DNA of 51,133 nucleotides from Clostridia bacterium (GTDB lineage Bacteria; Bacillota; Clostridia; Oscillospirales; Acutalibacteraceae). Made by a program: the position numbers and the translations under genes. Every line of letters begins with the position of its first letter. The stretch's first letter is position 1. The stretch spans positions 1 to 51,133 of the forward strand of contig JAFTLT010000015.1 of NCBI GenBank assembly GCA_017452785.1, written 5' to 3'. Below, one piece after another: positions 1-51,133 of this stretch. Under the pieces are notes generated by a model that saw only the letters and a list, made by a program, of their open reading frames with translations, was not told the origin of the DNA and ran no database searches.

Positions 1-29
1 CCATTTGCTCATCTCATAGAAAAGTAAAA

Positions 30-130
30 GCAACACCTGCAGTTGGTGTCGCTTAGATGTGCCTTCAGGCACCGCTGGTATTGTTTACCCTTATAGGGTT
101 ATTATCCAAACCACGTCCTTTCGGGCGTGG
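30..130. repeat. Cluster of short hairpins at the 3' end of the XRE gene
   Basis: Several small palindromes sit side by side: GCAACACC/GGTGTCGC (30-37/45-52), GTGCC/GGCAC with loop TTCA (59-63/68-72), ACCC/GGGT near 88-99, and CCACGTCC/GGGCGTGG with loop TTTC (111-118/123-130). The stop codon of the XRE gene lies in the loop of the second hairpin. The style (5-8 bp stems, 3-4 nt loops) resembles the arrays at 32.5 and 33.4 kb. The last ~25 residues of the XRE protein therefore appear to be translated from repeat DNA. Confidence 0.55.
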
Positions 131-364
131 TTGGTGATTATTTTCTGTTGCAGGATAGGGTTCTTTAACGGTTGTTCGGTCCATTAGGTAGTCAACGCTG
201 ACACCGTAAAAATCGGCAAGTTTAATCAGAACTTGGTCAGTAAAAGCAATTATTCCTGTTTCGTATTGTGAATAAGTGTTTTGTGAAACACCTAAATATT
301 CTGCAAGCTCTCGCTGTTTTAGGTCTTTATCTTCGCGCAAAGCTCGAATATTCTTAAATATCAT
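65..364 (-). CDS. XRE-family helix-turn-helix repressor
   Basis: A small Cro/CI-type DNA-binding protein of about 99 residues. The HTH spans roughly residues 5-60, with the typical LAEYLGVSQNTYSQYETG recognition segment followed by LADFYGVSVDYLM. I place the start at the ATG at 364 rather than the upstream GTG at 373, because GGTGAT lies at the right distance and the divergent gene uses the same GGTGAT-TTT-ATG context. The tail (PRPKGRGLDN and beyond) is encoded by hairpin-forming repeat DNA and is probably not part of the ancestral domain. It is divergent from the gene at 451 across an intergenic region with two palindromes, so it probably represses its own and the neighbouring promoter. It could be a prophage or mobile-element remnant. 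Confidence 0.85.
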   Translation of the reverse strand: MIFKNIRALREDKDLKQRELAEYLGVSQNTYSQYETGIIAFTDQVLIKLADFYGVSVDYLMDRTTVKEPYPATENNHQPRPKGRGLDNNPIRVNNTSGA

Positions 365-388
365 AAATATCACCGAAAATATTATATG

Positions 389-435
389 ATATCTTTAAAA
401 CAGATATTGACTTTTATCTGAAATACAGATATAAT
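389..435 (+). promoter_or_regulatory. Promoter with two overlapping operator palindromes
   Basis: TTGACT (407-412) and TATAAT (430-435) are separated by exactly 17 bp and drive the gene at 451. Two inverted repeats overlap the boxes: ATATCT-N7-AGATAT (389-407) covers the -35 edge, and TATCTG-N5-CAGATA (415-431) runs through the spacer into the -10. On the minus strand a TATAAT at 381-386 could serve the XRE gene. This is the layout expected for an autoregulated XRE repressor switch. The operator role is inferred. Confidence 0.7.
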
Positions 436-450
436 TTTTATGGTGATTTT

Positions 451-729
451 ATGACTAATGATTATGAGAATAGCAATGAAGAAACGAAACAAATGGTTAA
501 AGGATTATATGGAAGCGAATTTGATAAAAATAGAGCGTGTGCTTTTTGCCGTCATCATCATAAGTATCTTACTGTAAAGCAAGTAAGACAACACGACTGC
601 CTCGGCAAACAGTGTTGGTATTTGCATAAAAATGAAAACCATGATTGGTGGCGACAGAGAGAAGTTATCAAGCAAAGAAGAAGAGAAAAAAGACAGCAAT
701 TGATAACTAATGATAATTATAAGGTATAA
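451..729 (+). CDS. Small Cys/His-rich putative zinc-binding protein
   Basis: 92 residues, no family name recognised. The centre holds CAFCRHHHKYLT, then HDCLGKQCWYLHKNENHDWW, so four Cys with nearby His suggest a zinc knuckle or ribbon (residues ~30-60). The C-terminal third is strongly basic (KQRRREKRQQ), consistent with nucleic-acid binding. It starts with GGTGAT just before ATG and is driven by the operator-covered promoter upstream. It is followed after 11 bp by the next gene, so the two are probably co-transcribed. Proteins of this look occur in mobile elements of Clostridia (recollection, not verified). Function unknown. Confidence 0.7.
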   Translation: MTNDYENSNEETKQMVKGLYGSEFDKNRACAFCRHHHKYLTVKQVRQHDCLGKQCWYLHKNENHDWWRQREVIKQRRREKRQQLITNDNYKV

Positions 730-740
730 GGGGGAATTTT

Positions 741-1364
741 ATGTTAGCGTGCATGGATGGATCTATGGGTTGCAGACAGGATTATTTTTTCGAGTTTAAG
801 GGTGAAAAATACCGCGTACATTCGGTTGTAAGATTAACAGAAGAGGCTCGAAGATATTTGGGTGCATGGAGACATGAAGTGGTTTTGACAGAAGTATATA
901 CAGATGAACGAAGAAATTTAACTCTTTACAGATATGAATTTAAAAGTATAGCATATAATGTCGGCATTATAAACAAAAGCACCGATAGGTTACCCGACGA
1001 AATGATTGAGGAAGTTGTAATGCCTGCGAGTGCAGATTATGCCTCAAGAGAAATTTTAGGCACATCATCGTCTGTATATCAAACCGAAACGGCTACCAAA
1101 CATAGTAAAAAAGACTGGGAAATTCCTGAGCTAAGAAAAGCGTGGATTATTTTTATTTTAGTGTTTATTGGAGTATCTATTTTTGCTGATTGGTATATTC
1201 AATTAATTCTTAGATTTTTAGCAAGTCTATATTTCTGGAATTATAGAAAGGCATATGTTGATGCGTATACAACCTATACCCACGATGAAGATAATGAAAT
1301 GTTTAAAGCAAAATATAGTGCATTATATGGAATAAAATTCAACGAAGAGGATAAAGAAGATTAA
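741..1364 (+). CDS. Hypothetical membrane-anchored protein
   Basis: 207 residues, unrecognised. The first ~125 residues are soluble and mixed alpha/beta. A hydrophobic stretch (roughly residues 132-168, AWIIFILVFIGVSIF onward) could form one or two membrane helices with aromatic/Arg flanks. The tail is acidic and charged. A strong GGGGG ribosome binding site precedes the ATG. It lies directly downstream of the small Cys-rich gene in the same putative operon under the XRE operator. Codon use is AT-rich compared with the murD region, in keeping with an accessory module. No function is assigned. Confidence 0.65.
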   Translation: MLACMDGSMGCRQDYFFEFKGEKYRVHSVVRLTEEARRYLGAWRHEVVLTEVYTDERRNLTLYRYEFKSIAYNVGIINKSTDRLPDEMIEEVVMPASADYASREILGTSSSVYQTETATKHSKKDWEIPELRKAWIIFILVFIGVSIFADWYIQLILRFLASLYFWNYRKAYVDAYTTYTHDEDNEMFKAKYSALYGIKFNEEDKED

Positions 1365-1376
1365 ACATCACTATCA

Positions 1377-1404
1377 AACGGCGGGAAAAAAACTGCCGTT
1401 TTGT
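1377..1404 (+). terminator. Intrinsic terminator after the accessory operon
   Basis: AACGGC...GCCGTT stem around an A-rich loop, followed by TTTTG, 12 bp after the stop codon of the gene ending at 1364. Confidence 0.55.
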
Positions 1405-1406
1405 CT

Positions 1407-1425
1407 TTGGTACGACGCGTACCAA
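1407..1425. repeat. Palindrome TTGGTAC-GACGC-GTACCAA
   Basis: Perfect 7-bp inverted repeat with a 5-nt centre between two terminator-like hairpins. It is at the boundary between the accessory module and murD. Possible protein-binding or attachment site, but nothing further supports that. Confidence 0.35.
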
Positions 1426-1440
1426 CAACATAAACCAAAA

Positions 1441-1471
1441 AGACAGCCTGACTTTTTACATCAGACTGTCT
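1441..1471. terminator. Bidirectional terminator-like hairpin
   Basis: AGACAG-C-CTGA pairs with TCAG-A-CTGTCT around a 9-nt loop (one C.A mismatch), with T/A-rich flanks on both sides. It separates the convergent accessory operon and murD. Confidence 0.5.
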
Positions 1472-1483
1472 TAATTTATTTCA

Positions 1484-1504
1484 TTTGTCCTCGCCGGACG
1501 GGCA
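1484..1504 (-). repeat. Dispersed repeat (TGTCC-GGCGA-GGACA family), copy 1
   Basis: The reverse complement reads TGCCCGTCCGGCGAGGACAA. The core GTCCGGCGAGGACAAA also occurs at 12769-12789 and, with compensating changes, at 40078-40098. All three are intergenic. A perfect hairpin AATACTTTTCTT/AAGAAAAGTATT (1504-1529) adjoins it. Confidence 0.6.
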
Positions 1505-1552
1505 ATACTTTTCTTGTAAGAAAAGTATTCAAAAGAACTTTACTGCTTATTC

Positions 1553-2899
1553 TTATAATTTTCTCACGAGTTTCTTGAACATCTCGCCTCTTTCCTGATA
1601 GCATTTAAACATGCCCCATGAGGCACAGGCAGGGGAGAGCAAGCAGCAGTCGCCTTCTTTGGCAGCTTCTGCGCAGATTGCCACAGCTTCTTCGAGGCTT
1701 TCGGCAAAGCAGTAGTCGGTGAAGCCGATTGTGTCGCAGGCACTTGCGATTTTCTCTTTGGTCTGACCGATAAGCACTAACTTGCGCACCTTGCCTGGGA
1801 AGTGGCTGACCCACTCACTGAAGTCAGCGTTTTTGTCATAGCCGCCACCGATAAGCACTGTGGTGCTGGGCATAGCATCGATAGCTTTGATAGCTGCGTC
1901 GGTGTTGGTGCCCTTGGAGTCGTTGTAATACTTCACGCCATTTTTTGTGGCAACATACTCGATTCGGTGCTCAACGGCAGTGAAACGCCTGATTGCGGCC
2001 TTGATTGTCTCTTCAGGTACCCCGAAGCTTTTGGTCATTGCTGCAGCAGCCATGATATTTTCATAGTTGTGAAGTCCCACAAGATTTGTTTCGTCAACAT
2101 TGATAAATGGAGTGGCATTGCCGTTTTCAGCTTCATAAATGGTGCCGTCTTTATAGTACCAACCGTCTGTGAGCTCTCTGAGCGATGAAAAGTAAACAGC
2201 CTTGCACTTAAGCTCCTTGCCGAATTCTTTCAGAAGGGGATCCTCGTAATTGAGCACGCAGAAGTCATTTTCATCCTGATTTTTGGCAATGCTCTTTTTG
2301 ATGTCGGCATAATTTTCCATAGTTTTGTGGCGGTCAAGGTGATCAGGGGTAATATTAAGAATTGCGCTGACCTTCGGCTTGAAGGTAATCATAGTTTCAA
2401 GCTGAAAAGAGCTTATCTCAGCCACCGTGGCTCCGCCCTCTTTGGAAGTCAGAGCTAGGCCTGTGTAAGGGATTTCAATGTTGCCCACAAGCAGGGTGTT
2501 TTCATTGTGTGAGCGCACAATTTCGTGCACAAGTGAAGTGGTCGTGGTCTTGCCGTTAGTGCCTGTTATGGCAATAATCTTGCCCTTATCATAAAGGTAA
2601 GCAAGCTCGATTTCGCTATAAACGGGAATATTTTTTTCTTTAACTGCTACCATTACAGGGGTGTCAAGTGGTACGCCGGGGGAAACAACGCAGATGTCAA
2701 TGCCATCGAAGCCGCCCTCTTTTACTTCACCGCAGATAAAGGGTATATCTTTATCTGTACCGATAAGTTTTTTTGTTTTTTCAGTGTCGAGGTCTTTGTT
2801 TGCGTCATATATTATGAAGTCCTTGCCGAGCTGCAAAAGCATTTGTGCGGCGGCTATACCGCTTCTGCCTGCACCGACTATGAGATATTTTTCGCTCAT
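1553..2899 (-). CDS. murD: UDP-N-acetylmuramoyl-L-alanine--D-glutamate ligase
   Basis: Cytoplasmic Mur ligase that adds D-glutamate to UDP-MurNAc-L-Ala in peptidoglycan precursor synthesis, using ATP. The start is taken at the ATG at 2899 (MSEKYLIVGAG), preceded by GGAGG with 7 bp spacing; the longer reading adds 12 residues with no support. This gives 448 residues, normal for MurD. Visible features: N-terminal Rossmann-like GAGRSG (10-15), P-loop GTNGKTT (113-119), the central NITPDHLDRH segment, and the C-terminal HRIE...YNDSKGTNTDA block with KG(T)N typical of MurD. It stands alone, with its own TTGATT-N17-TATAAT promoter, rather than in a dcw cluster. The identification is firm. Confidence 0.97.
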   Translation of the reverse strand: MSEKYLIVGAGRSGIAAAQMLLQLGKDFIIYDANKDLDTEKTKKLIGTDKDIPFICGEVKEGGFDGIDICVVSPGVPLDTPVMVAVKEKNIPVYSEIELAYLYDKGKIIAITGTNGKTTTTSLVHEIVRSHNENTLLVGNIEIPYTGLALTSKEGGATVAEISSFQLETMITFKPKVSAILNITPDHLDRHKTMENYADIKKSIAKNQDENDFCVLNYEDPLLKEFGKELKCKAVYFSSLRELTDGWYYKDGTIYEAENGNATPFINVDETNLVGLHNYENIMAAAAMTKSFGVPEETIKAAIRRFTAVEHRIEYVATKNGVKYYNDSKGTNTDAAIKAIDAMPSTTVLIGGGYDKNADFSEWVSHFPGKVRKLVLIGQTKEKIASACDTIGFTDYCFAESLEEAVAICAEAAKEGDCCLLSPACASWGMFKCYQERGEMFKKLVRKL

Positions 2900-2944
2900 A
2901 ATGTAGCCTCCGTTGATTGTAGAGATATTTTTCATTTACATTAT

Positions 2945-2973
2945 ATTATAACACTGTAATTTTGTTAAATCAA
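2945..2973 (-). promoter_or_regulatory. murD promoter
   Basis: On the minus strand TTGATT (2973-2968) and TATAAT (2950-2945) are 17 bp apart, about 45 bp upstream of the murD start. Confidence 0.65.
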
Positions 2974-2993
2974 TAAAAATGGCAATTTAGCGC

Positions 2994-3031
2994 AAAAAAA
3001 GAGGAAACCGAAGATAGGTTCCTCTTTTTTT
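2994..3031 (-). terminator. Terminator of the Fn3 protein gene
   Basis: AAGAGGAA-type stem pairing with TTCCTCTT around GGTTTCCGAAGATAGG-like loop sequence. T runs lie on both sides, so it can act in either direction. It starts 4 bp after the minus-strand gene ending at 3035. Confidence 0.75.
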
Positions 3032-3034
3032 ATA

Positions 3035-4213
3035 TCAGGTATCTCTTATATCTGCACAGCAGGTGAAAAATCTGCCGGAAAAAATCCATCTGTCATTTTT
3101 TCTTATTATTGTGTAGGTGTAGCTTTCAGGTAATCCCTCACTTTTGACGTTGTCATAATAAACGGGATAAAGAATATACTGAAATTTATTGGCATTAATC
3201 TTTTTGATTTTGTCAGTGTAATACTTTGTTACGGTATCCGTGTCGCTTCTGCCGCCTTCAGCATAATAATAAAGTTTTCCGTAAAGCTTTCCGTCAAGCT
3301 CCACATAGAGATAAAGCTCATTTTCATAGACACTGCCGTCAAAATATTTGCCAAGCAGATTTATAAGGTCGTTCTTTTCTTTTATGCTGTCATGCTCAAC
3401 TGCTGCAAACTGGCAGGGCATTCCGTAAAACTCGTGGGTGACGGTGTGGTTATATGAAATATAGTTGCAGGAGTAAACCCAATCCATATAAACATCTAGA
3501 GCCTCTTTATAAAGACCTCTTGCCTTTGCCACAGTCAAAGGCGCCACAGCAGTTGTTACTTTCAGCTTTGAGGAATATTTGCCGTAATAGTTTTTGCTTT
3601 TGACCGTTTTATATGCTCTGACAGCAAAGGTATAGTCCGTTTCGGCTGTCAGCTTTTTAACTGTGTAGGAATTGGTTGAAGATGTTCCAATCTTGGTATA
3701 TTTTTCAGTTTTGCTGTTGTAGGAATAAATAACATATTTGGCATCGGTTATTTTGGTCCACTTAAGCTTTATGCTGGTTGCATCAATTGTGGAAGTCTTA
3801 AGGTTTTTCACCTGAGTCGGAGTGGCACTGAGAGTTTTTGCTTTGACATTTTTTGACACAGTGCCGTAATAGCGCTTGCCTGAGACAGTGTTATATGCCT
3901 GCACTGCATAATAATAGGTGGTGGCTGCATTAAGATTTTTCACTGTATATGTGGTGGAGGAAACATTTGCCACAACTCTGTATTTATCCGTTGAGGGATT
4001 GTAGAAGAAAACTGCGTAATCGGCAGAGCCCGAAACTTTTTTCCAACTGAGCTTTATATATGTTGTGCCGGCGGTGGCTTTCAGATTTTTTACCTGCCCC
4101 GGCTTGTTTGATGCAGCCTGAGCCATATTAGGGCAGGCAAGAGAAAAAGCAGAGAAAAGAACGAGCAGTGAAAAAATCAATGCAAGAGTACGCCTGAAAT
4201 AAGCGGAAACCAT
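3035..4213 (-). CDS. Exported protein with two fibronectin type III domains
   Basis: 392 residues. An N-terminal signal peptide (hydrophobic residues ~9-28, then AQAA) is followed by two Fn3 modules (about 40-125 and 135-220), each with the KNLK...IKLSWKKVSG and TTYYYAVQAY-type signatures. The C-terminal ~165 residues form a separate unrecognised domain with three Cys (SCNY, MPCQF, TCC), ending FTCCADIRDT. The Fn3 modules closely resemble those in the giant LRR proteins at 24.5-32.1 kb, so these exported proteins share a module pool. A clean AAAGGAGG site and a consensus promoter (TTGACA-N17-TAAAAT) support independent expression. Probably extracellular; ligand unknown. Confidence 0.8.
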   Translation of the reverse strand: MVSAYFRRTLALIFSLLVLFSAFSLACPNMAQAASNKPGQVKNLKATAGTTYIKLSWKKVSGSADYAVFFYNPSTDKYRVVANVSSTTYTVKNLNAATTYYYAVQAYNTVSGKRYYGTVSKNVKAKTLSATPTQVKNLKTSTIDATSIKLKWTKITDAKYVIYSYNSKTEKYTKIGTSSTNSYTVKKLTAETDYTFAVRAYKTVKSKNYYGKYSSKLKVTTAVAPLTVAKARGLYKEALDVYMDWVYSCNYISYNHTVTHEFYGMPCQFAAVEHDSIKEKNDLINLLGKYFDGSVYENELYLYVELDGKLYGKLYYYAEGGRSDTDTVTKYYTDKIKKINANKFQYILYPVYYDNVKSEGLPESYTYTIIRKNDRWIFSGRFFTCCADIRDT

Positions 4214-4252
4214 CTGAAAACCTCCTTTCGGTGAAAACCATATTCTATACTA

Positions 4253-4281
4253 ATTTTATCCATAAGACAAAATATTGTCAA
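4253..4281 (-). promoter_or_regulatory. Promoter of the Fn3 protein gene
   Basis: Minus-strand TTGACA (4281-4276) and TAAAAT (4258-4253) with a 17-bp spacer. Confidence 0.7.
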
Positions 4282-4382
4282 TAGTTTGTCTTGTTTGCAA
4301 GGTTATTATAACACCCTTATGTCAAAACTATGTGAAATTTCGGGCATATTTTGTACTTTTTTTCACATAAATCAAATATTTA

Positions 4383-4411
4383 TTGTAAAAATATGAATTT
4401 GGTGCTATAAT
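4383..4411 (+). promoter_or_regulatory. Promoter of the GT2-like gene
   Basis: TTGTAA (4383-4388), 17 bp, TATAAT (4406-4411), with a TG one base before the -10 (GGTGCTATAAT). A single TTCACA (4362-4367) lies upstream, but the paired 11-bp repeat seen at the LRR genes is absent here. Confidence 0.65.
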
Positions 4412-4443
4412 AGCTGAGTAAATTTCAGCTTGGAGGTGAAGGG

Positions 4444-5145
4444 ATGATATCTGTTGTAATAGCTGTTTATAAAGGCAGCAAGCATATTGAAGAGCAGATA
4501 ATGTCTATTTTGCCTCAGCTTAAAAATGAGGATGAAATAATAGTCAGTGATGACAGACCCGGCGGCATAACAGAGAGAATTGTCAAACGAATAGCTGCCG
4601 AAGACAGCAGGGTTATATGGGTCGAGGGCAAAAATAAAGGCAGTGTTGCCAATATAGTCAATGCACTTCGTCACTGCAAGGGTGAGATAATATATTTTGC
4701 ACAGCACAAGGATGTGTGGCTGCCCGACAAGGTCAAAAGAGTTAATGAAGCCTTCAGCGAAGGTGCAGATTTAGTGCTGCACAATGCATATATAACAGAT
4801 GAGCTTCTTAATATAACCGAATATTCTTTATTCGAGAAGATCTCAGCAAAAAGGGGAGTGCTCGGTAACATAGGCAAAAATTCATACTACATTCCCTGCA
4901 TTGCCATAAGAAGAAAAATGCTGAAAAAAATAATGCCCATTCCGAGAAATGTGCCTGATGTGGGTCAGTGGATTGGTCTTATTTGTGAAATTTACGGCAA
5001 GGTGAAGCTTGTTGATATTCCTCTTATTTATTGCCGTGTGAGCAGTAAGAATAAACTTAGCTTTGAAAGAGAGCTCAAGACCGATGCAAAAGGTGCAGGC
5101 ACACTTATAAAAAAACTTTATAAAAGAGTGTTTTTCGGCAACTGA
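4444..5145 (+). CDS. Family 2 glycosyltransferase-like protein with degenerate DXD
   Basis: 233 residues with a GT-A fold start (MISVVIAVYKGSKHIEEQI) typical of family 2 transferases that act on nucleotide sugars at the cytoplasmic face, for example in polysaccharide assembly. The nucleotide-binding aspartates are partly kept (IIVSDDRPGG). However, the usual metal-binding segment (FLSDQDDVW in relatives) reads YFAQHKDVWLPDKV, so both Asp of the DQD are replaced by Gln and Lys. A C-terminal WIGLICEIYGKVKLVDIPLIYCR segment fits the acceptor region. It may have lost catalytic activity or use metal-independent chemistry. It stands alone between its own promoter and a strong terminator. Start chosen by GGAGG 7 bp upstream. 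Confidence 0.8.
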   Translation: MISVVIAVYKGSKHIEEQIMSILPQLKNEDEIIVSDDRPGGITERIVKRIAAEDSRVIWVEGKNKGSVANIVNALRHCKGEIIYFAQHKDVWLPDKVKRVNEAFSEGADLVLHNAYITDELLNITEYSLFEKISAKRGVLGNIGKNSYYIPCIAIRRKMLKKIMPIPRNVPDVGQWIGLICEIYGKVKLVDIPLIYCRVSSKNKLSFERELKTDAKGAGTLIKKLYKRVFFGN

Positions 5146-5159
5146 GCAAGAAATAAAAG

Positions 5160-5197
5160 AAACGGTGCAACCCAAATTCAGGGATGCACCGTTTTTC
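5160..5197 (+). terminator. Intrinsic terminator
   Basis: AACGGTGCA (5161-5169) pairs perfectly with TGCACCGTT (5185-5192 region), followed by TTTTT. It lies between convergent genes. Confidence 0.85.
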
Positions 5198-5204
5198 TGT
5201 GTTT

Positions 5205-5816
5205 TTACATTGTGGCAAGCAGGTTGTCAACTATAGCCTTCCAGTCTTCAAGACTGCGTGAGCCGATATAGCTTTCGCCTACCTGATTTCCGTTTTCGTC
5301 AACGAAAATAGTTTCGGGCACTGAATAGACATTTTCTAGCTTGATGTCAATAAGTGAAAAGCTGGGCAGCAGGTTAACATAGGTTACCCCTGTCATCTCA
5401 ATAACATCGAGAGCCTTGTTTATAAGGGCTGTGTCATAGCAGAATTCGCCGTCATAGTCAACGTCGGAAATCATGCCGATAATCTGGAAGTCCTTTTCAG
5501 CATATTCCTTGCTGAGAATTTCAAGGTCGGGCATTTCGTTTATGCAGGGTCTGCAGAAGGTTGCCCAGATGTTGACCATTGTCAGCTTTTTGCCTTCCCA
5601 TATACTCTGGTCATATTTTTTGCCTGCAAGGTCGATTGCCGAAAACTCTTTATAGGAGTTGCTTTCATAGGTTTTCTCAGGGTCGTCAGGCACACGCAGC
5701 TTGCCGTCCTCGGCAAGGGTTGTTTCTGTGTCGTCATTTGTACCGCCGCCTGAGCAGGCTGTGAAACAGCCGAGTACCACAAAGGCTGCTAAAAGTATAG
5801 CAATAAATTTTTTCAT
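5205..5816 (-). CDS. TlpA/ResA-like thioredoxin-fold lipoprotein
   Basis: 203 residues. A lipoprotein signal ends in the lipobox FTAC with the modified Cys at 21, followed by a Gly/acidic linker. The redoxin domain starts near residue 58 and carries the active-site WATFCRPC (Cys88 and Cys91), then a thioredoxin-like C-terminal half (PETIFVDENG). It should act on the outer face of the membrane as a thiol-disulfide reductant or exchange protein; its partner is unknown. No CcdA-like electron donor is adjacent. The gene lies 17 bp after the GH3 gene on the same strand and may be read through from it. Family assignment firm, role inferred. Confidence 0.88.
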   Translation of the reverse strand: MKKFIAILLAAFVVLGCFTACSGGGTNDDTETTLAEDGKLRVPDDPEKTYESNSYKEFSAIDLAGKKYDQSIWEGKKLTMVNIWATFCRPCINEMPDLEILSKEYAEKDFQIIGMISDVDYDGEFCYDTALINKALDVIEMTGVTYVNLLPSFSLIDIKLENVYSVPETIFVDENGNQVGESYIGSRSLEDWKAIVDNLLATM

Positions 5817-5833
5817 AAGTTGTCACCTCAGAA

Positions 5834-8260
5834 TTATTTCTCTTTTTTGAAGCCGCCGATTATCTTTTTAAAGCCGCCCTTTGTGCCGTTGCAAAGGTCA
5901 AGAATTCCGTCAACGCTCTTTTGAGGAACAATGCCGCCGGTGAAGCCGCTGAAGGAGCGAAGGGGCATATCCTTGATTGACTCTGTAATCATGGCAGGGT
6001 TTTCTGCACCGAGAGCAACGATCTTTGCACCGCCGCAAAGAGCACCGTAAAGGAACTTGCCGAAGGGGCTGACAGCAACATGGGTAACTGAGCAGTTGAT
6101 ATCAAGCTCACCCTTTTTATATTTGCTGTTATTGGGAAGGTCTCTGCCGAGAACCTCACGGAACTGCTTATCGGGGATAGTTGCCATTGAGTCAACGGTG
6201 TAGTAGATGGGAGCTGTCTTTGTGTAATCGGGCACCTCTGCATCAGGCTTTGCAGTTTCAACCTCAACTGCCTCGTAAAGACGGCTGTCTCTTGAAGATG
6301 CCGCAACAATGATTTTATATGTGCCGCTTTCAGCGTGCCAATCGCAGATGTTTACGTTATAATAGCTGAAGGCTCTTTCATCAAGCTCAATTGAAACTCT
6401 CTTTTCTTCGCCTACTTTAAGATAAACCTTTTTGAAGCCCTTAAGCTCTCTGTCAGCTTTATAAATCTTGCTTTCGGGGGGGCAAACATAAACCTGAGCA
6501 ACCTCTGCACCTGAGGTTTCGCCAACATTTTTAAGTGTGAATGAAACGGTGAGAGTCTCGCCCTCTTTTATATTCTTCTTTGAAAGCTCAATGTCCTTAT
6601 ACTCAAACTTGGTGTAGGAAAGTCCGTGACCGAAGGGGTACTGAACTGCCTTTTTAGCCTTGTCAAAGAAACGGTAGCCAACATAGATGCTCTCTCTGTA
6701 TTCAACTGTTCTGGGACCCATGGGGAAGTATTTTGCAACAACATTATCCTCGTTGTTGAAGGGGAAGGTTTCAGCCAGCTTGCCGCTGGGATTGACTCTG
6801 CCGTAGATAAGGTCATAAGCTGCCTCGCCACCTGCCTGACCGCCGAGATAAAGGTTGAGTATTGCTTTTACCTTGCACTCCCATGCATCCATTTTGATAG
6901 GTGAACCGCAGGAAAGCACAACGATAAGGTTATCATTGACCTTTGCAAGCTCATCAACAAGTATATTATGGCTCTTAGGTATATTAATATGCTTTCTGTC
7001 AAAGCCTTCACTCTCGAAATCATCTGTAAGGCCGATGAAAACAAGAACTGCATCCTTACCCTTTGCAACCTTGACAGCTTCGTCAATAAGCTTTTTGCTG
7101 TAGCCGTCACCCTTAAGAGAGTAACCGGGAGCGTAAGCAAAGGATTGACCCTCATTTCTCATAGCCTCTGTGAAAGCAACTGTTTTCGGTGGATTGATAT
7201 GGCTTGAGCCTGCACCCTGATAGCGGAGATTTTTAGCAAGTGCACCGATTACGGCAACTCTCTGCTTTGGCTTTAAGGGCAGGGCATTGTCATTGTTTTT
7301 TAGCAGAACTGCTGATTCGGCAGCAGCTTTTCTTGCCAACTTGTGATGCGCTTTGAAATCAGGCTTATAGCCTTTGCCTTCATTCTCTTTACATTCAAAA
7401 GCGAACTTAATCATTCTCAGAGCAATCTTGTCAAGGTCTTCTTCTTTAAGGGTACCGTTTTTCACTGCGGCAATAATGTGCTTGTCGTTCATGCCGTTGT
7501 TGCCGGGCATTTCAAGGTCAAGACCTGCTTTAACGCCTGCAACTCTGTTGTTAACTGCGCCCCAGTCTGAAACGACTATGCCTTTATATCCCCATTCGCC
7601 TCTGAGAACATCTGTGAGCATTCTCTTATTGTCACTGAGATATTCGCCGCCGAGTCTGTTATAGCTGCACATAACTGTGGTGGGTTGCTCTTTTTTTACT
7701 ATGTATTCAAAGGGAGCGAGATAAATTTCACGAAGAGCTCTTTCGTCAACAACGCTGTCGATGCTCATTCTGATATGCTCCTGATTGTTGGCGCAGAAAT
7801 GCTTCAGGCTTACGCCTACGCCTTCTTTCTGAACACCGTGAACAAAGGCTGCGCCCATATGACCTGCATGATAGGGGTCCTCTGAAATATACTCAAAGTT
7901 TCTGCCGCAAAGAGGGCTTCTTTTAATGTTGACACCGGGGCCGAGAACTGTTGTGACCTGATAAGCCTTTGCTTCATCTGCAATGGCTGCGCCGATTTCA
8001 GTGAGAAGGTCAGGGTCCCATGAGCTGGCAGTTGTAACTGCAGTGGGGAAGCAGGTGGCTGTTTCAGCCTTCTGCATAATATTGGTGCCTGCTGTCTGCA
8101 TTTCTTTTCTCAGACCGTGAGGGCCGTCACTCATCCACACTGAGGGGATGCCGACACGGGCAATGGGTTTGGTTTTCCAGAAGGTAAGACCCGAACAAAG
8201 AGAAGCCTTTTCTTCAAGAGTGAGCTGTTCGAGAATTTCCTGATAGTTTCTTTCTGCCAT
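5834..8260 (-). CDS. Glycoside hydrolase family 3, beta-glucosidase type
   Basis: 808 residues from the ATG at 8260 (MAERNYQEIL), which has AAAGGAG upstream; a longer reading adds 10 residues. No signal peptide, so probably cytoplasmic, hydrolysing imported beta-glucosides or oligosaccharides. Order of parts: GH3 N-terminal TIM barrel with SDGPHG (44-49), KHF (153-155) and the nucleophile Asp232 in VVSDWGAV; the C-terminal alpha/beta sandwich (NNDNALPLKP onward); then an Fn3-like domain (LKNVGETSGAEVAQVYV). A ~110-residue C-terminal extension (NSKYKKGELDINCS to the Lys-rich end) is outside the usual GH3 core. Substrate not readable; gut relatives act on cello-, xylo- or glycoside substrates. 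Confidence 0.93.
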   Translation of the reverse strand: MAERNYQEILEQLTLEEKASLCSGLTFWKTKPIARVGIPSVWMSDGPHGLRKEMQTAGTNIMQKAETATCFPTAVTTASSWDPDLLTEIGAAIADEAKAYQVTTVLGPGVNIKRSPLCGRNFEYISEDPYHAGHMGAAFVHGVQKEGVGVSLKHFCANNQEHIRMSIDSVVDERALREIYLAPFEYIVKKEQPTTVMCSYNRLGGEYLSDNKRMLTDVLRGEWGYKGIVVSDWGAVNNRVAGVKAGLDLEMPGNNGMNDKHIIAAVKNGTLKEEDLDKIALRMIKFAFECKENEGKGYKPDFKAHHKLARKAAAESAVLLKNNDNALPLKPKQRVAVIGALAKNLRYQGAGSSHINPPKTVAFTEAMRNEGQSFAYAPGYSLKGDGYSKKLIDEAVKVAKGKDAVLVFIGLTDDFESEGFDRKHINIPKSHNILVDELAKVNDNLIVVLSCGSPIKMDAWECKVKAILNLYLGGQAGGEAAYDLIYGRVNPSGKLAETFPFNNEDNVVAKYFPMGPRTVEYRESIYVGYRFFDKAKKAVQYPFGHGLSYTKFEYKDIELSKKNIKEGETLTVSFTLKNVGETSGAEVAQVYVCPPESKIYKADRELKGFKKVYLKVGEEKRVSIELDERAFSYYNVNICDWHAESGTYKIIVAASSRDSRLYEAVEVETAKPDAEVPDYTKTAPIYYTVDSMATIPDKQFREVLGRDLPNNSKYKKGELDINCSVTHVAVSPFGKFLYGALCGGAKIVALGAENPAMITESIKDMPLRSFSGFTGGIVPQKSVDGILDLCNGTKGGFKKIIGGFKKEK

Positions 8261-8418
8261 AATATCTTTCTCCTTTACATATAGTTTCATTTATAAGTTG
8301 AATTTAAGCCTTTATAATACAATAACAAAAATCGATAAAAATTTCAATAGAAAATATACTAAAATATGGTCTGTATGTGTTAAAATAAGGGGAGAAAATG
8401 AATTTTATCTTACATTTA

Positions 8419-8470
8419 TTGACAAAAACATATTAGTGGAATATCATAAAAAAGCTGAAAGCTTTTTTTA
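8419..8470 (+). promoter_or_regulatory. Promoter followed by an early hairpin with T run
   Basis: TTGACA (8419-8424), 17 bp, TATCAT (8442-8447). Immediately downstream AAAAAGCT-GAA-AGCTTTTT (about 8450-8468) forms an AT-rich hairpin with a T run inside the FHA operon leader. It may be a weak attenuator or only a fortuitous palindrome. Confidence 0.5.
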
Positions 8471-8502
8471 ATTAGGAATGAGGAATTATACCGGAGGTAG
8501 AA

Positions 8503-9414
8503 ATGGAATTTATCACATCAATTTCAAGAATAGTCCTGCCCATTATTACGGCAGTGCTTCTTATAAAATGTATACTTACCTTATGGCTTGGGCATCCCAA
8601 AGAGAAGACCTACGGCTATATAACCGATATGCTCAGCGGTGAAAGGTATGCCCTTAATATGTGGGAAACCTCAATCGGCAGAGGTGCAGCCTGCGATATA
8701 AATGTCAGCTATGACAGCATTTCACGTGTGCAGGCAGTTATCACAAGGCGCATTGACGGCTGGTATATCTATGACACCCTCTCTAAGGCAGGCAACAAGG
8801 TTAACGGTGAAAAAATAAACAAAAAGCAGACTATTGAAAACGGCGATATTATCACTATGGGCAAGGTGCGCTTTCGTTTTGAAATAGCTGATGACCCTGT
8901 TATAAGAGTTGGTAAGCAAAAGAAAAAGGCTGCTAAAAAGGCAGCAGAAGCTAAGATGCCGGCACAAAAAGCTCCTCAGGCACCCACTTCATCGGGTACG
9001 CAGGCAAGACCCGTGAGAACCTCTCCTCAGCCTGCTGCCACACCGCACAGAGCAAAACGCCCTGACAGCTACACGGTCGAAACACCTAAGACTCAAAGAA
9101 AGAATGTGAGGCGCATAACCCAGAACTGCCTTGTAAATAAGGACACAGGTGAAATTTTCATTCTTTGCGGCAATGAGGTTAAAATAGGCACGGGCAGACG
9201 CTGTGACATCAGGCTCACAAGCAAGCACGCTGCAAAGCTCCACGCTGCCGTAGTGCTTTATGAGGACGGTTGGGCAATTGAAGACGCAGGCACGGGCAAA
9301 ACACTTCTCAACGGCAAGCGTGTAACTGCACCGCAGCTTCTGTTTGACGGTGACATAATAGCTCTTGCCGATGAAAGACTTTATTTCGTTGTTAAAACAA
9401 AAACTGTATCGTAA
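8503..9414 (+). CDS. Membrane-anchored double-FHA protein
   Basis: 303 residues. One N-terminal membrane helix (about 9-28), FHA domain 1 (about 52-130, with IGRGAACDINV and SKAGNKVNG), an Ala/Pro/Lys-rich linker, then FHA domain 2 (about 220-300, with IGTGRRCDIRL, KLHAAV and LLNGKRV). FHA domains bind phosphothreonine. In domain 1 the usual SR.HA motif reads SRVQAV, lacking the His, so only domain 2 looks canonical. It is the first gene of a FHA-SEDS-PBP operon, like the actinobacterial and clostridial loci where Ser/Thr kinase signalling controls peptidoglycan synthesis. No kinase gene is in the window. Probably scaffolds or regulates the two downstream enzymes. Confidence 0.88.
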   Translation: MEFITSISRIVLPIITAVLLIKCILTLWLGHPKEKTYGYITDMLSGERYALNMWETSIGRGAACDINVSYDSISRVQAVITRRIDGWYIYDTLSKAGNKVNGEKINKKQTIENGDIITMGKVRFRFEIADDPVIRVGKQKKKAAKKAAEAKMPAQKAPQAPTSSGTQARPVRTSPQPAATPHRAKRPDSYTVETPKTQRKNVRRITQNCLVNKDTGEIFILCGNEVKIGTGRRCDIRLTSKHAAKLHAAVVLYEDGWAIEDAGTGKTLLNGKRVTAPQLLFDGDIIALADERLYFVVKTKTVS

Positions 9415-9428
9415 AGGAGGGATATATC

Positions 9429-10715
9429 TTGCAGACTCAGAATCCGAGAAAAAACATAAGCAGAGGCGATAAGGTCAGACGAAAATATAAATATGTTGAC
9501 AGAAGCTTCATTCTGTTTTTGCTCACATCATTTCAGGTTATATCCTTCACACCCGTGATTTTCGGCGGAGAAGCTGTCGATTACAATGTGGCAGGTCTGC
9601 TGCTTGGCTATATCCTTTTTGAATGGATTTATGTCGGTTTTATGAGAGCAGTGGTCAAAAAGGTCAATTTCGAGCTTGAATTCATAGCCTTCTTTTTAAG
9701 CGGTATAGGACTTTGCCTTCAGGCAAGCGTTGAGCCGTCAGGCATGCTCAAGCAGCTCATAACCGTAATTGGCGGTGTTGTTGTCTATGATATACTTTTG
9801 TGGTTTATTATGGATGTTAAAAGAGTTATGTTTGTCAGAACACCGCTTGCAGTTTTTGCCCTGCTTTTCCTTGCAGGCTCATTTGTTTATATCAGGCAGT
9901 TTGTGGGCGCAATAAACGGCGCATATAACTGGCTTGCCTTCAAGGGCTTTTCAATTCAGCCCTCGGAATTTGTGAAAATAGCCTTCATCTTTGTTGGTGC
10001 GGCAACGCTCGATAAACTGGTTACAGCTAAGAATATCTATATGTATGTTCTGTTTTCAATGGGATGCATAGGTGTGCTTTTCCTTATGAAGGATTTCGGC
10101 ACGGCACTTATTTTCTTCTTTACATTTATAGTTATATCCTTTATGCGCTCAGGCGATCTGCGCACAATTATCTTCATCTGTGCGGCGGCACTTATAGGTG
10201 CAGTGCTCATAATTTACTTCAGACCCCACGTTGCTGCCCGCTTTGCAGCCTACAGACACGTGTGGGAGGATGTTTACGGTGCAGGCTATCAGCAGACACG
10301 AGTGCTTATCTATGCTGTTTCAGGCGGACTTTTTGGTCTTGGTGTAGGCAACGGAGCACTTCGCAATGTTTATGCGGCAACAACTGACCTTGTGTTCGGC
10401 CTTATCTGTGAGGAAATGGGCATATTTATTGCCTTCTCGGTTGTGCTCGCTTTTGCATTTATTGCAATTTATGCGGTTATCAGCTCAAAGAGTGCACCCT
10501 CAACCTTTTATTCAATTGCCGCCTGCTCGGCTTCGGCCATGCTGCTTTTCCAGATTTGTCTGAATATTTTCGGCATAACGGACTTGCTTCCCTTAACGGG
10601 TGTAACTCTGCCCTTTGTCAGTCAGGGTGGCTCAAGCATGATATGCTCATGGGCTCTCTTTGCCTTTATCAAGTCGGCAGATATAAGAGCCTATCCCACG
10701 CTCTATAAAACATAA
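9429..10715 (+). CDS. SEDS-family peptidoglycan glycosyltransferase (FtsW/RodA)
   Basis: 428 residues with about ten membrane helices. SEDS proteins polymerise lipid II into glycan strands together with a class B PBP. Signature segments: NWLAFKGFSIQPSEFVKIAF (~167-186), the catalytic Asp222 in MKDFGTAL, and LPLTGVTLPFVSQGGSSM near the C-terminus. The start is the TTG at 9429, preceded by AAAGGAGG; no better ATG fits. It begins 14 bp after the FHA gene and ends 12 bp before the PBP gene, so the enzyme pair is co-expressed. Whether it serves elongation or division cannot be told from sequence alone; the PbpA-like partner favours a RodA/PbpA type pair. Confidence 0.93.
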   Translation: MQTQNPRKNISRGDKVRRKYKYVDRSFILFLLTSFQVISFTPVIFGGEAVDYNVAGLLLGYILFEWIYVGFMRAVVKKVNFELEFIAFFLSGIGLCLQASVEPSGMLKQLITVIGGVVVYDILLWFIMDVKRVMFVRTPLAVFALLFLAGSFVYIRQFVGAINGAYNWLAFKGFSIQPSEFVKIAFIFVGAATLDKLVTAKNIYMYVLFSMGCIGVLFLMKDFGTALIFFFTFIVISFMRSGDLRTIIFICAAALIGAVLIIYFRPHVAARFAAYRHVWEDVYGAGYQQTRVLIYAVSGGLFGLGVGNGALRNVYAATTDLVFGLICEEMGIFIAFSVVLAFAFIAIYAVISSKSAPSTFYSIAACSASAMLLFQICLNIFGITDLLPLTGVTLPFVSQGGSSMICSWALFAFIKSADIRAYPTLYKT

Positions 10716-10727
10716 GGAGGCGATGAA

Positions 10728-12098
10728 GTGAGAAACACAACCAAAAGAACATATATCATAATTTTCCTCATTGTCGCTTTCTTTGCCGGTCTGGGCATTA
10801 TGCTTTATTCCTTTGTTTCAGACGGTGACACTTGGGTGGCAAACAGAGCTAACGCACTCATTTATAAGGGCGGTGAGCTGACAGTTGCAGGCACTATTTA
10901 TGACAGTGACGGCGAAATTCTCGTTTCCACAGAAAACGGTAAGAGAAAATATAACAGCAACTATAATAAGCGTCTTTCCACTCTGCACGTTGTGGGTGAC
11001 TCGGCAGGGTACATTGCCACAGGGGTGCAGACCCTTTATCGTTCAAATCTTATCGGCTATAATTTTATTGACGGCGTTTATAAGACCCTTTCAAGTGATG
11101 AGGGCGTGGATATAAAGCTGACAATTGATGCTGATGTGTGTGCTGAGGCTTACAGTGCCATGGCAGGCAAAAAAGGTACCGTTATAGTCTATAACTATGA
11201 AACGGGTGAGGTTATATGCATGGTGTCTGCGCCAACCTATGACCCGAATAACAAACCGGCCGACATAAATACCAACACTTCGGGCAAATATGACGGCATA
11301 TATATGAACAGAGCAATTTCGGGTGTTTTCACTCCAGGCTCAACCTTTAAGGTGGTTACAGCCATATGTGCCATTGAAAATATCCCTGACATTTATTCGA
11401 GAAAATTCAAGTGTACGGGTAAGAAAACCTTCGGCAGCGGCGATGTTATCTGCAACGGCGTGCACGGAACGCTCACCTTTGAAAGAGCACTTAATGTTTC
11501 TTGCAACAGCGTTTTTTCAGAGCTTGCCAACGAAGTGGGAAAGGATAAGCTGACAGAAACCGTCAGAGCTTTAGGCTTCGGAAAAAATGTGACCATAAGC
11601 AAGGCTAAAACGGTACGCAGCACCTTTGATGTAAGCGAAAGCACCAAGCTCGACTTAGGCTGGGCAGGCATAGGCCAATATACAACCCTTGTGAACCCCT
11701 CACAGATGCTGATGTTTATGGGTGCAATTGCCAATGGCGGCAAGGCTATGGTTCCCTACATTGTTGAGGAGTCCTCTGAAATAGTTGACAGCAAAAATAA
11801 GGTTAACACCAATATTAAGCTCAGTGCTGAAACTGCCGATAAAGTGAAAAAACTCCTTCGCTCAAATGTGAAAAACTACTATAGTGATAACAAATTCCCC
11901 GGCCTTGAAATGTGCGGAAAGACAGGCTCGGCAGAGGTTTCAAACGGCAAAAGCCACGCATGGTTTGTAGGCTTCAGCCAAAAAGCAAACTTCCCCTATG
12001 CTATAGTTGTCTGCCTTGAAAACGGCGGTCTCGGCTACACTCATGCTATTCCTGTTGCAAACAAGGTTATGCAAAAAGTTTTAAAGGAAGTATCCTGA
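10728..12098 (+). CDS. Class B penicillin-binding protein (PbpA-like transpeptidase)
   Basis: 456 residues, start GTG at 10728 with AAGGAGG 7 bp upstream. One N-terminal membrane helix (about 8-28), a short pedestal domain (AGTIYDSDGEIL), then the transpeptidase domain. All three active-site motifs are present: STFK (Ser205), SCN (258-260) and KTG (398-400). It crosslinks peptidoglycan outside the membrane using the strands made by the SEDS partner encoded just upstream. The short pedestal matches PbpA/FtsI-type proteins of Gram-positive FHA-SEDS-PBP operons rather than long PBP2. Firm as a class B PBP. Confidence 0.93.
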   Translation: MRNTTKRTYIIIFLIVAFFAGLGIMLYSFVSDGDTWVANRANALIYKGGELTVAGTIYDSDGEILVSTENGKRKYNSNYNKRLSTLHVVGDSAGYIATGVQTLYRSNLIGYNFIDGVYKTLSSDEGVDIKLTIDADVCAEAYSAMAGKKGTVIVYNYETGEVICMVSAPTYDPNNKPADINTNTSGKYDGIYMNRAISGVFTPGSTFKVVTAICAIENIPDIYSRKFKCTGKKTFGSGDVICNGVHGTLTFERALNVSCNSVFSELANEVGKDKLTETVRALGFGKNVTISKAKTVRSTFDVSESTKLDLGWAGIGQYTTLVNPSQMLMFMGAIANGGKAMVPYIVEESSEIVDSKNKVNTNIKLSAETADKVKKLLRSNVKNYYSDNKFPGLEMCGKTGSAEVSNGKSHAWFVGFSQKANFPYAIVVCLENGGLGYTHAIPVANKVMQKVLKEVS

Positions 12099-12104
12099 TT
12101 AAAG

Positions 12105-12133
12105 TTGACTTTTTATGGCAATAATGATAAAGT
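12105..12133 (+). promoter_or_regulatory. Rubrerythrin promoter
   Basis: TTGACT (12105-12110), 17 bp, TAAAGT (12128-12133), about 58 bp before the rubrerythrin start. It overlaps the end of the PBP operon. Confidence 0.55.
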
Positions 12134-12190
12134 AATAATAGTCCTAAAGGGCTCAGAATAAATAATTTTTAACACATGGAGGAAACTATT

Positions 12191-12724
12191 ATGGATCTTA
12201 AAGGCACAAAAACCGAACAGAATCTTCTTGAAGCATTCGCAGGTGAATCTCAGGCAAGAAACAAATACACATACTTTGCTTCAAAGGCAAAGAAGGAAGG
12301 CTATCAGCAGATTGCCGCTATTTTTGAGCAGACAGCAAACAACGAAAAAGAGCACGCTAAAATGTGGTTCAAGCTCCTTGGCGGTTTAGGCGACACAGCA
12401 GAAAACCTTGCAGCAGCTGCAGCAGGCGAAAATTATGAGTGGACAGATATGTATGACCGTATGGCTCAGGAGGCTGAAGAAGAAGGCTTCACAGAAATTG
12501 CAGCAAAATTCAGAATGGTTGCTGAAATTGAAAAAAGCCACGAAGAAAGATACCGTGCACTTCTTAATAATGTTGAAATGCAGGCTGTTTTTGCAAAGAG
12601 CGAAGAGACCATGTGGGAATGCCGTAACTGCGGTCACCTTGTAATGGGCAAGAAGGCTCCCGAAGTTTGCCCTGTTTGTGCACATCCTCAGAGCTATTTT
12701 GAAGTACGCAAGGAAAATTATTAA
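12191..12724 (+). CDS. Rubrerythrin
   Basis: 177 residues. Non-haem iron peroxidase that reduces hydrogen peroxide in the cytoplasm of anaerobes. The ferritin-like four-helix domain carries Glu19 and two ExxH motifs (Glu52-His55 and Glu114-His117) for the di-iron site. A C-terminal rubredoxin domain has Cys144, Cys147, Cys160 and Cys163 ([16 protein letters not shown]) for the FeS4 centre. The start is the ATG at 12191, because the upstream in-frame ATG lies within the GGAGGAA ribosome binding site. Monocistronic, with its own promoter and a terminator hairpin downstream. Confidence 0.97.
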
Positions 12725-12750
12725 GCATCAACGCGTTTTTGATTCCTTTT

Positions 12751-12789
12751 CCGCAGCAGGAAGAAGAATGCCTGTCCGGCGAGGACAAA
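12751..12789 (+). repeat. Dispersed repeat (TGTCC-GGCGA-GGACA family), copy 2
   Basis: This 39-bp segment matches 40060-40098 at 34 of 39 positions by eye. Two of the five differences (T to C and A to G in the arms TGTCC/GGACA versus TGCCC/GGGCA) compensate each other, so the hairpin is conserved. Confidence 0.65.
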
Positions 12790-12820
12790 GAAAATGCAAA
12801 GTATAAAATGAAAAAATGTG

Positions 12821-12846
12821 GTCGCAGTGAAAACTGCGGCTATTTT
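12821..12846 (+). terminator. Terminator downstream of rubrerythrin
   Basis: GTCGCAGT pairs with ACTGCGGC (one G.T) around GAAA, followed by TATTTTAATTT. Confidence 0.6.
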
Positions 12847-12849
12847 AAT

Positions 12850-13310
12850 TTGGTGGTTGTATAGTAATAAGAGGAGAGTGTTGCTATATGGTTCCTTTGG
12901 GCGTTATGTATCAGTTTTGTTTCCGCTCATGCTGCGGGGGCACTTCCTTTGTCCTGAACGACAAAGGAAGCAAAACGCTCTTTTTTGTTGACGGTAGTTT
13001 ATCGCATTTTGGCAGGTCATAGTCCGCCTCCAACTGCAAACTTACCGAAGCGCCTTGGCTTGTGGGATTTATCAAACATACATCAATGACTGCCTCTATC
13101 GCTTTTTATAAAATCTCTACCCGCCTGCGTTTGCAGTTTCCGCAGCGGGAAAGTTTCACTGACGATTTTTGTTAGTATTATAAAGAAGCAGGCAGGTGCC
13201 ACTATTATAAAAAGCAGTTTCACTGATAAGATGAAACTGCTTGATTTTTTATACTTTGGGACTTCATCCCAAACCCTGCAAACTTTTGAAAAAGGTTGAC
13301 AAAACTTTGA
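12850..13310. other. 460-bp non-coding stretch with several strong hairpins
   Basis: No credible gene on either strand. It contains a perfect 11-bp hairpin CTTCCTTTGTC/GACAAAGGAAG (12943-12970) and a GC-rich section with inverted segments around 13110-13150 (CCCGCCTGCG, GCAGCGGG). A perfect terminator AAGCAGTTTCA/TGAAACTGCTT plus T run lies at 13212-13250. The last ~55 bp (CTTTGGGACTTCATCCC onward) look like a further palindromic intergenic repeat. It may encode an unrecognised structured RNA or be an assembly of dispersed repeats; I could not match it to tmRNA, RNase P, SRP or 6S RNA. Confidence 0.45.
13212..13250 (+). terminator. Strong intrinsic terminator
   Basis: Perfect 11-bp stem AAGCAGTTTCA/TGAAACTGCTT with a 9-nt loop, then GATTTTTTAT. 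No coding gene on the plus strand precedes it closely, which hints at a transcript from the non-coding stretch. Confidence 0.75.
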
Positions 13311-13979
13311 TCATTTCTTTGCTTCAAGTCTGTAAATCGGCTGACCTAAATCTGAAAATCTCTTCTCATACTCGGTGACTATATTGCCCTCAAAGCTGCT
13401 GTTATGCAGGTCGAGGGACACATTCTCAATTTTATATCCTGCCGCTGAAAATTCTTCAATGGAAAACTCAAAGAAGTGCATATTGTCGGTCTTCTGATGG
13501 ATTTCGCCGTTTTCGATCAGCAGCTTTTGATATAGGCAGAGAAAATCTCTGTGGGTGAGTCTGTGCTTTGCGTACCTTGCCTTGGGATAAGGGCAGGAGA
13601 AATTGAGATAAATAAGCTCAATGCTGTTTTCGGGAATATATTTCGGCAAATATTCGGCTGCACCGCAAATAAAACGCACATTTTCAAGGCCTATGCTCTG
13701 AGCCTTTTCCACTGCACCGACAATAACATTCTTTATCTTTTCAACAGCAATGAAGTTTATATCGGGGTGCCTTTGAGCCAGCTCAAAAATGAACTGCCCC
13801 TTGCCACAGCCGATTTCCATTCTCACGGGATTATTGTTGCCGAAAATCTCTTTATAGTCAAAAAGCTCTTTTTCTTCTATAGCCTTGTTGAAGTCTCTTT
13901 CTTCGCTTTTTGTTTCTAAGATATAGCTGCTGACAGCATCAATTCTTTCATCGAGATATTTCTTTTTTCTCATTCTCAT
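13311..13979 (-). CDS. trmB: tRNA (guanine-N7-)-methyltransferase
   Basis: 222 residues. Methylates N7 of G46 in the variable loop of tRNAs using S-adenosylmethionine. The SAM-binding motif is MEIGCGKGQFIFELA, followed by FIAVEKIKNV and FICGAAEYLP. The central catalytic/tRNA segment reads NFSCPYPKARYAKHRLTH, where most relatives have a DPWPK motif; Asp is Cys here and Trp is Tyr. The rest of the family is intact, including the C-terminal EGNIVTEYEKRF block, so the identification stands. Start ATG 13979 with AAGAGGT upstream; a perfect TTGACA-N17-TATAAT promoter precedes it. Monocistronic. Confidence 0.93.
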   Translation of the reverse strand: MRMRKKKYLDERIDAVSSYILETKSEERDFNKAIEEKELFDYKEIFGNNNPVRMEIGCGKGQFIFELAQRHPDINFIAVEKIKNVIVGAVEKAQSIGLENVRFICGAAEYLPKYIPENSIELIYLNFSCPYPKARYAKHRLTHRDFLCLYQKLLIENGEIHQKTDNMHFFEFSIEEFSAAGYKIENVSLDLHNSSFEGNIVTEYEKRFSDLGQPIYRLEAKK

Positions 13980-14015
13980 TTTGTGTACCTCTTAAGTCTT
14001 TTCTGCATTTTATCT

Positions 14016-14044
14016 ATTATAATACTACGAGGGCTTTTTGTCAA
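14016..14044 (-). promoter_or_regulatory. trmB promoter
   Basis: Minus-strand TTGACA (14044-14039) and TATAAT (14021-14016), spacer 17 bp. Confidence 0.8.
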
Positions 14045-14139
14045 AAGTTTTGTTGTTAATTTTCCGTTCAAAATAGACAAAAAAAGTGTTGCATTGTTGT
14101 GCATTAAAACTATTTTTTTGCGGATAACAGTAATGATTA

Positions 14140-14169
14140 TTGACATTTTCGTCATATAAATTGTATAAT
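14140..14169 (+). promoter_or_regulatory. Promoter of the DUF2804/GH5 region
   Basis: TTGACA (14140-14145), 18 bp, TATAAT (14164-14169), 55 bp before the DUF2804 gene. Confidence 0.8.
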
Positions 14170-14223
14170 CTTCTTGGAGATTTTTGAGAAGGTAAAATAT
14201 TAGGAAGAGGAGAAAAATTAAAT

Positions 14224-15288
14224 ATGAATTACAAAAACGGATTATCGGACAGGAGACAGCCTGCCCCTACGCCTGTCAGCCTTCTCGATGAAAACGGTAA
14301 GGCTGTTTTCGGCACATTTGACAAAGAATTTGAGAAAATTGAGCTGCTGAAAATCAAGGATCAGTCTTTCCTGCCTGACTTTATGAACTGGTTCAGATAC
14401 AGCTGCTGGGAGGCTGTTGAGGTCAATATGAAGGATTGCGTGCTTCTGACAGCAATTTGCTTTATGGGACTTTTGACAACATCTGTAACCTGCTTTTATG
14501 ATAAGGAAACCAAAAAGGTTACTTCGTGGGAAAAGACATATTTTCTCAGTGATAAAATCAAGGTGGCTGACACCTTGCTCGGTGGAGCAGAGTCTGTGCT
14601 CAGAGACAGAGATTTCACCTTTGAGTGCGTCAACCACTTTGAAAAGGGCAGTGCTGAGGTAAAGGGCTTTGCCAAGGATAAAAAAGCAGGCGACATCAGA
14701 TATGAGGTCAGTCTTCAGCGAGTCTGCCTGCCCAGTGTTGTCAGCATTCCCTTTGGTGAAAACAAGCCCCTTTACACTCAGAAGGATGTTTTTGCAACCA
14801 CCGGATATGTTGAGTTCTGCGGCAAGCGTTATGAATGTGATGAAAGCACCGTGTCAATAATTGATGACCACAAGGGTTATTATCCCAGAAAAATGCACTA
14901 TGACTGGGTTACCACCATGGGCAAAAAGGATATTGACGGCAAAGAGCAGTATTTCGGTGTAAACCTGACAAGAAATCAGTCAACCAATCAGCAGGATTAT
15001 AACGAGAATATTATCTGGTTTGAGGATAAAATCTCCCGTCTGCCGCCGGTACGCTTTGAACATATATCGTATAATGAGTGGAAAGTCAGAGACGTTTACG
15101 GCATGGTTGATGTGGATGTACATATCAAAGACCGTTATATAAGAAGAATAGCAGCTTCGCCCATAATGAATGTCAAATATCACATAGTTTACGGTGAACT
15201 CAGCGGTTATGTTATGGATGAAGAGGGCAACAAGTGGTCTCTTGACGGTATGACTGCAATAGGCGAAGACAAGTCTATGCTTTATTGA
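14224..15288 (+). CDS. DUF2804 family protein
   Basis: 354 residues, no signal peptide. It shows the features I associate with DUF2804: an early GLSDRRQPAPTPVSLLDENG, CWEAVEVNMKDCVLLTAICFMG, and conserved HKGYYPRKMHYDWVTTMG with NQDYNENIIWFEDK later. The biochemical role of the family is unknown; the later segments recall lipocalin-like or AttH-like beta folds acting on hydrophobic ligands, which is speculation. It is preceded by a consensus promoter and followed 51 bp later by a GH5 gene without a terminator between, so they may be co-transcribed. Confidence 0.75.
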   Translation: MNYKNGLSDRRQPAPTPVSLLDENGKAVFGTFDKEFEKIELLKIKDQSFLPDFMNWFRYSCWEAVEVNMKDCVLLTAICFMGLLTTSVTCFYDKETKKVTSWEKTYFLSDKIKVADTLLGGAESVLRDRDFTFECVNHFEKGSAEVKGFAKDKKAGDIRYEVSLQRVCLPSVVSIPFGENKPLYTQKDVFATTGYVEFCGKRYECDESTVSIIDDHKGYYPRKMHYDWVTTMGKKDIDGKEQYFGVNLTRNQSTNQQDYNENIIWFEDKISRLPPVRFEHISYNEWKVRDVYGMVDVDVHIKDRYIRRIAASPIMNVKYHIVYGELSGYVMDEEGNKWSLDGMTAIGEDKSMLY

Positions 15289-15339
15289 TAAGTAAATAAG
15301 CCGTAAGGCTGAATATAAAACTTTTCGGAGGAAAACAGT

Positions 15340-16632
15340 ATGAAATTATTAAAAAAAGCTTTGTGTCTTGTGCTTTGTGTTGTAATGGCATTTTCATCAA
15401 TGATTATTGTTAATGCCGAGGATACGCCTGTATCTGCTGATGAAGCTACAGGCTTTACCGATGAGGATTTTCTTACCACAAAGGGAAGAAAGGTTGTCAA
15501 TCAAAAAGGTGAAAATGTTCAGCTCAAGGGTGTAAACCTTGGTGCTTGGCTTGTCAGAGAGGACTGGCTGTGCCCCGACCATATTCCCGAAGAAGTGCTC
15601 GCAGAGAGAAAGTATGACGGTGAAATGGTTTACGATAAACTTGAGGAGCGTTTCGGCAGAGAAAAGGCACAGGAGCTTCTAAATATCTATTATGATAACT
15701 GGATTACTGAAGACGACCTTGATAATATCAAGGCTCTGGGCTTCAACTGTGTGCGTGTACCGTTTTGGTACAGAAATTTCTACTATGACGATAAGGGTAC
15801 AAAAATCCTTGACGAAAACGGCGAATGGGATTTTTCAAGACTTGACTGGGTTGTTGAGGAATGTAACGAGAGAGAACTCTATGTTATTCTCGATATGCAC
15901 GGAGCAGTAGGCTCACAAAGTGATGCACCTCACTCGGGCAGAGCTTTCCAGGGCGCACAGCTTATGGAAAACAGTGAGCGTGGCGAAGAGTACCGCAGAC
16001 TCACTGATGAGCTGTGGACAGCTATAGCTCAGAGATTTAATGGCAACCCTGCCGTTGCTATGTACGACCTGCTCAATGAGCCTATGTGCGATGTTGAATG
16101 CGGTGAGCTCACAAGAAGAGTAAAGAACGAGGCAATTTATACCCGTCTTTATAATACAGTGCGTGCTGTTGACGAAGACCATATCATTACAATGGAAGCT
16201 ATCTGGACAGGCTTTGCTCTTCCCAAAACTTTCCTTAAAGGCTGGGAGCATGTAGTTTATCAGGTGCATTTCTATAACAATTCAGACTTTATCTTCAATT
16301 TCTTCCTGCTTCTTACAATTGCAATTCATCCCAATGTACCTCTTATGGTAGGTGAGTTTTATCCTCATAAGAAAACAACATGGGAAAACTGCTTCTCAAC
16401 TATGAATAAGCTTAATTACAGCTGGATGCTTTGGACTTACAAGGCAACAGGTCACGGCATGTGGAGCTCAGACTGGTGTCTTTACGGAGCAAAAGACGGA
16501 TTTGACAGAGCAAATATTTACACTGACAGTTATGAGGAAATTGCTGAGGCTTGGGGTGCCGATGCGCTTCATACCGATAAAGGTTTCCAGTCTACAGGTC
16601 ACTATGATAATAATGTCAAAGCCCATCTTTGA
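15340..16632 (+). CDS. Exported GH5 glycoside hydrolase (copy 1)
   Basis: 430 residues. A Sec signal peptide ends near VNAED (about 26) and the rest is a GH5 (beta/alpha)8 barrel. It opens with QLKGVNLGAWLVREDW, as in exo-beta-1,3-glucanase-like and cellulase-like GH5 enzymes. The acid/base is Glu247 in LLNEPM and the nucleophile Glu339 in MVGEFYP. Also seen: FNCVRVPFWYRNFYY and DMHGAVGSQ. It should cleave an extracellular beta-glucan; the exact linkage cannot be read. There are no carbohydrate-binding, dockerin or sortase modules, so it is probably secreted free. It is followed 35 bp later by a close paralogue, a tandem duplication. Confidence 0.9.
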   Translation: MKLLKKALCLVLCVVMAFSSMIIVNAEDTPVSADEATGFTDEDFLTTKGRKVVNQKGENVQLKGVNLGAWLVREDWLCPDHIPEEVLAERKYDGEMVYDKLEERFGREKAQELLNIYYDNWITEDDLDNIKALGFNCVRVPFWYRNFYYDDKGTKILDENGEWDFSRLDWVVEECNERELYVILDMHGAVGSQSDAPHSGRAFQGAQLMENSERGEEYRRLTDELWTAIAQRFNGNPAVAMYDLLNEPMCDVECGELTRRVKNEAIYTRLYNTVRAVDEDHIITMEAIWTGFALPKTFLKGWEHVVYQVHFYNNSDFIFNFFLLLTIAIHPNVPLMVGEFYPHKKTTWENCFSTMNKLNYSWMLWTYKATGHGMWSSDWCLYGAKDGFDRANIYTDSYEEIAEAWGADALHTDKGFQSTGHYDNNVKAHL

Positions 16633-16667
16633 TGTTTGCCCGATCAGTATAGGAGGTAAAAAAATAT

Positions 16668-17933
16668 ATGAAATTATTCAGAAAAACATTATGTTTGGTG
16701 ATGTGTCTTGTAATGGCATTTTCATCAATGGTTATTGTTAGTGCTGAGGACACTGCCGAAGTTACAGGCTTCACGCAGGAAGATACACTCAGAGTAAAGG
16801 GTACCAAAATCGTAAACCGGAAGGGCGAAAAGATTCAGCTCAAGGGTGTCAATCTCGGTGCTTGGCTTATTTTTGAAGACTGGCTCACACCTTATGAAAC
16901 AGAAGAGGCTGCTGACCACTATGAGGTTATTGAAATCCTTATTGATCGTTTCGGCGTTGAAAAGGCTTATGCAGCACTCGATCAGTATTACAGAAACTGG
17001 ATAACAGAAGAAGACCTTGACAACATTAAGGAAATGGGCTTTAACTGCGTGCGTGTTCCTTTCTGGTACCGCAACTTCTATTACGGTGACACAATGGATA
17101 CAAAAATCCTTGACGAAAACGGCGAATGGGATTTCTCAATTCTTGAATGGGTAGTTGAAGAATGCTCAGAGAGAGAAATTTATGTTGTGCTTGATATGCA
17201 CGGTGCACCGGGCTTTCAGGGTAATGCAGGCCACTCAGGTAAGCTGAATTCCTGCACACTTTACGATGACACCGATGAGGGCGAATATTACCGTCAGATG
17301 ACAGAGGAGCTCTGGGGTGCAATTGCAGCAAAGTTCAAGGGTAACCCTGCAGTTGCTATGTATGACCTTCTCAACGAGCCTATGTGCGAGGTTGAAGCAA
17401 GCGAATTTGAAAGACGTGCAAACAACACAGCTATTTTCACACGCCTTTATAACGCAGTGCGTGCAGCTGATCCTGACCACATAATCACACTTGAATCAAT
17501 CTGGACAGGTCTCGGACTTCCTCACTCATATCTCAAGGGCTGGAAAAATGTTGTTTATCAGGTGCATTTCTATGAGACAACCGATATTGTCTTCACTTTC
17601 TTCTGTATGATGGCAAGAATGTGGCACTTCAATGTTCCCATGATGATGGGCGAATTCTATCCCCGTGAAAAGACCACATGGGCAAACTGCTTCAAGACAA
17701 TGAACACCTTCGGTTATCATTGGTTCCTGTGGACATATAAGGCTGCAAACCACGGCATGTGGGAATCTGACTGGTGTCTTTACGGCGCAAAGGATGGTTT
17801 CCACAGAGCAAAGATTGCTTCAGGTACCTATGAGGAAATTCTCGAAGCATGGAGCGCAGAAAGACTCAACACCTCAACAGGCTTCCAGAATACAGGCCAC
17901 TATGACAAGAATGTAAAGGATTATATCAAATAA
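16668..17933 (+). CDS. Exported GH5 glycoside hydrolase (copy 2)
   Basis: 421 residues, colinear with the upstream GH5 protein and clearly a duplicate. It has the same signal peptide pattern (MAFSSMVIVSAED), VNLGAWLIFEDW, and catalytic Glu237 in LLNEPM and Glu329 in MMGEFYP. Differences cluster after residue 70 and around the DMHGAPGFQGNAGHS loop and ETTDIVFTFFCMMARMWH, near where substrate subsites lie in GH5 barrels, so the two may differ in specificity. Start ATG 16668 with AGGAGG 11 bp upstream. Followed by a hairpin terminator. Probably expressed together with copy 1. Confidence 0.9.
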   Translation: MKLFRKTLCLVMCLVMAFSSMVIVSAEDTAEVTGFTQEDTLRVKGTKIVNRKGEKIQLKGVNLGAWLIFEDWLTPYETEEAADHYEVIEILIDRFGVEKAYAALDQYYRNWITEEDLDNIKEMGFNCVRVPFWYRNFYYGDTMDTKILDENGEWDFSILEWVVEECSEREIYVVLDMHGAPGFQGNAGHSGKLNSCTLYDDTDEGEYYRQMTEELWGAIAAKFKGNPAVAMYDLLNEPMCEVEASEFERRANNTAIFTRLYNAVRAADPDHIITLESIWTGLGLPHSYLKGWKNVVYQVHFYETTDIVFTFFCMMARMWHFNVPMMMGEFYPREKTTWANCFKTMNTFGYHWFLWTYKAANHGMWESDWCLYGAKDGFHRAKIASGTYEEILEAWSAERLNTSTGFQNTGHYDKNVKDYIK

Positions 17934-17947
17934 TATGTACGCGTCAA

Positions 17948-17981
17948 AAGCGGCGGCGAAGGCAAAATCTTCCCGCCGCTT
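17948..17981 (+). terminator. GC-rich hairpin ending the GH5 operon
   Basis: AAGCGGCGG/CCGCCGCTT with an inner GAAG/CTTC extension. No T run follows closely. A sister hairpin with T run is at 38391-38421. Confidence 0.6.
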
Positions 17982-18017
17982 AAAGTTTGAATATATATAT
18001 TGCTATACAAAATATTA

Positions 18018-18046
18018 TTGACAACGGAGTATATCTGTGTTATTAT
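18018..18046 (+). promoter_or_regulatory. Promoter of the three-paralogue operon
   Basis: TTGACA (18018-18023), 17 bp, TATTAT (18041-18046), 35 bp before the first gene. Confidence 0.75.
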
Positions 18047-18081
18047 GAAAATAAGAAGAAAGCGAAAAGGAGGATGTTATT

Positions 18082-19212
18082 ATGAAGAAAACTTTAAGTC
18101 TTATTCTTTGCCTTGTTATGCTGGTGACAGCCTTGCCTGTGGTGGCATTCGGGGAAGGTGAGGCAAGTGTAGCTGTCACTCCTATAGAGGCCTTCAGTGA
18201 GGATAATATTCCTTTGTCTTTGCAGGAAATTGAAACGGTGCTGTTTCGATATGATGCCTTTAATCTCAATAATTCTATGATGGATTTTGATGTTAAAGTG
18301 CGTCTTTCCGATGGTAGTGAGCACTCTCTCGATAAGAAAAATCCTTTTAACATATCCTATTACGATTATGAGAGTTATGAAGATTATATTGCCGCTGTCG
18401 AAGAAATTCAGCTAAAGCTCAAGGAAGAATACGGTGGTAAGCCGGTTGCCTTTGGAAGTGCTTATGTTAAGAAAGCGGATTATTTTGAAGCTAAAAATGA
18501 AAATCTTGATATGATACGTGTTTATGTCGATGTAAAGGTGTATGAATATAACAGCACAACCGGCAAGTATGCCGCCGGCATATCCCGTGAGCTTTATTTT
18601 GAAAAAGAGTGCGTTCCCTATTATTACAAATTAACTCCTGTTTCAGGTCTGCCTGATTATTTCGACAGAACAACAGGTCAGATTGACTTCAGTAACACAG
18701 TCTTTGAAATAGACTGCTATGACGGCACAAAAAAGCAGGCAAAGGTTGAGGAAATTTCCACGGACATTCCCTCAGCTGATTATGAGTTTGACGGCAAAAA
18801 ACTGGAATACAGAATGTATTCAGGCAGCAAAACAGTTTCAATTACCTATTACGATTGCCGCTATATGTGGGATGTTGCTGTTGTCAAGGAATTTCCGCCG
18901 TCAAAAATTCAGATTGAGGAATGTGTTTTTGAGGGTGATGAGCTTAAAGAGGTTGCATACACCGTTACGGGCTCTTACAATCAGCAGTACAGCTTCAGAA
19001 AGGAAACCTCAGGTGACGGTGAAGTCATTGACACTTTTGAGGGAAATGAAGTGTGCATTACACAAACTGAGCTTTCCCGTTTTTGCAGTGAGGTCATGGT
19101 TGATATAGGCGGCAGTCAGGCACAGGCAATTTATGCCCATGAGTTTGACAGCTTCTTTATGAATTTTCTTGCAAAAATTGCTCTGTTCTTTCAGAAAATT
19201 AAAAACAGATAA
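18082..19212 (+). CDS. Exported protein of unknown function, paralogue A
   Basis: 376 residues, family not recognised. A Sec signal peptide (MKKTLSLILCLVMLVTALPV, cut near FGEGE) is followed by a beta-rich body with repeated blocks of D-hydrophobic-V patterns. Diagnostic shared segments are KLTPVSGLPDY, FSNTVFEIDCYDGTKKQAKVE, and CVFEGDELKEVAYTVT. The end, FFMNFLAKIALFFQKIKNR, is an amphipathic aromatic helix. No lipobox, sortase motif or catalytic motif is visible. First gene of an operon of three paralogues spaced 12-13 bp apart, each with a strong AAGGAGG site. The repeated FEI...DGT...KQAK layout suggests Ig-like beta-sandwich domains, by inference only. Confidence 0.8.
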   Translation: MKKTLSLILCLVMLVTALPVVAFGEGEASVAVTPIEAFSEDNIPLSLQEIETVLFRYDAFNLNNSMMDFDVKVRLSDGSEHSLDKKNPFNISYYDYESYEDYIAAVEEIQLKLKEEYGGKPVAFGSAYVKKADYFEAKNENLDMIRVYVDVKVYEYNSTTGKYAAGISRELYFEKECVPYYYKLTPVSGLPDYFDRTTGQIDFSNTVFEIDCYDGTKKQAKVEEISTDIPSADYEFDGKKLEYRMYSGSKTVSITYYDCRYMWDVAVVKEFPPSKIQIEECVFEGDELKEVAYTVTGSYNQQYSFRKETSGDGEVIDTFEGNEVCITQTELSRFCSEVMVDIGGSQAQAIYAHEFDSFFMNFLAKIALFFQKIKNR

Positions 19213-19224
19213 GGAGGAATTGCC

Positions 19225-20355
19225 GTGAAGAAAACTATAAGCCTTATTCTTTGCTTAATTATGCTGTTTACGGTTTTGCCTGTGGTGGCTCTTTCAGCTG
19301 ATGAAACAGAACTGCCTATTGAAGCGGTAGGGGTAAAATGTGCAGACAACAGGCCGGTTTCATTTAAAGAGGTCTGGGATCACAATATCGACGGCTGGCC
19401 ATTCTTTCTGACTTATTCAAACATAACATATGATTTTGAAGTTTTGCTTTCTGACGGAACTTCCTGTTTTGATAAAGTAGAACCGTTGGAATTTATGGAT
19501 GCATCTGCGAGTGAAGAATATTCTTCGCAAGGTGTAAGCGAGAAATCACAGAATAAAAAAGTCGGTGCGTATTGTGAGCCTTATGTTTTAAAGCAGGATT
19601 GTCTTGATGCAGTGGCTGAGGGCAGAACAACAGTACCTCTTTATGTTATAGTGCATTTTTCATATTATGATGATGAGGGAAACAGACACCCTAAGGAATA
19701 CAGGTTTACCACCGAAAAGGAAATTGCACCTTCTTTCGCTGAAATAACTCCCGTTTCGGGAATGCCTGACTGCATATATGAAGGCACATACCGTGCTGAT
19801 TTTGATAATGCTGTGTTTGAGATAAAACTTTATGACGGCACCGTAAAGCAGGCAAAAGCTGAGAGTTATCCCAATGATTATTCAAAAAAGAATTATACTT
19901 TAGACGGAGACAAACTTAAGTATTATGTGAATGAAAAGACCGGGACGATAAAGATAACTTATCTTGACGCTGAATATACTTACAGTGTTGATGAAGTGAA
20001 GGAGTGTCCTTTCAGCTCAGTTAAAATAACCGACTGCAAATTTGAGAGTGACTGTCTGAAAGAGATCTCTTATGAGCTGACGAAAAAAGACGGAACAACC
20101 ACGCTTTACACAAAACAAATTGAAAATTCCTATCCTGATATTGACAGGGAAGTTGATTTTGTTGACGGATATGCCGTTGAGGTTTATACATATTCACAGA
20201 AAAATTGGAGCACTGTTGGTGTGAGTGTTGCAAAGGATGTATCTGATAAGGATATTTACGCCCATGAAATGGACAACATATTTGCAACTTTGTTTGCAAA
20301 AATATATGTTGCTTTTCTTCGCATATATGTAAGGATAACAGGTGTAGATTATTAA
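19225..20355 (+). CDS. Exported protein of unknown function, paralogue B
   Basis: 376 residues, start GTG at 19225 with AAGGAGG upstream. Signal peptide as in paralogue A (MLFTVLPVVALSADE). It shares EITPVSGMPDC, FDNAVFEIKLYDGTVKQAKAE, CPFSSVKITDCKFESDCLKEISYEL, and a C-terminal aromatic amphipathic helix (IFATLFAKIYVAFLRIYVRI). It is the most divergent in the N-terminal half and lacks the SLDGKNP-like segment of A and C. Twelve bases after paralogue A. No enzymatic motif. Probably secreted, perhaps membrane-associated through the terminal helix. Confidence 0.78.
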   Translation: MKKTISLILCLIMLFTVLPVVALSADETELPIEAVGVKCADNRPVSFKEVWDHNIDGWPFFLTYSNITYDFEVLLSDGTSCFDKVEPLEFMDASASEEYSSQGVSEKSQNKKVGAYCEPYVLKQDCLDAVAEGRTTVPLYVIVHFSYYDDEGNRHPKEYRFTTEKEIAPSFAEITPVSGMPDCIYEGTYRADFDNAVFEIKLYDGTVKQAKAESYPNDYSKKNYTLDGDKLKYYVNEKTGTIKITYLDAEYTYSVDEVKECPFSSVKITDCKFESDCLKEISYELTKKDGTTTLYTKQIENSYPDIDREVDFVDGYAVEVYTYSQKNWSTVGVSVAKDVSDKDIYAHEMDNIFATLFAKIYVAFLRIYVRITGVDY

Positions 20356-20368
20356 AGGAGGACTTACT

Positions 20369-21592
20369 ATGAAAAAACTTATTGTAACTATTCTCTGCCT
20401 TGTTATGCTGGTGACAGCCTTACCTGTGGTGGCTTTTTCAGCGGATGAGGAAGAGAAACCCGAAGCGACTGTTTTTCCTGTGGAGGCTTATTGCAAAGAT
20501 GATATTCCCATATCACTTGAAGAAGCAAGGGTCGCCACCAAGCGTTATCCTACATTTGATCTTAATAAGTCGGTTAAGAATTTTGAACCTGTAGTAAGGC
20601 TGACAGACGGTGGTGAGCATAAGCTCGATGGAAAAAATCCCCTTGAAATATACTATGAAGTATGGTGTGATGACAGTGAAGAGAACAATTGCTCAAGTAA
20701 TTTTGAAAGCTACGAAATATACCTTGCTTATGTGGAACAAGTTCACAATAGAATTAAAGAGGAAAACAACGGTAAAGCAGTGGCTTACGGTGGGGCATAT
20801 ATAAAAGGATATGAAGCAGACGCAGCCCGTGTCGAGGGTGCAAAGACATTAACTGTGTATGCATCTTTCAGAATATATGAATATGACAGTGCTATTCAAA
20901 GATATGTTGAAACCGGCAGAGAAACCCTGAATTTTCAGAAAGAGTGCATACCTTACTATTCTAAAATAACTCCTGTGTCGGGGATGCCGCAATATCGCAG
21001 TGAAAAGGCGGAAAGCCTTGATTTTTCTGATGCTGTTTTTGAAATAGAATATTACGGTGAATTGCCGAAACAGGAAAAGGTAGTTTATACAGGCTATCAT
21101 AAGAAAAAACAATATGAGCTTGACGGCAAACCTCTTACATATACCGTTGGCAGAGGTAACAGCCGCAGTGTTCTTATAAGCTTTTATGACACTGAATGTG
21201 TATATGATACACCTGAATTCATGGAATACCCCTTCAGCAATGTTGAAATTGATGACTGTGTTTTTGAGGGAAGCAGCCTCACAGAGATAAGCTATACGGT
21301 CACATATAAAGATAAAACAAAAGAAACCTACACACGGCAGGTTATGGGTAACAAGGCTGACCCTAACGGTGAATATATCGATTTTATAGGCAATTATTTT
21401 GTGAGAGTGCATGAAAGCAGATATTCTGACAGAACCAGTATAGTCAGCCTTGATGTAGAGGGCATAGACGATTATACATTCTGCGGTCACGTTTCGGGAA
21501 AGGTTTTCCCTGATCTTATTGCAAAAATAACCGCCGCTTTTCAGGAAATAATTTACAAGACAAGGATTGCTTTTACCGATTTCTTTTATTAA
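20369..21592 (+). CDS. Exported protein of unknown function, paralogue C
   Basis: 407 residues. The signal peptide is almost identical to paralogue A (CLVMLVTALPVVAF). Shared blocks: ISLEEARVATKRY...FDLNKSVKNFEPVVRLTDG, KITPVSGMPQY, FSDAVFEIEYYG, YPFSNVEIDDCVFEGSSLTEISYTVT, and the terminal LIAKITAAFQEIIYKTRIAF helix. Slightly longer because of an insertion after CDDSEENNC. Last gene of the operon, 13 bp after paralogue B. No function recognised; three copies kept in one operon with unequal divergence suggest different ligands or partners. Confidence 0.78.
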   Translation: MKKLIVTILCLVMLVTALPVVAFSADEEEKPEATVFPVEAYCKDDIPISLEEARVATKRYPTFDLNKSVKNFEPVVRLTDGGEHKLDGKNPLEIYYEVWCDDSEENNCSSNFESYEIYLAYVEQVHNRIKEENNGKAVAYGGAYIKGYEADAARVEGAKTLTVYASFRIYEYDSAIQRYVETGRETLNFQKECIPYYSKITPVSGMPQYRSEKAESLDFSDAVFEIEYYGELPKQEKVVYTGYHKKKQYELDGKPLTYTVGRGNSRSVLISFYDTECVYDTPEFMEYPFSNVEIDDCVFEGSSLTEISYTVTYKDKTKETYTRQVMGNKADPNGEYIDFIGNYFVRVHESRYSDRTSIVSLDVEGIDDYTFCGHVSGKVFPDLIAKITAAFQEIIYKTRIAFTDFFY

Positions 21593-21658
21593 AAAGAGAC
21601 CGACTTGTCATGTTGATTTTTACGCTTTTTAATGATATATTTGCTCTGCAAAAATAAT

Positions 21659-21687
21659 ATACCGCACCCCTTTTCGGAGTGCGGTAT
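21659..21687. terminator. Bidirectional terminator between paralogue C and coaX
   Basis: ATACCGCAC (21659-21667) pairs perfectly with GTGCGGTAT (21679-21687). On the minus strand it is followed by ATTATTTTTG, ending the coaX transcript. Confidence 0.8.
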
Positions 21688-21705
21688 GCTTTGTATTGAA
21701 CTCTT

Positions 21706-22470
21706 TTATTTGTTTTTGTTATATATAACCATAAGACCCTTGAGCAGCAAATCCTCATCGAGTATGATTTCGTTTTTGCAAAGGGGAGTGATAACACCTG
21801 CTATGCCGCCTGTGGCAACAACGGTGCATTTTTCTCCAAGGTCTTCGTTTATGCGCTCAATAAGGCCGTCGAGCATACCTGCATTGCCGTAAAGCAGACC
21901 GCTTTTAATGCAGTCGATTGTGTTTGAGCCGATAACCTTCTTTGGCTTTTCAAAGGCAATTTTGCTAAGCTGAGATGTTCTGCTGATAAGCGCATCATGT
22001 GACACTGCAACACCGGGCACAATCATACCGCCGATATATTCCTTCTTTTGGTTAATAACCGACAGTGTAGTAGCAGTACCCATATCAATAATAATCATAG
22101 GAGCCTTATATTCACTCAGACCTGCCACAGCGTCAACCACAAGGTCGCTGCCGAGCTGACTGGGGTTATCAATAACAATGCTCAGGCCGGTTTTAATGCC
22201 GGGGCCTATAACGAGTACCTCACAGCCGATAAACTTTTCGATTGCACTTTTGACAGTGCTTGTCACCGCAGGCACAACAGAGGATATAATTGCACCCTCA
22301 ACACATTTTGTGTCTATATTGTGCATTTCAAAGGCGGTTTTTATTGTTGCGGCGTACTCTAAAGCTGTTGCCGTGTGGTTAGTGGATATCCTTTCACGCA
22401 AGATTATCTCATTATCTTTAAAACAGCCGAGAACTATATTTGTGTTGCCTATATCAATTGCTAAAATCAT
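21706..22470 (-). CDS. coaX: Type III pantothenate kinase
   Basis: 254 residues. Phosphorylates pantothenate with ATP in the first step of CoA synthesis, cytoplasmic. ASKHA-fold motifs: MILAIDIGNTNIVLG at the start, IIIDMGTATTLSVI centrally, GGMIVPGVAVS, and VATGGIA near the end; length is normal for CoaX. Cotranscribed 11 bp downstream of an ECF S component and divergent from coaBC, which performs the next CoA steps. The context therefore supports pantothenate as the imported vitamin. Firm. Confidence 0.96.
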   Translation of the reverse strand: MILAIDIGNTNIVLGCFKDNEIILRERISTNHTATALEYAATIKTAFEMHNIDTKCVEGAIISSVVPAVTSTVKSAIEKFIGCEVLVIGPGIKTGLSIVIDNPSQLGSDLVVDAVAGLSEYKAPMIIIDMGTATTLSVINQKKEYIGGMIVPGVAVSHDALISRTSQLSKIAFEKPKKVIGSNTIDCIKSGLLYGNAGMLDGLIERINEDLGEKCTVVATGGIAGVITPLCKNEIILDEDLLLKGLMVIYNKNK

Positions 22471-22481
22471 AGTCAGTCACC

Positions 22482-23093
22482 TCATTTAATTGCTTTTGCT
22501 CTGTAAAGAGCCGAGCCGACAGCACCTGTGACAAGTGATGAAGCTATCATTTCAAAAACAGCATTTATGCCAACAAAGGTGCAGATAAACACTATTATGT
22601 TTTTGCCGGCAATGAGCTCTTGCATATAGTCTGTTTTGCCGAAAAGCAGCACAAGAGCCGACATGAAAAGAAGTGTGTTTAAAAATGCCGCTAAAAATCC
22701 GGTGATAAAGCAGGCTGTTTTTTTGCCCATCTTCTTTGCAAGAAAATTGTGCAGAAAGCCGATAATAAGACCGACAAGCAGCCTTGGCACAAAGCGCTGA
22801 ATGAATGTGAGCACAGGGCTTATTGCAAAAGTCATAACACCCATTGCACTCGAACCGCCAATGCCTATGCACTGCAAAAAGCTGGTCAGACCGAAAACTG
22901 CACCTATAACTGCTCCGCCGACCGGTCCTGCGCTGACAGCTGCAATGCCTAAGGGGATAACGTTAAGTGTGATTGCGAGAGGGCCGATGTTGATATAGCC
23001 CAATGATGTGGTGGAAAGCAGCAGCATTATCGCTGCCAACAAACCGAGGATAACGAGCTGTTGAATGTTTTTGCTTGGTTGTCTTTTTGCCAT
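22482..23093 (-). CDS. panT: ECF transporter S component, pantothenate-type
   Basis: 203 residues, about six membrane helices (first at 12-30, last at 168-195). Small ECF substrate-binding membrane protein that needs the shared EcfA/EcfA'/EcfT module, which is not in this window. The N-terminal AAIMLLLSTTSLGYINIGPLA segment, and ITLNVIPLGIAAVSAGPVGG, match the vitamin S-component fold. Substrate is assigned from context: it precedes coaX in the same transcript and faces coaBC. A polar N-terminus and a Lys-rich exit are normal. Another small vitamin or precursor is possible but less likely. Confidence 0.85.
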   Translation of the reverse strand: MAKRQPSKNIQQLVILGLLAAIMLLLSTTSLGYINIGPLAITLNVIPLGIAAVSAGPVGGAVIGAVFGLTSFLQCIGIGGSSAMGVMTFAISPVLTFIQRFVPRLLVGLIIGFLHNFLAKKMGKKTACFITGFLAAFLNTLLFMSALVLLFGKTDYMQELIAGKNIIVFICTFVGINAVFEMIASSLVTGAVGSALYRAKAIK

Positions 23094-23144
23094 AAAATGA
23101 CCTCCTTGTTATTATTCTCCATAGGGGAGATACAATACAACCTT

Positions 23145-23202
23145 AGTATAGCACAAAAAATTTCAGATGTATATATCATTTTTTACAAAAATGTGCTATA
23201 CT
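23145..23202. promoter_or_regulatory. Divergent mirrored extended -10 promoters of the CoA genes
   Basis: AGTATAGCACA (23145-23155) and TGTGCTATACT (23192-23202) form a perfect 11-bp inverted repeat. Read outward, each gives TG-C-TATACT, an extended -10 element, one for panT-coaX and one for coaBC. Neither has a good -35 box. The mirrored identity suggests either paired extended -10 promoters or one regulator binding both. Confidence 0.6.
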
Positions 23203-23243
23203 CCTATTGTAAACTTAATTTTTCAGCTTAAGGAGGGTCTTAC

Positions 23244-24428
23244 ATGCTTAAAGGAAAGACCGTAGTTTTAGCCGTCAGCGGAAGTATTGCCGCATATAAA
23301 ATTGCAAATCTTGCAAGAATGCTCAAAAAGCTTCACTGCAATGTCACTGTTATGATGACTCAGAACAGCACCAATTTTATAAATCCCATTACCTTTGAAA
23401 CTATCACTTCAAACAAGTGTCTTATTGACACCTTTGACCGTAATTTTCAATATAGTGTTGAGCATGTGGCTCTCGCAAAGCAGGCCGATGTTGTGCTCGT
23501 TGCCCCTGCATCTGCTAATGTTATTGCAAAGATAGCCTATGGCATAGCTGACGATATGCTCACCACAACGGTTATGGCTTGCCCCTGCAAAAAGATTATT
23601 GCACCTGCGATGAATCATAATATGTATCATAACCCCATAGTGCAGGACAATATCGAAAAGCTGAGAAAATACGGCTATGAAATTGTAGCCCCCGATAACG
23701 GTATGCTTGCCAACGGTGACATAGGTGACGGCAGAATGCCTGACGAAGAGGTGCTCTTAGAATACATCCTTAAAGAAATCGCTTATGAAAAGGATATGGC
23801 AGGCAAAAAGGTGCTCGTTACCGCAGGCGCAACAAGAGAAGCAATTGACCCTGTTCGCTTTATCACAAATCACTCAAGCGGAAAAATGGGTGTTGCCCTT
23901 GCAAAGGCCGCCATGCTCAGAGGGGCGGAGGTTACACTTGTGGCGGCGCACACCGATGTTGCGTACCCCATGTTTGTGAAAACTGTTCCTGTGGTGTCAG
24001 CTGAGGATATGTTTAGGGTTGTCAGCCAAAACGCCGCTGAGCAGGATATTATCATAAAAGCCGCCGCTGTTGCCGACTACACTCCCGTAAGTGTTGCTGA
24101 GGGCAAGATCAAAAAGAAAGACGGCGACATGTCGATTGAACTCAAACGCACTAAGGATATTCTCAGATATCTTGGTGAAAATAAAAAAGAGGGTCAGTTT
24201 ATCTGCGGCTTTTCAATGGAAACAGACAATGTTATTGAAAACTCGAAAGCAAAGCTCACAAAGAAAAACTGCGATATGATTTGCGCTAACTCTCTTCGCA
24301 CAAAGGGCGCAGGCTTCGGCACCGACACCAATGTTATCACTCTTATCACAAGACAGGGCGAAACCGAGCTCGAAATGATGACCAAAGAGCAGGCTGCCCA
24401 CAGAATTCTTGACGAGATAATAAAATAA
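23244..24428 (+). CDS. coaBC: Bifunctional phosphopantothenoylcysteine decarboxylase/synthetase
   Basis: 394 residues. Joins phosphopantothenate and cysteine, then decarboxylates with FMN to phosphopantetheine. The N-terminal flavoprotein half has SGSIAAYK (12-19), His74 in VEHVALA and Asn124 in PAMNHNMY, equivalent to E. coli His75 and Asn125. The flexible-lid segment reads MLANGDIGDGRMP: Asn157 stands where E. coli has Cys158 (ACGDIGPGRM), the residue needed to reduce the enethiolate intermediate. The CoaB half starts near residue 184 (KKVLVTAGATREAIDPVRFI...SSGKMG) with the KIKK segment later. GGAGG precedes the ATG. Divergent from panT-coaX. Confidence 0.95.
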   Translation: MLKGKTVVLAVSGSIAAYKIANLARMLKKLHCNVTVMMTQNSTNFINPITFETITSNKCLIDTFDRNFQYSVEHVALAKQADVVLVAPASANVIAKIAYGIADDMLTTTVMACPCKKIIAPAMNHNMYHNPIVQDNIEKLRKYGYEIVAPDNGMLANGDIGDGRMPDEEVLLEYILKEIAYEKDMAGKKVLVTAGATREAIDPVRFITNHSSGKMGVALAKAAMLRGAEVTLVAAHTDVAYPMFVKTVPVVSAEDMFRVVSQNAAEQDIIIKAAAVADYTPVSVAEGKIKKKDGDMSIELKRTKDILRYLGENKKEGQFICGFSMETDNVIENSKAKLTKKNCDMICANSLRTKGAGFGTDTNVITLITRQGETELEMMTKEQAAHRILDEIIK

Positions 24429-24432
24429 AATT

Positions 24433-24472
24433 AAAAACAGGTGCTTTTTTTCAAAAAAAGGTGCCTGTTTTT
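24433..24472 (+). terminator. coaBC terminator
   Basis: AAAAACAGG pairs with CCTGTTTTT, with an inner T7/A7 pairing. Its 3' arm runs straight into the next promoter. Confidence 0.75.
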
Positions 24473-24502
24473 CACACAGATTACACATCAGGGTGCTATT
24501 AT
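24468..24502 (+). promoter_or_regulatory. LRR protein 1 promoter with TTCACA-type direct repeat
   Basis: TTCACA (24471-24476) and TACACA (24482-24487) are 11 bp apart. The -10 TATTAT (24497-24502) begins exactly 10 bp after the second repeat, preceded by TGC (extended -10). No -35 consensus. Same geometry as at 28411-28442 and 34854-34885. Confidence 0.65.
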
Positions 24503-24550
24503 ATAGCAAAATCAAGGGAATATTTACCTTTTATCCAGGAGGATGTAAAA

Positions 24551-27500
24551 ATGAAAACAAAAATAAAAACCTTAATGACATTTATAATATGTACTCTTGT
24601 GCTCGGTGCCCTGTGGTCAGTGAGTGCGAGCGCAGAGGGTGAAGACAAACAAGTGTATTCACAGCAGTTTAAAAACAATACCTTTTATTACACTGTCGAC
24701 GGTGGTGTGGCAACAATAACTGATGCTGATGCAAGCGGCTATGTTGTTGTGCCGAGCACCCTTGGCGGCCATCCTGTTAAGAAAATTGGCAGAGAGGCCT
24801 TCGAGTGGCAGGAGGGAATTACATCCCTGATAATTCAGAACGGTATAGAAGAAATAGGGGACTACGCTTTCTCTTTTTATAATGATGAATATTGGGATGA
24901 AGATCCTCCATATATGCATCTGAAAGACCTCTTTTTGCCCGAATCAGTCAAATCAATAGGCAGATATGCTTTTCGTTATGCAGATCTTAACGGTGACCTT
25001 AATTTGCCTGTGGGTCTTGAGGCTATAGGGGAATATGCTTTCAGCGGTATGTATGTAGAAGGCGATATCAATATTCCCGAAGGTGTAAAGCATATTGGCA
25101 ATGGTGCGTTCAGCTCTACAGATTTTTACGGAAATATCAATTTCCCTGAAAGTTTAGAGACAATAGGTGAAAATGCATTTTATTATTCAGCCTTGTGCAA
25201 GATTGTTAATATTCCTTCAAAGGTTAACACAATTGGCAACAAAGCATTTGCTGAGACTTCTGTAATCGGATTTACTGCCAATGAAAAAAACGAATATTTC
25301 AGCAGTGATGAATCAGGTGTTTTATATAATAAGGATAAGACTCAAATATTGTTTTATCCCTCTTTGAAAGACGGGGAAACCTTTACAATACCCGACACGG
25401 TAAAAACCGTTTCTGCAAACTGTTTTTATAAGTCACGTTATCTCAAAGAAATTATAATTCCTGAAAGTGTAACCAAAATTGAAGGCGGAGCATTTTATAA
25501 TTGTAATGTCCTAAGAAAACTGGTTATACCTTTGAGTGTGAAAGAAATAGGTAACTATGCTGTCAGTGTTGATTCAGCTTATTATGCTCTTGCTCACGAA
25601 GTATATTATGAGGGCACAAAAGAACAGTGGGACTCAATAGGCGTAAAGCTTGACGAAAAATTTTCAGTTCACTTCTCCTACGGTACAACTACGCACGAGT
25701 ACACCCAAGCAATAACAAAAGCTCCAACCTGCAAGCAAATGGGCACAAAAACCTACACCTGCACCTGTGGAGTTGCTTACAGTGAGGATATTGACAGACT
25801 CAATGAAGACCACAGCAAATATTACACCGAAAGAATAACAGAGCCGGGTGGACTGCAAAAATACGGCCAAAAAGAAACGATATGCGAAAAATGCGGTATG
25901 GTGGTTGATAGTGGCCGTTTTGCAGCAGTAACAAGTATAACCTTCAGTGAAAGCAATTACTACACAGGCAAGGATATAAAGCCTGCTGTAAAAGTTTATG
26001 CAAGTGGCAATGTCAGTGAAGAAAACTATGATGTTATCTACCCTGAAAAATCGACCGATATCGGCACTTATAAGCTGACGGTTGTTTTCAAAAACAGATA
26101 TGAGGGCACTCACGAGTTTGAGTATAAAATCCTTCCCTCATTGGTTAAAAATATCAAGAAACAGCTCAGTGTCAAGGGTATTACCTTTACTTGGGATGAA
26201 AATAAAGAAGCCACCGGCTATAAAATCGGTGTGAGTGTAAACGGCAACGAAATGAAATATTACGATGCACCTGCCGATACTCTCACTTGGTTTGTCCCCT
26301 CAGTTTATGACGGCGGTGAGCTTGAAATTGATAAATACTGTATTTTCACTGTTGCTGCCGTAACAAAGCTTTCAGACGGCAGTGTAATGGAAGGAAACAG
26401 CTCAAGACTGGATGTGAAGTTCACTCCGGAACAGAAAACCTATAAAGCCAAAGAGGGCACATATACATATTTCATTTTAGGTGATGAGGCAACTATCGTT
26501 AAGGCTGACATTAAAGGCAATGTGACACTTCCCTCAAAGCTCGGCGGCAAAAAGGTGACAGGTATACTCAGCTATGCCTTCGACGGACTTTCAAAGCTGA
26601 CGGCGGTTGTAATTCCTGAGGGCGTCAAATCAATAGGCAAGGGTGCTTTCAGAAATTCGGGAATTACAAAGCTGACACTTCCCTCAACTCTCACAGATTT
26701 AGAAGAAAACGCATTCTATTATTGCAAGAAACTCAAGACGGTAGTTCTCAGTGGAAAAAATCCTGCTTTGACTCTTGACGAACAGGGTGTGCTCTATAAC
26801 AAAGATAAAACCGAGCTTATCATCTTTCCGGCAAAGAGCAGTGTTACAGAATATACTCTGCCCGAAACGGTGAAAAAGATATGGAGCTATGCCTTCGCAT
26901 ATAACAGCACCCTTAAGAGCGTGACTGTCAATGAGGGCGTGACTGAGATAGGCGAGTACGCATTCCACTGCTGCAAGGGAATGACAAGTCTCAGCCTGCC
27001 GCAAAGCCTTGAAACTATAGGTGCATCAGCCTTCAGAGCCTGCACGAAGATAGAAAGTGTGGTTGTGGGCGAAAAGGTAAAGAGACTTCCCACCTATACC
27101 TTTGCTTATTGCACAAGACTTAAAAATGTCACACTGCCAAAGGGTCTTGAAACTATCAGCTCAAAGGTTTTCTATCAGTGCTATGCAATTGAAGAAATTG
27201 TTATTCCCAATGTCAGATCAATAGGCTATGATGCCTTCTGGGATCTGAAATCTCTCAAAGCACTTTACTTTATGGGCGGCAAAGACGAATGGCAGGCAGC
27301 AACCAAGAAGTACGATATAGGCTTAAACAATGAGCTGAGAGTTCACTATAGCTATGAAGACTTTGTTCACGAGTTTAAGGTTACCCCCTCAACTGAGCCC
27401 ACTTGCACAAGCATCGGCCACGGCTTATATGAGTGCCCCTGCGGTCTGAGCTATTATTCGAGCATTCCTGCCAAGGGCCACACCTACACCACAGTGTACC

Positions 27501-28366
27501 CCTCAAAGGCAACAACTGAAAGAGACGGTCTCGCTGTGAGCAAATGTGATATTTGCTCCTATTCTCAGGCAACTGAAATCTATAAAATTGAGGCTGAGTT
27601 TTCTCAGTGCCTTGCCTACACGGGTCAGGTGAATATCCCCACGGTGACACTCAAATCGGGCAAAACCGTGCTCACTGAGGGCACAGACTATATTATCACC
27701 TATGAAACTCCCGACAGCACAGACTATGGCGAGTACACATTCAGTGTCAGAAGCCTTGAAAATGATGCGTTTGAATTCGATGCCACCTACACCTATAAAA
27801 TTCTGCCCGGTGAAACCTCTGAAATCAAGCTCACACATACTACCTCATCAATAAAGCTCAGCTGGAACGAGGTTTACGGCGCAACGGGCTACAGAGTTTA
27901 CCGCTACGATTACAGCGAAAAGGAATGGGTACGCATCAAGAGCACCACAGCCACATCCTACACTGTCAAAGGCCTTACATCAGGTACGCGCTACAGATTT
28001 GCCGTGCAGGCTTATCACAAGACAGAAGACGGCACTGTTTATTTCAGCAATATCAAAAAGGCAGTCACCACCAGCACTAAGCCCGCCTCTGTAAAAAATC
28101 TTTACGGCAGCTCGCCGTCTAAGGGCAAGCTGACTCTGTCATGGGCAAATGTCAGCGGAGAAAGCGGATTTGAAATTTATTACAGCACGAGCAAAAACGG
28201 CACATATAAAAAGTTGTCTGAGGTTAAAGCCAACACAGTAAAATATACTGCTTCAAACCTTAAAGGCGGCAGAACTCTTTACTTTAAGGTCAGAGCCTAC
28301 AGAACAATTGGTGACAGCACAGTTTACGGCACCTTCAGCAATGTCAGAGCTGTCTGGGTGAGATAA
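24551..28366 (+). CDS. Giant exported BspA-like LRR / Ig-like / Fn3 protein 1
   Basis: 1271 residues from the ATG at 24551 (MKTKIKTLMT), preceded by AGGAGG; the longer reading into the promoter is not credible. A signal peptide (~1-28) is followed by a first block of BspA-type leucine-rich repeats (about 45-370, units like SIGRYAFRYADL and KIGREAFEW). Then come a Cys-rich block (APTCKQMGTKTYTCTCG, CEKCG), an Ig-like bacterial domain and an Fn3-like domain. The same order repeats: LRR (about 650-900), Cys-rich (EPTCTSIGHGLYECPCG), Ig-like, and two C-terminal Fn3 domains. BspA-like proteins bind host matrix or other cells. No sortase motif or S-layer domain is visible, so the means of surface retention is unclear. 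Confidence 0.88.
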   Translation: MKTKIKTLMTFIICTLVLGALWSVSASAEGEDKQVYSQQFKNNTFYYTVDGGVATITDADASGYVVVPSTLGGHPVKKIGREAFEWQEGITSLIIQNGIEEIGDYAFSFYNDEYWDEDPPYMHLKDLFLPESVKSIGRYAFRYADLNGDLNLPVGLEAIGEYAFSGMYVEGDINIPEGVKHIGNGAFSSTDFYGNINFPESLETIGENAFYYSALCKIVNIPSKVNTIGNKAFAETSVIGFTANEKNEYFSSDESGVLYNKDKTQILFYPSLKDGETFTIPDTVKTVSANCFYKSRYLKEIIIPESVTKIEGGAFYNCNVLRKLVIPLSVKEIGNYAVSVDSAYYALAHEVYYEGTKEQWDSIGVKLDEKFSVHFSYGTTTHEYTQAITKAPTCKQMGTKTYTCTCGVAYSEDIDRLNEDHSKYYTERITEPGGLQKYGQKETICEKCGMVVDSGRFAAVTSITFSESNYYTGKDIKPAVKVYASGNVSEENYDVIYPEKSTDIGTYKLTVVFKNRYEGTHEFEYKILPSLVKNIKKQLSVKGITFTWDENKEATGYKIGVSVNGNEMKYYDAPADTLTWFVPSVYDGGELEIDKYCIFTVAAVTKLSDGSVMEGNSSRLDVKFTPEQKTYKAKEGTYTYFILGDEATIVKADIKGNVTLPSKLGGKKVTGILSYAFDGLSKLTAVVIPEGVKSIGKGAFRNSGITKLTLPSTLTDLEENAFYYCKKLKTVVLSGKNPALTLDEQGVLYNKDKTELIIFPAKSSVTEYTLPETVKKIWSYAFAYNSTLKSVTVNEGVTEIGEYAFHCCKGMTSLSLPQSLETIGASAFRACTKIESVVVGEKVKRLPTYTFAYCTRLKNVTLPKGLETISSKVFYQCYAIEEIVIPNVRSIGYDAFWDLKSLKALYFMGGKDEWQAATKKYDIGLNNELRVHYSYEDFVHEFKVTPSTEPTCTSIGHGLYECPCGLSYYSSIPAKGHTYTTVYPSKATTERDGLAVSKCDICSYSQATEIYKIEAEFSQCLAYTGQVNIPTVTLKSGKTVLTEGTDYIITYETPDSTDYGEYTFSVRSLENDAFEFDATYTYKILPGETSEIKLTHTTSSIKLSWNEVYGATGYRVYRYDYSEKEWVRIKSTTATSYTVKGLTSGTRYRFAVQAYHKTEDGTVYFSNIKKAVTTSTKPASVKNLYGSSPSKGKLTLSWANVSGESGFEIYYSTSKNGTYKKLSEVKANTVKYTASNLKGGRTLYFKVRAYRTIGDSTVYGTFSNVRAVWVR

Positions 28367-28371
28367 AATAT

Positions 28372-28412
28372 AAAAGGGTATTTCAGCTTTTTTAGCCGAG
28401 GTACCCTTTTTT
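28372..28412 (+). terminator. Terminator of LRR gene 1
   Basis: AAAAGGGTA pairs with TACCCTTTT around a loop with an inner hairpin, then more T. As at 24.4 kb, the T run merges with the next promoter's regulatory repeat. Confidence 0.75.
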
Positions 28413-28442
28413 CATATAGATTTCACATTAGGGTGCTATCAT
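28411..28442 (+). promoter_or_regulatory. LRR protein 2 promoter with TTCACA-type direct repeat
   Basis: TTCATA (28411-28416) and TTCACA (28422-28427), 11-bp period; GGGTGC then -10 TATCAT (28437-28442), again 9 bp after the repeat. No -35 consensus. Confidence 0.65.
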
Positions 28443-28481
28443 AGCTGCGAAAGGAAAATATTACAACAAGGAGGATGTAAT

Positions 28482-31400
28482 ATGAAGAAAATAAAAAATA
28501 TAGCCGCAACAGCCCTTTGCGTGCTATTGCTTTGTGCAATATGGTCGCTTAATGCTTTTGCATATTCTGTTGACAGCTCCCTTATGACAGAAAAAAGAGG
28601 CAATGAAACATATGAATACTTTATATCTCAGGGCGAGGCGGTTATTTTTAATGCTTCTGTTAAAGGTGATATAACTCTGCCTGAAACTCTGGGAGGCTAT
28701 AAAGTTAAAGAAATATTTGAACGAGCCTTCAACTTTAACACAGAGCTGACCGGTGTAACTGTGCCGGGGAACATAGAGGTTATAGGAAAAAGTGCATTTT
28801 CAAATTGCCACAGACTTGAAAAGGTTGTTTTGCATGAGGGTGTCAGGGTTATAGCAGATTATGCCTTTGATACTTTTTATGAGGAAGATACCGGAAATGC
28901 ATATTGCTCATCTATTAAAGAACTCAGTCTGCCTGATTCCGTTGAATATATAGGCTCAGGTGCTTTTTCAGACAGTGAAATTTCAGGTCAGCTGAAATTG
29001 CCCGAAAGCCTGAAAGAAATAGGCAGTTATGCGTTTAATTACACTAATATCACAGAGGTTTATATCCCTGAAGGAGTAACCGTAATCGGCACAGGTGCTT
29101 TTAACGGCTGCCCCTATCTTAAGAAAATCACAGTAGCAGACAATAACAAAAATTATGCGAGTGATGAAGACGGTGTGCTTTTCAATAAAGATAAAACTGT
29201 GATAGTCCAATATCCTAACGCATTGGCAAAGACAGTTTATGAAATTCCCGACACCGTCAGCACCATAGGTGTAAGCTGCTTTGGTGACTGCAGGGCTCTC
29301 GGAGAAATTGTCATACCCCACAGCGTGAAGAAAATCGAGGACCATGGCTTATATCTCAGAAATAACATTAAGGTGATAATACCTTTGAGTGTGAAGGAAA
29401 TAGGCTCCTTATACGGCGACTCTATGTATATATATTATGAGGGTACCCGTGAGGAATGGGAAAAGCTTGATGAAAAATGCGGGCCTCAGTTTGAAAAAAC
29501 AATTCATTTTGATTGCAAGAGTACCTCACATAATATTGAAATAACAGAAACTAAGGCTACTTGCCTTAAGAGCGCAACAAAAACAATAAGATGTTCCTGC
29601 TCGATTGAAAACACAGTCTATACCCAAAGCAGATTAGAGGGTCACGGTGAGCCTTCGAGAGTAATTGTCTCTAAAGCAACACCCGAAACTGACGGACTTA
29701 TAAATAAGGTCTGTGCGGTATGCGGTGTGGTTGACACGGTTACGCTCGAAAAGGTTGAGGCAGCAGAAATTCAAATCGAACCCTATAACGGCAAAAATAA
29801 AAAACCACGTGTCCGTGTGAAGGATGCATCGGGAGACTATATCAGCAGCACATATTATGATGTCATTTATGAGGGTACCCCGAAAGAGATTGGCATATAT
29901 CCTGTTACTGTGACATTAAAAGGTGAATATTATCAGGGCAGCCTTACAGCGGACTTCATTATATCACCTGCAATGCCGTCAAAGCTGAAGCTGAGCTTTG
30001 AGGGGAACAATGTAAAGCTCACATGGTCAAAGGTCAGCGGTGCCACAGGCTACAGAGTATATTTATATGACAATGATAACAAAAAACCGAAGGTAATTGC
30101 CAATGTAAAAAATAAAAATACCTATACTGCCACCCAAGACTACTACGGCAATGCTTTTGGATACGGCTCATTTAAATTTGCAGTTAAGCCTTATACTGTA
30201 CTGAGCGACGGCAGAACAGTTATTGGTGAATATTATATTCACAACTATGCCTACAGAAGAGTACCCGAATACGTGCAAAAGATAGGCAATGTCAGCTATG
30301 AATATTATGTTATTGACGGCGCAGCTACTATTTCGGACTTTAGCGGCAGCGGTGACATTATTATCCCCGAAAAGTTAGGCGGTTATGCAGTAAAGCATAT
30401 AGGCTCAGATGCTTTTCTAAACAGCGATATTACCTCTGCTATCATTCCTGAAGGTGTGGAAACCATAGACCAAAACGCATTTCTCAACTCAAAAATCAAG
30501 GAAATTACCATTCCGTCAACCTTAAAGGAAATAGGAAAAAATGCTTTAAGTAATTGCTATAAACTTGAAAAAATCACTGTGAACAAAGATAATACTGAGT
30601 TTTCCTCTGATGAAAACGGTGTTCTTTTTAATAAAGATAAAACCATTCTTATTTGTTATCCCGCAAATAACAAGACGGAATTTTACAAGGTACCGGATAC
30701 AGTTGTAACTATAGCCGAAGATGCTTTCAGATGTGCAGATTTATTGCAGCTTGAGTTGCCTGAGTCTCTTAAAACTATTGAAGAGAGTGCTTTTTCAGAT
30801 ATGAATAATCTCAAAGAGCTGAAGCTGCCTTCGGGTCTTGAAAAAATAGGCGGCAGCGCTTTCTTTAGTTGCGGCAGTCTTGAAAGCATGGTTATTCCTC
30901 AGGGTGTAAAAGAAATCCCGGCAGGACTTTTTACACATTGCGGCAAGCTGAAAACAGTTATAATTCCCGATAGTGTTGTTTCTATAGGCAAAATTGTTTT
31001 CGGATACATTACTGTGGAATTCGTGGGCTATTGCGGAAGTAAGCAGCAGTGGCAAAGCATTGAAAACAGCAGCTCTCACGGCACGACAAACCTGCACTAT
31101 AACTGGCACAGCTTTGAAGAGCACGCTTTTAAAAAGGTATATGAAAAGCCGGCAGACTGCTATTATGACGGGCAGATAGGCTATGCCTGTGCTTGCGGTG
31201 CTGAAAAGACTGAAACGATAAAACGTCAGGGGCACGATAACATATGCACAGCCTTGAAAAAGGCAACAGCTGAAGTGAGGGGAATAGGCATAAATGAGTG
31301 CCGTAAATGCGGCGAAATCGGGCGTGCTTATATTGGTAGCGTTAAAGTCGAGCTGTATCCAAGCGGCAAAATGATTTATAACGGGAAGGTGCAAAAGCCT

Positions 31401-32132
31401 GAATACAGTGTAATGAGTGGCTATAATATTTCTCTTAAAGAAAATGTGGATTATACGGTGACTTATTCTGAGCCTCAGAGCAAAAAAATAGGCAAATATA
31501 AAATCAGATTTATCAGCACTGAAAATAGCCTTTACAGCTTTGATATTACGGCAGAGTACAGCATTGTGCCTGCAGGAACACAAAAGATAACTGCAAAATC
31601 AGGCAAAAACAGCATAAAACTCACATGGCAAAAGGTGGAAAACGCCACAGGCTACAGAGTGTATAGATACGATACATCCAAAAGTCAGTGGGTGAAGCTG
31701 ACCTCAACAAAATCGCTTAGCTACACTGCAAATAAGCTGAGCGAAGGCACCAAGTATAAATTTTATGTCAGAGCCTACACTAAACTGAGCGACGGCACCG
31801 TTATCTGGAGCAGCAGTAAGGTTAAACGTGAGTTTTCAACTACGCCGCCTACGCCAAAGAATTTTGCCGTTTCCTCCAAAGAAAAAAATACGGTTTCCCT
31901 TTCTTGGGATTATATAGACTGTGCAGACGGTTACACTGTGCTTTATGCTACGAGTAAAAACGGCAAATATAAAAAGCTTACAGGCACAGATAATAACAAT
32001 ATGACAAGTTTCAATGTCAAAGGTCTCAAGAGTGGAAAAACCTATTATTTCAAAGTCAGAGCCTACACTGAAGCTTATCCCGAAAATATCAGAAGCTCCT
32101 ATACAGCCGTTAAAAGCATCAAGATAAAATAA
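28482..32132 (+). CDS. Giant exported BspA-like LRR / Ig-like / Fn3 protein 2
   Basis: 1216 residues with the same architecture as protein 1. Signal peptide (~1-28), first BspA-type LRR block (about 55-300, units such as VIGKSAFSNCHRLEKVVL), Cys-rich segment (KATCLKSATKTIRCSCS, CAVCG), Ig-like domain and Fn3 (LKLSFEGNNVKLTWSKVSGA). Then a second LRR block (about 620-860), Cys-rich segment (PADCYYDGQIGYACACG, CRKCG), Ig-like domain and two Fn3 domains to the C-terminus. The two Cys-rich segments, which hold paired CxC/CxxC, recur at the same place in each half, pointing to an ancestral internal duplication followed by duplication of the whole gene. Adhesion or ligand display outside the cell is likely. 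Start supported by AAGGAGG. Confidence 0.88.
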   Translation: MKKIKNIAATALCVLLLCAIWSLNAFAYSVDSSLMTEKRGNETYEYFISQGEAVIFNASVKGDITLPETLGGYKVKEIFERAFNFNTELTGVTVPGNIEVIGKSAFSNCHRLEKVVLHEGVRVIADYAFDTFYEEDTGNAYCSSIKELSLPDSVEYIGSGAFSDSEISGQLKLPESLKEIGSYAFNYTNITEVYIPEGVTVIGTGAFNGCPYLKKITVADNNKNYASDEDGVLFNKDKTVIVQYPNALAKTVYEIPDTVSTIGVSCFGDCRALGEIVIPHSVKKIEDHGLYLRNNIKVIIPLSVKEIGSLYGDSMYIYYEGTREEWEKLDEKCGPQFEKTIHFDCKSTSHNIEITETKATCLKSATKTIRCSCSIENTVYTQSRLEGHGEPSRVIVSKATPETDGLINKVCAVCGVVDTVTLEKVEAAEIQIEPYNGKNKKPRVRVKDASGDYISSTYYDVIYEGTPKEIGIYPVTVTLKGEYYQGSLTADFIISPAMPSKLKLSFEGNNVKLTWSKVSGATGYRVYLYDNDNKKPKVIANVKNKNTYTATQDYYGNAFGYGSFKFAVKPYTVLSDGRTVIGEYYIHNYAYRRVPEYVQKIGNVSYEYYVIDGAATISDFSGSGDIIIPEKLGGYAVKHIGSDAFLNSDITSAIIPEGVETIDQNAFLNSKIKEITIPSTLKEIGKNALSNCYKLEKITVNKDNTEFSSDENGVLFNKDKTILICYPANNKTEFYKVPDTVVTIAEDAFRCADLLQLELPESLKTIEESAFSDMNNLKELKLPSGLEKIGGSAFFSCGSLESMVIPQGVKEIPAGLFTHCGKLKTVIIPDSVVSIGKIVFGYITVEFVGYCGSKQQWQSIENSSSHGTTNLHYNWHSFEEHAFKKVYEKPADCYYDGQIGYACACGAEKTETIKRQGHDNICTALKKATAEVRGIGINECRKCGEIGRAYIGSVKVELYPSGKMIYNGKVQKPEYSVMSGYNISLKENVDYTVTYSEPQSKKIGKYKIRFISTENSLYSFDITAEYSIVPAGTQKITAKSGKNSIKLTWQKVENATGYRVYRYDTSKSQWVKLTSTKSLSYTANKLSEGTKYKFYVRAYTKLSDGTVIWSSSKVKREFSTTPPTPKNFAVSSKEKNTVSLSWDYIDCADGYTVLYATSKNGKYKKLTGTDNNNMTSFNVKGLKSGKTYYFKVRAYTEAYPENIRSSYTAVKSIKIK

Positions 32133-32139
32133 AATTATC

Positions 32140-32173
32140 TGAGGCGGCAAAGAATAAAAACTTAGCCGCCTCA
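32140..32173 (+). terminator. Hairpin after LRR gene 2
   Basis: TGAGGCGGC pairs perfectly with GCCGCCTCA. The following sequence is A-rich rather than T-rich. Confidence 0.6.
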
Positions 32174-32196
32174 CAAAATAAAATTGCAAAAAACAC

Positions 32197-32225
32197 TTGA
32201 CAATTGCCTTTTGATGTGGTAATAT
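32197..32225 (+). promoter_or_regulatory. tRNA-Ser promoter
   Basis: TTGACA (32197-32202), 17 bp, TAATAT (32220-32225), ending 14 bp before the first tRNA. Confidence 0.75.
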
Positions 32226-32239
32226 CATTAGGCAAATAC

Positions 32240-32329
32240 GGAGAGATACCGAAGTGGTCATAACGGAACGGTCTTGAAAACCGTCGTACGTCCTGCGTAC
32301 CGTGGGTTCGAATCCCACTCTCTCCGCCA
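32240..32329 (+). tRNA. tRNA-Ser (anticodon UGA)
   Basis: Acceptor GGAGAGA pairs with TCTCTCC, discriminator G, CCA encoded. Anticodon loop CTTGAAA within stem ACGGT/ACCGT. A long variable arm (CGTACGTCCTGCGTAC) marks a type II serine tRNA. T-arm GTGGGTTCGAATCCCAC. Confidence 0.96.
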
Positions 32330-32367
32330 TTTATTTTTTAATAGAGAAGTCTTATCGACACCGCTAT

Positions 32368-32458
32368 GGAGAAGTACTCAAGTTGGTGACGAGGCGCCCC
32401 TGCTAAGGGCGTAGGTCGGGTAACCGGCGCAGGAGTTCGAGTCTCCTCTTCTCCGCCA
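32368..32458 (+). tRNA. tRNA-Ser (anticodon GCU)
   Basis: Acceptor GGAGAAG pairs with CTTCTCC, discriminator G, CCA encoded. Anticodon loop CTGCTAA within CGCCC/GGGCG. Long variable arm (GTCGGGTAACCGGC) and T-arm AGGAGTTCGAGTCTCCT. 38 bp after the first tRNA-Ser, same transcript. Confidence 0.96.
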
Positions 32459-32460
32459 TG

Positions 32461-32501
32461 TAAAAAGCCTCTTTTGTCTACCTGACAAAAGAGGCTTTTT
32501 A
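32461..32501 (+). terminator. tRNA operon terminator
   Basis: A perfect stem of about 17 bp: AAAAAGCCTCTTTTGTC pairs with GACAAAAGAGGCTTTTT around TACCT. Its last bases are also the first bases of the hairpin array that follows. Confidence 0.9.
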
Positions 32502-32680
32502 CAATGATATCCGTTCCTTGCGGAACGGGTGAAATATCTTCGATATGATATCCACCTTCGGTGGATGATATATGCCTTCGGCATATGAAGGAACGGATAT
32601 TATATCATGCTTGCCGCAGGCAAGTATATCATGCGGCAACGCCGCATATCATATCGCGTCAGCGATATATCATTGTAAAA
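32497..32680. repeat. Seven-hairpin array bounded by a 14-bp inverted repeat
   Basis: TTTTACAATGATAT (32497-32510) and its exact complement ATATCATTGTAAAA (32667-32680) enclose seven adjacent hairpins. Stems: CCGTTCC, ATATC, ATCCACC, ATATGCC, CTTGCC, ATGCGGC and ATATCGC, each with a 3-4 nt loop (TTGC, TTC, GCA, AAC or GTCA). ATGATAT links the units on the left and ATATCAT on the right. ATATCCGTTCC (32507-32517) can alternatively pair with GGAACGGATAT (32590-32600). The right terminal repeat contributes the -35 of the downstream gene. Confidence 0.9.
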
Positions 32681-32701
32681 CACATCAAATTGTGATACAA
32701 T
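32673..32701 (+). promoter_or_regulatory. Promoter of four-helix-bundle gene 1
   Basis: TTGTAA (32673-32678) lies inside the right terminal repeat of the hairpin array; 17 bp on is TACAAT (32696-32701), 22 bp before the start codon. Confidence 0.65.
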
Positions 32702-32723
32702 ACTAGCGAAAGAAGGTACTATT

Positions 32724-33077
32724 ATGTCTGAAAACAAATTACTTGACTTATCTTTTGAATTTGCAGTTGCGATCGTAAATCTTGTAGATGGCGTAACTGC
32801 ACCCAAGAGTTCATATATGACAGACCAGCTTGCAAGAGCCGGCACATCGGTTGGTGCTAATATTCACGAAGCGCAGTATGCGCATAGCAAGAAGGATTTT
32901 GTGGCAAAGTTAGAGATTGCGCTCAAGGAATCGAACGAAACAAGCTATTGGCTGAAGCTTATGTTTGAAACCAAAAGAATTAATTCGCAAACATATCAAT
33001 ATACAGAAAAACTGTGCGGCAATATTCGGAGACTTTTAATTGCATCCTGCATAACAGTAAAGGAAGGCAAACAGTGA
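32724..33077 (+). CDS. Four-helix bundle protein (S23/IVS-encoded type), copy 1
   Basis: 117 residues, all-helical. The family signature is present: LARAGTSVGANIHEAQYAHSKKDF, then IALKESNETSYWLKL. Relatives are encoded in intervening sequences of 23S rRNA and stand alone in many genomes; the fold resembles Avd of diversity-generating retroelements. Neither rRNA nor a reverse transcriptase is near here. It lies directly after a seven-hairpin array that provides part of its promoter, and its stop overlaps the start of a second small gene (GTGA), so the two are translationally coupled. A second hairpin array follows the pair. Role unknown; RNA or DNA hairpin binding is a plausible inference. Confidence 0.9.
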   Translation: MSENKLLDLSFEFAVAIVNLVDGVTAPKSSYMTDQLARAGTSVGANIHEAQYAHSKKDFVAKLEIALKESNETSYWLKLMFETKRINSQTYQYTEKLCGNIRRLLIASCITVKEGKQ

Positions 33078-33325
33078 AACTTATTATTAAGATTACCGAT
33101 GATGAATATAAAATGTTAAAGGCATATGCAGCTGCTAAAAGAAAATATGAAGTCGGCAAAAGATTTCCGGTTGATAAAGCAATTGCGGAGATGGTTTCTA
33201 TTGGTCTTGAAGCTATTTCTGAAACTATTATTTGGGATGAATACGGGAATTCGGTTGACTGGAATACATATTGTGAAAATAATATTGACGAATCCAGAGA
33301 GCGACAAATTTATGAGAAATACTAA
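33074..33325 (+). CDS. Small protein coupled to four-helix-bundle gene 1
   Basis: 83 residues from the GTG at 33074, which overlaps the preceding TGA and has AAGGAAGG 6 bp upstream. A longer reading from 33014 inside the previous gene is unlikely. N-terminal KLIIKITDDEYKMLKAYAAAKR looks like a strand followed by a helix; then a basic stretch, VDKAIAEMVSIGLEA, and an acidic/aromatic tail (WDEYGNSVDWNTYCENN). This could be a ribbon-helix-helix-like or partner protein, but I do not recognise a family. Coupling to the four-helix protein is the main clue to function. Confidence 0.7.
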   Translation: MKLIIKITDDEYKMLKAYAAAKRKYEVGKRFPVDKAIAEMVSIGLEAISETIIWDEYGNSVDWNTYCENNIDESRERQIYEKY

Positions 33326-33403
33326 TGCTACTTTTAGGCTTTCTTACCTTGTTTCTGCTACTTTTAGTCAGTCTTTCGCATGTAAAAAGACTCTTTTTTG
33401 AAC
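33326..33403 (+). other. Short direct repeats after the four-helix module
   Basis: GCTACTTTTAG occurs at 33327-33337 and 33357-33367, a 30-bp period, then AAAAAGACTCTTTTTT forms a short A/T hairpin. No gene. Confidence 0.45.
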
Positions 33404-33498
33404 TAAGTGTGCCTTATGGCACGATAAGCACACCTTCGTTGCGTGAAGAGATGCTTCGCATCGTGAAGTGCCTACGGGCATGGATTGCACACTACTTA
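33404..33498. repeat. Second hairpin array, closing the four-helix module
   Basis: Outer arms TAAGTGTGC (33404-33412) and GCACACTACTTA (33487-33498) pair with a 3-nt bulge. Inside are hairpins GTGCC-TTAT-GGCAC (33409-33422), GATGC-TTC-GCATC (33440-33452) and TGCC-TACG-GGCA (33469-33480), joined by GTGAAG linkers. It overlaps the stop codon of the convergent flavoprotein gene. Different core sequence but same design as the array at 32.5 kb. Confidence 0.75.
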
Positions 33499-34787
33499 AT
33501 ATCTTTATTGGCAGGGCCGTCAAGGACTCTGCCGTTTTCATTGAATCTTGAGCCGTGGCAGGGGCAGTCCCAGCTTTTTTCGGCAGAGTTCCATTTAAGT
33601 GCACAGCCTAAGTGACTGCATCGCTTCTTTGTGGGGGTGAGAAAATTCAGGGCTGTTTCTGCACCGTTTAAGAAAAGCTGAGGCTTTATCATGCTTCTGT
33701 GAGGGGAGAAGGCTTCTTCATAGATGCTATTTTTCCCTTGAAGCATATCACTTAAAATCATAGCGGCACACATTGCACCTGTCATGCCCCATTTGTTAAA
33801 GCCTGTCATAACATACATATCATGGGTTCTTTTGCTGTAATGACCGATATAGGGTGCACCGTCAAGGGTGATAGGGTCCTGAGCTGCCCAATGATATCTT
33901 TCTTTTGCGGTGGGGTAGTGCTTTTCTTTGAAGGCACGAAGCTCAATATATCCGCCGCCCTTTTTGCCGGTACGGTGGGAGCCACCGCCCAAAAGAAGAA
34001 GCTCACCGTAATTGCGAAAGGACAGCCCTTTATCATTTTCGTCAATATACATTCCGTCTGATTTTTCAGCCCCCTCAAGGGCAAGGACATAAGAACGGCT
34101 CTGATACATTTTCATAAAATAACTGCCGTGGGTGTCTATAAAAGGAAAGTGGGTTGCCACCACAATTTTTTCGGCGGTGATTGTGCCCTTATCTGTTACT
34201 GCAATGTTACCGTGCACTTCTTTTACGAAGGTGTTTTCGTATATATTCAGTCCGTCAGCTATTGTGCTGAGAAATTTAAGTGGGTGAAACTGCGCCTGAT
34301 TTTCACACATGACTGCACCAATGCTGTTTATGGGCAAGGGCACGGTTTTCACATATTTCATGGGTACTCCTATACTCTGTGCTGCCTGAAGCTCTTTCTC
34401 TAATTTTTTCATATTGCCTTGGCTGTAAACGAAGTTTTGCTTTGTTTCAAAGTCACAGTCAATGTCTTTGCTCATTTCACGGAATTTTTCGAGAGCCTGA
34501 CGGTTGGCTTCATAATAGAGGCGAGCTTTATCTGAGCCGTAATTTTTAATGAGCTTGTCAAATATCAGGGAGTGCTGATAGGTTATTTTTGCCGTGGTGT
34601 TGCCCGTGACTCCTGAACAGATTTTGTCTTTTTCCACTAAGATATAGTCTATGCCCTTTTCTTTTAAAAAGTAAGCCGTCAGCAAGCCTGCAATGCCGCC
34701 GCCTATAATGAGGACATCGGTTTTTGTGTCGCCCTGAAGCTTTGGGAAAGAGGGTAGATTTACACCCTCGTGCCACGGACTTTTCAT
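33492..34787 (-). CDS. FAD-dependent oxidoreductase with C-terminal Rieske domain
   Basis: 431 residues. The N-terminal dinucleotide fold has VLIIGGGIAGLLTAYFLKEKG (split by the usual spacing), then DadA-like oxidase segments (GNTTAKITYQHSLIFD, GFNKWGMTGAMCAA). The C-terminal Rieske domain has Cys390-x-His392 and Cys408-x2-His411 (CSHLGC...CPCHGSRF) with 15 residues between, fitting a [2Fe-2S] cluster. The protein probably oxidises an amine or similar substrate and passes electrons through the Rieske centre; substrate unknown. Cytoplasmic, no signal peptide. Its last codons lie inside the hairpin array, so the array inserted at or has replaced the natural 3' boundary. It stands alone. Confidence 0.92.
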   Translation of the reverse strand: MKSPWHEGVNLPSFPKLQGDTKTDVLIIGGGIAGLLTAYFLKEKGIDYILVEKDKICSGVTGNTTAKITYQHSLIFDKLIKNYGSDKARLYYEANRQALEKFREMSKDIDCDFETKQNFVYSQGNMKKLEKELQAAQSIGVPMKYVKTVPLPINSIGAVMCENQAQFHPLKFLSTIADGLNIYENTFVKEVHGNIAVTDKGTITAEKIVVATHFPFIDTHGSYFMKMYQSRSYVLALEGAEKSDGMYIDENDKGLSFRNYGELLLLGGGSHRTGKKGGGYIELRAFKEKHYPTAKERYHWAAQDPITLDGAPYIGHYSKRTHDMYVMTGFNKWGMTGAMCAAMILSDMLQGKNSIYEEAFSPHRSMIKPQLFLNGAETALNFLTPTKKRCSHLGCALKWNSAEKSWDCPCHGSRFNENGRVLDGPANKDIK

Positions 34788-34853
34788 AGTGTCACCTGCT
34801 TTAAAATGGTTTTTGTTTTAGTGTTTGCAGGTGGAGGTTTTTTATGTCTGTTT

Positions 34854-34885
34854 TTCACATAAATTTCACAATGTGGTGGTATAAT
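34854..34885 (+). promoter_or_regulatory. Promoter of the ricin-like protein gene with TTCACA direct repeat
   Basis: TTCACA (34854-34859) and TTCACA (34865-34870), exact repeats with 11-bp period; -10 TATAAT (34880-34885) begins 9 bp after. Same geometry as the two LRR gene promoters. Confidence 0.65.
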
Positions 34886-34998
34886 TAACCAAAAGAATAT
34901 ATTAAGAAATTTTAATAATATTTTTTCAAAAAAATGTGTTACTTTTTTTATTTTTTATAACTATATATATGAGAGAACAAACAGAAAGGGTGATACCG

Positions 34999-35025
34999 AT
35001 GTGGAGATTATCGTTACACCATTGA
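34999..35025 (+). CDS. Possible 8-codon leader peptide
   Basis: ATG at 34999 has AAAGGGTGAT just upstream and reads MWRLSLHH before TGA, 25 bp before the main start. A longer in-frame ATG at 34969 also exists. The strong ribosome site before a tiny reading frame is the only evidence. Confidence 0.25.
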   Translation: MWRLSLHH

Positions 35026-35050
35026 TTATTTAATGAAAGGAATGAATAAC

Positions 35051-37711
35051 TTGAAAAACAGAAACAAGGCGGGTTTTATAATTTTAATTATTTTTATATA
35101 TTTTTTTGCATCTTTTTTTAGTACTGACGTTAAGGCCGAGATTTATTCTGGTTTTAATAAAATATCACAAAGTGAAAATAAACTTCATATAGAGGATTCT
35201 ACGCAACGTGCCGAGTTTACAAAACATTTCTCAAATGGAGAGAATTTAAACACTGCAATATCTTATCCTTATGCTGTACACGAAAGAAACGAAAAAGGAG
35301 AATGGGTTGATATTAACAACACATTGTATTTAAAAGGTCATAGGTATAAGAACTCAGCTAAAGAATTTAGTGTGTCTTTTGCCAATCCAGAAAATATCAT
35401 ACCAAATGAACCAACAATATCAATAAACACACTTGGTGAAATTTTGGAGTGGACAGTTTATGACTTATATGGAAAAAGTAGTGATGAAGATGGTATAAAG
35501 GCTTATGTATATGATGAGACTGAGGAAAAATTAACAGATGATTTTAGAAGTGCTGTATCAAAAATTTTCAGTTCAATCGTTTACAAAAACTATTTATCTG
35601 ATGGCATCGATTTGGAGTATGTTATTCAACCTTACAAAGTAAAAGAAAACATAATAATTAATACTAAAACGAATTTCGAAGGATATAGTATAAAGACAAA
35701 TAGTAAGGATTTAATTCCCATTTTAACAAATGAAAATATTATTGAATGGTATAATGAAAAAGGTAAGTTGTATTATATTTCTAATGTGCCGTATATGTAT
35801 GATGCCAACAATGAGATTTCGTACGATATTGATTTAAGTATTAAAGAGATGGATGATGGCTTCTCAATATCTTTTAGACCTAATAGTGATTGGTTGAATT
35901 CTGAAGAAAGGGTTTATCCTATTGTTATTGATCCTGTAATTGAATCAGCTCGGACGACATCTAATATTAACGATACGTATGTATATAACGGATGTTCTGC
36001 TTCTACGGCTCGAACAGGCGAAGGGACACTTTATGTTGGAATAAAAAGTGTTAATTCGGTTATGAAAGCTCATAGAGTATTTTGGCAATCGGTTAATTTG
36101 CCTTCAATCGACAATCCAAGTTTTATTACAGATGCTAAATTTGTGGCAAAATGTTGGAACGGGACGACGACAAGTCGTGAATTTTCACTTTATAGAGCTA
36201 ATGAATCTTGGGATGGAACAACTTTGACTTGGTCTAATATGCCGTCATGCACAATGCTTGTTAAAAATGTATCTCGGAATACATCTACAAATGAGGTTGT
36301 TTTTGAGGGTGATGAAGTAACATCAACGGTTAAAAACTGGTATTTAGGCAAAAACTACGGCTTTATGATTAGATATACTAACGAAAGTACCACTAATCCA
36401 GACTATAATATCTTTTATAGTTGTAATAACAGTGTATCGTTATCATACATGCCTTATTTGTCAATTACATATACTTCCCCATCAAGCCCCATTTCAGAAG
36501 GAACTTACTATATTAAAAATGTATATAGCGGGAAATATTTAACGGTGAGCAATGATTATAACACCGATAATGTAGTTCAATATAATTTTGTAGGAACACC
36601 TGCGCAACGATGGGAGATTAAAAAGATTAGTAATGGTTATTATGAAATAGCTTCACCGATGCTGAGAGAGTTTTGGGGTTATATTGATTACACTGATGTT
36701 TCTTTAGCGGTCGCAAATTCTGGTAACGCAAATGGCTCTAATGTAAAAATTGCAACCTCAGCAAATTCAAATTCTCAACGATTTAGCATAATTAGTTGTG
36801 GAAGCAATAAATATCGTATTGTTCCAAAATGTGCAAACACACGTTGCTTGGATGTGACTGGACCGAGCATGGATAATGATGCCAATATTCAACTTTGGAC
36901 ATATGATGGTGTAACACAACAACAATGGGTATTTGAAAAATGTGTTCAAATCTATCAAACAAAAAACAAATATATATTTGATCAAAAATTTAATTCAGAT
37001 TACGAAGCACCAATATCCTTTTCAATGAAAGCTGATCTTGTAAGTGGAGATTTAGATAAAAATCAGATTGAAAGTACAATAAATGTTACTTCTGGATATA
37101 TTGATCAGAGTGCGGAGACGCATAGGACAAAGTGGGAAAATTTGGTAAACAACACGACTGTTTTCGGACTTCGTAGTGTGGGTTTAGATATGGTTAATCA
37201 CTTTATGAATGGCACTTTAACTAACTATAGTAATACTGATTTGACAAGCGCTGCACAAACGCATAGTAGCACGGTTGAATTTATTGAGGATGTTAAATAC
37301 TTATTAGAACAATCTATTATATCGGTAGATGGGAATATTGAGGAACTAAGATTTAATAACGAAAATAGAAGAGAATCTTTTTTTTCTTCTTCAGCCATAG
37401 TACAAGGTCTTAAAAATCCAATATTTGACAATGCCAGTGATTTGGAAAAAGGATTAATGATCTGTGTTGATTCTTTGCAAGGATATGAGTTGATTTTAAG
37501 AGAGTGTGAACGAACAGATAATAAAGTTAGTGGAAAAATAAGAATAATTCTTTATGACCATTATGGGTTAGAGGCTGATGATGTAAATAAATTTGGACTC
37601 TCTGGATTTGAATCTTGGTTTATCTTGCAACACTACGATGCTTATAATGATTCGTATGGACCGTTTGTTACTATTATGTCTTTTGATGTAGATTTCACAG
37701 TTGATTTATAA
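35051..37711 (+). CDS. Exported DNRLRE / ricin-type lectin protein with toxin-like C-terminus
   Basis: About 886 residues from the TTG at 35051 (AAAGGA 9 bp upstream); ATG codons at 35042 and 35033 are alternatives. Signal peptide (FIILIIFIYFFASFF), a long N-terminal region with VYPIVIDPVIE, a DNRLRE-like module (NDTYVYNGCSASTARTGEGT, SWDGTTLTWSNMP), and a ricin-type beta-trefoil (GTYYIKNVYSGKYLTVS, RWEIKKISNGYYEI, QQQWVFEK). The C-terminal ~230 residues carry HFMNGTLTNYSN, YDHYGLEADDV and FESWFILQHYD, which recall DUF3289. It is clearly more AT-rich in codon use than its neighbours, suggesting transfer. Probably a carbohydrate-binding surface or released protein; a polymorphic-toxin-like role is speculation. 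Confidence 0.75.
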   Translation: MKNRNKAGFIILIIFIYFFASFFSTDVKAEIYSGFNKISQSENKLHIEDSTQRAEFTKHFSNGENLNTAISYPYAVHERNEKGEWVDINNTLYLKGHRYKNSAKEFSVSFANPENIIPNEPTISINTLGEILEWTVYDLYGKSSDEDGIKAYVYDETEEKLTDDFRSAVSKIFSSIVYKNYLSDGIDLEYVIQPYKVKENIIINTKTNFEGYSIKTNSKDLIPILTNENIIEWYNEKGKLYYISNVPYMYDANNEISYDIDLSIKEMDDGFSISFRPNSDWLNSEERVYPIVIDPVIESARTTSNINDTYVYNGCSASTARTGEGTLYVGIKSVNSVMKAHRVFWQSVNLPSIDNPSFITDAKFVAKCWNGTTTSREFSLYRANESWDGTTLTWSNMPSCTMLVKNVSRNTSTNEVVFEGDEVTSTVKNWYLGKNYGFMIRYTNESTTNPDYNIFYSCNNSVSLSYMPYLSITYTSPSSPISEGTYYIKNVYSGKYLTVSNDYNTDNVVQYNFVGTPAQRWEIKKISNGYYEIASPMLREFWGYIDYTDVSLAVANSGNANGSNVKIATSANSNSQRFSIISCGSNKYRIVPKCANTRCLDVTGPSMDNDANIQLWTYDGVTQQQWVFEKCVQIYQTKNKYIFDQKFNSDYEAPISFSMKADLVSGDLDKNQIESTINVTSGYIDQSAETHRTKWENLVNNTTVFGLRSVGLDMVNHFMNGTLTNYSNTDLTSAAQTHSSTVEFIEDVKYLLEQSIISVDGNIEELRFNNENRRESFFSSSAIVQGLKNPIFDNASDLEKGLMICVDSLQGYELILRECERTDNKVSGKIRIILYDHYGLEADDVNKFGLSGFESWFILQHYDAYNDSYGPFVTIMSFDVDFTVDL

Positions 37712-37722
37712 GGAGGTTTGTT

Positions 37723-38379
37723 ATGAAAAGGCGCAACAAGTTTTTTAAAACTGTAGGCATAATTTTAATGTGCGTAATTTCGCTGACATTTTCTGTTATG
37801 GCAATTGATGTCGGCTTAGGTAAATATGAAAGTAAGCTTTTATCTGAGGGTATTGAACTGTCTCAGATATTAGAGTTCCGCCAAAGAATAAAAAGTGCTA
37901 CGGGACTTGATGCAGAAGAATTTTTGAGACGATTTGAAGAAAACAAGTATGCAGACAACCCATTTGAAGATTTTGTTGATTATGAAGCTGATTTTGAGAA
38001 TCTTGCACAGGCGGTAAGAAACAACATGGATATTATAGAGCTATTACCCGACACAAATGGAAAGTTTTTAAACATTTCTTCAGAGGGTATGTATTATCAC
38101 GAAACCGAATATGATGACAGCGGCAAGAGGATAGGTGCAAAGCCCGGTTATTTACCCTTAACAGATGAAGAAACAAAGTCTGTGATTTCAATATATGAGA
38201 GAAATAAAGAGTTTTACTGTGTCAGAGTTTATGATGATTATTTTCAACTGAGTGCAGATAATGAGTCGGATCAAAGAGCCGTATTGTCATATAGCTTTGC
38301 TCCCAACTATACTCCAACTGACGGATATGCCAAGACAGTTAAAATCAATGAGAATTGGAGCGTATTATGGATTGAATAA
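37723..38379 (+). CDS. Exported partner protein of unknown function
   Basis: 218 residues, 11 bp after the ricin-like gene, with AAGGAGG. An N-terminal hydrophobic segment (about 11-30, GIILMCVISLTFSVMA) reads as signal peptide or anchor. The rest is acidic and alpha/beta: EFLRRFEENKYADNPFEDFVDYEADFENL, then a beta-rich end (VRVYDDYFQLSADNES to NWSVLWIE). No family recognised. As the second gene of the unit it may be an accessory or immunity-type partner, which is inference only. Codon use is less AT-biased than the gene before it. Confidence 0.72.
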   Translation: MKRRNKFFKTVGIILMCVISLTFSVMAIDVGLGKYESKLLSEGIELSQILEFRQRIKSATGLDAEEFLRRFEENKYADNPFEDFVDYEADFENLAQAVRNNMDIIELLPDTNGKFLNISSEGMYYHETEYDDSGKRIGAKPGYLPLTDEETKSVISIYERNKEFYCVRVYDDYFQLSADNESDQRAVLSYSFAPNYTPTDGYAKTVKINENWSVLWIE

Positions 38380-38390
38380 TACAATTGCTT

Positions 38391-38421
38391 AAAAGCGGCG
38401 GGCACATTCCCGCCGCTTTTT
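38391..38421 (+). terminator. Strong GC-rich terminator
   Basis: AAAAGCGGCGGG/CCCGCCGCTTTT, perfect 12-bp stem with CACATT loop and T run. Same hairpin type as at 17948. Confidence 0.9.
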
Positions 38422-38447
38422 CCCACCCACCCGCCTACAAAAAAATA

Positions 38448-38476
38448 TTGACTATCTGAGGCAAAAATGCTATAAT
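38448..38476 (+). promoter_or_regulatory. Promoter of the hydrogenase maturation operon
   Basis: TTGACT (38448-38453), 17 bp, TATAAT (38471-38476) with TGC before the -10. Confidence 0.8.
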
Positions 38477-38479
38477 AAA

Positions 38480-38602
38480 ACCGTAATCTGACATAAAGAA
38501 ATTTCTGAGTGAAAGATGTGCAATTAAAATTACAATTACAGCCTTACTATAACTATAAGTGTATTTTTATGACCGCATCTTCGGATTGCGGTCTTTTGTT
38601 TT
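38480..38602 (+). promoter_or_regulatory. Candidate transcription attenuator leader
   Basis: A ~130-nt leader ends in an intrinsic terminator just before the ribosome site: GACCGC-ATC-TTCG-GAT-T-GCGGTC (38571-38593), a UUCG tetraloop stem with one bulge, followed by TTTTGTTTT. Upstream AAGATGTG (38513-38520) can pair with CGCATCTT (38574-38581), one G.U, and would break the terminator. This is a classical terminator/antiterminator layout. The ligand or factor is unknown; I do not recognise a described riboswitch. Confidence 0.55.
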
Positions 38603-38614
38603 AGGAGGTAAGCT

Positions 38615-38875
38615 ATGGAAACGAGAGTAGCTGTTATGGGCATAATCGTTGAAAAAAGTGATAGTGTTGAAAGTCTCAACGCCCTTTTGCACGAATATGC
38701 TGACTATATAATCGGCAGAATGGGTCTGCCCTATAAAAAGCGAGGTGTGAGCATTGTCTCCATTGCCATTGATGCGCCCCAGGATGTTATATCCGCTTTG
38801 TCGGGCAAGATAGGAAGACTCGTGGGTGTCAGCGTAAAGACGGCTTATTCAAATGTGATTGCCTATGAAGAATGA
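38615..38875 (+). CDS. TM1266-family hydrogenase system regulator
   Basis: 86 residues, ACT-like/NikR-C-like small protein with the typical start METRVAVMGIIVEKSDSVESLN and KRGVSIVSIAIDAP. Members of this family sit with [FeFe]-hydrogenase maturation genes and are thought to sense a ligand or metal, though the mechanism is unproven. There is no DNA-binding domain, so a role other than direct transcription control is possible. It overlaps the start of hydE by 11 bases, indicating translational coupling, and follows the attenuator-like leader. Confidence 0.88.
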   Translation: METRVAVMGIIVEKSDSVESLNALLHEYADYIIGRMGLPYKKRGVSIVSIAIDAPQDVISALSGKIGRLVGVSVKTAYSNVIAYEE

Positions 38876-39911
38876 GCTTTTTAATTTAATCGACAAGCTG
38901 GAAAAAGAGCAGAGCCTTACCCTCGGTGAGTACCAAAAACTCATTGAAAATTATGACAGTGAGCTGTCTTTGTACTCTGCCGAAAAGGCGAGAAAAGCGG
39001 CTGAAAAATACTACGGCAAAAAAGTATACGTCCGAGGACTTATTGAAATAAGCAATTTCTGCAAAAACGACTGCTATTATTGCGGCATAAGAAAATCAAA
39101 TAAAAGCTGTCAGCGATACAGACTCACCAAAGAGGATATACTTGCTTGCTGCAAAGAGGGCTATGCTTTAGGCTTTCGCACCTTTGTTATGCAGGGCGGC
39201 GAGGATGCATATTACAGCGATGAGATTCTCTGCGATATAATAAGAGAGATAAAAAGCCTTTATCCCGATTGTGCCGTGACACTCTCTTTAGGTGAGAGAA
39301 CAAAAGAAAGCTATCAGGCGCTTTATAATGCAGGAGCAGACAGATATCTTCTTCGCCACGAAACTGCAACGAAGGAGCATTATGAAAAGCTCCACCCACA
39401 TGCCCTCAGCTTTGATGAGAGAATGAGATGCCTTCGTGACCTGAAAGATATCGGCTATCAGGTTGGCTGCGGCTTTATGGTGGGCTCACCTTATCAGACG
39501 GCAGAGCACCTTGCAAGAGACCTGAAGTTTATAGAGGAATTTTCGCCCCATATGTGCGGAATAGGCCCCTTTATCACCCACAAGGACACACCCTTCGCAG
39601 GCGAAAAATCGGGCAGCGCAGATTTAACGGTTTTCCTTTTATCGCTCATAAGGCTGATTAAGCCGAATATACTCTTGCCGGCAACAACGGCACTGGGTAC
39701 CATTGACGGCAAAGGCAGAGAAAGAGGCGTTTTAGCAGGAGCCAATGTTGTAATGCCCAATCTTTCACCGCTGAGTGTGAGAAAAAAATATATGCTTTAT
39801 GATAATAAAATTGCCACGGGTCAGGAATCGGCACAGTGTGTCGAGGAGCTGAAAGGCAGGATGAAAGATATAGGCTATGAGGTAGCTATTTCGCGCGGAG
39901 ACGCAAAATGA
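38865..39911 (+). CDS. hydE: [FeFe]-hydrogenase maturation radical SAM protein HydE
   Basis: 348 residues from the ATG at 38865, inside the 3' end of the regulator gene. Radical SAM enzyme that helps build the dithiomethylamine-bridged diiron subcluster of [FeFe] hydrogenase. The CxxxCxxC motif is Cys66-Cys70-Cys73 (FCKNDCYYCG). Other conserved parts: VMQGGEDAYY, LSLGERT, LRHETATKEHY, GCGFMVG and GIGPFITHKDTPF. HydE-like sequences can be PylB or BioB relatives, but hydG and hydF in the same cluster settle the call. The stop codon is immediately followed by heptamer repeat DNA. Confidence 0.95.
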   Translation: MKNELFNLIDKLEKEQSLTLGEYQKLIENYDSELSLYSAEKARKAAEKYYGKKVYVRGLIEISNFCKNDCYYCGIRKSNKSCQRYRLTKEDILACCKEGYALGFRTFVMQGGEDAYYSDEILCDIIREIKSLYPDCAVTLSLGERTKESYQALYNAGADRYLLRHETATKEHYEKLHPHALSFDERMRCLRDLKDIGYQVGCGFMVGSPYQTAEHLARDLKFIEEFSPHMCGIGPFITHKDTPFAGEKSGSADLTVFLLSLIRLIKPNILLPATTALGTIDGKGRERGVLAGANVVMPNLSPLSVRKKYMLYDNKIATGQESAQCVEELKGRMKDIGYEVAISRGDAK

Positions 39912-39939
39912 GTGCAGAGTGCAGAATGCAGAATTGCGG
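39912..39939 (+). repeat. Heptamer repeat (TGCAGAR), copy 1
   Basis: GTGCAGAGTGCAGAATGCAG and the following GAATTGCGG: tandem 7-mers of the form TGCAGAR, starting one base after the hydE stop. Three further copies occur at 41643, 42219 and 45330, the last two in inverse orientation. Confidence 0.8.
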
Positions 39940-40192
39940 TGAAGTTTTGTCAAAGAATGAAACGAGATGCCGCAGAATAAGTAAAGTTCTTTGATTCGTC
40001 TCGGCTCTCCCTGAAAGGGGAGCTGTCAAAATCGCAAGCGATTTTGACTGAGGGGTTAACCGCAGTAGCAAAAAGAATGCCTGCCCGGCGAGGGCAAATA
40101 AATAATGAATTGCCTGCGGTTGAATTGGCTTAACCATGAACTGCACCTGCGGTGCATTACAAATAGAAAATATATGAAAGGAATGAGATAGA
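39940..40192 (+). other. hydE-hydG intergenic stretch made of dispersed repeats
   Basis: No gene. It contains GGCTCTCCCTGAAAGGGGAG with TGTCAAAATCGC/GCGATTTTGAC (about 39998-40051), a hairpin repeat of a type common in gut Clostridia. The TGCCC-GGCGA-GGGCA repeat (40060-40098) follows, then a small hairpin TGCACC-TGC-GGTGCA (about 40141-40155). AAAGGA precedes the hydG start. Confidence 0.6.
40060..40098 (+). repeat. Dispersed repeat (TGTCC-GGCGA-GGACA family), copy 3
   Basis: Matches 12751-12789 at 34 of 39 positions by eye, with a compensating base-pair change in the stem (TGCCC/GGGCA instead of TGTCC/GGACA). Confidence 0.65.
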
Positions 40193-41638
40193 ATGAACTA
40201 CAATCCAAAATCATTAAAGGCTGAGGAATTTATCAGCCATGAGGAAATTCTCGAAACAATAAAATATGCCGAGGAAAACAAAAATAATATGGAGCTTATT
40301 GAGTCTTTGCTTGAAAAGGCAAGACCCAAAAAGACCGAAGACGGCATTAACTGTGCAGGTCTTTCACACAGGGAGGCAAGTGTGCTGCTTGCATGTGAAG
40401 ACCCTGAAGTTATAGAGAAAATCTATGCTCTTGCCGCTGAGATAAAGCAGGCTTTTTACGGCAACAGAATTGTTATGTTTGCCCCTCTTTATCTTTCAAA
40501 TTACTGCATTAACGGCTGCGTTTACTGCCCCTATCACCTTAAGAATAAGCATATAGCAAGAAAGAAGCTCACTCAGGAAGAGGTAAAGGCAGAGGTTATT
40601 GCACTGCAGGATATGGGTCACAAGCGTCTTGCTATCGAGGCAGGTGAAGACCCGAAAAATAATCCTATTGAATATATCCTTGAGTGCATTAAAACCATTT
40701 ACAGCATTCAGCACAAAAACGGCGCAATAAGACGAGTCAATGTCAATATTGCCGCCACAACAGTTGAAAATTACCGAAAGCTTAAGGATGCGGGCATCGG
40801 CACATATATCCTCTTTCAGGAAACATATAACAAAGAGAGCTATCTTGAGCTTCATCCCACAGGTCCCAAGCATGACTATGCTTATCACACAGAGGCTATG
40901 GACAGAGCTATGGAAGGCGGAATTGACGATGTGGGTCTTGGTGTGCTTTTCGGTCTTGAGGGCTATAAATATGAGTTCGCAGGACTTCTTATGCACGCTG
41001 AGCACCTTGAAGCAGTGCACGGTGTAGGGCCTCATACTATCAGCGTGCCCCGCCTTAAGAGAGCTGACGACATTGACCCTGATACATTTGACAACGGAAT
41101 CCCCGACGATATATTTGAAAAGATTATTGCCTGCATACGCATTTCAGTGCCCTACACTGGCATGATTATCTCCACAAGAGAGAGCGAAAAGGTCAGAGGC
41201 AGAGCCCTTGAGCTTGGCATTTCACAGATAAGCGGTGCTTCAAGAACATCCGTCGGCGGTTATACCGAGGCAGAAAGACCTCACGACTCAGAGCAGTTTG
41301 ATGTTTCAGACCAGAGAACTCTTGACGAGGTAGTTAACTGGCTTATGGAGCTTGACCACATACCCTCTTTCTGCACAGCCTGCTACCGTGAGGGCAGAAC
41401 AGGTGACAGATTTATGTCTCTTTGCAAAAAGGGTCAGATTCTTAACTGCTGCCACCCCAATGCACTTATGACACTGACAGAATATCTCACTGACTATGCA
41501 AGTGAAGGCACCAAAAAAAGAGGCTTTGAGCTCATTGAAAGAGAACTCGAAAAAATACCTAAGGATAAGGTCAGAGCAATAGCCAAGGATAATATCGAAG
41601 CCATAAAGAGCTCAAACAGACGAGACTTCAGGTTTTAA
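40193..41638 (+). CDS. hydG: [FeFe]-hydrogenase maturation tyrosine lyase HydG
   Basis: 481 residues. Radical SAM enzyme that cleaves tyrosine to p-cresol and supplies the CO and CN ligands of the hydrogenase H-cluster. N-terminal cluster motif Cys105-Cys109-Cys112 (YCINGCVYCPYH). The HydG-specific C-terminal cluster ligands are Cys394, Cys397 and Cys420 (CTAC then 22 residues to C), which separate it from ThiH. Conserved GGIDDVGLGVLFGL and GPHTISVPRL are also present. AAAGGA 10 bp before the ATG. Complete and typical; separated from hydE by a repeat-filled gap and from hydF by an inserted four-helix-bundle unit. Confidence 0.98.
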   Translation: MNYNPKSLKAEEFISHEEILETIKYAEENKNNMELIESLLEKARPKKTEDGINCAGLSHREASVLLACEDPEVIEKIYALAAEIKQAFYGNRIVMFAPLYLSNYCINGCVYCPYHLKNKHIARKKLTQEEVKAEVIALQDMGHKRLAIEAGEDPKNNPIEYILECIKTIYSIQHKNGAIRRVNVNIAATTVENYRKLKDAGIGTYILFQETYNKESYLELHPTGPKHDYAYHTEAMDRAMEGGIDDVGLGVLFGLEGYKYEFAGLLMHAEHLEAVHGVGPHTISVPRLKRADDIDPDTFDNGIPDDIFEKIIACIRISVPYTGMIISTRESEKVRGRALELGISQISGASRTSVGGYTEAERPHDSEQFDVSDQRTLDEVVNWLMELDHIPSFCTACYREGRTGDRFMSLCKKGQILNCCHPNALMTLTEYLTDYASEGTKKRGFELIERELEKIPKDKVRAIAKDNIEAIKSSNRRDFRF

Positions 41639-41642
41639 CTTA

Positions 41643-41680
41643 GAGTGCAGAATGCAGAGTGCAGAACGCAGAGTGGGCGG
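41643..41680 (+). repeat. Heptamer repeat, copy 2 (left bracket of inserted unit)
   Basis: GAGTGCAGAATGCAGAGTGC followed by AGAACGCAGAGTGGGCGG. It starts 4 bases after the hydG stop and is the inverse partner of 42219-42255. Confidence 0.85.
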
Positions 41681-41773
41681 GGAAGTTTATGCTGACTTGT
41701 GCTTTGATGCTACCGAGAAAATTGGCGTTTTGCGAAAGAACAAAAATTAATTATGCACTAAAAGGGACTTCAT

Positions 41774-42124
41774 ATGAAAAGTATAATTGAAAGTAAAAGT
41801 TTTGATTTCGCTATAAGGATTGTTAATCTTTATAAACACCTGACAATTGATAAAAAAGAGTTTGTTTTGTCAAAACAGTTATTACGTAGTGGAACAAGTA
41901 TAGGAGCAAATGTTTCTGAGGGCGAAAAAGGACAGACAAAGCCCGACTTTAATACAAAAATGAGTATTGCCCTGAAAGAAGCAAACGAAACATATTACTG
42001 GCTACGACTTCTGTATAAAACTGAATTTTTAACCGAAAAAGAATTTAAAAGTATGGAAAAAGATATAGACGAAATAATTGCAATATTGGTTTCGATATGT
42101 AAGAAAACACAGAAATCGAAGTAA
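41774..42124 (+). CDS. Four-helix bundle protein (S23/IVS-encoded type), copy 2
   Basis: 116 residues. Same family as the protein at 32724: LLRSGTSIGANVSEGEKGQTKPDF and IALKEANETYYWLRLLYKT. The two share the core motif but are otherwise quite divergent, so this is not a recent duplication. AAAGGG lies 7 bp before the ATG. The gene sits inside the hydrogenase maturation operon, between hydG and hydF, and is bracketed by inverted heptamer repeats, as if the unit was inserted. No second small gene is coupled to it here. Function unknown. Confidence 0.9.
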   Translation: MKSIIESKSFDFAIRIVNLYKHLTIDKKEFVLSKQLLRSGTSIGANVSEGEKGQTKPDFNTKMSIALKEANETYYWLRLLYKTEFLTEKEFKSMEKDIDEIIAILVSICKKTQKSK

Positions 42125-42218
42125 GTGTAGAATAATTTATACTTTACACCATCGATAAAAGTGACACTAAAAAAGATTATGCAGAGTGTGAATGTAAAGC
42201 AGAAATTGACTGTCTAAT

Positions 42219-42255
42219 CCGTTCTGCGTTCTGCACTCTGCGTTCTGCACTTTTC
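42219..42255 (-). repeat. Heptamer repeat, copy 3 (right bracket of inserted unit)
   Basis: On the minus strand: AAGTGCAGAACGCAGAGTGC then AGAACGCAGAACGG. Inverted relative to copy 2. It ends 13 bases before the hydF start, leaving just enough room for the AAGGAGG site. Confidence 0.85.
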
Positions 42256-42268
42256 AAGGAGGTATAAT

Positions 42269-43459
42269 ATGAATCTTAACACAGCCCCATCAAGTGAAAG
42301 GCTTCATATCGGCTTTTTCGGCATGAGAAATGCAGGCAAGTCGAGCCTTGTCAATGCCGTTACAGGGCAGGCTTTATCTCTTGTCAGTGATGTTAAGGGT
42401 ACCACAACAGACCCGGTTAGAAAGGCTATGGAGCTTTTGCCCTTAGGTCCGGTTGTTATAATTGACACTCCCGGTCTCGATGACGAGGGTACTCTGGGCG
42501 AAATGCGAGTGGAAAAAGCCAAGCAGATTTTAGCCACCGTAGATATAGCCATTCTTGTAGTTGATGCTCTTAAAGGCATGTCGCCTCAGGATGAAGAACT
42601 GAAAGCACTCTTTGAAAAAAGAAAGCTGCCCTATATTATAGCTTTTAATAAGGCTGATTTACTCGGCAGTGTACCTGATAGCAAGAAAAATGAAATTTAT
42701 GTCAGCGCCCAAAAGGGAAGCGGCATAAATGAGCTGAAAGAAAAAATGGTAGGTCTTGTTAAAGACAGAAAAAGCGAAAAGAAAATTCTTGCCGATTTAG
42801 TGGCAAAAAACGATGTTGTTATTCTCGTTACACCCATTGATGAATCTGCGCCAAAGGGCAGGCTCATATTGCCTCAGCAGCAGACCATAAGGGAGCTTTT
42901 GGAAATTGGAGCTGTTACCTTGGTGGTGCAGGTAAACGAGCTCAGCGGGGCAATTTTGCGCCTGAAAGATAAACCGAAGCTTGTTATCACCGATTCGCAG
43001 GCATTCAAAGAGGTTTCGGCAATTGTGAGCGAGGATATAATGCTCACTTCTTTTTCCATCCTCTTTGCAAGATATAAAGGGGACCTTGCCACAGTGGTTG
43101 ACGGTGCATTCAGACTAAAGGAGCTTCGTGACGGCGATAGGGTGCTTATTTCCGAGGGGTGTACTCATCACAGACAGTGTAAGGATATAGGCACTGTCAA
43201 GCTGCCCGGTTGGATTGAAAAATACTCAGACAAAAAGCTCAGCTTCAGCTTCACAAGCGGGGGAGAGTTTCCCTCTGACACAGGTGATTTTGCTCTTGTT
43301 GTGCACTGCGGAGGCTGTATGCTGACGGAAAATGAAATGAAAAACCGTATGGAAATATGCCGCCTCAGCGGTACGCCCATAACAAACTATGGCACTGCAA
43401 TAGCCGAAATGCACGGCATACTTAAGCGTTCACTTGAGGTTTTTGATAAAAAAGAATAA
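42269..43459 (+). CDS. hydF: [FeFe]-hydrogenase maturation GTPase HydF
   Basis: 396 residues. GTPase scaffold that carries the diiron precursor and delivers it to HydA. G-domain: P-loop GMRNAGKSS (18-26), DTPGLDD, and NKADLL. A dimerisation region follows, and the C-terminal cluster site has the family pattern CxH...HCxxC at Cys298, His300, His346, Cys347 and Cys350. AAGGAGG precedes the ATG. With hydE and hydG the maturation set is complete, but the hydrogenase structural gene hydA is not in this window. Confidence 0.97.
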   Translation: MNLNTAPSSERLHIGFFGMRNAGKSSLVNAVTGQALSLVSDVKGTTTDPVRKAMELLPLGPVVIIDTPGLDDEGTLGEMRVEKAKQILATVDIAILVVDALKGMSPQDEELKALFEKRKLPYIIAFNKADLLGSVPDSKKNEIYVSAQKGSGINELKEKMVGLVKDRKSEKKILADLVAKNDVVILVTPIDESAPKGRLILPQQQTIRELLEIGAVTLVVQVNELSGAILRLKDKPKLVITDSQAFKEVSAIVSEDIMLTSFSILFARYKGDLATVVDGAFRLKELRDGDRVLISEGCTHHRQCKDIGTVKLPGWIEKYSDKKLSFSFTSGGEFPSDTGDFALVVHCGGCMLTENEMKNRMEICRLSGTPITNYGTAIAEMHGILKRSLEVFDKKE

Positions 43460-43463
43460 AAAT

Positions 43464-43498
43464 AAAGAGATGCATCTTTTATCGGTGCATCTCTTTTT
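43464..43498 (+). terminator. hydF terminator
   Basis: AAAGAGATGCA/TGCATCTCTTT stem, T run, immediately after the stop. Confidence 0.9.
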
Positions 43499-43500
43499 GC

Positions 43501-43529
43501 TTGATTATTCCGTTATGATATGCTACAAT
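43501..43529 (+). promoter_or_regulatory. Promoter of the GH43-like/bioY unit
   Basis: TTGATT (43501-43506), 17 bp, TACAAT (43524-43529), 27 bp before the start. Confidence 0.6.
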
Positions 43530-43556
43530 AACAAAAAACAAAAGGATGGTATTTTT

Positions 43557-44645
43557 ATGCGTTGTGCAAAGCTTCTCAGATATTTAACGGCAATTTTAAT
43601 GGTAGGCGTAAACTTATGGAACCTTGCTGTCAATGATTACGCTTGGCCTGTTGTCAGCAGAGACGGCGGTTATCTCATGGTTTATTTCGTTGGCAACGAA
43701 CCCGAACAGCAGACTATTCACTTTGCTGTGAGCACCGACGGATATAACTTTGCTGCCCTTAACAACAATGAAGCTGTTATTGAGCAGACTCTCGGCACAG
43801 GCTGTGTGCGTGACCCATATATCTTAAAGGCAAAGGACGAAAACGGCAAAGACTGCTATTACATAGTTGCTACTGATATGGATGCAATGCTCGGCTGGAC
43901 AAGCAACCACGCAATTATTTTCTGGAAGTCTTATGACCTTGTTAACTGGGAAGATGAATATGTGCTTGACATGCGCTCCTTTGAGGGCTGGGAAGGCTGC
44001 AACAGAGCATGGGCACCGCAGATTATCTATGATGAAACAGTAGGCAAGTATATGGTATATCTTGCACTTTCCACATGGGATGACCCCACAACACCACTCA
44101 ATGAAGATTGCGCACAGCATTACTATATGTACACCACTGACTTCAAAACCTTCACTGAGCCTGAGTACCTCTATGGCAGAAGAAGTGAAACCGTCACAAG
44201 AGAAGACGGTTCACAATATACAGGAGTGCAGTGTATAGACGGCGATATGGTCTATAACGAAAAAGACGGCTATTATTATCTCTATTTCAAAGAAGACCTG
44301 ACACAGAAAATTGCTTATGTCAGAGCAAAAACTCCTGCCGGCTTTGCTGATGTAAAGGATGATTATGTTATTGTTTCTCTCAACTACTGGGGCGTTGAGG
44401 GCAGCTTTATGTATAACATCACAGGCACAGACAAGTGGCTTATGCTTATGGATGAATACGGCGAAGGCTCTTTCTTCGGTCAGATGACATCGGATTTCCA
44501 AAGCTTCAAGCGTTTTAGACGTGCACTTTACAGCGTTGACCACTTAAGTCCCCGTCACGGCAGTGTTGTGGCAATAAGTAACGATGAATATGAGAGAATG
44601 ACCGAGCACTACGGCATATCGGAAATCCCCGACTATGAGAGATAA
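43557..44645 (+). CDS. GH43-like five-bladed beta-propeller glycosidase
   Basis: 362 residues from the ATG at 43557. A hydrophobic N-terminus (about 8-25, LLRYLTAILMVGVNLWNL) may be a signal peptide or anchor, without a clear cleavage site. The body has propeller signatures of arabinanase/GH43-type enzymes: RDPYILKAKD, YYIVATDMDAML, ITWKSYDLVNWE-like IIFWKSYDLVNWEDE, WAPQIIYDETVGKYMVYLA, DGDMVYNEKDGYYYLYFKE, and GVEGSFMY. Likely acts on arabinose- or xylose-containing polysaccharide side chains. The exact family (43, 62 or 117-like) is not certain. Overlaps the bioY start by 11 bases. Confidence 0.8.
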   Translation: MRCAKLLRYLTAILMVGVNLWNLAVNDYAWPVVSRDGGYLMVYFVGNEPEQQTIHFAVSTDGYNFAALNNNEAVIEQTLGTGCVRDPYILKAKDENGKDCYYIVATDMDAMLGWTSNHAIIFWKSYDLVNWEDEYVLDMRSFEGWEGCNRAWAPQIIYDETVGKYMVYLALSTWDDPTTPLNEDCAQHYYMYTTDFKTFTEPEYLYGRRSETVTREDGSQYTGVQCIDGDMVYNEKDGYYYLYFKEDLTQKIAYVRAKTPAGFADVKDDYVIVSLNYWGVEGSFMYNITGTDKWLMLMDEYGEGSFFGQMTSDFQSFKRFRRALYSVDHLSPRHGSVVAISNDEYERMTEHYGISEIPDYER

Positions 44646-45171
44646 GCAGGGGGTGTACTCTGCCGCAAAGGCTGCGATATGCATAAGCCTTCTCGTTGCT
44701 TCGGCATATATAGTTATCCCCATGCCACCGTCGGGCTTCAGCTTTATGACAGTTATGGTGAGCCTTATGGGCCTCATACTTACACCTCTGCAAAGTGCTC
44801 TTGCTCTAACAACCTATCTTTTAATGGGACTCATCGGTCTTCCCGTCTTTTCGGGCGGAACCGGAGGAGCAGGTAAGCTATTCGGTGTTACGGGCGGTTA
44901 TTATTTCAGTTTTCTTGTTGCGACCGTGCTCATAAGCCTTTTAAAGGGCAAAGATTTCAGCTTTAAGAGGTACACTGCCGTAACGGTTTTTGTGGGAATT
45001 CCCATTGAGCACCTGTGCGCAGTTTTAATGATGTGCCTGCACAACGGCTTTGACATTAAGGGTGCTTTTGTGTCAATATCTCTGCCCTTTATTGTTGGGG
45101 ATATTGTCAAGGCAGTTGCGGCGAGCTTTATTGGCGTGACGGTGAATAAAAGAATTATAAATTATGAATGA
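44635..45171 (+). CDS. bioY: Biotin ECF transporter S component BioY
   Basis: 178 residues with about six membrane helices. Biotin-binding S component of an energy-coupling-factor transporter. Signature: AYIVIPMPPSGFSFMTVMVSL, LTPLQSALALTTYLLMGLIG, PVFSGGTGGAGKLFGVTGGYY, and GIPIEHLCAVLM. Its start lies 11 bp inside the GH43-like gene with no clear ribosome site, so it depends on translation of that gene, an odd pairing of a glycosidase with a vitamin transporter. No biotin operator was seen upstream. Confidence 0.95.
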   Translation: MRDKQGVYSAAKAAICISLLVASAYIVIPMPPSGFSFMTVMVSLMGLILTPLQSALALTTYLLMGLIGLPVFSGGTGGAGKLFGVTGGYYFSFLVATVLISLLKGKDFSFKRYTAVTVFVGIPIEHLCAVLMMCLHNGFDIKGAFVSISLPFIVGDIVKAVAASFIGVTVNKRIINYE

Positions 45172-45176
45172 AAAAA

Positions 45177-45211
45177 ATATCCACCTGTTCCTATTTGGTT
45201 CAGGTGGATAT
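45177..45211 (+). terminator. bioY terminator
   Basis: ATATCCACCTG/CAGGTGGATAT, perfect 11-bp stem. Confidence 0.8.
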
Positions 45212-45329
45212 AACTTTATAGCTTTTTAATGAATTGACCCTCTGAGGGGGCATTAAGCAGTGAGACGAAACATCTCCTCTACTCATTATCTCTGCGGATA
45301 AAGGCTTGCCTTTTGGCAGAGTACTACGC

Positions 45330-45361
45330 AACTCTGCGTTCTGCACTCTGCATTCTGCATT
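45330..45361 (-). repeat. Heptamer repeat, copy 4
   Basis: AACTCTGCGTTCTGCACTCT then GCATTCTGCATT: the inverse orientation of the copies at 39912 and 41643. Next to it AAATAATGAAGC/GCTTCATTATTT (45363-45389) forms a perfect 12-bp hairpin that contains the stop codon of the following minus-strand gene. Confidence 0.8.
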
Positions 45362-45383
45362 GAAATAATGAAGCACCGCTTCA

Positions 45384-45878
45384 TTATTTCTTGTGGTATC
45401 TCAGATGGCAGATGTCGTCACCGTTTGCGATTGTCTTGGGCAGGTCAAGCTCTGCACCGTATCTTTCACCGATGCCTCTGTCACCGCACATAGCAATATC
45501 GCAAAGCATTGCTATTTCCTCATCGCTGCAGCCTGCCTTCTGCCAAGCCTTAACAAGGGGGCAATAGTGGAAGTGAATTTCAAGCTCGTCATCTGTGCAG
45601 TTTTTGATGTCCATTTCAAATACCCACTGTGCGGGAAGAGTGAAAAGAGTCTTTCTAAGGCCCTTGAGTGAGTCTGTCTTGCCCTTTTCAACAAGACCCT
45701 TGCCCTGCATAAGACCGCAGCGCTTAACTGCTGCTGAGCCGAAATCCTTAGGGTCAAGTCCTCGCTTTTGTGCTTCGTCGCAAAGCAGATAAAGCCATGT
45801 TGCTCTGTGCTCAAGCTGTTCACGCACAGCCACGATAAGGGGGTTTTTGATTTTTGCTTCGTTTGTTACTTTGCTCAT
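45384..45878 (-). CDS. L-2-amino-thiazoline-4-carboxylate hydrolase family protein
   Basis: 164 residues with the pattern of the ATC hydrolase family: an N-terminal helical part (LYLLCDEAQKRGLD), IHFHYCPLVKAWQKAGCSDEEIAMLCDIAMCGDRGIGERYG, and a C-terminal DICHLRYHKK. Several conserved Cys/His (HFHYCP, LCDIAMCGD, CHLRYH) could bind metal or act in thiol chemistry. Most family members in anaerobes have no tested activity, so the hydrolase name is nominal. Start ATG 45878 with GGAGG. Located 49 bp after the peptide-binding lipoprotein gene on the same strand; co-transcription is possible. Confidence 0.8.
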   Translation of the reverse strand: MSKVTNEAKIKNPLIVAVREQLEHRATWLYLLCDEAQKRGLDPKDFGSAAVKRCGLMQGKGLVEKGKTDSLKGLRKTLFTLPAQWVFEMDIKNCTDDELEIHFHYCPLVKAWQKAGCSDEEIAMLCDIAMCGDRGIGERYGAELDLPKTIANGDDICHLRYHKK

Positions 45879-45927
45879 TTAAATTTCCTCCGTTTTATTA
45901 TTAAGAGCCTTAGCTCAAAAAAATGGC

Positions 45928-47559
45928 TTATTTTGAAAGTGTATGCTTGAAATAAACTATATCACCGCAGGTGCACCAATATGTGCCTGAAACACCCTTG
46001 CCAAGACCGAAATAAACAGGCTCTTCATAAAGGGGAATTATAGCTGCGGCAGAAACGAGATATTTTTCGCACTTTTCAGCTGCGCTTATGCTCTGAGTAA
46101 CGCCCTCGGCAAGCTTGATGCTGTCAACGAGTGAATCATAGGTTTTGCTGTGAAGTCCTATAATGTTATCGGCACTGTCGCTCTTATAGCGTGAAAGTAT
46201 ATTAAAGGCAGTGTCTGAGTGGTACGCAACTGTGGTAAGTGCTAACTGATAATTTTTGCTTGCCACTCTTTTGATGAGCTCTGTGTCACTGACGGACTCA
46301 ACAAAAACAGCACAGTTAATGCCGAGAGAAGCCTGCCATGACTGCATGAGCTTTCTCACAGCTGCTTCGTTTTCTTCACTGCAAAGCACTGTCAGCTCAG
46401 CCGAAGAAATATCCAGTTGATCCAGTCCCTTTTTAAATAAAGCGGCAGGGTCCTCATTTTGATATAAGGTAACGGAAGAAGCAGACTCACGGTATTTAAG
46501 TGAGCTGATTTTCATTGCTGATGGCACAATGCCTTTTGCAGTTATGTTGCCCATTGCACTCTCAAGTGAAGCGTAATCAAATGATGAAGCCAGTGCACGG
46601 CGGATATTCATATTTGAAAGTATAGGGTCGCTGCAGTTAAAAATAAAGCATGTCATAGCACTGTCAAATGCCTTGACGGTGTATTTTTTATTGTCTGCAA
46701 TCTCATTAGCCTGAGCCTTTGTCAGGGGCGACACGGAATAGGTCTTATCCTTGAGCTTTGAAAGGCGGGTCTGCTGCTCGTCAAGAATTGAGAAGTAAAC
46801 CGAGCGTGGCATAACAGCTTTGCTGTCATAGTAATAGTCATTTTTTCTTATGGAAAGTGACACATCGTCAACCCAGTTGTTTATATAAAATGGACCGTTG
46901 TAAATGAGATATTTAACTGCAAGACCGTATCTGCCGCCTGTTGCCTCGAAAAATTCTTCATTGCAGGGCATGCAGGCACTTTGCAGCAGAGCATAAAGAA
47001 AATCCGGGTCATTGTGCTCAAGAGTTATTTCGAGTGTATATTCATCGGTGGCTGTTACGCCTAAGTGCTTTGATGACAGCTTGCCTGAATTTACTTCAGA
47101 TGCATTTTTTATTGCAAGCAGTGAAGCAGCTCCCGGTGATTTTGTTTCGGGCAGAAGTGCTCTTGTGATGCCGAAATCAAAATCGTAAGCCGTTACAGGC
47201 TTGGAATTTGTCTGCGATGAGTCAAGACCTAAAAGGGGAGAAGCGTATATGCTCACACGCCATTTGCAGTCTTTGCGAAGATTAAAGGTGTAAGTCAGGC
47301 CGTCAGGTGAAACGGACCAGCTTTCAGCACAGCCGGGTGCTATTTCGCCGTCTTCGCCAACAGTGACCAAACCCTCAAAGCAGTTTGCAATTATATTTTT
47401 TGCACCGGTGTGCGATATTATCTGCGGGTCAAGATATTCCGGGTCAGAGTCAATGGGATAGACTAAGGCTGCCTCTGAGCCTTTCTTTTCACCGCAGGCA
47501 CTGAAGCAGGTGATCACAAATAAAAGACAAAGTATAAAACAGAGAGATTTTTTTAACAT
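45928..47559 (-). CDS. Peptide/nickel-type ABC transporter substrate-binding lipoprotein
   Basis: About 543 residues from the ATG at 47559 (an upstream in-frame TTG at 47568 is possible). Lipoprotein signal with lipobox FSAC. Family 5 extracellular solute-binding protein (OppA/DppA/NikA type): start motif YPIDSDPEYLDPQ, FEGLVTVGEDGEIAPGCAESW, LTYTFNLRKDCKW, and NMNIRRALASSFDY. It would bind oligopeptides or similar ligands outside the membrane. No permease or ATPase genes are adjacent, so it is an orphan receptor that must use components encoded elsewhere. Confidence 0.92.
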   Translation of the reverse strand: MLKKSLCFILCLLFVITCFSACGEKKGSEAALVYPIDSDPEYLDPQIISHTGAKNIIANCFEGLVTVGEDGEIAPGCAESWSVSPDGLTYTFNLRKDCKWRVSIYASPLLGLDSSQTNSKPVTAYDFDFGITRALLPETKSPGAASLLAIKNASEVNSGKLSSKHLGVTATDEYTLEITLEHNDPDFLYALLQSACMPCNEEFFEATGGRYGLAVKYLIYNGPFYINNWVDDVSLSIRKNDYYYDSKAVMPRSVYFSILDEQQTRLSKLKDKTYSVSPLTKAQANEIADNKKYTVKAFDSAMTCFIFNCSDPILSNMNIRRALASSFDYASLESAMGNITAKGIVPSAMKISSLKYRESASSVTLYQNEDPAALFKKGLDQLDISSAELTVLCSEENEAAVRKLMQSWQASLGINCAVFVESVSDTELIKRVASKNYQLALTTVAYHSDTAFNILSRYKSDSADNIIGLHSKTYDSLVDSIKLAEGVTQSISAAEKCEKYLVSAAAIIPLYEEPVYFGLGKGVSGTYWCTCGDIVYFKHTLSK

Positions 47560-47672
47560 CTTTTTCAATCCTAACTTAATTAATAGAACTATAATTCTAA
47601 AATGAAAATAAACTTCAAATCTTTATTGGTATAATATTAGATAATTTCTAATTTCTCAAACGGGGGTTTATT

Positions 47673-48983
47673 ATGGATTACGTAACAGATATTATAATTA
47701 TTATATTACTTATTATATGCTCGGCACTTCTCTTTATTTTGCTGAAAAAGAATAATAGTAAAGATTATGAGGGACTTTTTTCTGAAGTTTCAAAAACAAA
47801 AGAGCATATCGGCTCACTTAAAGGAGAGCTGCAGCAAAGGGATGTGCAGATGGCTTCTCTTATGAGAGATGAATTCAGCAAGTCAAGACTTGAAAACAAT
47901 GCACAGCAAAGTGAGCAGAGAAAAGAGCTCACTGTTCAGATGGGCGAAATGACAAAGAAAATTGACAAGATGAACAGCGACAGCTATGCTTTTAATATGA
48001 GAATGACAGAAATGATTTCAAATAACCTGCTCGAAATGAGAAAGGGCAATGAGGAAAAGCTTGAGCAGATGAGAGTAACTGTTGATGAAAAGCTTAACGA
48101 AACTCTCACAAAGCGTCTCGACTCATCCTTCAAGACTGTCAGTGAACAGCTCGAAAATGTGTATAAGTCCCTTGGCGAAATGAAAGTGCTTTCAAGCGGT
48201 GTAACGGAAAATGTAACTTCACTCAACCGTATACTCACTAATGTCAAAGCAAGAGGCACATGGGCAGAGGTGCAGCTTGAAGGACTTCTCGACCAGACAA
48301 TTCCCGGAATGTTTGACAGAAATGTTATGACTAACCCCGCAAGCAAAAATATTGTTGAGTTTGCCGTTAAAATTCCGTCAAGCGATGATAAGTCGGCAAT
48401 CACTTATCTGCCTATTGACTCGAAATTTCCTGTTGAAAGCTATATAAGACTCTGTGATGCTGCCGACAGAGGTGACACTGCCGCAGTTGAAGCTGAGCGC
48501 AAGGCTCTGGAAAGCACCATTATCACTCAGGCTAAGGAAATCAAAAAATATATCAACGAGCCTGCAACTACTCCCTTTGCCATTATGTACCTTGCCACAG
48601 AGGGACTTTACAGCGAAATAATTTCCTCTAAGAACGGCATTGCAGAGCGTTGCCATAATGAGTTCGGTGTTATGGTTGCAGGTCCCAGCACAATAACAGC
48701 ACTGCTTAACTCTCTTTCTGTGGGCTTCAAGGCTATGGCTATAAATGAAAAAGCCAAGGAAGTCAGAGTTGTGCTTGCAGCTGCAAAGGTGCAGTATGAT
48801 AAATTCGGCGTGCTGCTTGAAAAGGCAAGAAAGAAGATAGGTGAAGCAGGCAAGAGCCTTGACGAAGCACAGTCAAGAAACAATATAATTCAGAAAAAGC
48901 TTAAGAGTGTTGAAGAAATCGACCGCACTTCGGCAATAGAAATTTTAGGACTTGAAGACAATGACGAGGGTGATGAAGAATGA
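47673..48983 (+). CDS. rmuC: RmuC-family protein
   Basis: 436 residues. An N-terminal membrane helix (about 7-26, IIIIILLIICSALLFILL) is followed by a long coiled coil (about 30-185). The RmuC nuclease-like domain follows (about 195-400) with RGTWAEVQLEGLLDQTIPG, LPIDSKFPVESY and GPSTITALLNSLSVGFKAM. RmuC limits recombination at inverted repeats and is related to PD-(D/E)XK nucleases; precise activity is not settled. The stop overlaps the start of the next gene (ATGA). GGGGG upstream. Confidence 0.94.
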   Translation: MDYVTDIIIIILLIICSALLFILLKKNNSKDYEGLFSEVSKTKEHIGSLKGELQQRDVQMASLMRDEFSKSRLENNAQQSEQRKELTVQMGEMTKKIDKMNSDSYAFNMRMTEMISNNLLEMRKGNEEKLEQMRVTVDEKLNETLTKRLDSSFKTVSEQLENVYKSLGEMKVLSSGVTENVTSLNRILTNVKARGTWAEVQLEGLLDQTIPGMFDRNVMTNPASKNIVEFAVKIPSSDDKSAITYLPIDSKFPVESYIRLCDAADRGDTAAVEAERKALESTIITQAKEIKKYINEPATTPFAIMYLATEGLYSEIISSKNGIAERCHNEFGVMVAGPSTITALLNSLSVGFKAMAINEKAKEVRVVLAAAKVQYDKFGVLLEKARKKIGEAGKSLDEAQSRNNIIQKKLKSVEEIDRTSAIEILGLEDNDEGDEE

Positions 48984-50011
48984 TAAGGCTTGAAAGCGAT
49001 TACACTCAGGGTGCAGTGCCGGAAATTATTGCAAGGCTCACTGAAACCAATATGGAAATGACTCCCGGTTACGGTGAGGATGAATATTGCTTTTCGGCAG
49101 CAGAGAGGATAAAAAAAGAGTGCGATATGCCCACGGCAGATGTTCACTTTCTCGTTGGCGGTACCCAGACAAATCTGCTCTTTATTTCAAGTGTGCTCAG
49201 ACCTCATCAGGGTGTAATGTGCGCACACACAGGCCACATCAATGCCCATGAAACAGGTGCAGTTGAAGCGACGGGGCATAAGGTGCTTGCTTTGGGCAGT
49301 AAAGACGGTACCCTGACAGCAAAGCAGGTGAAAGAAACTCTCGATGCTCACTATGCTGACACAACTCACGAGCATATTGTGCAGCCTGCAATGGTTTATG
49401 TGTCCTTCCCCACAGAGAACGGCACTCTTTACTCGAAGGCTCAGCTGACAGAGCTCTCTGAGCTTTGCCGTGAAAGAGATATTCCTCTTTATCTCGACGG
49501 TGCAAGGCTTGGCTACGGTCTTATGAGTGAAAAAAATGACCTGACTATGGCTGACATTGCCCGCCTTTGCGATGCCTTTTATATCGGCGGCACTAAGGTC
49601 GGTGCGCTTTTCGGTGAGGCACTTGTTATCACAAATGACAAATATAAAAAAGACTTCCGCTATATTGAAAAGCAAAAGGGTGCAATGCTTGCCAAGGGCA
49701 GGCTGTTGGGCTTGCAGTTCGACACGCTTTTCACTGACGGACTTTACTATAAAATTTCTACTCATGCTGTTTGTCTTGCAAAAAAGATTCGTGATGCATT
49801 TGAGAAAAAGAACATTCCGCTTTATTTTGATTCACCCACAAATCAGCAGTTCCCGTGCCTTACGGATGAGCAGATGAAAAAGCTATCGGAGGACTTTGCT
49901 TTCTCATATTGGTGCAAGGCAGGGGACAGGCACGCTGTGAGATTTTGCACGAGTTGGGCAACGAGGAGTGAGGATGTGGAAAGACTCATAGAGGAGATAA
50001 GAAGCCTATAA
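48980..50011 (+). CDS. Low-specificity threonine aldolase-family PLP enzyme
   Basis: 343 residues, fold-type I beta-eliminating lyase family. Cleaves threonine or allo-threonine to glycine and acetaldehyde in characterised members. PLP Lys206 in FYIGGTKVGA, Asp173 in YLDGARLG, and the phosphate-contact segment GGTQTN (60-65). The DYTQGAVPEII start differs from the usual SDT..P but is typical of clostridial members. Overlaps rmuC by 4 bases, so it is translationally coupled, though no functional link is known. Followed by a hairpin terminator. Confidence 0.9.
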   Translation: MIRLESDYTQGAVPEIIARLTETNMEMTPGYGEDEYCFSAAERIKKECDMPTADVHFLVGGTQTNLLFISSVLRPHQGVMCAHTGHINAHETGAVEATGHKVLALGSKDGTLTAKQVKETLDAHYADTTHEHIVQPAMVYVSFPTENGTLYSKAQLTELSELCRERDIPLYLDGARLGYGLMSEKNDLTMADIARLCDAFYIGGTKVGALFGEALVITNDKYKKDFRYIEKQKGAMLAKGRLLGLQFDTLFTDGLYYKISTHAVCLAKKIRDAFEKKNIPLYFDSPTNQQFPCLTDEQMKKLSEDFAFSYWCKAGDRHAVRFCTSWATRSEDVERLIEEIRSL

Positions 50012-50069
50012 TAGCAGCGAGCGCAAAGCGGTGCTTTGCTGAAAGAATAAAGAATAGATAATAAAGAAT

Positions 50070-50110
50070 AAAAGCGGTCGCATGTGAGTCCGTAACCGCT
50101 TTTGTTTTTA
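50070..50110 (+). terminator. Terminator after the aldolase gene
   Basis: AAAAGCGGT/ACCGCTTTT with a 16-nt loop, then GTTTTT. Confidence 0.8.
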
Positions 50111-50175
50111 TGCCGCACAGAAGGTGCTCACAACAGGGGAGTTTTGTCGATTATATTGACCAAAACAAAAACCAC

Positions 50176-50204
50176 TTGACAGTGAGTGGCAAGTGGTATA
50201 TAAT
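50176..50204 (+). promoter_or_regulatory. Consensus promoter of the small antisense-type RNA
   Basis: TTGACA (50176-50181), exactly 17 bp, TATAAT (50199-50204), both perfect, with no gene downstream on this strand for more than 500 bp. Confidence 0.85.
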
Positions 50205-50210
50205 ATAACT

Positions 50211-50304
50211 GTAAGAGAGGTGCTACCGATAAACGGTTACGCCCTCAAAGTGCGTTAAAAAGATTAACTGCTTTATTTGGACGTGAGGCGGTTAATCTTT
50301 TTTT
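50211..50304 (+). ncRNA. Putative antitoxin small RNA of a type I toxin pair
   Basis: A short transcript is predicted from the consensus promoter (start about 50211) to the T run after the hairpin AGATTAAC/GTTAATCT (50261-50268/50291-50298). It has no usable reading frame. It is convergent to the 33-codon membrane peptide gene and overlaps its 3' end through the shared hairpin. The layout matches TxpA/RatA-type systems, where the RNA pairs with the toxin mRNA. Its 5' part (GGTGCTACC...CGGTTAC.GCCCTC) resembles the toxin leader read on the other strand. Confidence 0.7.
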
Positions 50305-50393
50305 ATCTTAATTATTTCAATAATAACTGTTATAACAGCTAATAGAAGCAATGTGAACTCGATTAAAAAATCGTATGTAACAACATTGTCCAT
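50292..50393 (-). CDS. Small hydrophobic type I toxin-like peptide (33 residues)
   Basis: Reads MDNVVTYDFLIEF, then a membrane helix LLLLAVITVIIEII, then KIKKD. A short polar head, one helix of about 16-18 residues and a basic tail fit holin-like/TxpA-type type I toxins of Firmicutes. AAAGGGGG lies 9 bp before the ATG at 50393, and that site can pair within GCCCTC-GGAAA-GGGGGC (50401-50417), which would block translation, as expected for this class. A TTGACA-N18-TATAAT promoter drives it. The stop codon lies inside the hairpin shared with the convergent RNA. Toxicity is inferred, not shown. Confidence 0.75.
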   Translation of the reverse strand: MDNVVTYDFLIEFTLLLLAVITVIIEIIKIKKD

Positions 50394-50400
50394 AAGATAT

Positions 50401-50417
50401 GCCCCCTTTCCGAGGGC
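50401..50417 (-). promoter_or_regulatory. Hairpin hiding the toxin ribosome binding site
   Basis: Minus strand GCCCTC (50417-50412) pairs with GGGGGC (50406-50401), one T.G, across GGAAA; the Shine-Dalgarno bases are in the 3' arm. Confidence 0.6.
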
Positions 50418-50476
50418 AGAGATTGTAACCGCCTATCTGTTATGATAGCACCAATGCTGCAATTGGCAGCAAGATG

Positions 50477-50506
50477 ATTATAGCATAATTTGTAAAAGCA
50501 TGTCAA
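50477..50506 (-). promoter_or_regulatory. Promoter of the toxin-like gene
   Basis: Minus-strand TTGACA (50506-50501), 18 bp, TATAAT (50482-50477) with TGC before the -10. Confidence 0.8.
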
Positions 50507-50527
50507 GATTTGAAATGAAGGGGTAGG

Positions 50528-50557
50528 GCAGGTAACGGAAAGTTGCCTGCTTTTTTC
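50528..50557 (+). terminator. Terminator-like hairpin
   Basis: GCAGGTAAC pairs with GTTGCCTGC (one T.G) followed by TTTTTT. No plus-strand gene is close upstream. Confidence 0.55.
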
Positions 50558-50571
50558 ATAGTCGGCGGCAC

Positions 50572-50645
50572 GCGGCTCCACTGCCGAAAATTTCGGCAAG
50601 CGACTGCGTCGCTAAAAATCCCCAAAGGGATTTTTGCGGAGCCGC
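50572..50645. repeat. Cloverleaf-like palindromic element
   Basis: Outer arms GCGGCTCC (50572-50579) and GGAGCCGC (50638-50645) enclose three hairpins: TGCCGAAAATTTCGGCA, AGCGACTGCGTCGCT and AAAAATCCCC/GGGATTTTT. It has the same idea as the hairpin arrays near the four-helix gene but is a different family. Confidence 0.7.
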
Positions 50646-50726
50646 CCCTGACTTTTCGTCATATCCACTAAAAATAAAAATGAAATTTTTTACTGACTGT
50701 TTCATTTTTTTGGGGGCTGCATTTTA

Positions 50727-50756
50727 TTGACAATAAAGTTTACATCGTGTTAAAAT
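50727..50756 (+). promoter_or_regulatory. Promoter of the SARP-like regulator
   Basis: TTGACA (50727-50732), 18 bp, TAAAAT (50751-50756). Confidence 0.65.
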
Positions 50757-50800
50757 CTACTTGAAAATCAAGCGGAAAGGTTGACAAGTCTAAATGAAGT

Positions 50801-51133
50801 TTGCGACAATCAGACAGAGGTAACTCTGTTTATTTCCGCACGATGCCTCATTTCTCTGTTTCCGTCGGCGGCAAGGCTGTTAATATAAGCTCCGCCAAAT
50901 CAAGAGAGCTTCTGGCTTTTATGGTTGATGCAGGTTACAAGGGTGTTACTACGGGCGAGGGAATAGCCACTCTTTGGCCCGACAGACCAAACGATGCAAA
51001 CACACAGTCCCTCTTCCGTATGACCTTCAAAAGGCTTGTTGCTTCCCTTGAGGATGCCGGTCTTTCCGATATTCTTGAAACAAGGGGTGCACGCCGTTTT
51101 ATCCGCTGTGACCTTGTTGACTGCGACCTTTAC
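50801..51133 (+). CDS. SARP/BTAD-like transcriptional regulator, 5' part only
   Basis: Open to the window edge, 111 codons visible. The frame reads VYFRTMPHFSVSVGGKAVN, then SSAKSRELLAFMVDAGYKGVT, GIATLWPDRPNDANTQSLFRM, and LVASLEDAGLSDILETRG. This matches the winged-helix DNA-binding region that precedes a BTAD domain in clostridial regulators. Relatives often carry an N-terminal receiver domain, which is absent here: an in-frame TGA lies at 50795 and a promoter only 45 bp before it. The start is uncertain (TTG at 50801, or ATG at 50843 inside the domain). It may be a receiver-less regulator or a frame-shifted remnant. Confidence 0.65.
   Translation, partial: MRQSDRGNSVYFRTMPHFSVSVGGKAVNISSAKSRELLAFMVDAGYKGVTTGEGIATLWPDRPNDANTQSLFRMTFKRLVASLEDAGLSDILETRGARRFIRCDLVDCDLY

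Follow-up and report, generated by a model that had tools for sequence, protein, structure and literature searches.

Introduction

Integrons are the textbook platform for gathering and expressing single genes. The locus analyzed here resembles integron cassettes (IntI, attI, attC) in its varied single-gene cargo, a common 3′ motif, head-to-tail units, and structured sites. Unlike integron cassettes, these units would enter at many tRNA, tmRNA, and RNase P RNA 3′ ends, and they carry their own terminator and promoter and often a gene for an S23 four-helix-bundle protein. No integron integrase (TIGR02249) scored over its cut-off in 35 genomes of the genus, a set that takes in a minority of the genomes chosen for carrying the right-end motif R and that gave weaker matches only. 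The attC sites of integrons are imperfect palindromes with conserved core sites, placed after each cassette gene, whereas R, which follows the cargo here, is a direct repeat. The hairpin array of our locus is palindromic in outline, but it lies between a terminator-like hairpin (T) and the promoter.

Genomic islands and ICEs integrated at tRNA genes likewise use tRNA and tmRNA 3′ ends. The present units differ from them in a size of about 0.9 kb, in that no integrase was seen within the unit (30 cargos scanned), and in that R holds no duplicated tRNA 3′ segment, only the final CA being common to R and the tRNA ends. REP/BIME elements with RAYT and pneumococcal BOX elements are modular intergenic hairpins with many gene-less copies and are similar to the arrays in this respect. 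The arrays differ from both by their mirror-image linker halves and fixed place in a cassette, and the window genome gave no Y1 transposase match. Diversity-generating retroelements with Avd share a four-helix protein of the S23/Avd type, but no reverse transcriptase was found in 13 of 15 R-bearing draft genomes.

23S rRNA intervening sequences with an S23 ORF share the protein family, the association with stable RNA, and the inverted flanking sequence. The present units differ in standing behind tRNA-type 3′ ends, not inside rRNA helices, and in having cargo, promoter, and terminator. Gut-1 (RF01706) is listed as an RNA from human gut only in the table of one report, which discusses it as a likely noncoding RNA (PMC2864571). 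In our locus, the left half of the array scores above the Rfam cut-off for this family; Gut-1 was described as likely to stand alone, whereas here it is half of a larger cassette array upstream of a promoter. No prior description of the unit was recognized in the open-access literature searched by keyword.

Results

The window, which is the whole stretch of 51,133 nucleotides analyzed here, holds at 32459–33380 one copy of a recurrent unit directly behind tRNA-Ser(GCU) (Table 1). The parts of this unit follow a recurrent order of stable-RNA gene ending in CCA, terminator hairpin T, seven-hairpin array, promoter, S23 gene, cargo gene, R, and next terminator, and we hold this anatomy with high confidence. 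Taken as a whole, the window unit matches none of the tested family definitions in full, apart from the protein-family and Gut-1 scores of its parts.

Table 1. Features of the Window Unit and Its Flanks
Feature	Position	Strand	Basis
tRNA-Ser(GCU) gene, anchor; unit begins exactly after CCA	32368..32458	+	ARAGORN
T, terminator-like hairpin, perfect 20-bp arms, TTTGTCTAC-type top; left end of unit	32459..32503	+	repeat analysis; like hairpin after CCA in most relatives
Hairpin array, seven hairpins; ATGATAT linkers in left half, ATATCAT in right half	32504..32675	+	repeats, fold, covariation in 55 aligned arrays
Gut-1 match inside left array	32502-32576	+	Rfam RF01706
Sigma-70-type promoter; -35 TTGTAA 32673-32678, 17 nt, -10 TACAAT 32696-32701	32673..32701	+	direct reading; relatives have this layout
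S23 (four-helix-bundle) gene, 117 aa	32724..33077	+	PF05635, TIGR02436
Shine-Dalgarno-like AAGGAAGG (33060-33067) in S23 3′ end, with cargo GTG start	33060..33076	+	read directly
Cargo gene, 83 aa	33074..33325	+	no family found
Right-end motif R, two direct half repeats of ~28 bp, end TTTCGCA	33325..33380	+	nhmmer E 2.2e-11, this copy being one of 17 seeds; alignment
Partial terminator-like stretch behind R, closely resembling left arm of T	33381..33399	+	19 nt, 95% identical to 32457-32475
Half-length array, GTGAAG linker family; outside conserved unit	33401..33498	+	fold; compare orphan array L030

The original prediction had described a gene pair enclosed by two hairpin arrays. Its account of the left array was borne out on direct reading: seven hairpins with the two linker forms lie between a perfect 14-nt inverted pair (32497–32510 and 32667–32680), of which the outermost bases, 32497–32503, belong to the neighboring hairpin T. 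The pair of a four-helix gene and a small gene was also correct, with matches to PF05635 (5.1e-24, 85 bits against a cut-off of 33.8) and TIGR02436 (5.1e-26) and a GTGA overlap (33074–33077) joining the S23 end to the start of the 83-aa ORF. The left terminal repeat does supply the -35 box. The enclosure itself was not upheld, as the unit begins at the CCA of the tRNA and finishes with R, and the second gene is exchangeable cargo. The right array (33404–33498), thought to be of the same design, does have hairpins and complementary outer arms; its linkers, however, are of GTGAAG type, and its length is about half. Region 33375–33500 folds weakly (z = -1.60, 18 of 200 shuffles as good), and its best fold is not a hairpin array. 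As a right terminus of the element this array was ruled out, since it has linkers of a different family and R already closes the conserved unit.

An S23 protein search of species genomes gave 453 relatives, mostly from uncultured Clostridia of the ruminant gut among the 80 studied further. These best 80 were examined with their flanks and, together with the window, form the 81 best-match loci counted below, so near relatives are favored in those counts. In 64 of the 81 best-match loci, ARAGORN detected a same-strand tRNA or tmRNA gene no more than 900 bp upstream. The RNA genes in these 64 loci include 13 tRNA amino-acid types, and tmRNA three times. Their ends lie 228–278 bp before the S23 start in 53 loci and more than 300 bp before it in 11, owing to inserts or extra units. 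One further locus stands behind RNase P RNA (L114) and two behind tRNA 3′ fragments recognized by eye (L102, L113). A stable-RNA gene or its 3′ part was thereby present upstream in 67 of the 72 best-match loci with at least 340 bp of upstream sequence; the exceptions stand behind protein genes (L129, L131) or behind nothing recognized (L070, L080, L133). Among the other S23 genes scored in the genus, only 2 of 28 distinct ones lay within 600 bp of a tRNA.

The left boundary was examined at the tRNA-Ser site of genus relatives, where 27 of 30 loci were readable and were classed by eye. Only an unrelated terminator followed the CCA in 17. Five carried T and an array, namely the window, a Gut-1 unit (L185), two units with other linker families (L173, L176), and one without S23 (L194). 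Remnants were present in the other five (L172, L174, L179, L189, L196), that of L172 being only an S23 3′ end and a cargo resembling that of L079. Occupied and empty sites diverge right after the CCA; in G005, a 259-bp stretch is 100% identical up to the CCA and is followed by an unrelated native terminator. This comparison of empty sites had been proposed as a search for target duplications, and it gave a sharp left boundary. Terminator duplication at the target site was rejected as an explanation: the half terminators on both sides of the window unit are alike, but in relatives the left and right stems mostly differ (by eye), L074 excepted. Two units from two species genomes, L087 and L093, share 99.0% identity over 1,354 bp while standing behind tRNA-His and tRNA-Tyr. 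Their similarity breaks off roughly 25 bases inside the tRNA ends, which resemble each other.

The folding potential of the left array was strong, at -81.9 kcal/mol with z = -8.59, and none of 200 shuffles folded as well. A strict array motif was found upstream of S23 in 71 of the 81 best-match loci, so the predicted joining of array and gene holds in this flank check. The ten loci without the strict pattern comprise six that are short of upstream sequence and four that mismatch: L136 has a Gut-1 match, L096 is alignable to other arrays, and L133 and L080 have remnants (by eye). Gut-1 matched the left half of the window array with 68.2 bits, above the gathering score of 50. Scanning 18 relatives, Gut-1 was above the Rfam threshold in the left array of eight (L068, L069, L078, L079, L084, L088, L091, and L126), and further matches above threshold were obtained in an array between tRNA genes (L082) and in right-hand arrays (L074, L100). 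The remaining left arrays scanned were below the cut-off, yet they follow the same plan in the alignment.

Gut-1-like sequences are also numerous away from the gene. The window genome has 40 such matches listed, 32 at E <= 1e-3 and 4 over the Rfam cut-off; at E <= 10 the model also matches in 9 of 14 control genomes, never over the cut-off. Of the 30 matches examined, 2 are the window array, and the other 28 lie at none of the S23 places of the genome. Arrays occurring mostly without the gene would, by the terms of the original prediction, count against it, and this is partly so: in the window genome 28 of 30 examined matches are away from S23, and cassettes with R but no S23 exist.

Arrays from relatives were then compared in an alignment of 55 rows (A2), taken from 66 parsed arrays after 5 fell out of the length range and 6 were omitted (L107, L118, L123, L131, L139, and L140). 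In the named structure, 98.0% of cells are paired and 23 pairs changed on both sides, the cells being counts of sequences and not of events. The covariation score was 0.217 compared to 0.091 in shuffles, none of 500 reaching it; slid versions gave at most 0.062, a comparison that favors the test structure since it came from the same alignment with pairs added by eye. With always-G.T pairs excluded, G.T cells (88) outnumber A.C cells (18), which indicates that the folding strand is the coding (top) strand. The likely promoter starts at the end of the array, most commonly in the form TTGAAA-17 (37 of the 81 best-match loci), so the array is expected to lie outside the S23 transcript. This position favors reading the array as a folded DNA site rather than an RNA, though a read-through RNA of it may exist. 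The place of Gut-1 between a terminator-like hairpin and a promoter speaks against an independent noncoding RNA.

The S23 gene is under purifying selection, with a median dN/dS of 0.035 among relatives (1,192 pairs past the divergence filter, 79 sequences). Median dS was 1.31, and this near saturation of synonymous divergence implies that most copies are old. A DNA search in phages returned 2 weak partial matches, and 16 plasmid records carried S23 relatives, all under 60% identity. Another set of 29 S23 loci (25 of L038–L065 plus L002–L005) holds 28 distinct genes, L058 being the same as L005. The flanks of 24 of these 28 genes are inverted copies of a short repeat above the 99th percentile of 400 control pairs, compared to direct-orientation repeats above the same percentile at 2 of the 29 loci, where the random control positions are mostly coding. 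The intervening sequence in Coxiella 23S rRNA is reported to have inverted ends (PMC4990558), and IVP ORFs are reported in rRNA insertions of CPR bacteria (PMC11270868). Together with the inverted flanks, these reports suggest that S23 genes commonly live inside inverted-repeat elements.

Downstream of this conserved front, the cargo varies. The 83-aa window cargo has no family in Pfam, NCBIfam, PADLOC, or PHROGs. An NTGA overlap at the S23 end is present in 53 and absent in 28 of the 81 best-match loci, and many relatives have AAAGGAG inside the S23 gene with ATGA a few bases on. Cargo ORFs of at least 60 aa numbered 43 in 33 clusters, or 39 in 29 after removal of four that start elsewhere (L083, L090, L108, L133). 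Elements with unrelated cargo have S23 proteins of 90.6% median and 97.4% maximum identity. Pfam analysis of 30 cargos gave GNAT acetyltransferases (4), methyltransferases (3), Nudix, histidine phosphatase, low-molecular-weight phosphatase, DUF4279, nucleotidyltransferase, and ATP-grasp proteins, with weaker matches for three others and none for 14; no recombinase, transposase, or reverse transcriptase was among them. PADLOC, run on 10 proteins (window S23 and cargo, cargos of 8 relatives), returned nucleotidyltransferase-type matches for one cargo and one marginal match for another.

One pair of loci points to cargo exchange in place. L091 and L115 occupy the same site, behind tRNA-Gly(GCC) and with the same downstream gene. 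They are 93.7% identical to position 4355, where the cargo start codon is at 4351, then carry unrelated cargo, and then resume at 80.6% identity in the flank. Neither copy has a recognizable R, and L093 has a truncated one. This swap, the cargo diversity, and the spread over RNA genes agree with the earlier suggestion that the module belongs to a mobile system.

The right end of the unit is marked by R, a 57-bp motif of two direct half repeats with a TTTCGCA end in most copies and eight invariant columns in 22 copies. The seeds were picked by eye, and the 17 copies of the HMM and the 22 of model R1 match by construction. The 17-copy HMM detected R behind S23 in 34 of the 81 best-match loci when matches up to E <= 5 were allowed. 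At E <= 1e-3 the count was 27, of which 17 are seeds, and no copy lay on the minus strand of these loci. Of the 56 copies with at least 700 bp upstream, 53 have an ORF that ends at R, and 38 have a tRNA or tmRNA no farther than 3 kb upstream. S23 is out of reach in 19 of the 56; the set mixes loci found by S23 and by R, so the 37 of 56 with S23 give no unbiased frequency. L217 and L227 consist of a tRNA, a Gut-1-type array, another gene, and R, without S23. A hairpin follows R within 14 nt in 55 of 69 distinct copies, compared to 9 of 500 random positions (mostly coding) and 14 of 489 control slots placed 56 nt beyond an ORF stop. Hairpins are common if any position up to 70 nt from a stop is allowed (136 of 489). 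Inspection by eye also hinted at an inverted similarity between R and the 3′ end of S23.

R at E <= 1e-4 was detected in 31 of 150 genomes of the family and 30 of 135 genera, some with seed copies. Two R within 1 kb on one strand occurred in 4 of the 150 (G032, G063, G110, G179). The G032 locus, L070, reads S23, cargo, R, T, gene, R, T, Gut-1-type array, promoter, gene; it thus has S23 plus three further genes, the last resembling a cytidine deaminase (by eye). A second unit with a weak R was present in L095 and L077 (E 0.25 and 0.13), and L221 has two T-array units in a row. Each later tandem unit inspected has a promoter-like sequence of its own (by eye). Searches via a conserved downstream gene and via 20 stretches downstream of tRNA-Ser found no empty site with the same right flank. 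The downstream-gene search hit 8 of 300 genomes at 63–69% identity, with tRNA-Gly upstream in none and tRNA-Met in two within the stretch examined. In G005, the right neighbor of the window unit is present with another gene in the place of the cassette. The proposed right boundary accordingly rests on comparing many units.

Discussion

We consider the locus likely to be one copy of an integron-like mobile gene-cassette unit set between the 3′ end of a stable RNA and that gene's own terminator. This reading draws on the order of parts, the CCA boundary, the conserved fold, the promoter with its -35 box in the array end, diverse cargo behind a conserved front, the swap at a shared site, and similar units behind different RNA genes. 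Mobility of the unit, judged from these sequence patterns, is held with moderate confidence. The enzyme moving it is probably supplied in trans, a point held with low confidence. The unit would settle between the CCA of a tRNA, tmRNA, or RNase P RNA gene and the native terminator, where T may restore termination for the tRNA. The S23 3′ end would give a ribosome-binding site and start codon to whatever cargo follows. The array, as a folded top strand, and R may serve as recombination sites, and units may move or exchange cargo by recombination at the array, R, or CA junctions. S23 may bind the folded array or the end of the RNA gene. Head-to-tail arrangement occurs, as do units that lack S23. 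Lateral transfer plus ordinary recombination could explain part of the pattern.

Within this cassette reading, we tentatively allow for an integron-like system of different design, with precise entry at mature stable-RNA 3′ ends, the array, folded as a single strand, and R as recombination sites, S23 as recognizer of the folded nucleic acid, and catalysis borrowed from the host. We would rather not expect this version, but if it were true, S23 proteins generally, including the 23S-intervening and inverted-repeat-flanked ones, would be the hallmark of one large unrecognized mobile-element class.

A true integron relative, in which an unrecognized integrase uses the array or R as attI/attC equivalents and captures cassettes, is rather unlikely. 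Single-gene cassettes of integron-like content (acetyltransferases, Nudix, methyltransferases, DUFs), a common 3′ motif, head-to-tail units, and folded sites with strand preference would all suit it. They have to be set against the integrase search, negative over cut-off in the 35 genus genomes and giving weaker matches only, against the promoter that each unit read here carries for itself, and against the form of R, whose two direct half repeats make no palindrome.

It is improbable that the region is a fixed regulatory one, in which the array, as RNA (Gut-1) or DNA, controls tRNA read-through or S23 while genes behind tRNAs turn over by ordinary recombination. In its favor, the ends of tRNA genes are general hotspots. 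The sense-strand fold is also strong and conserved, and Gut-1 has been called a likely noncoding RNA (PMC2864571). Against it, copies of the unit follow 13 tRNA types, tmRNA, and RNase P RNA and also occur in tandem, the boundaries are precise at the CCA and the ATGA junction, and near-identical copies lie behind different tRNAs.

The enzyme searches bear on the two remaining readings and weaken both. They covered 15 R-bearing draft genomes, 14 of them chosen for carrying R (G035 is G032 and G037 is G154 by coordinates), and absence of an enzyme from a draft is not proof. Reverse transcriptase (PF00078) was found in 2 of the 15, with no match in the drafts of the window genome, G038, or G041, although at E <= 1e-3 G038 has 6 R and G041 has 4. 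A retroelement, with S23 in the role of Avd, a reverse transcriptase supplied in trans, and insertion via an RNA intermediate, is quite improbable, and the likely transcription start is downstream of the array. The left junction at the mature CCA 3′ end would fit an RNA intermediate, the top strand folds with a G.T preference, and PF05635 is reported to resemble Avd (PMC10053308). Least likely of all is that a Y1 (HUH) transposase spreads the arrays as REP/MITE-like repeats and takes S23 and cargo with them. Many related array matches without S23 in the window genome and Y1 transposases (PF01797) in 9 of the 15 R-bearing genomes would speak for this reading, but 6 of these 15 drafts, including the window genome and G038, gave no Y1 match.

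Conclusions

If the mobile gene-cassette reading is right, the unit would be a second platform of the integron kind. Found in gut Clostridia, it would differ in its protein, in its sites, and in entering at tRNA ends, and would be a new route of gene exchange. It would give context to two long-standing orphans, the S23 family of 23S-intervening-sequence proteins and the Gut-1 "RNA". The question of S23 function would become one of binding and recombination tests on defined DNA.

Other S23 genes of the genus were flanked by short tandem repeats with a period of 7-8 nt, arranged in inverted orientation (loci L038-L065, L003 and L004, and the second S23 gene of the window). These inverted flanking repeats exceeded the 99th percentile of controls in 24 of the 28 distinct genes. 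In the window copy, TGCAGAACGCAGAGTG-type repeats lie to the left and their inverted form to the right.

Hairpin arrays also occur apart from S23. The genome of the window holds 28 Gut-1-like matches lacking an S23 gene (L009-L016 and L018-L037), of which two, L022 and L037, lie in a single array. Several of them lie directly 3' of the terminator-like hairpin of a tRNA or another gene, and they comprise several linker families.

The surroundings of the cassette were compared with G005, a relative in the same genus whose tRNA-Ser site lacks the cassette. The same FAD-dependent oxidoreductase gene follows tRNA-Ser in both genomes, and in G005 an unrelated gene occupies the place of the cassette between them. 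Immediately upstream of the two tRNA-Ser genes of the window lies the gene for a 1216-aa repeat protein.

Features of the window near the S23 genes
Feature	Position	Strand	Remark
Repeat protein, 1216 aa	28482-32132		secreted-looking, by eye
FAD-dependent oxidoreductase	33492-34787	(-)	C-terminal Rieske domain
Stretch with flanking repeats	41643-42251		contains second S23 gene
Second S23 gene	41795-42118

At L113, another locus carrying the unit, a 362-aa ORF upstream of the unit ends near a tRNA 3' fragment. By eye, this ORF looks like a phage-type integrase; the tRNA behind which the unit sits may therefore also have been the entry site of a prophage.

The arrays of L073 and L077 share the same insert of ~80 bp at the same position, as if the array had been entered by a smaller element. 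The array of L222 (836-1125 of the fetched locus, reverse strand) is a hybrid, with GTGATGC linkers in its first half and Gut-1 linkers at its end. This mixture suggests recombination within arrays.
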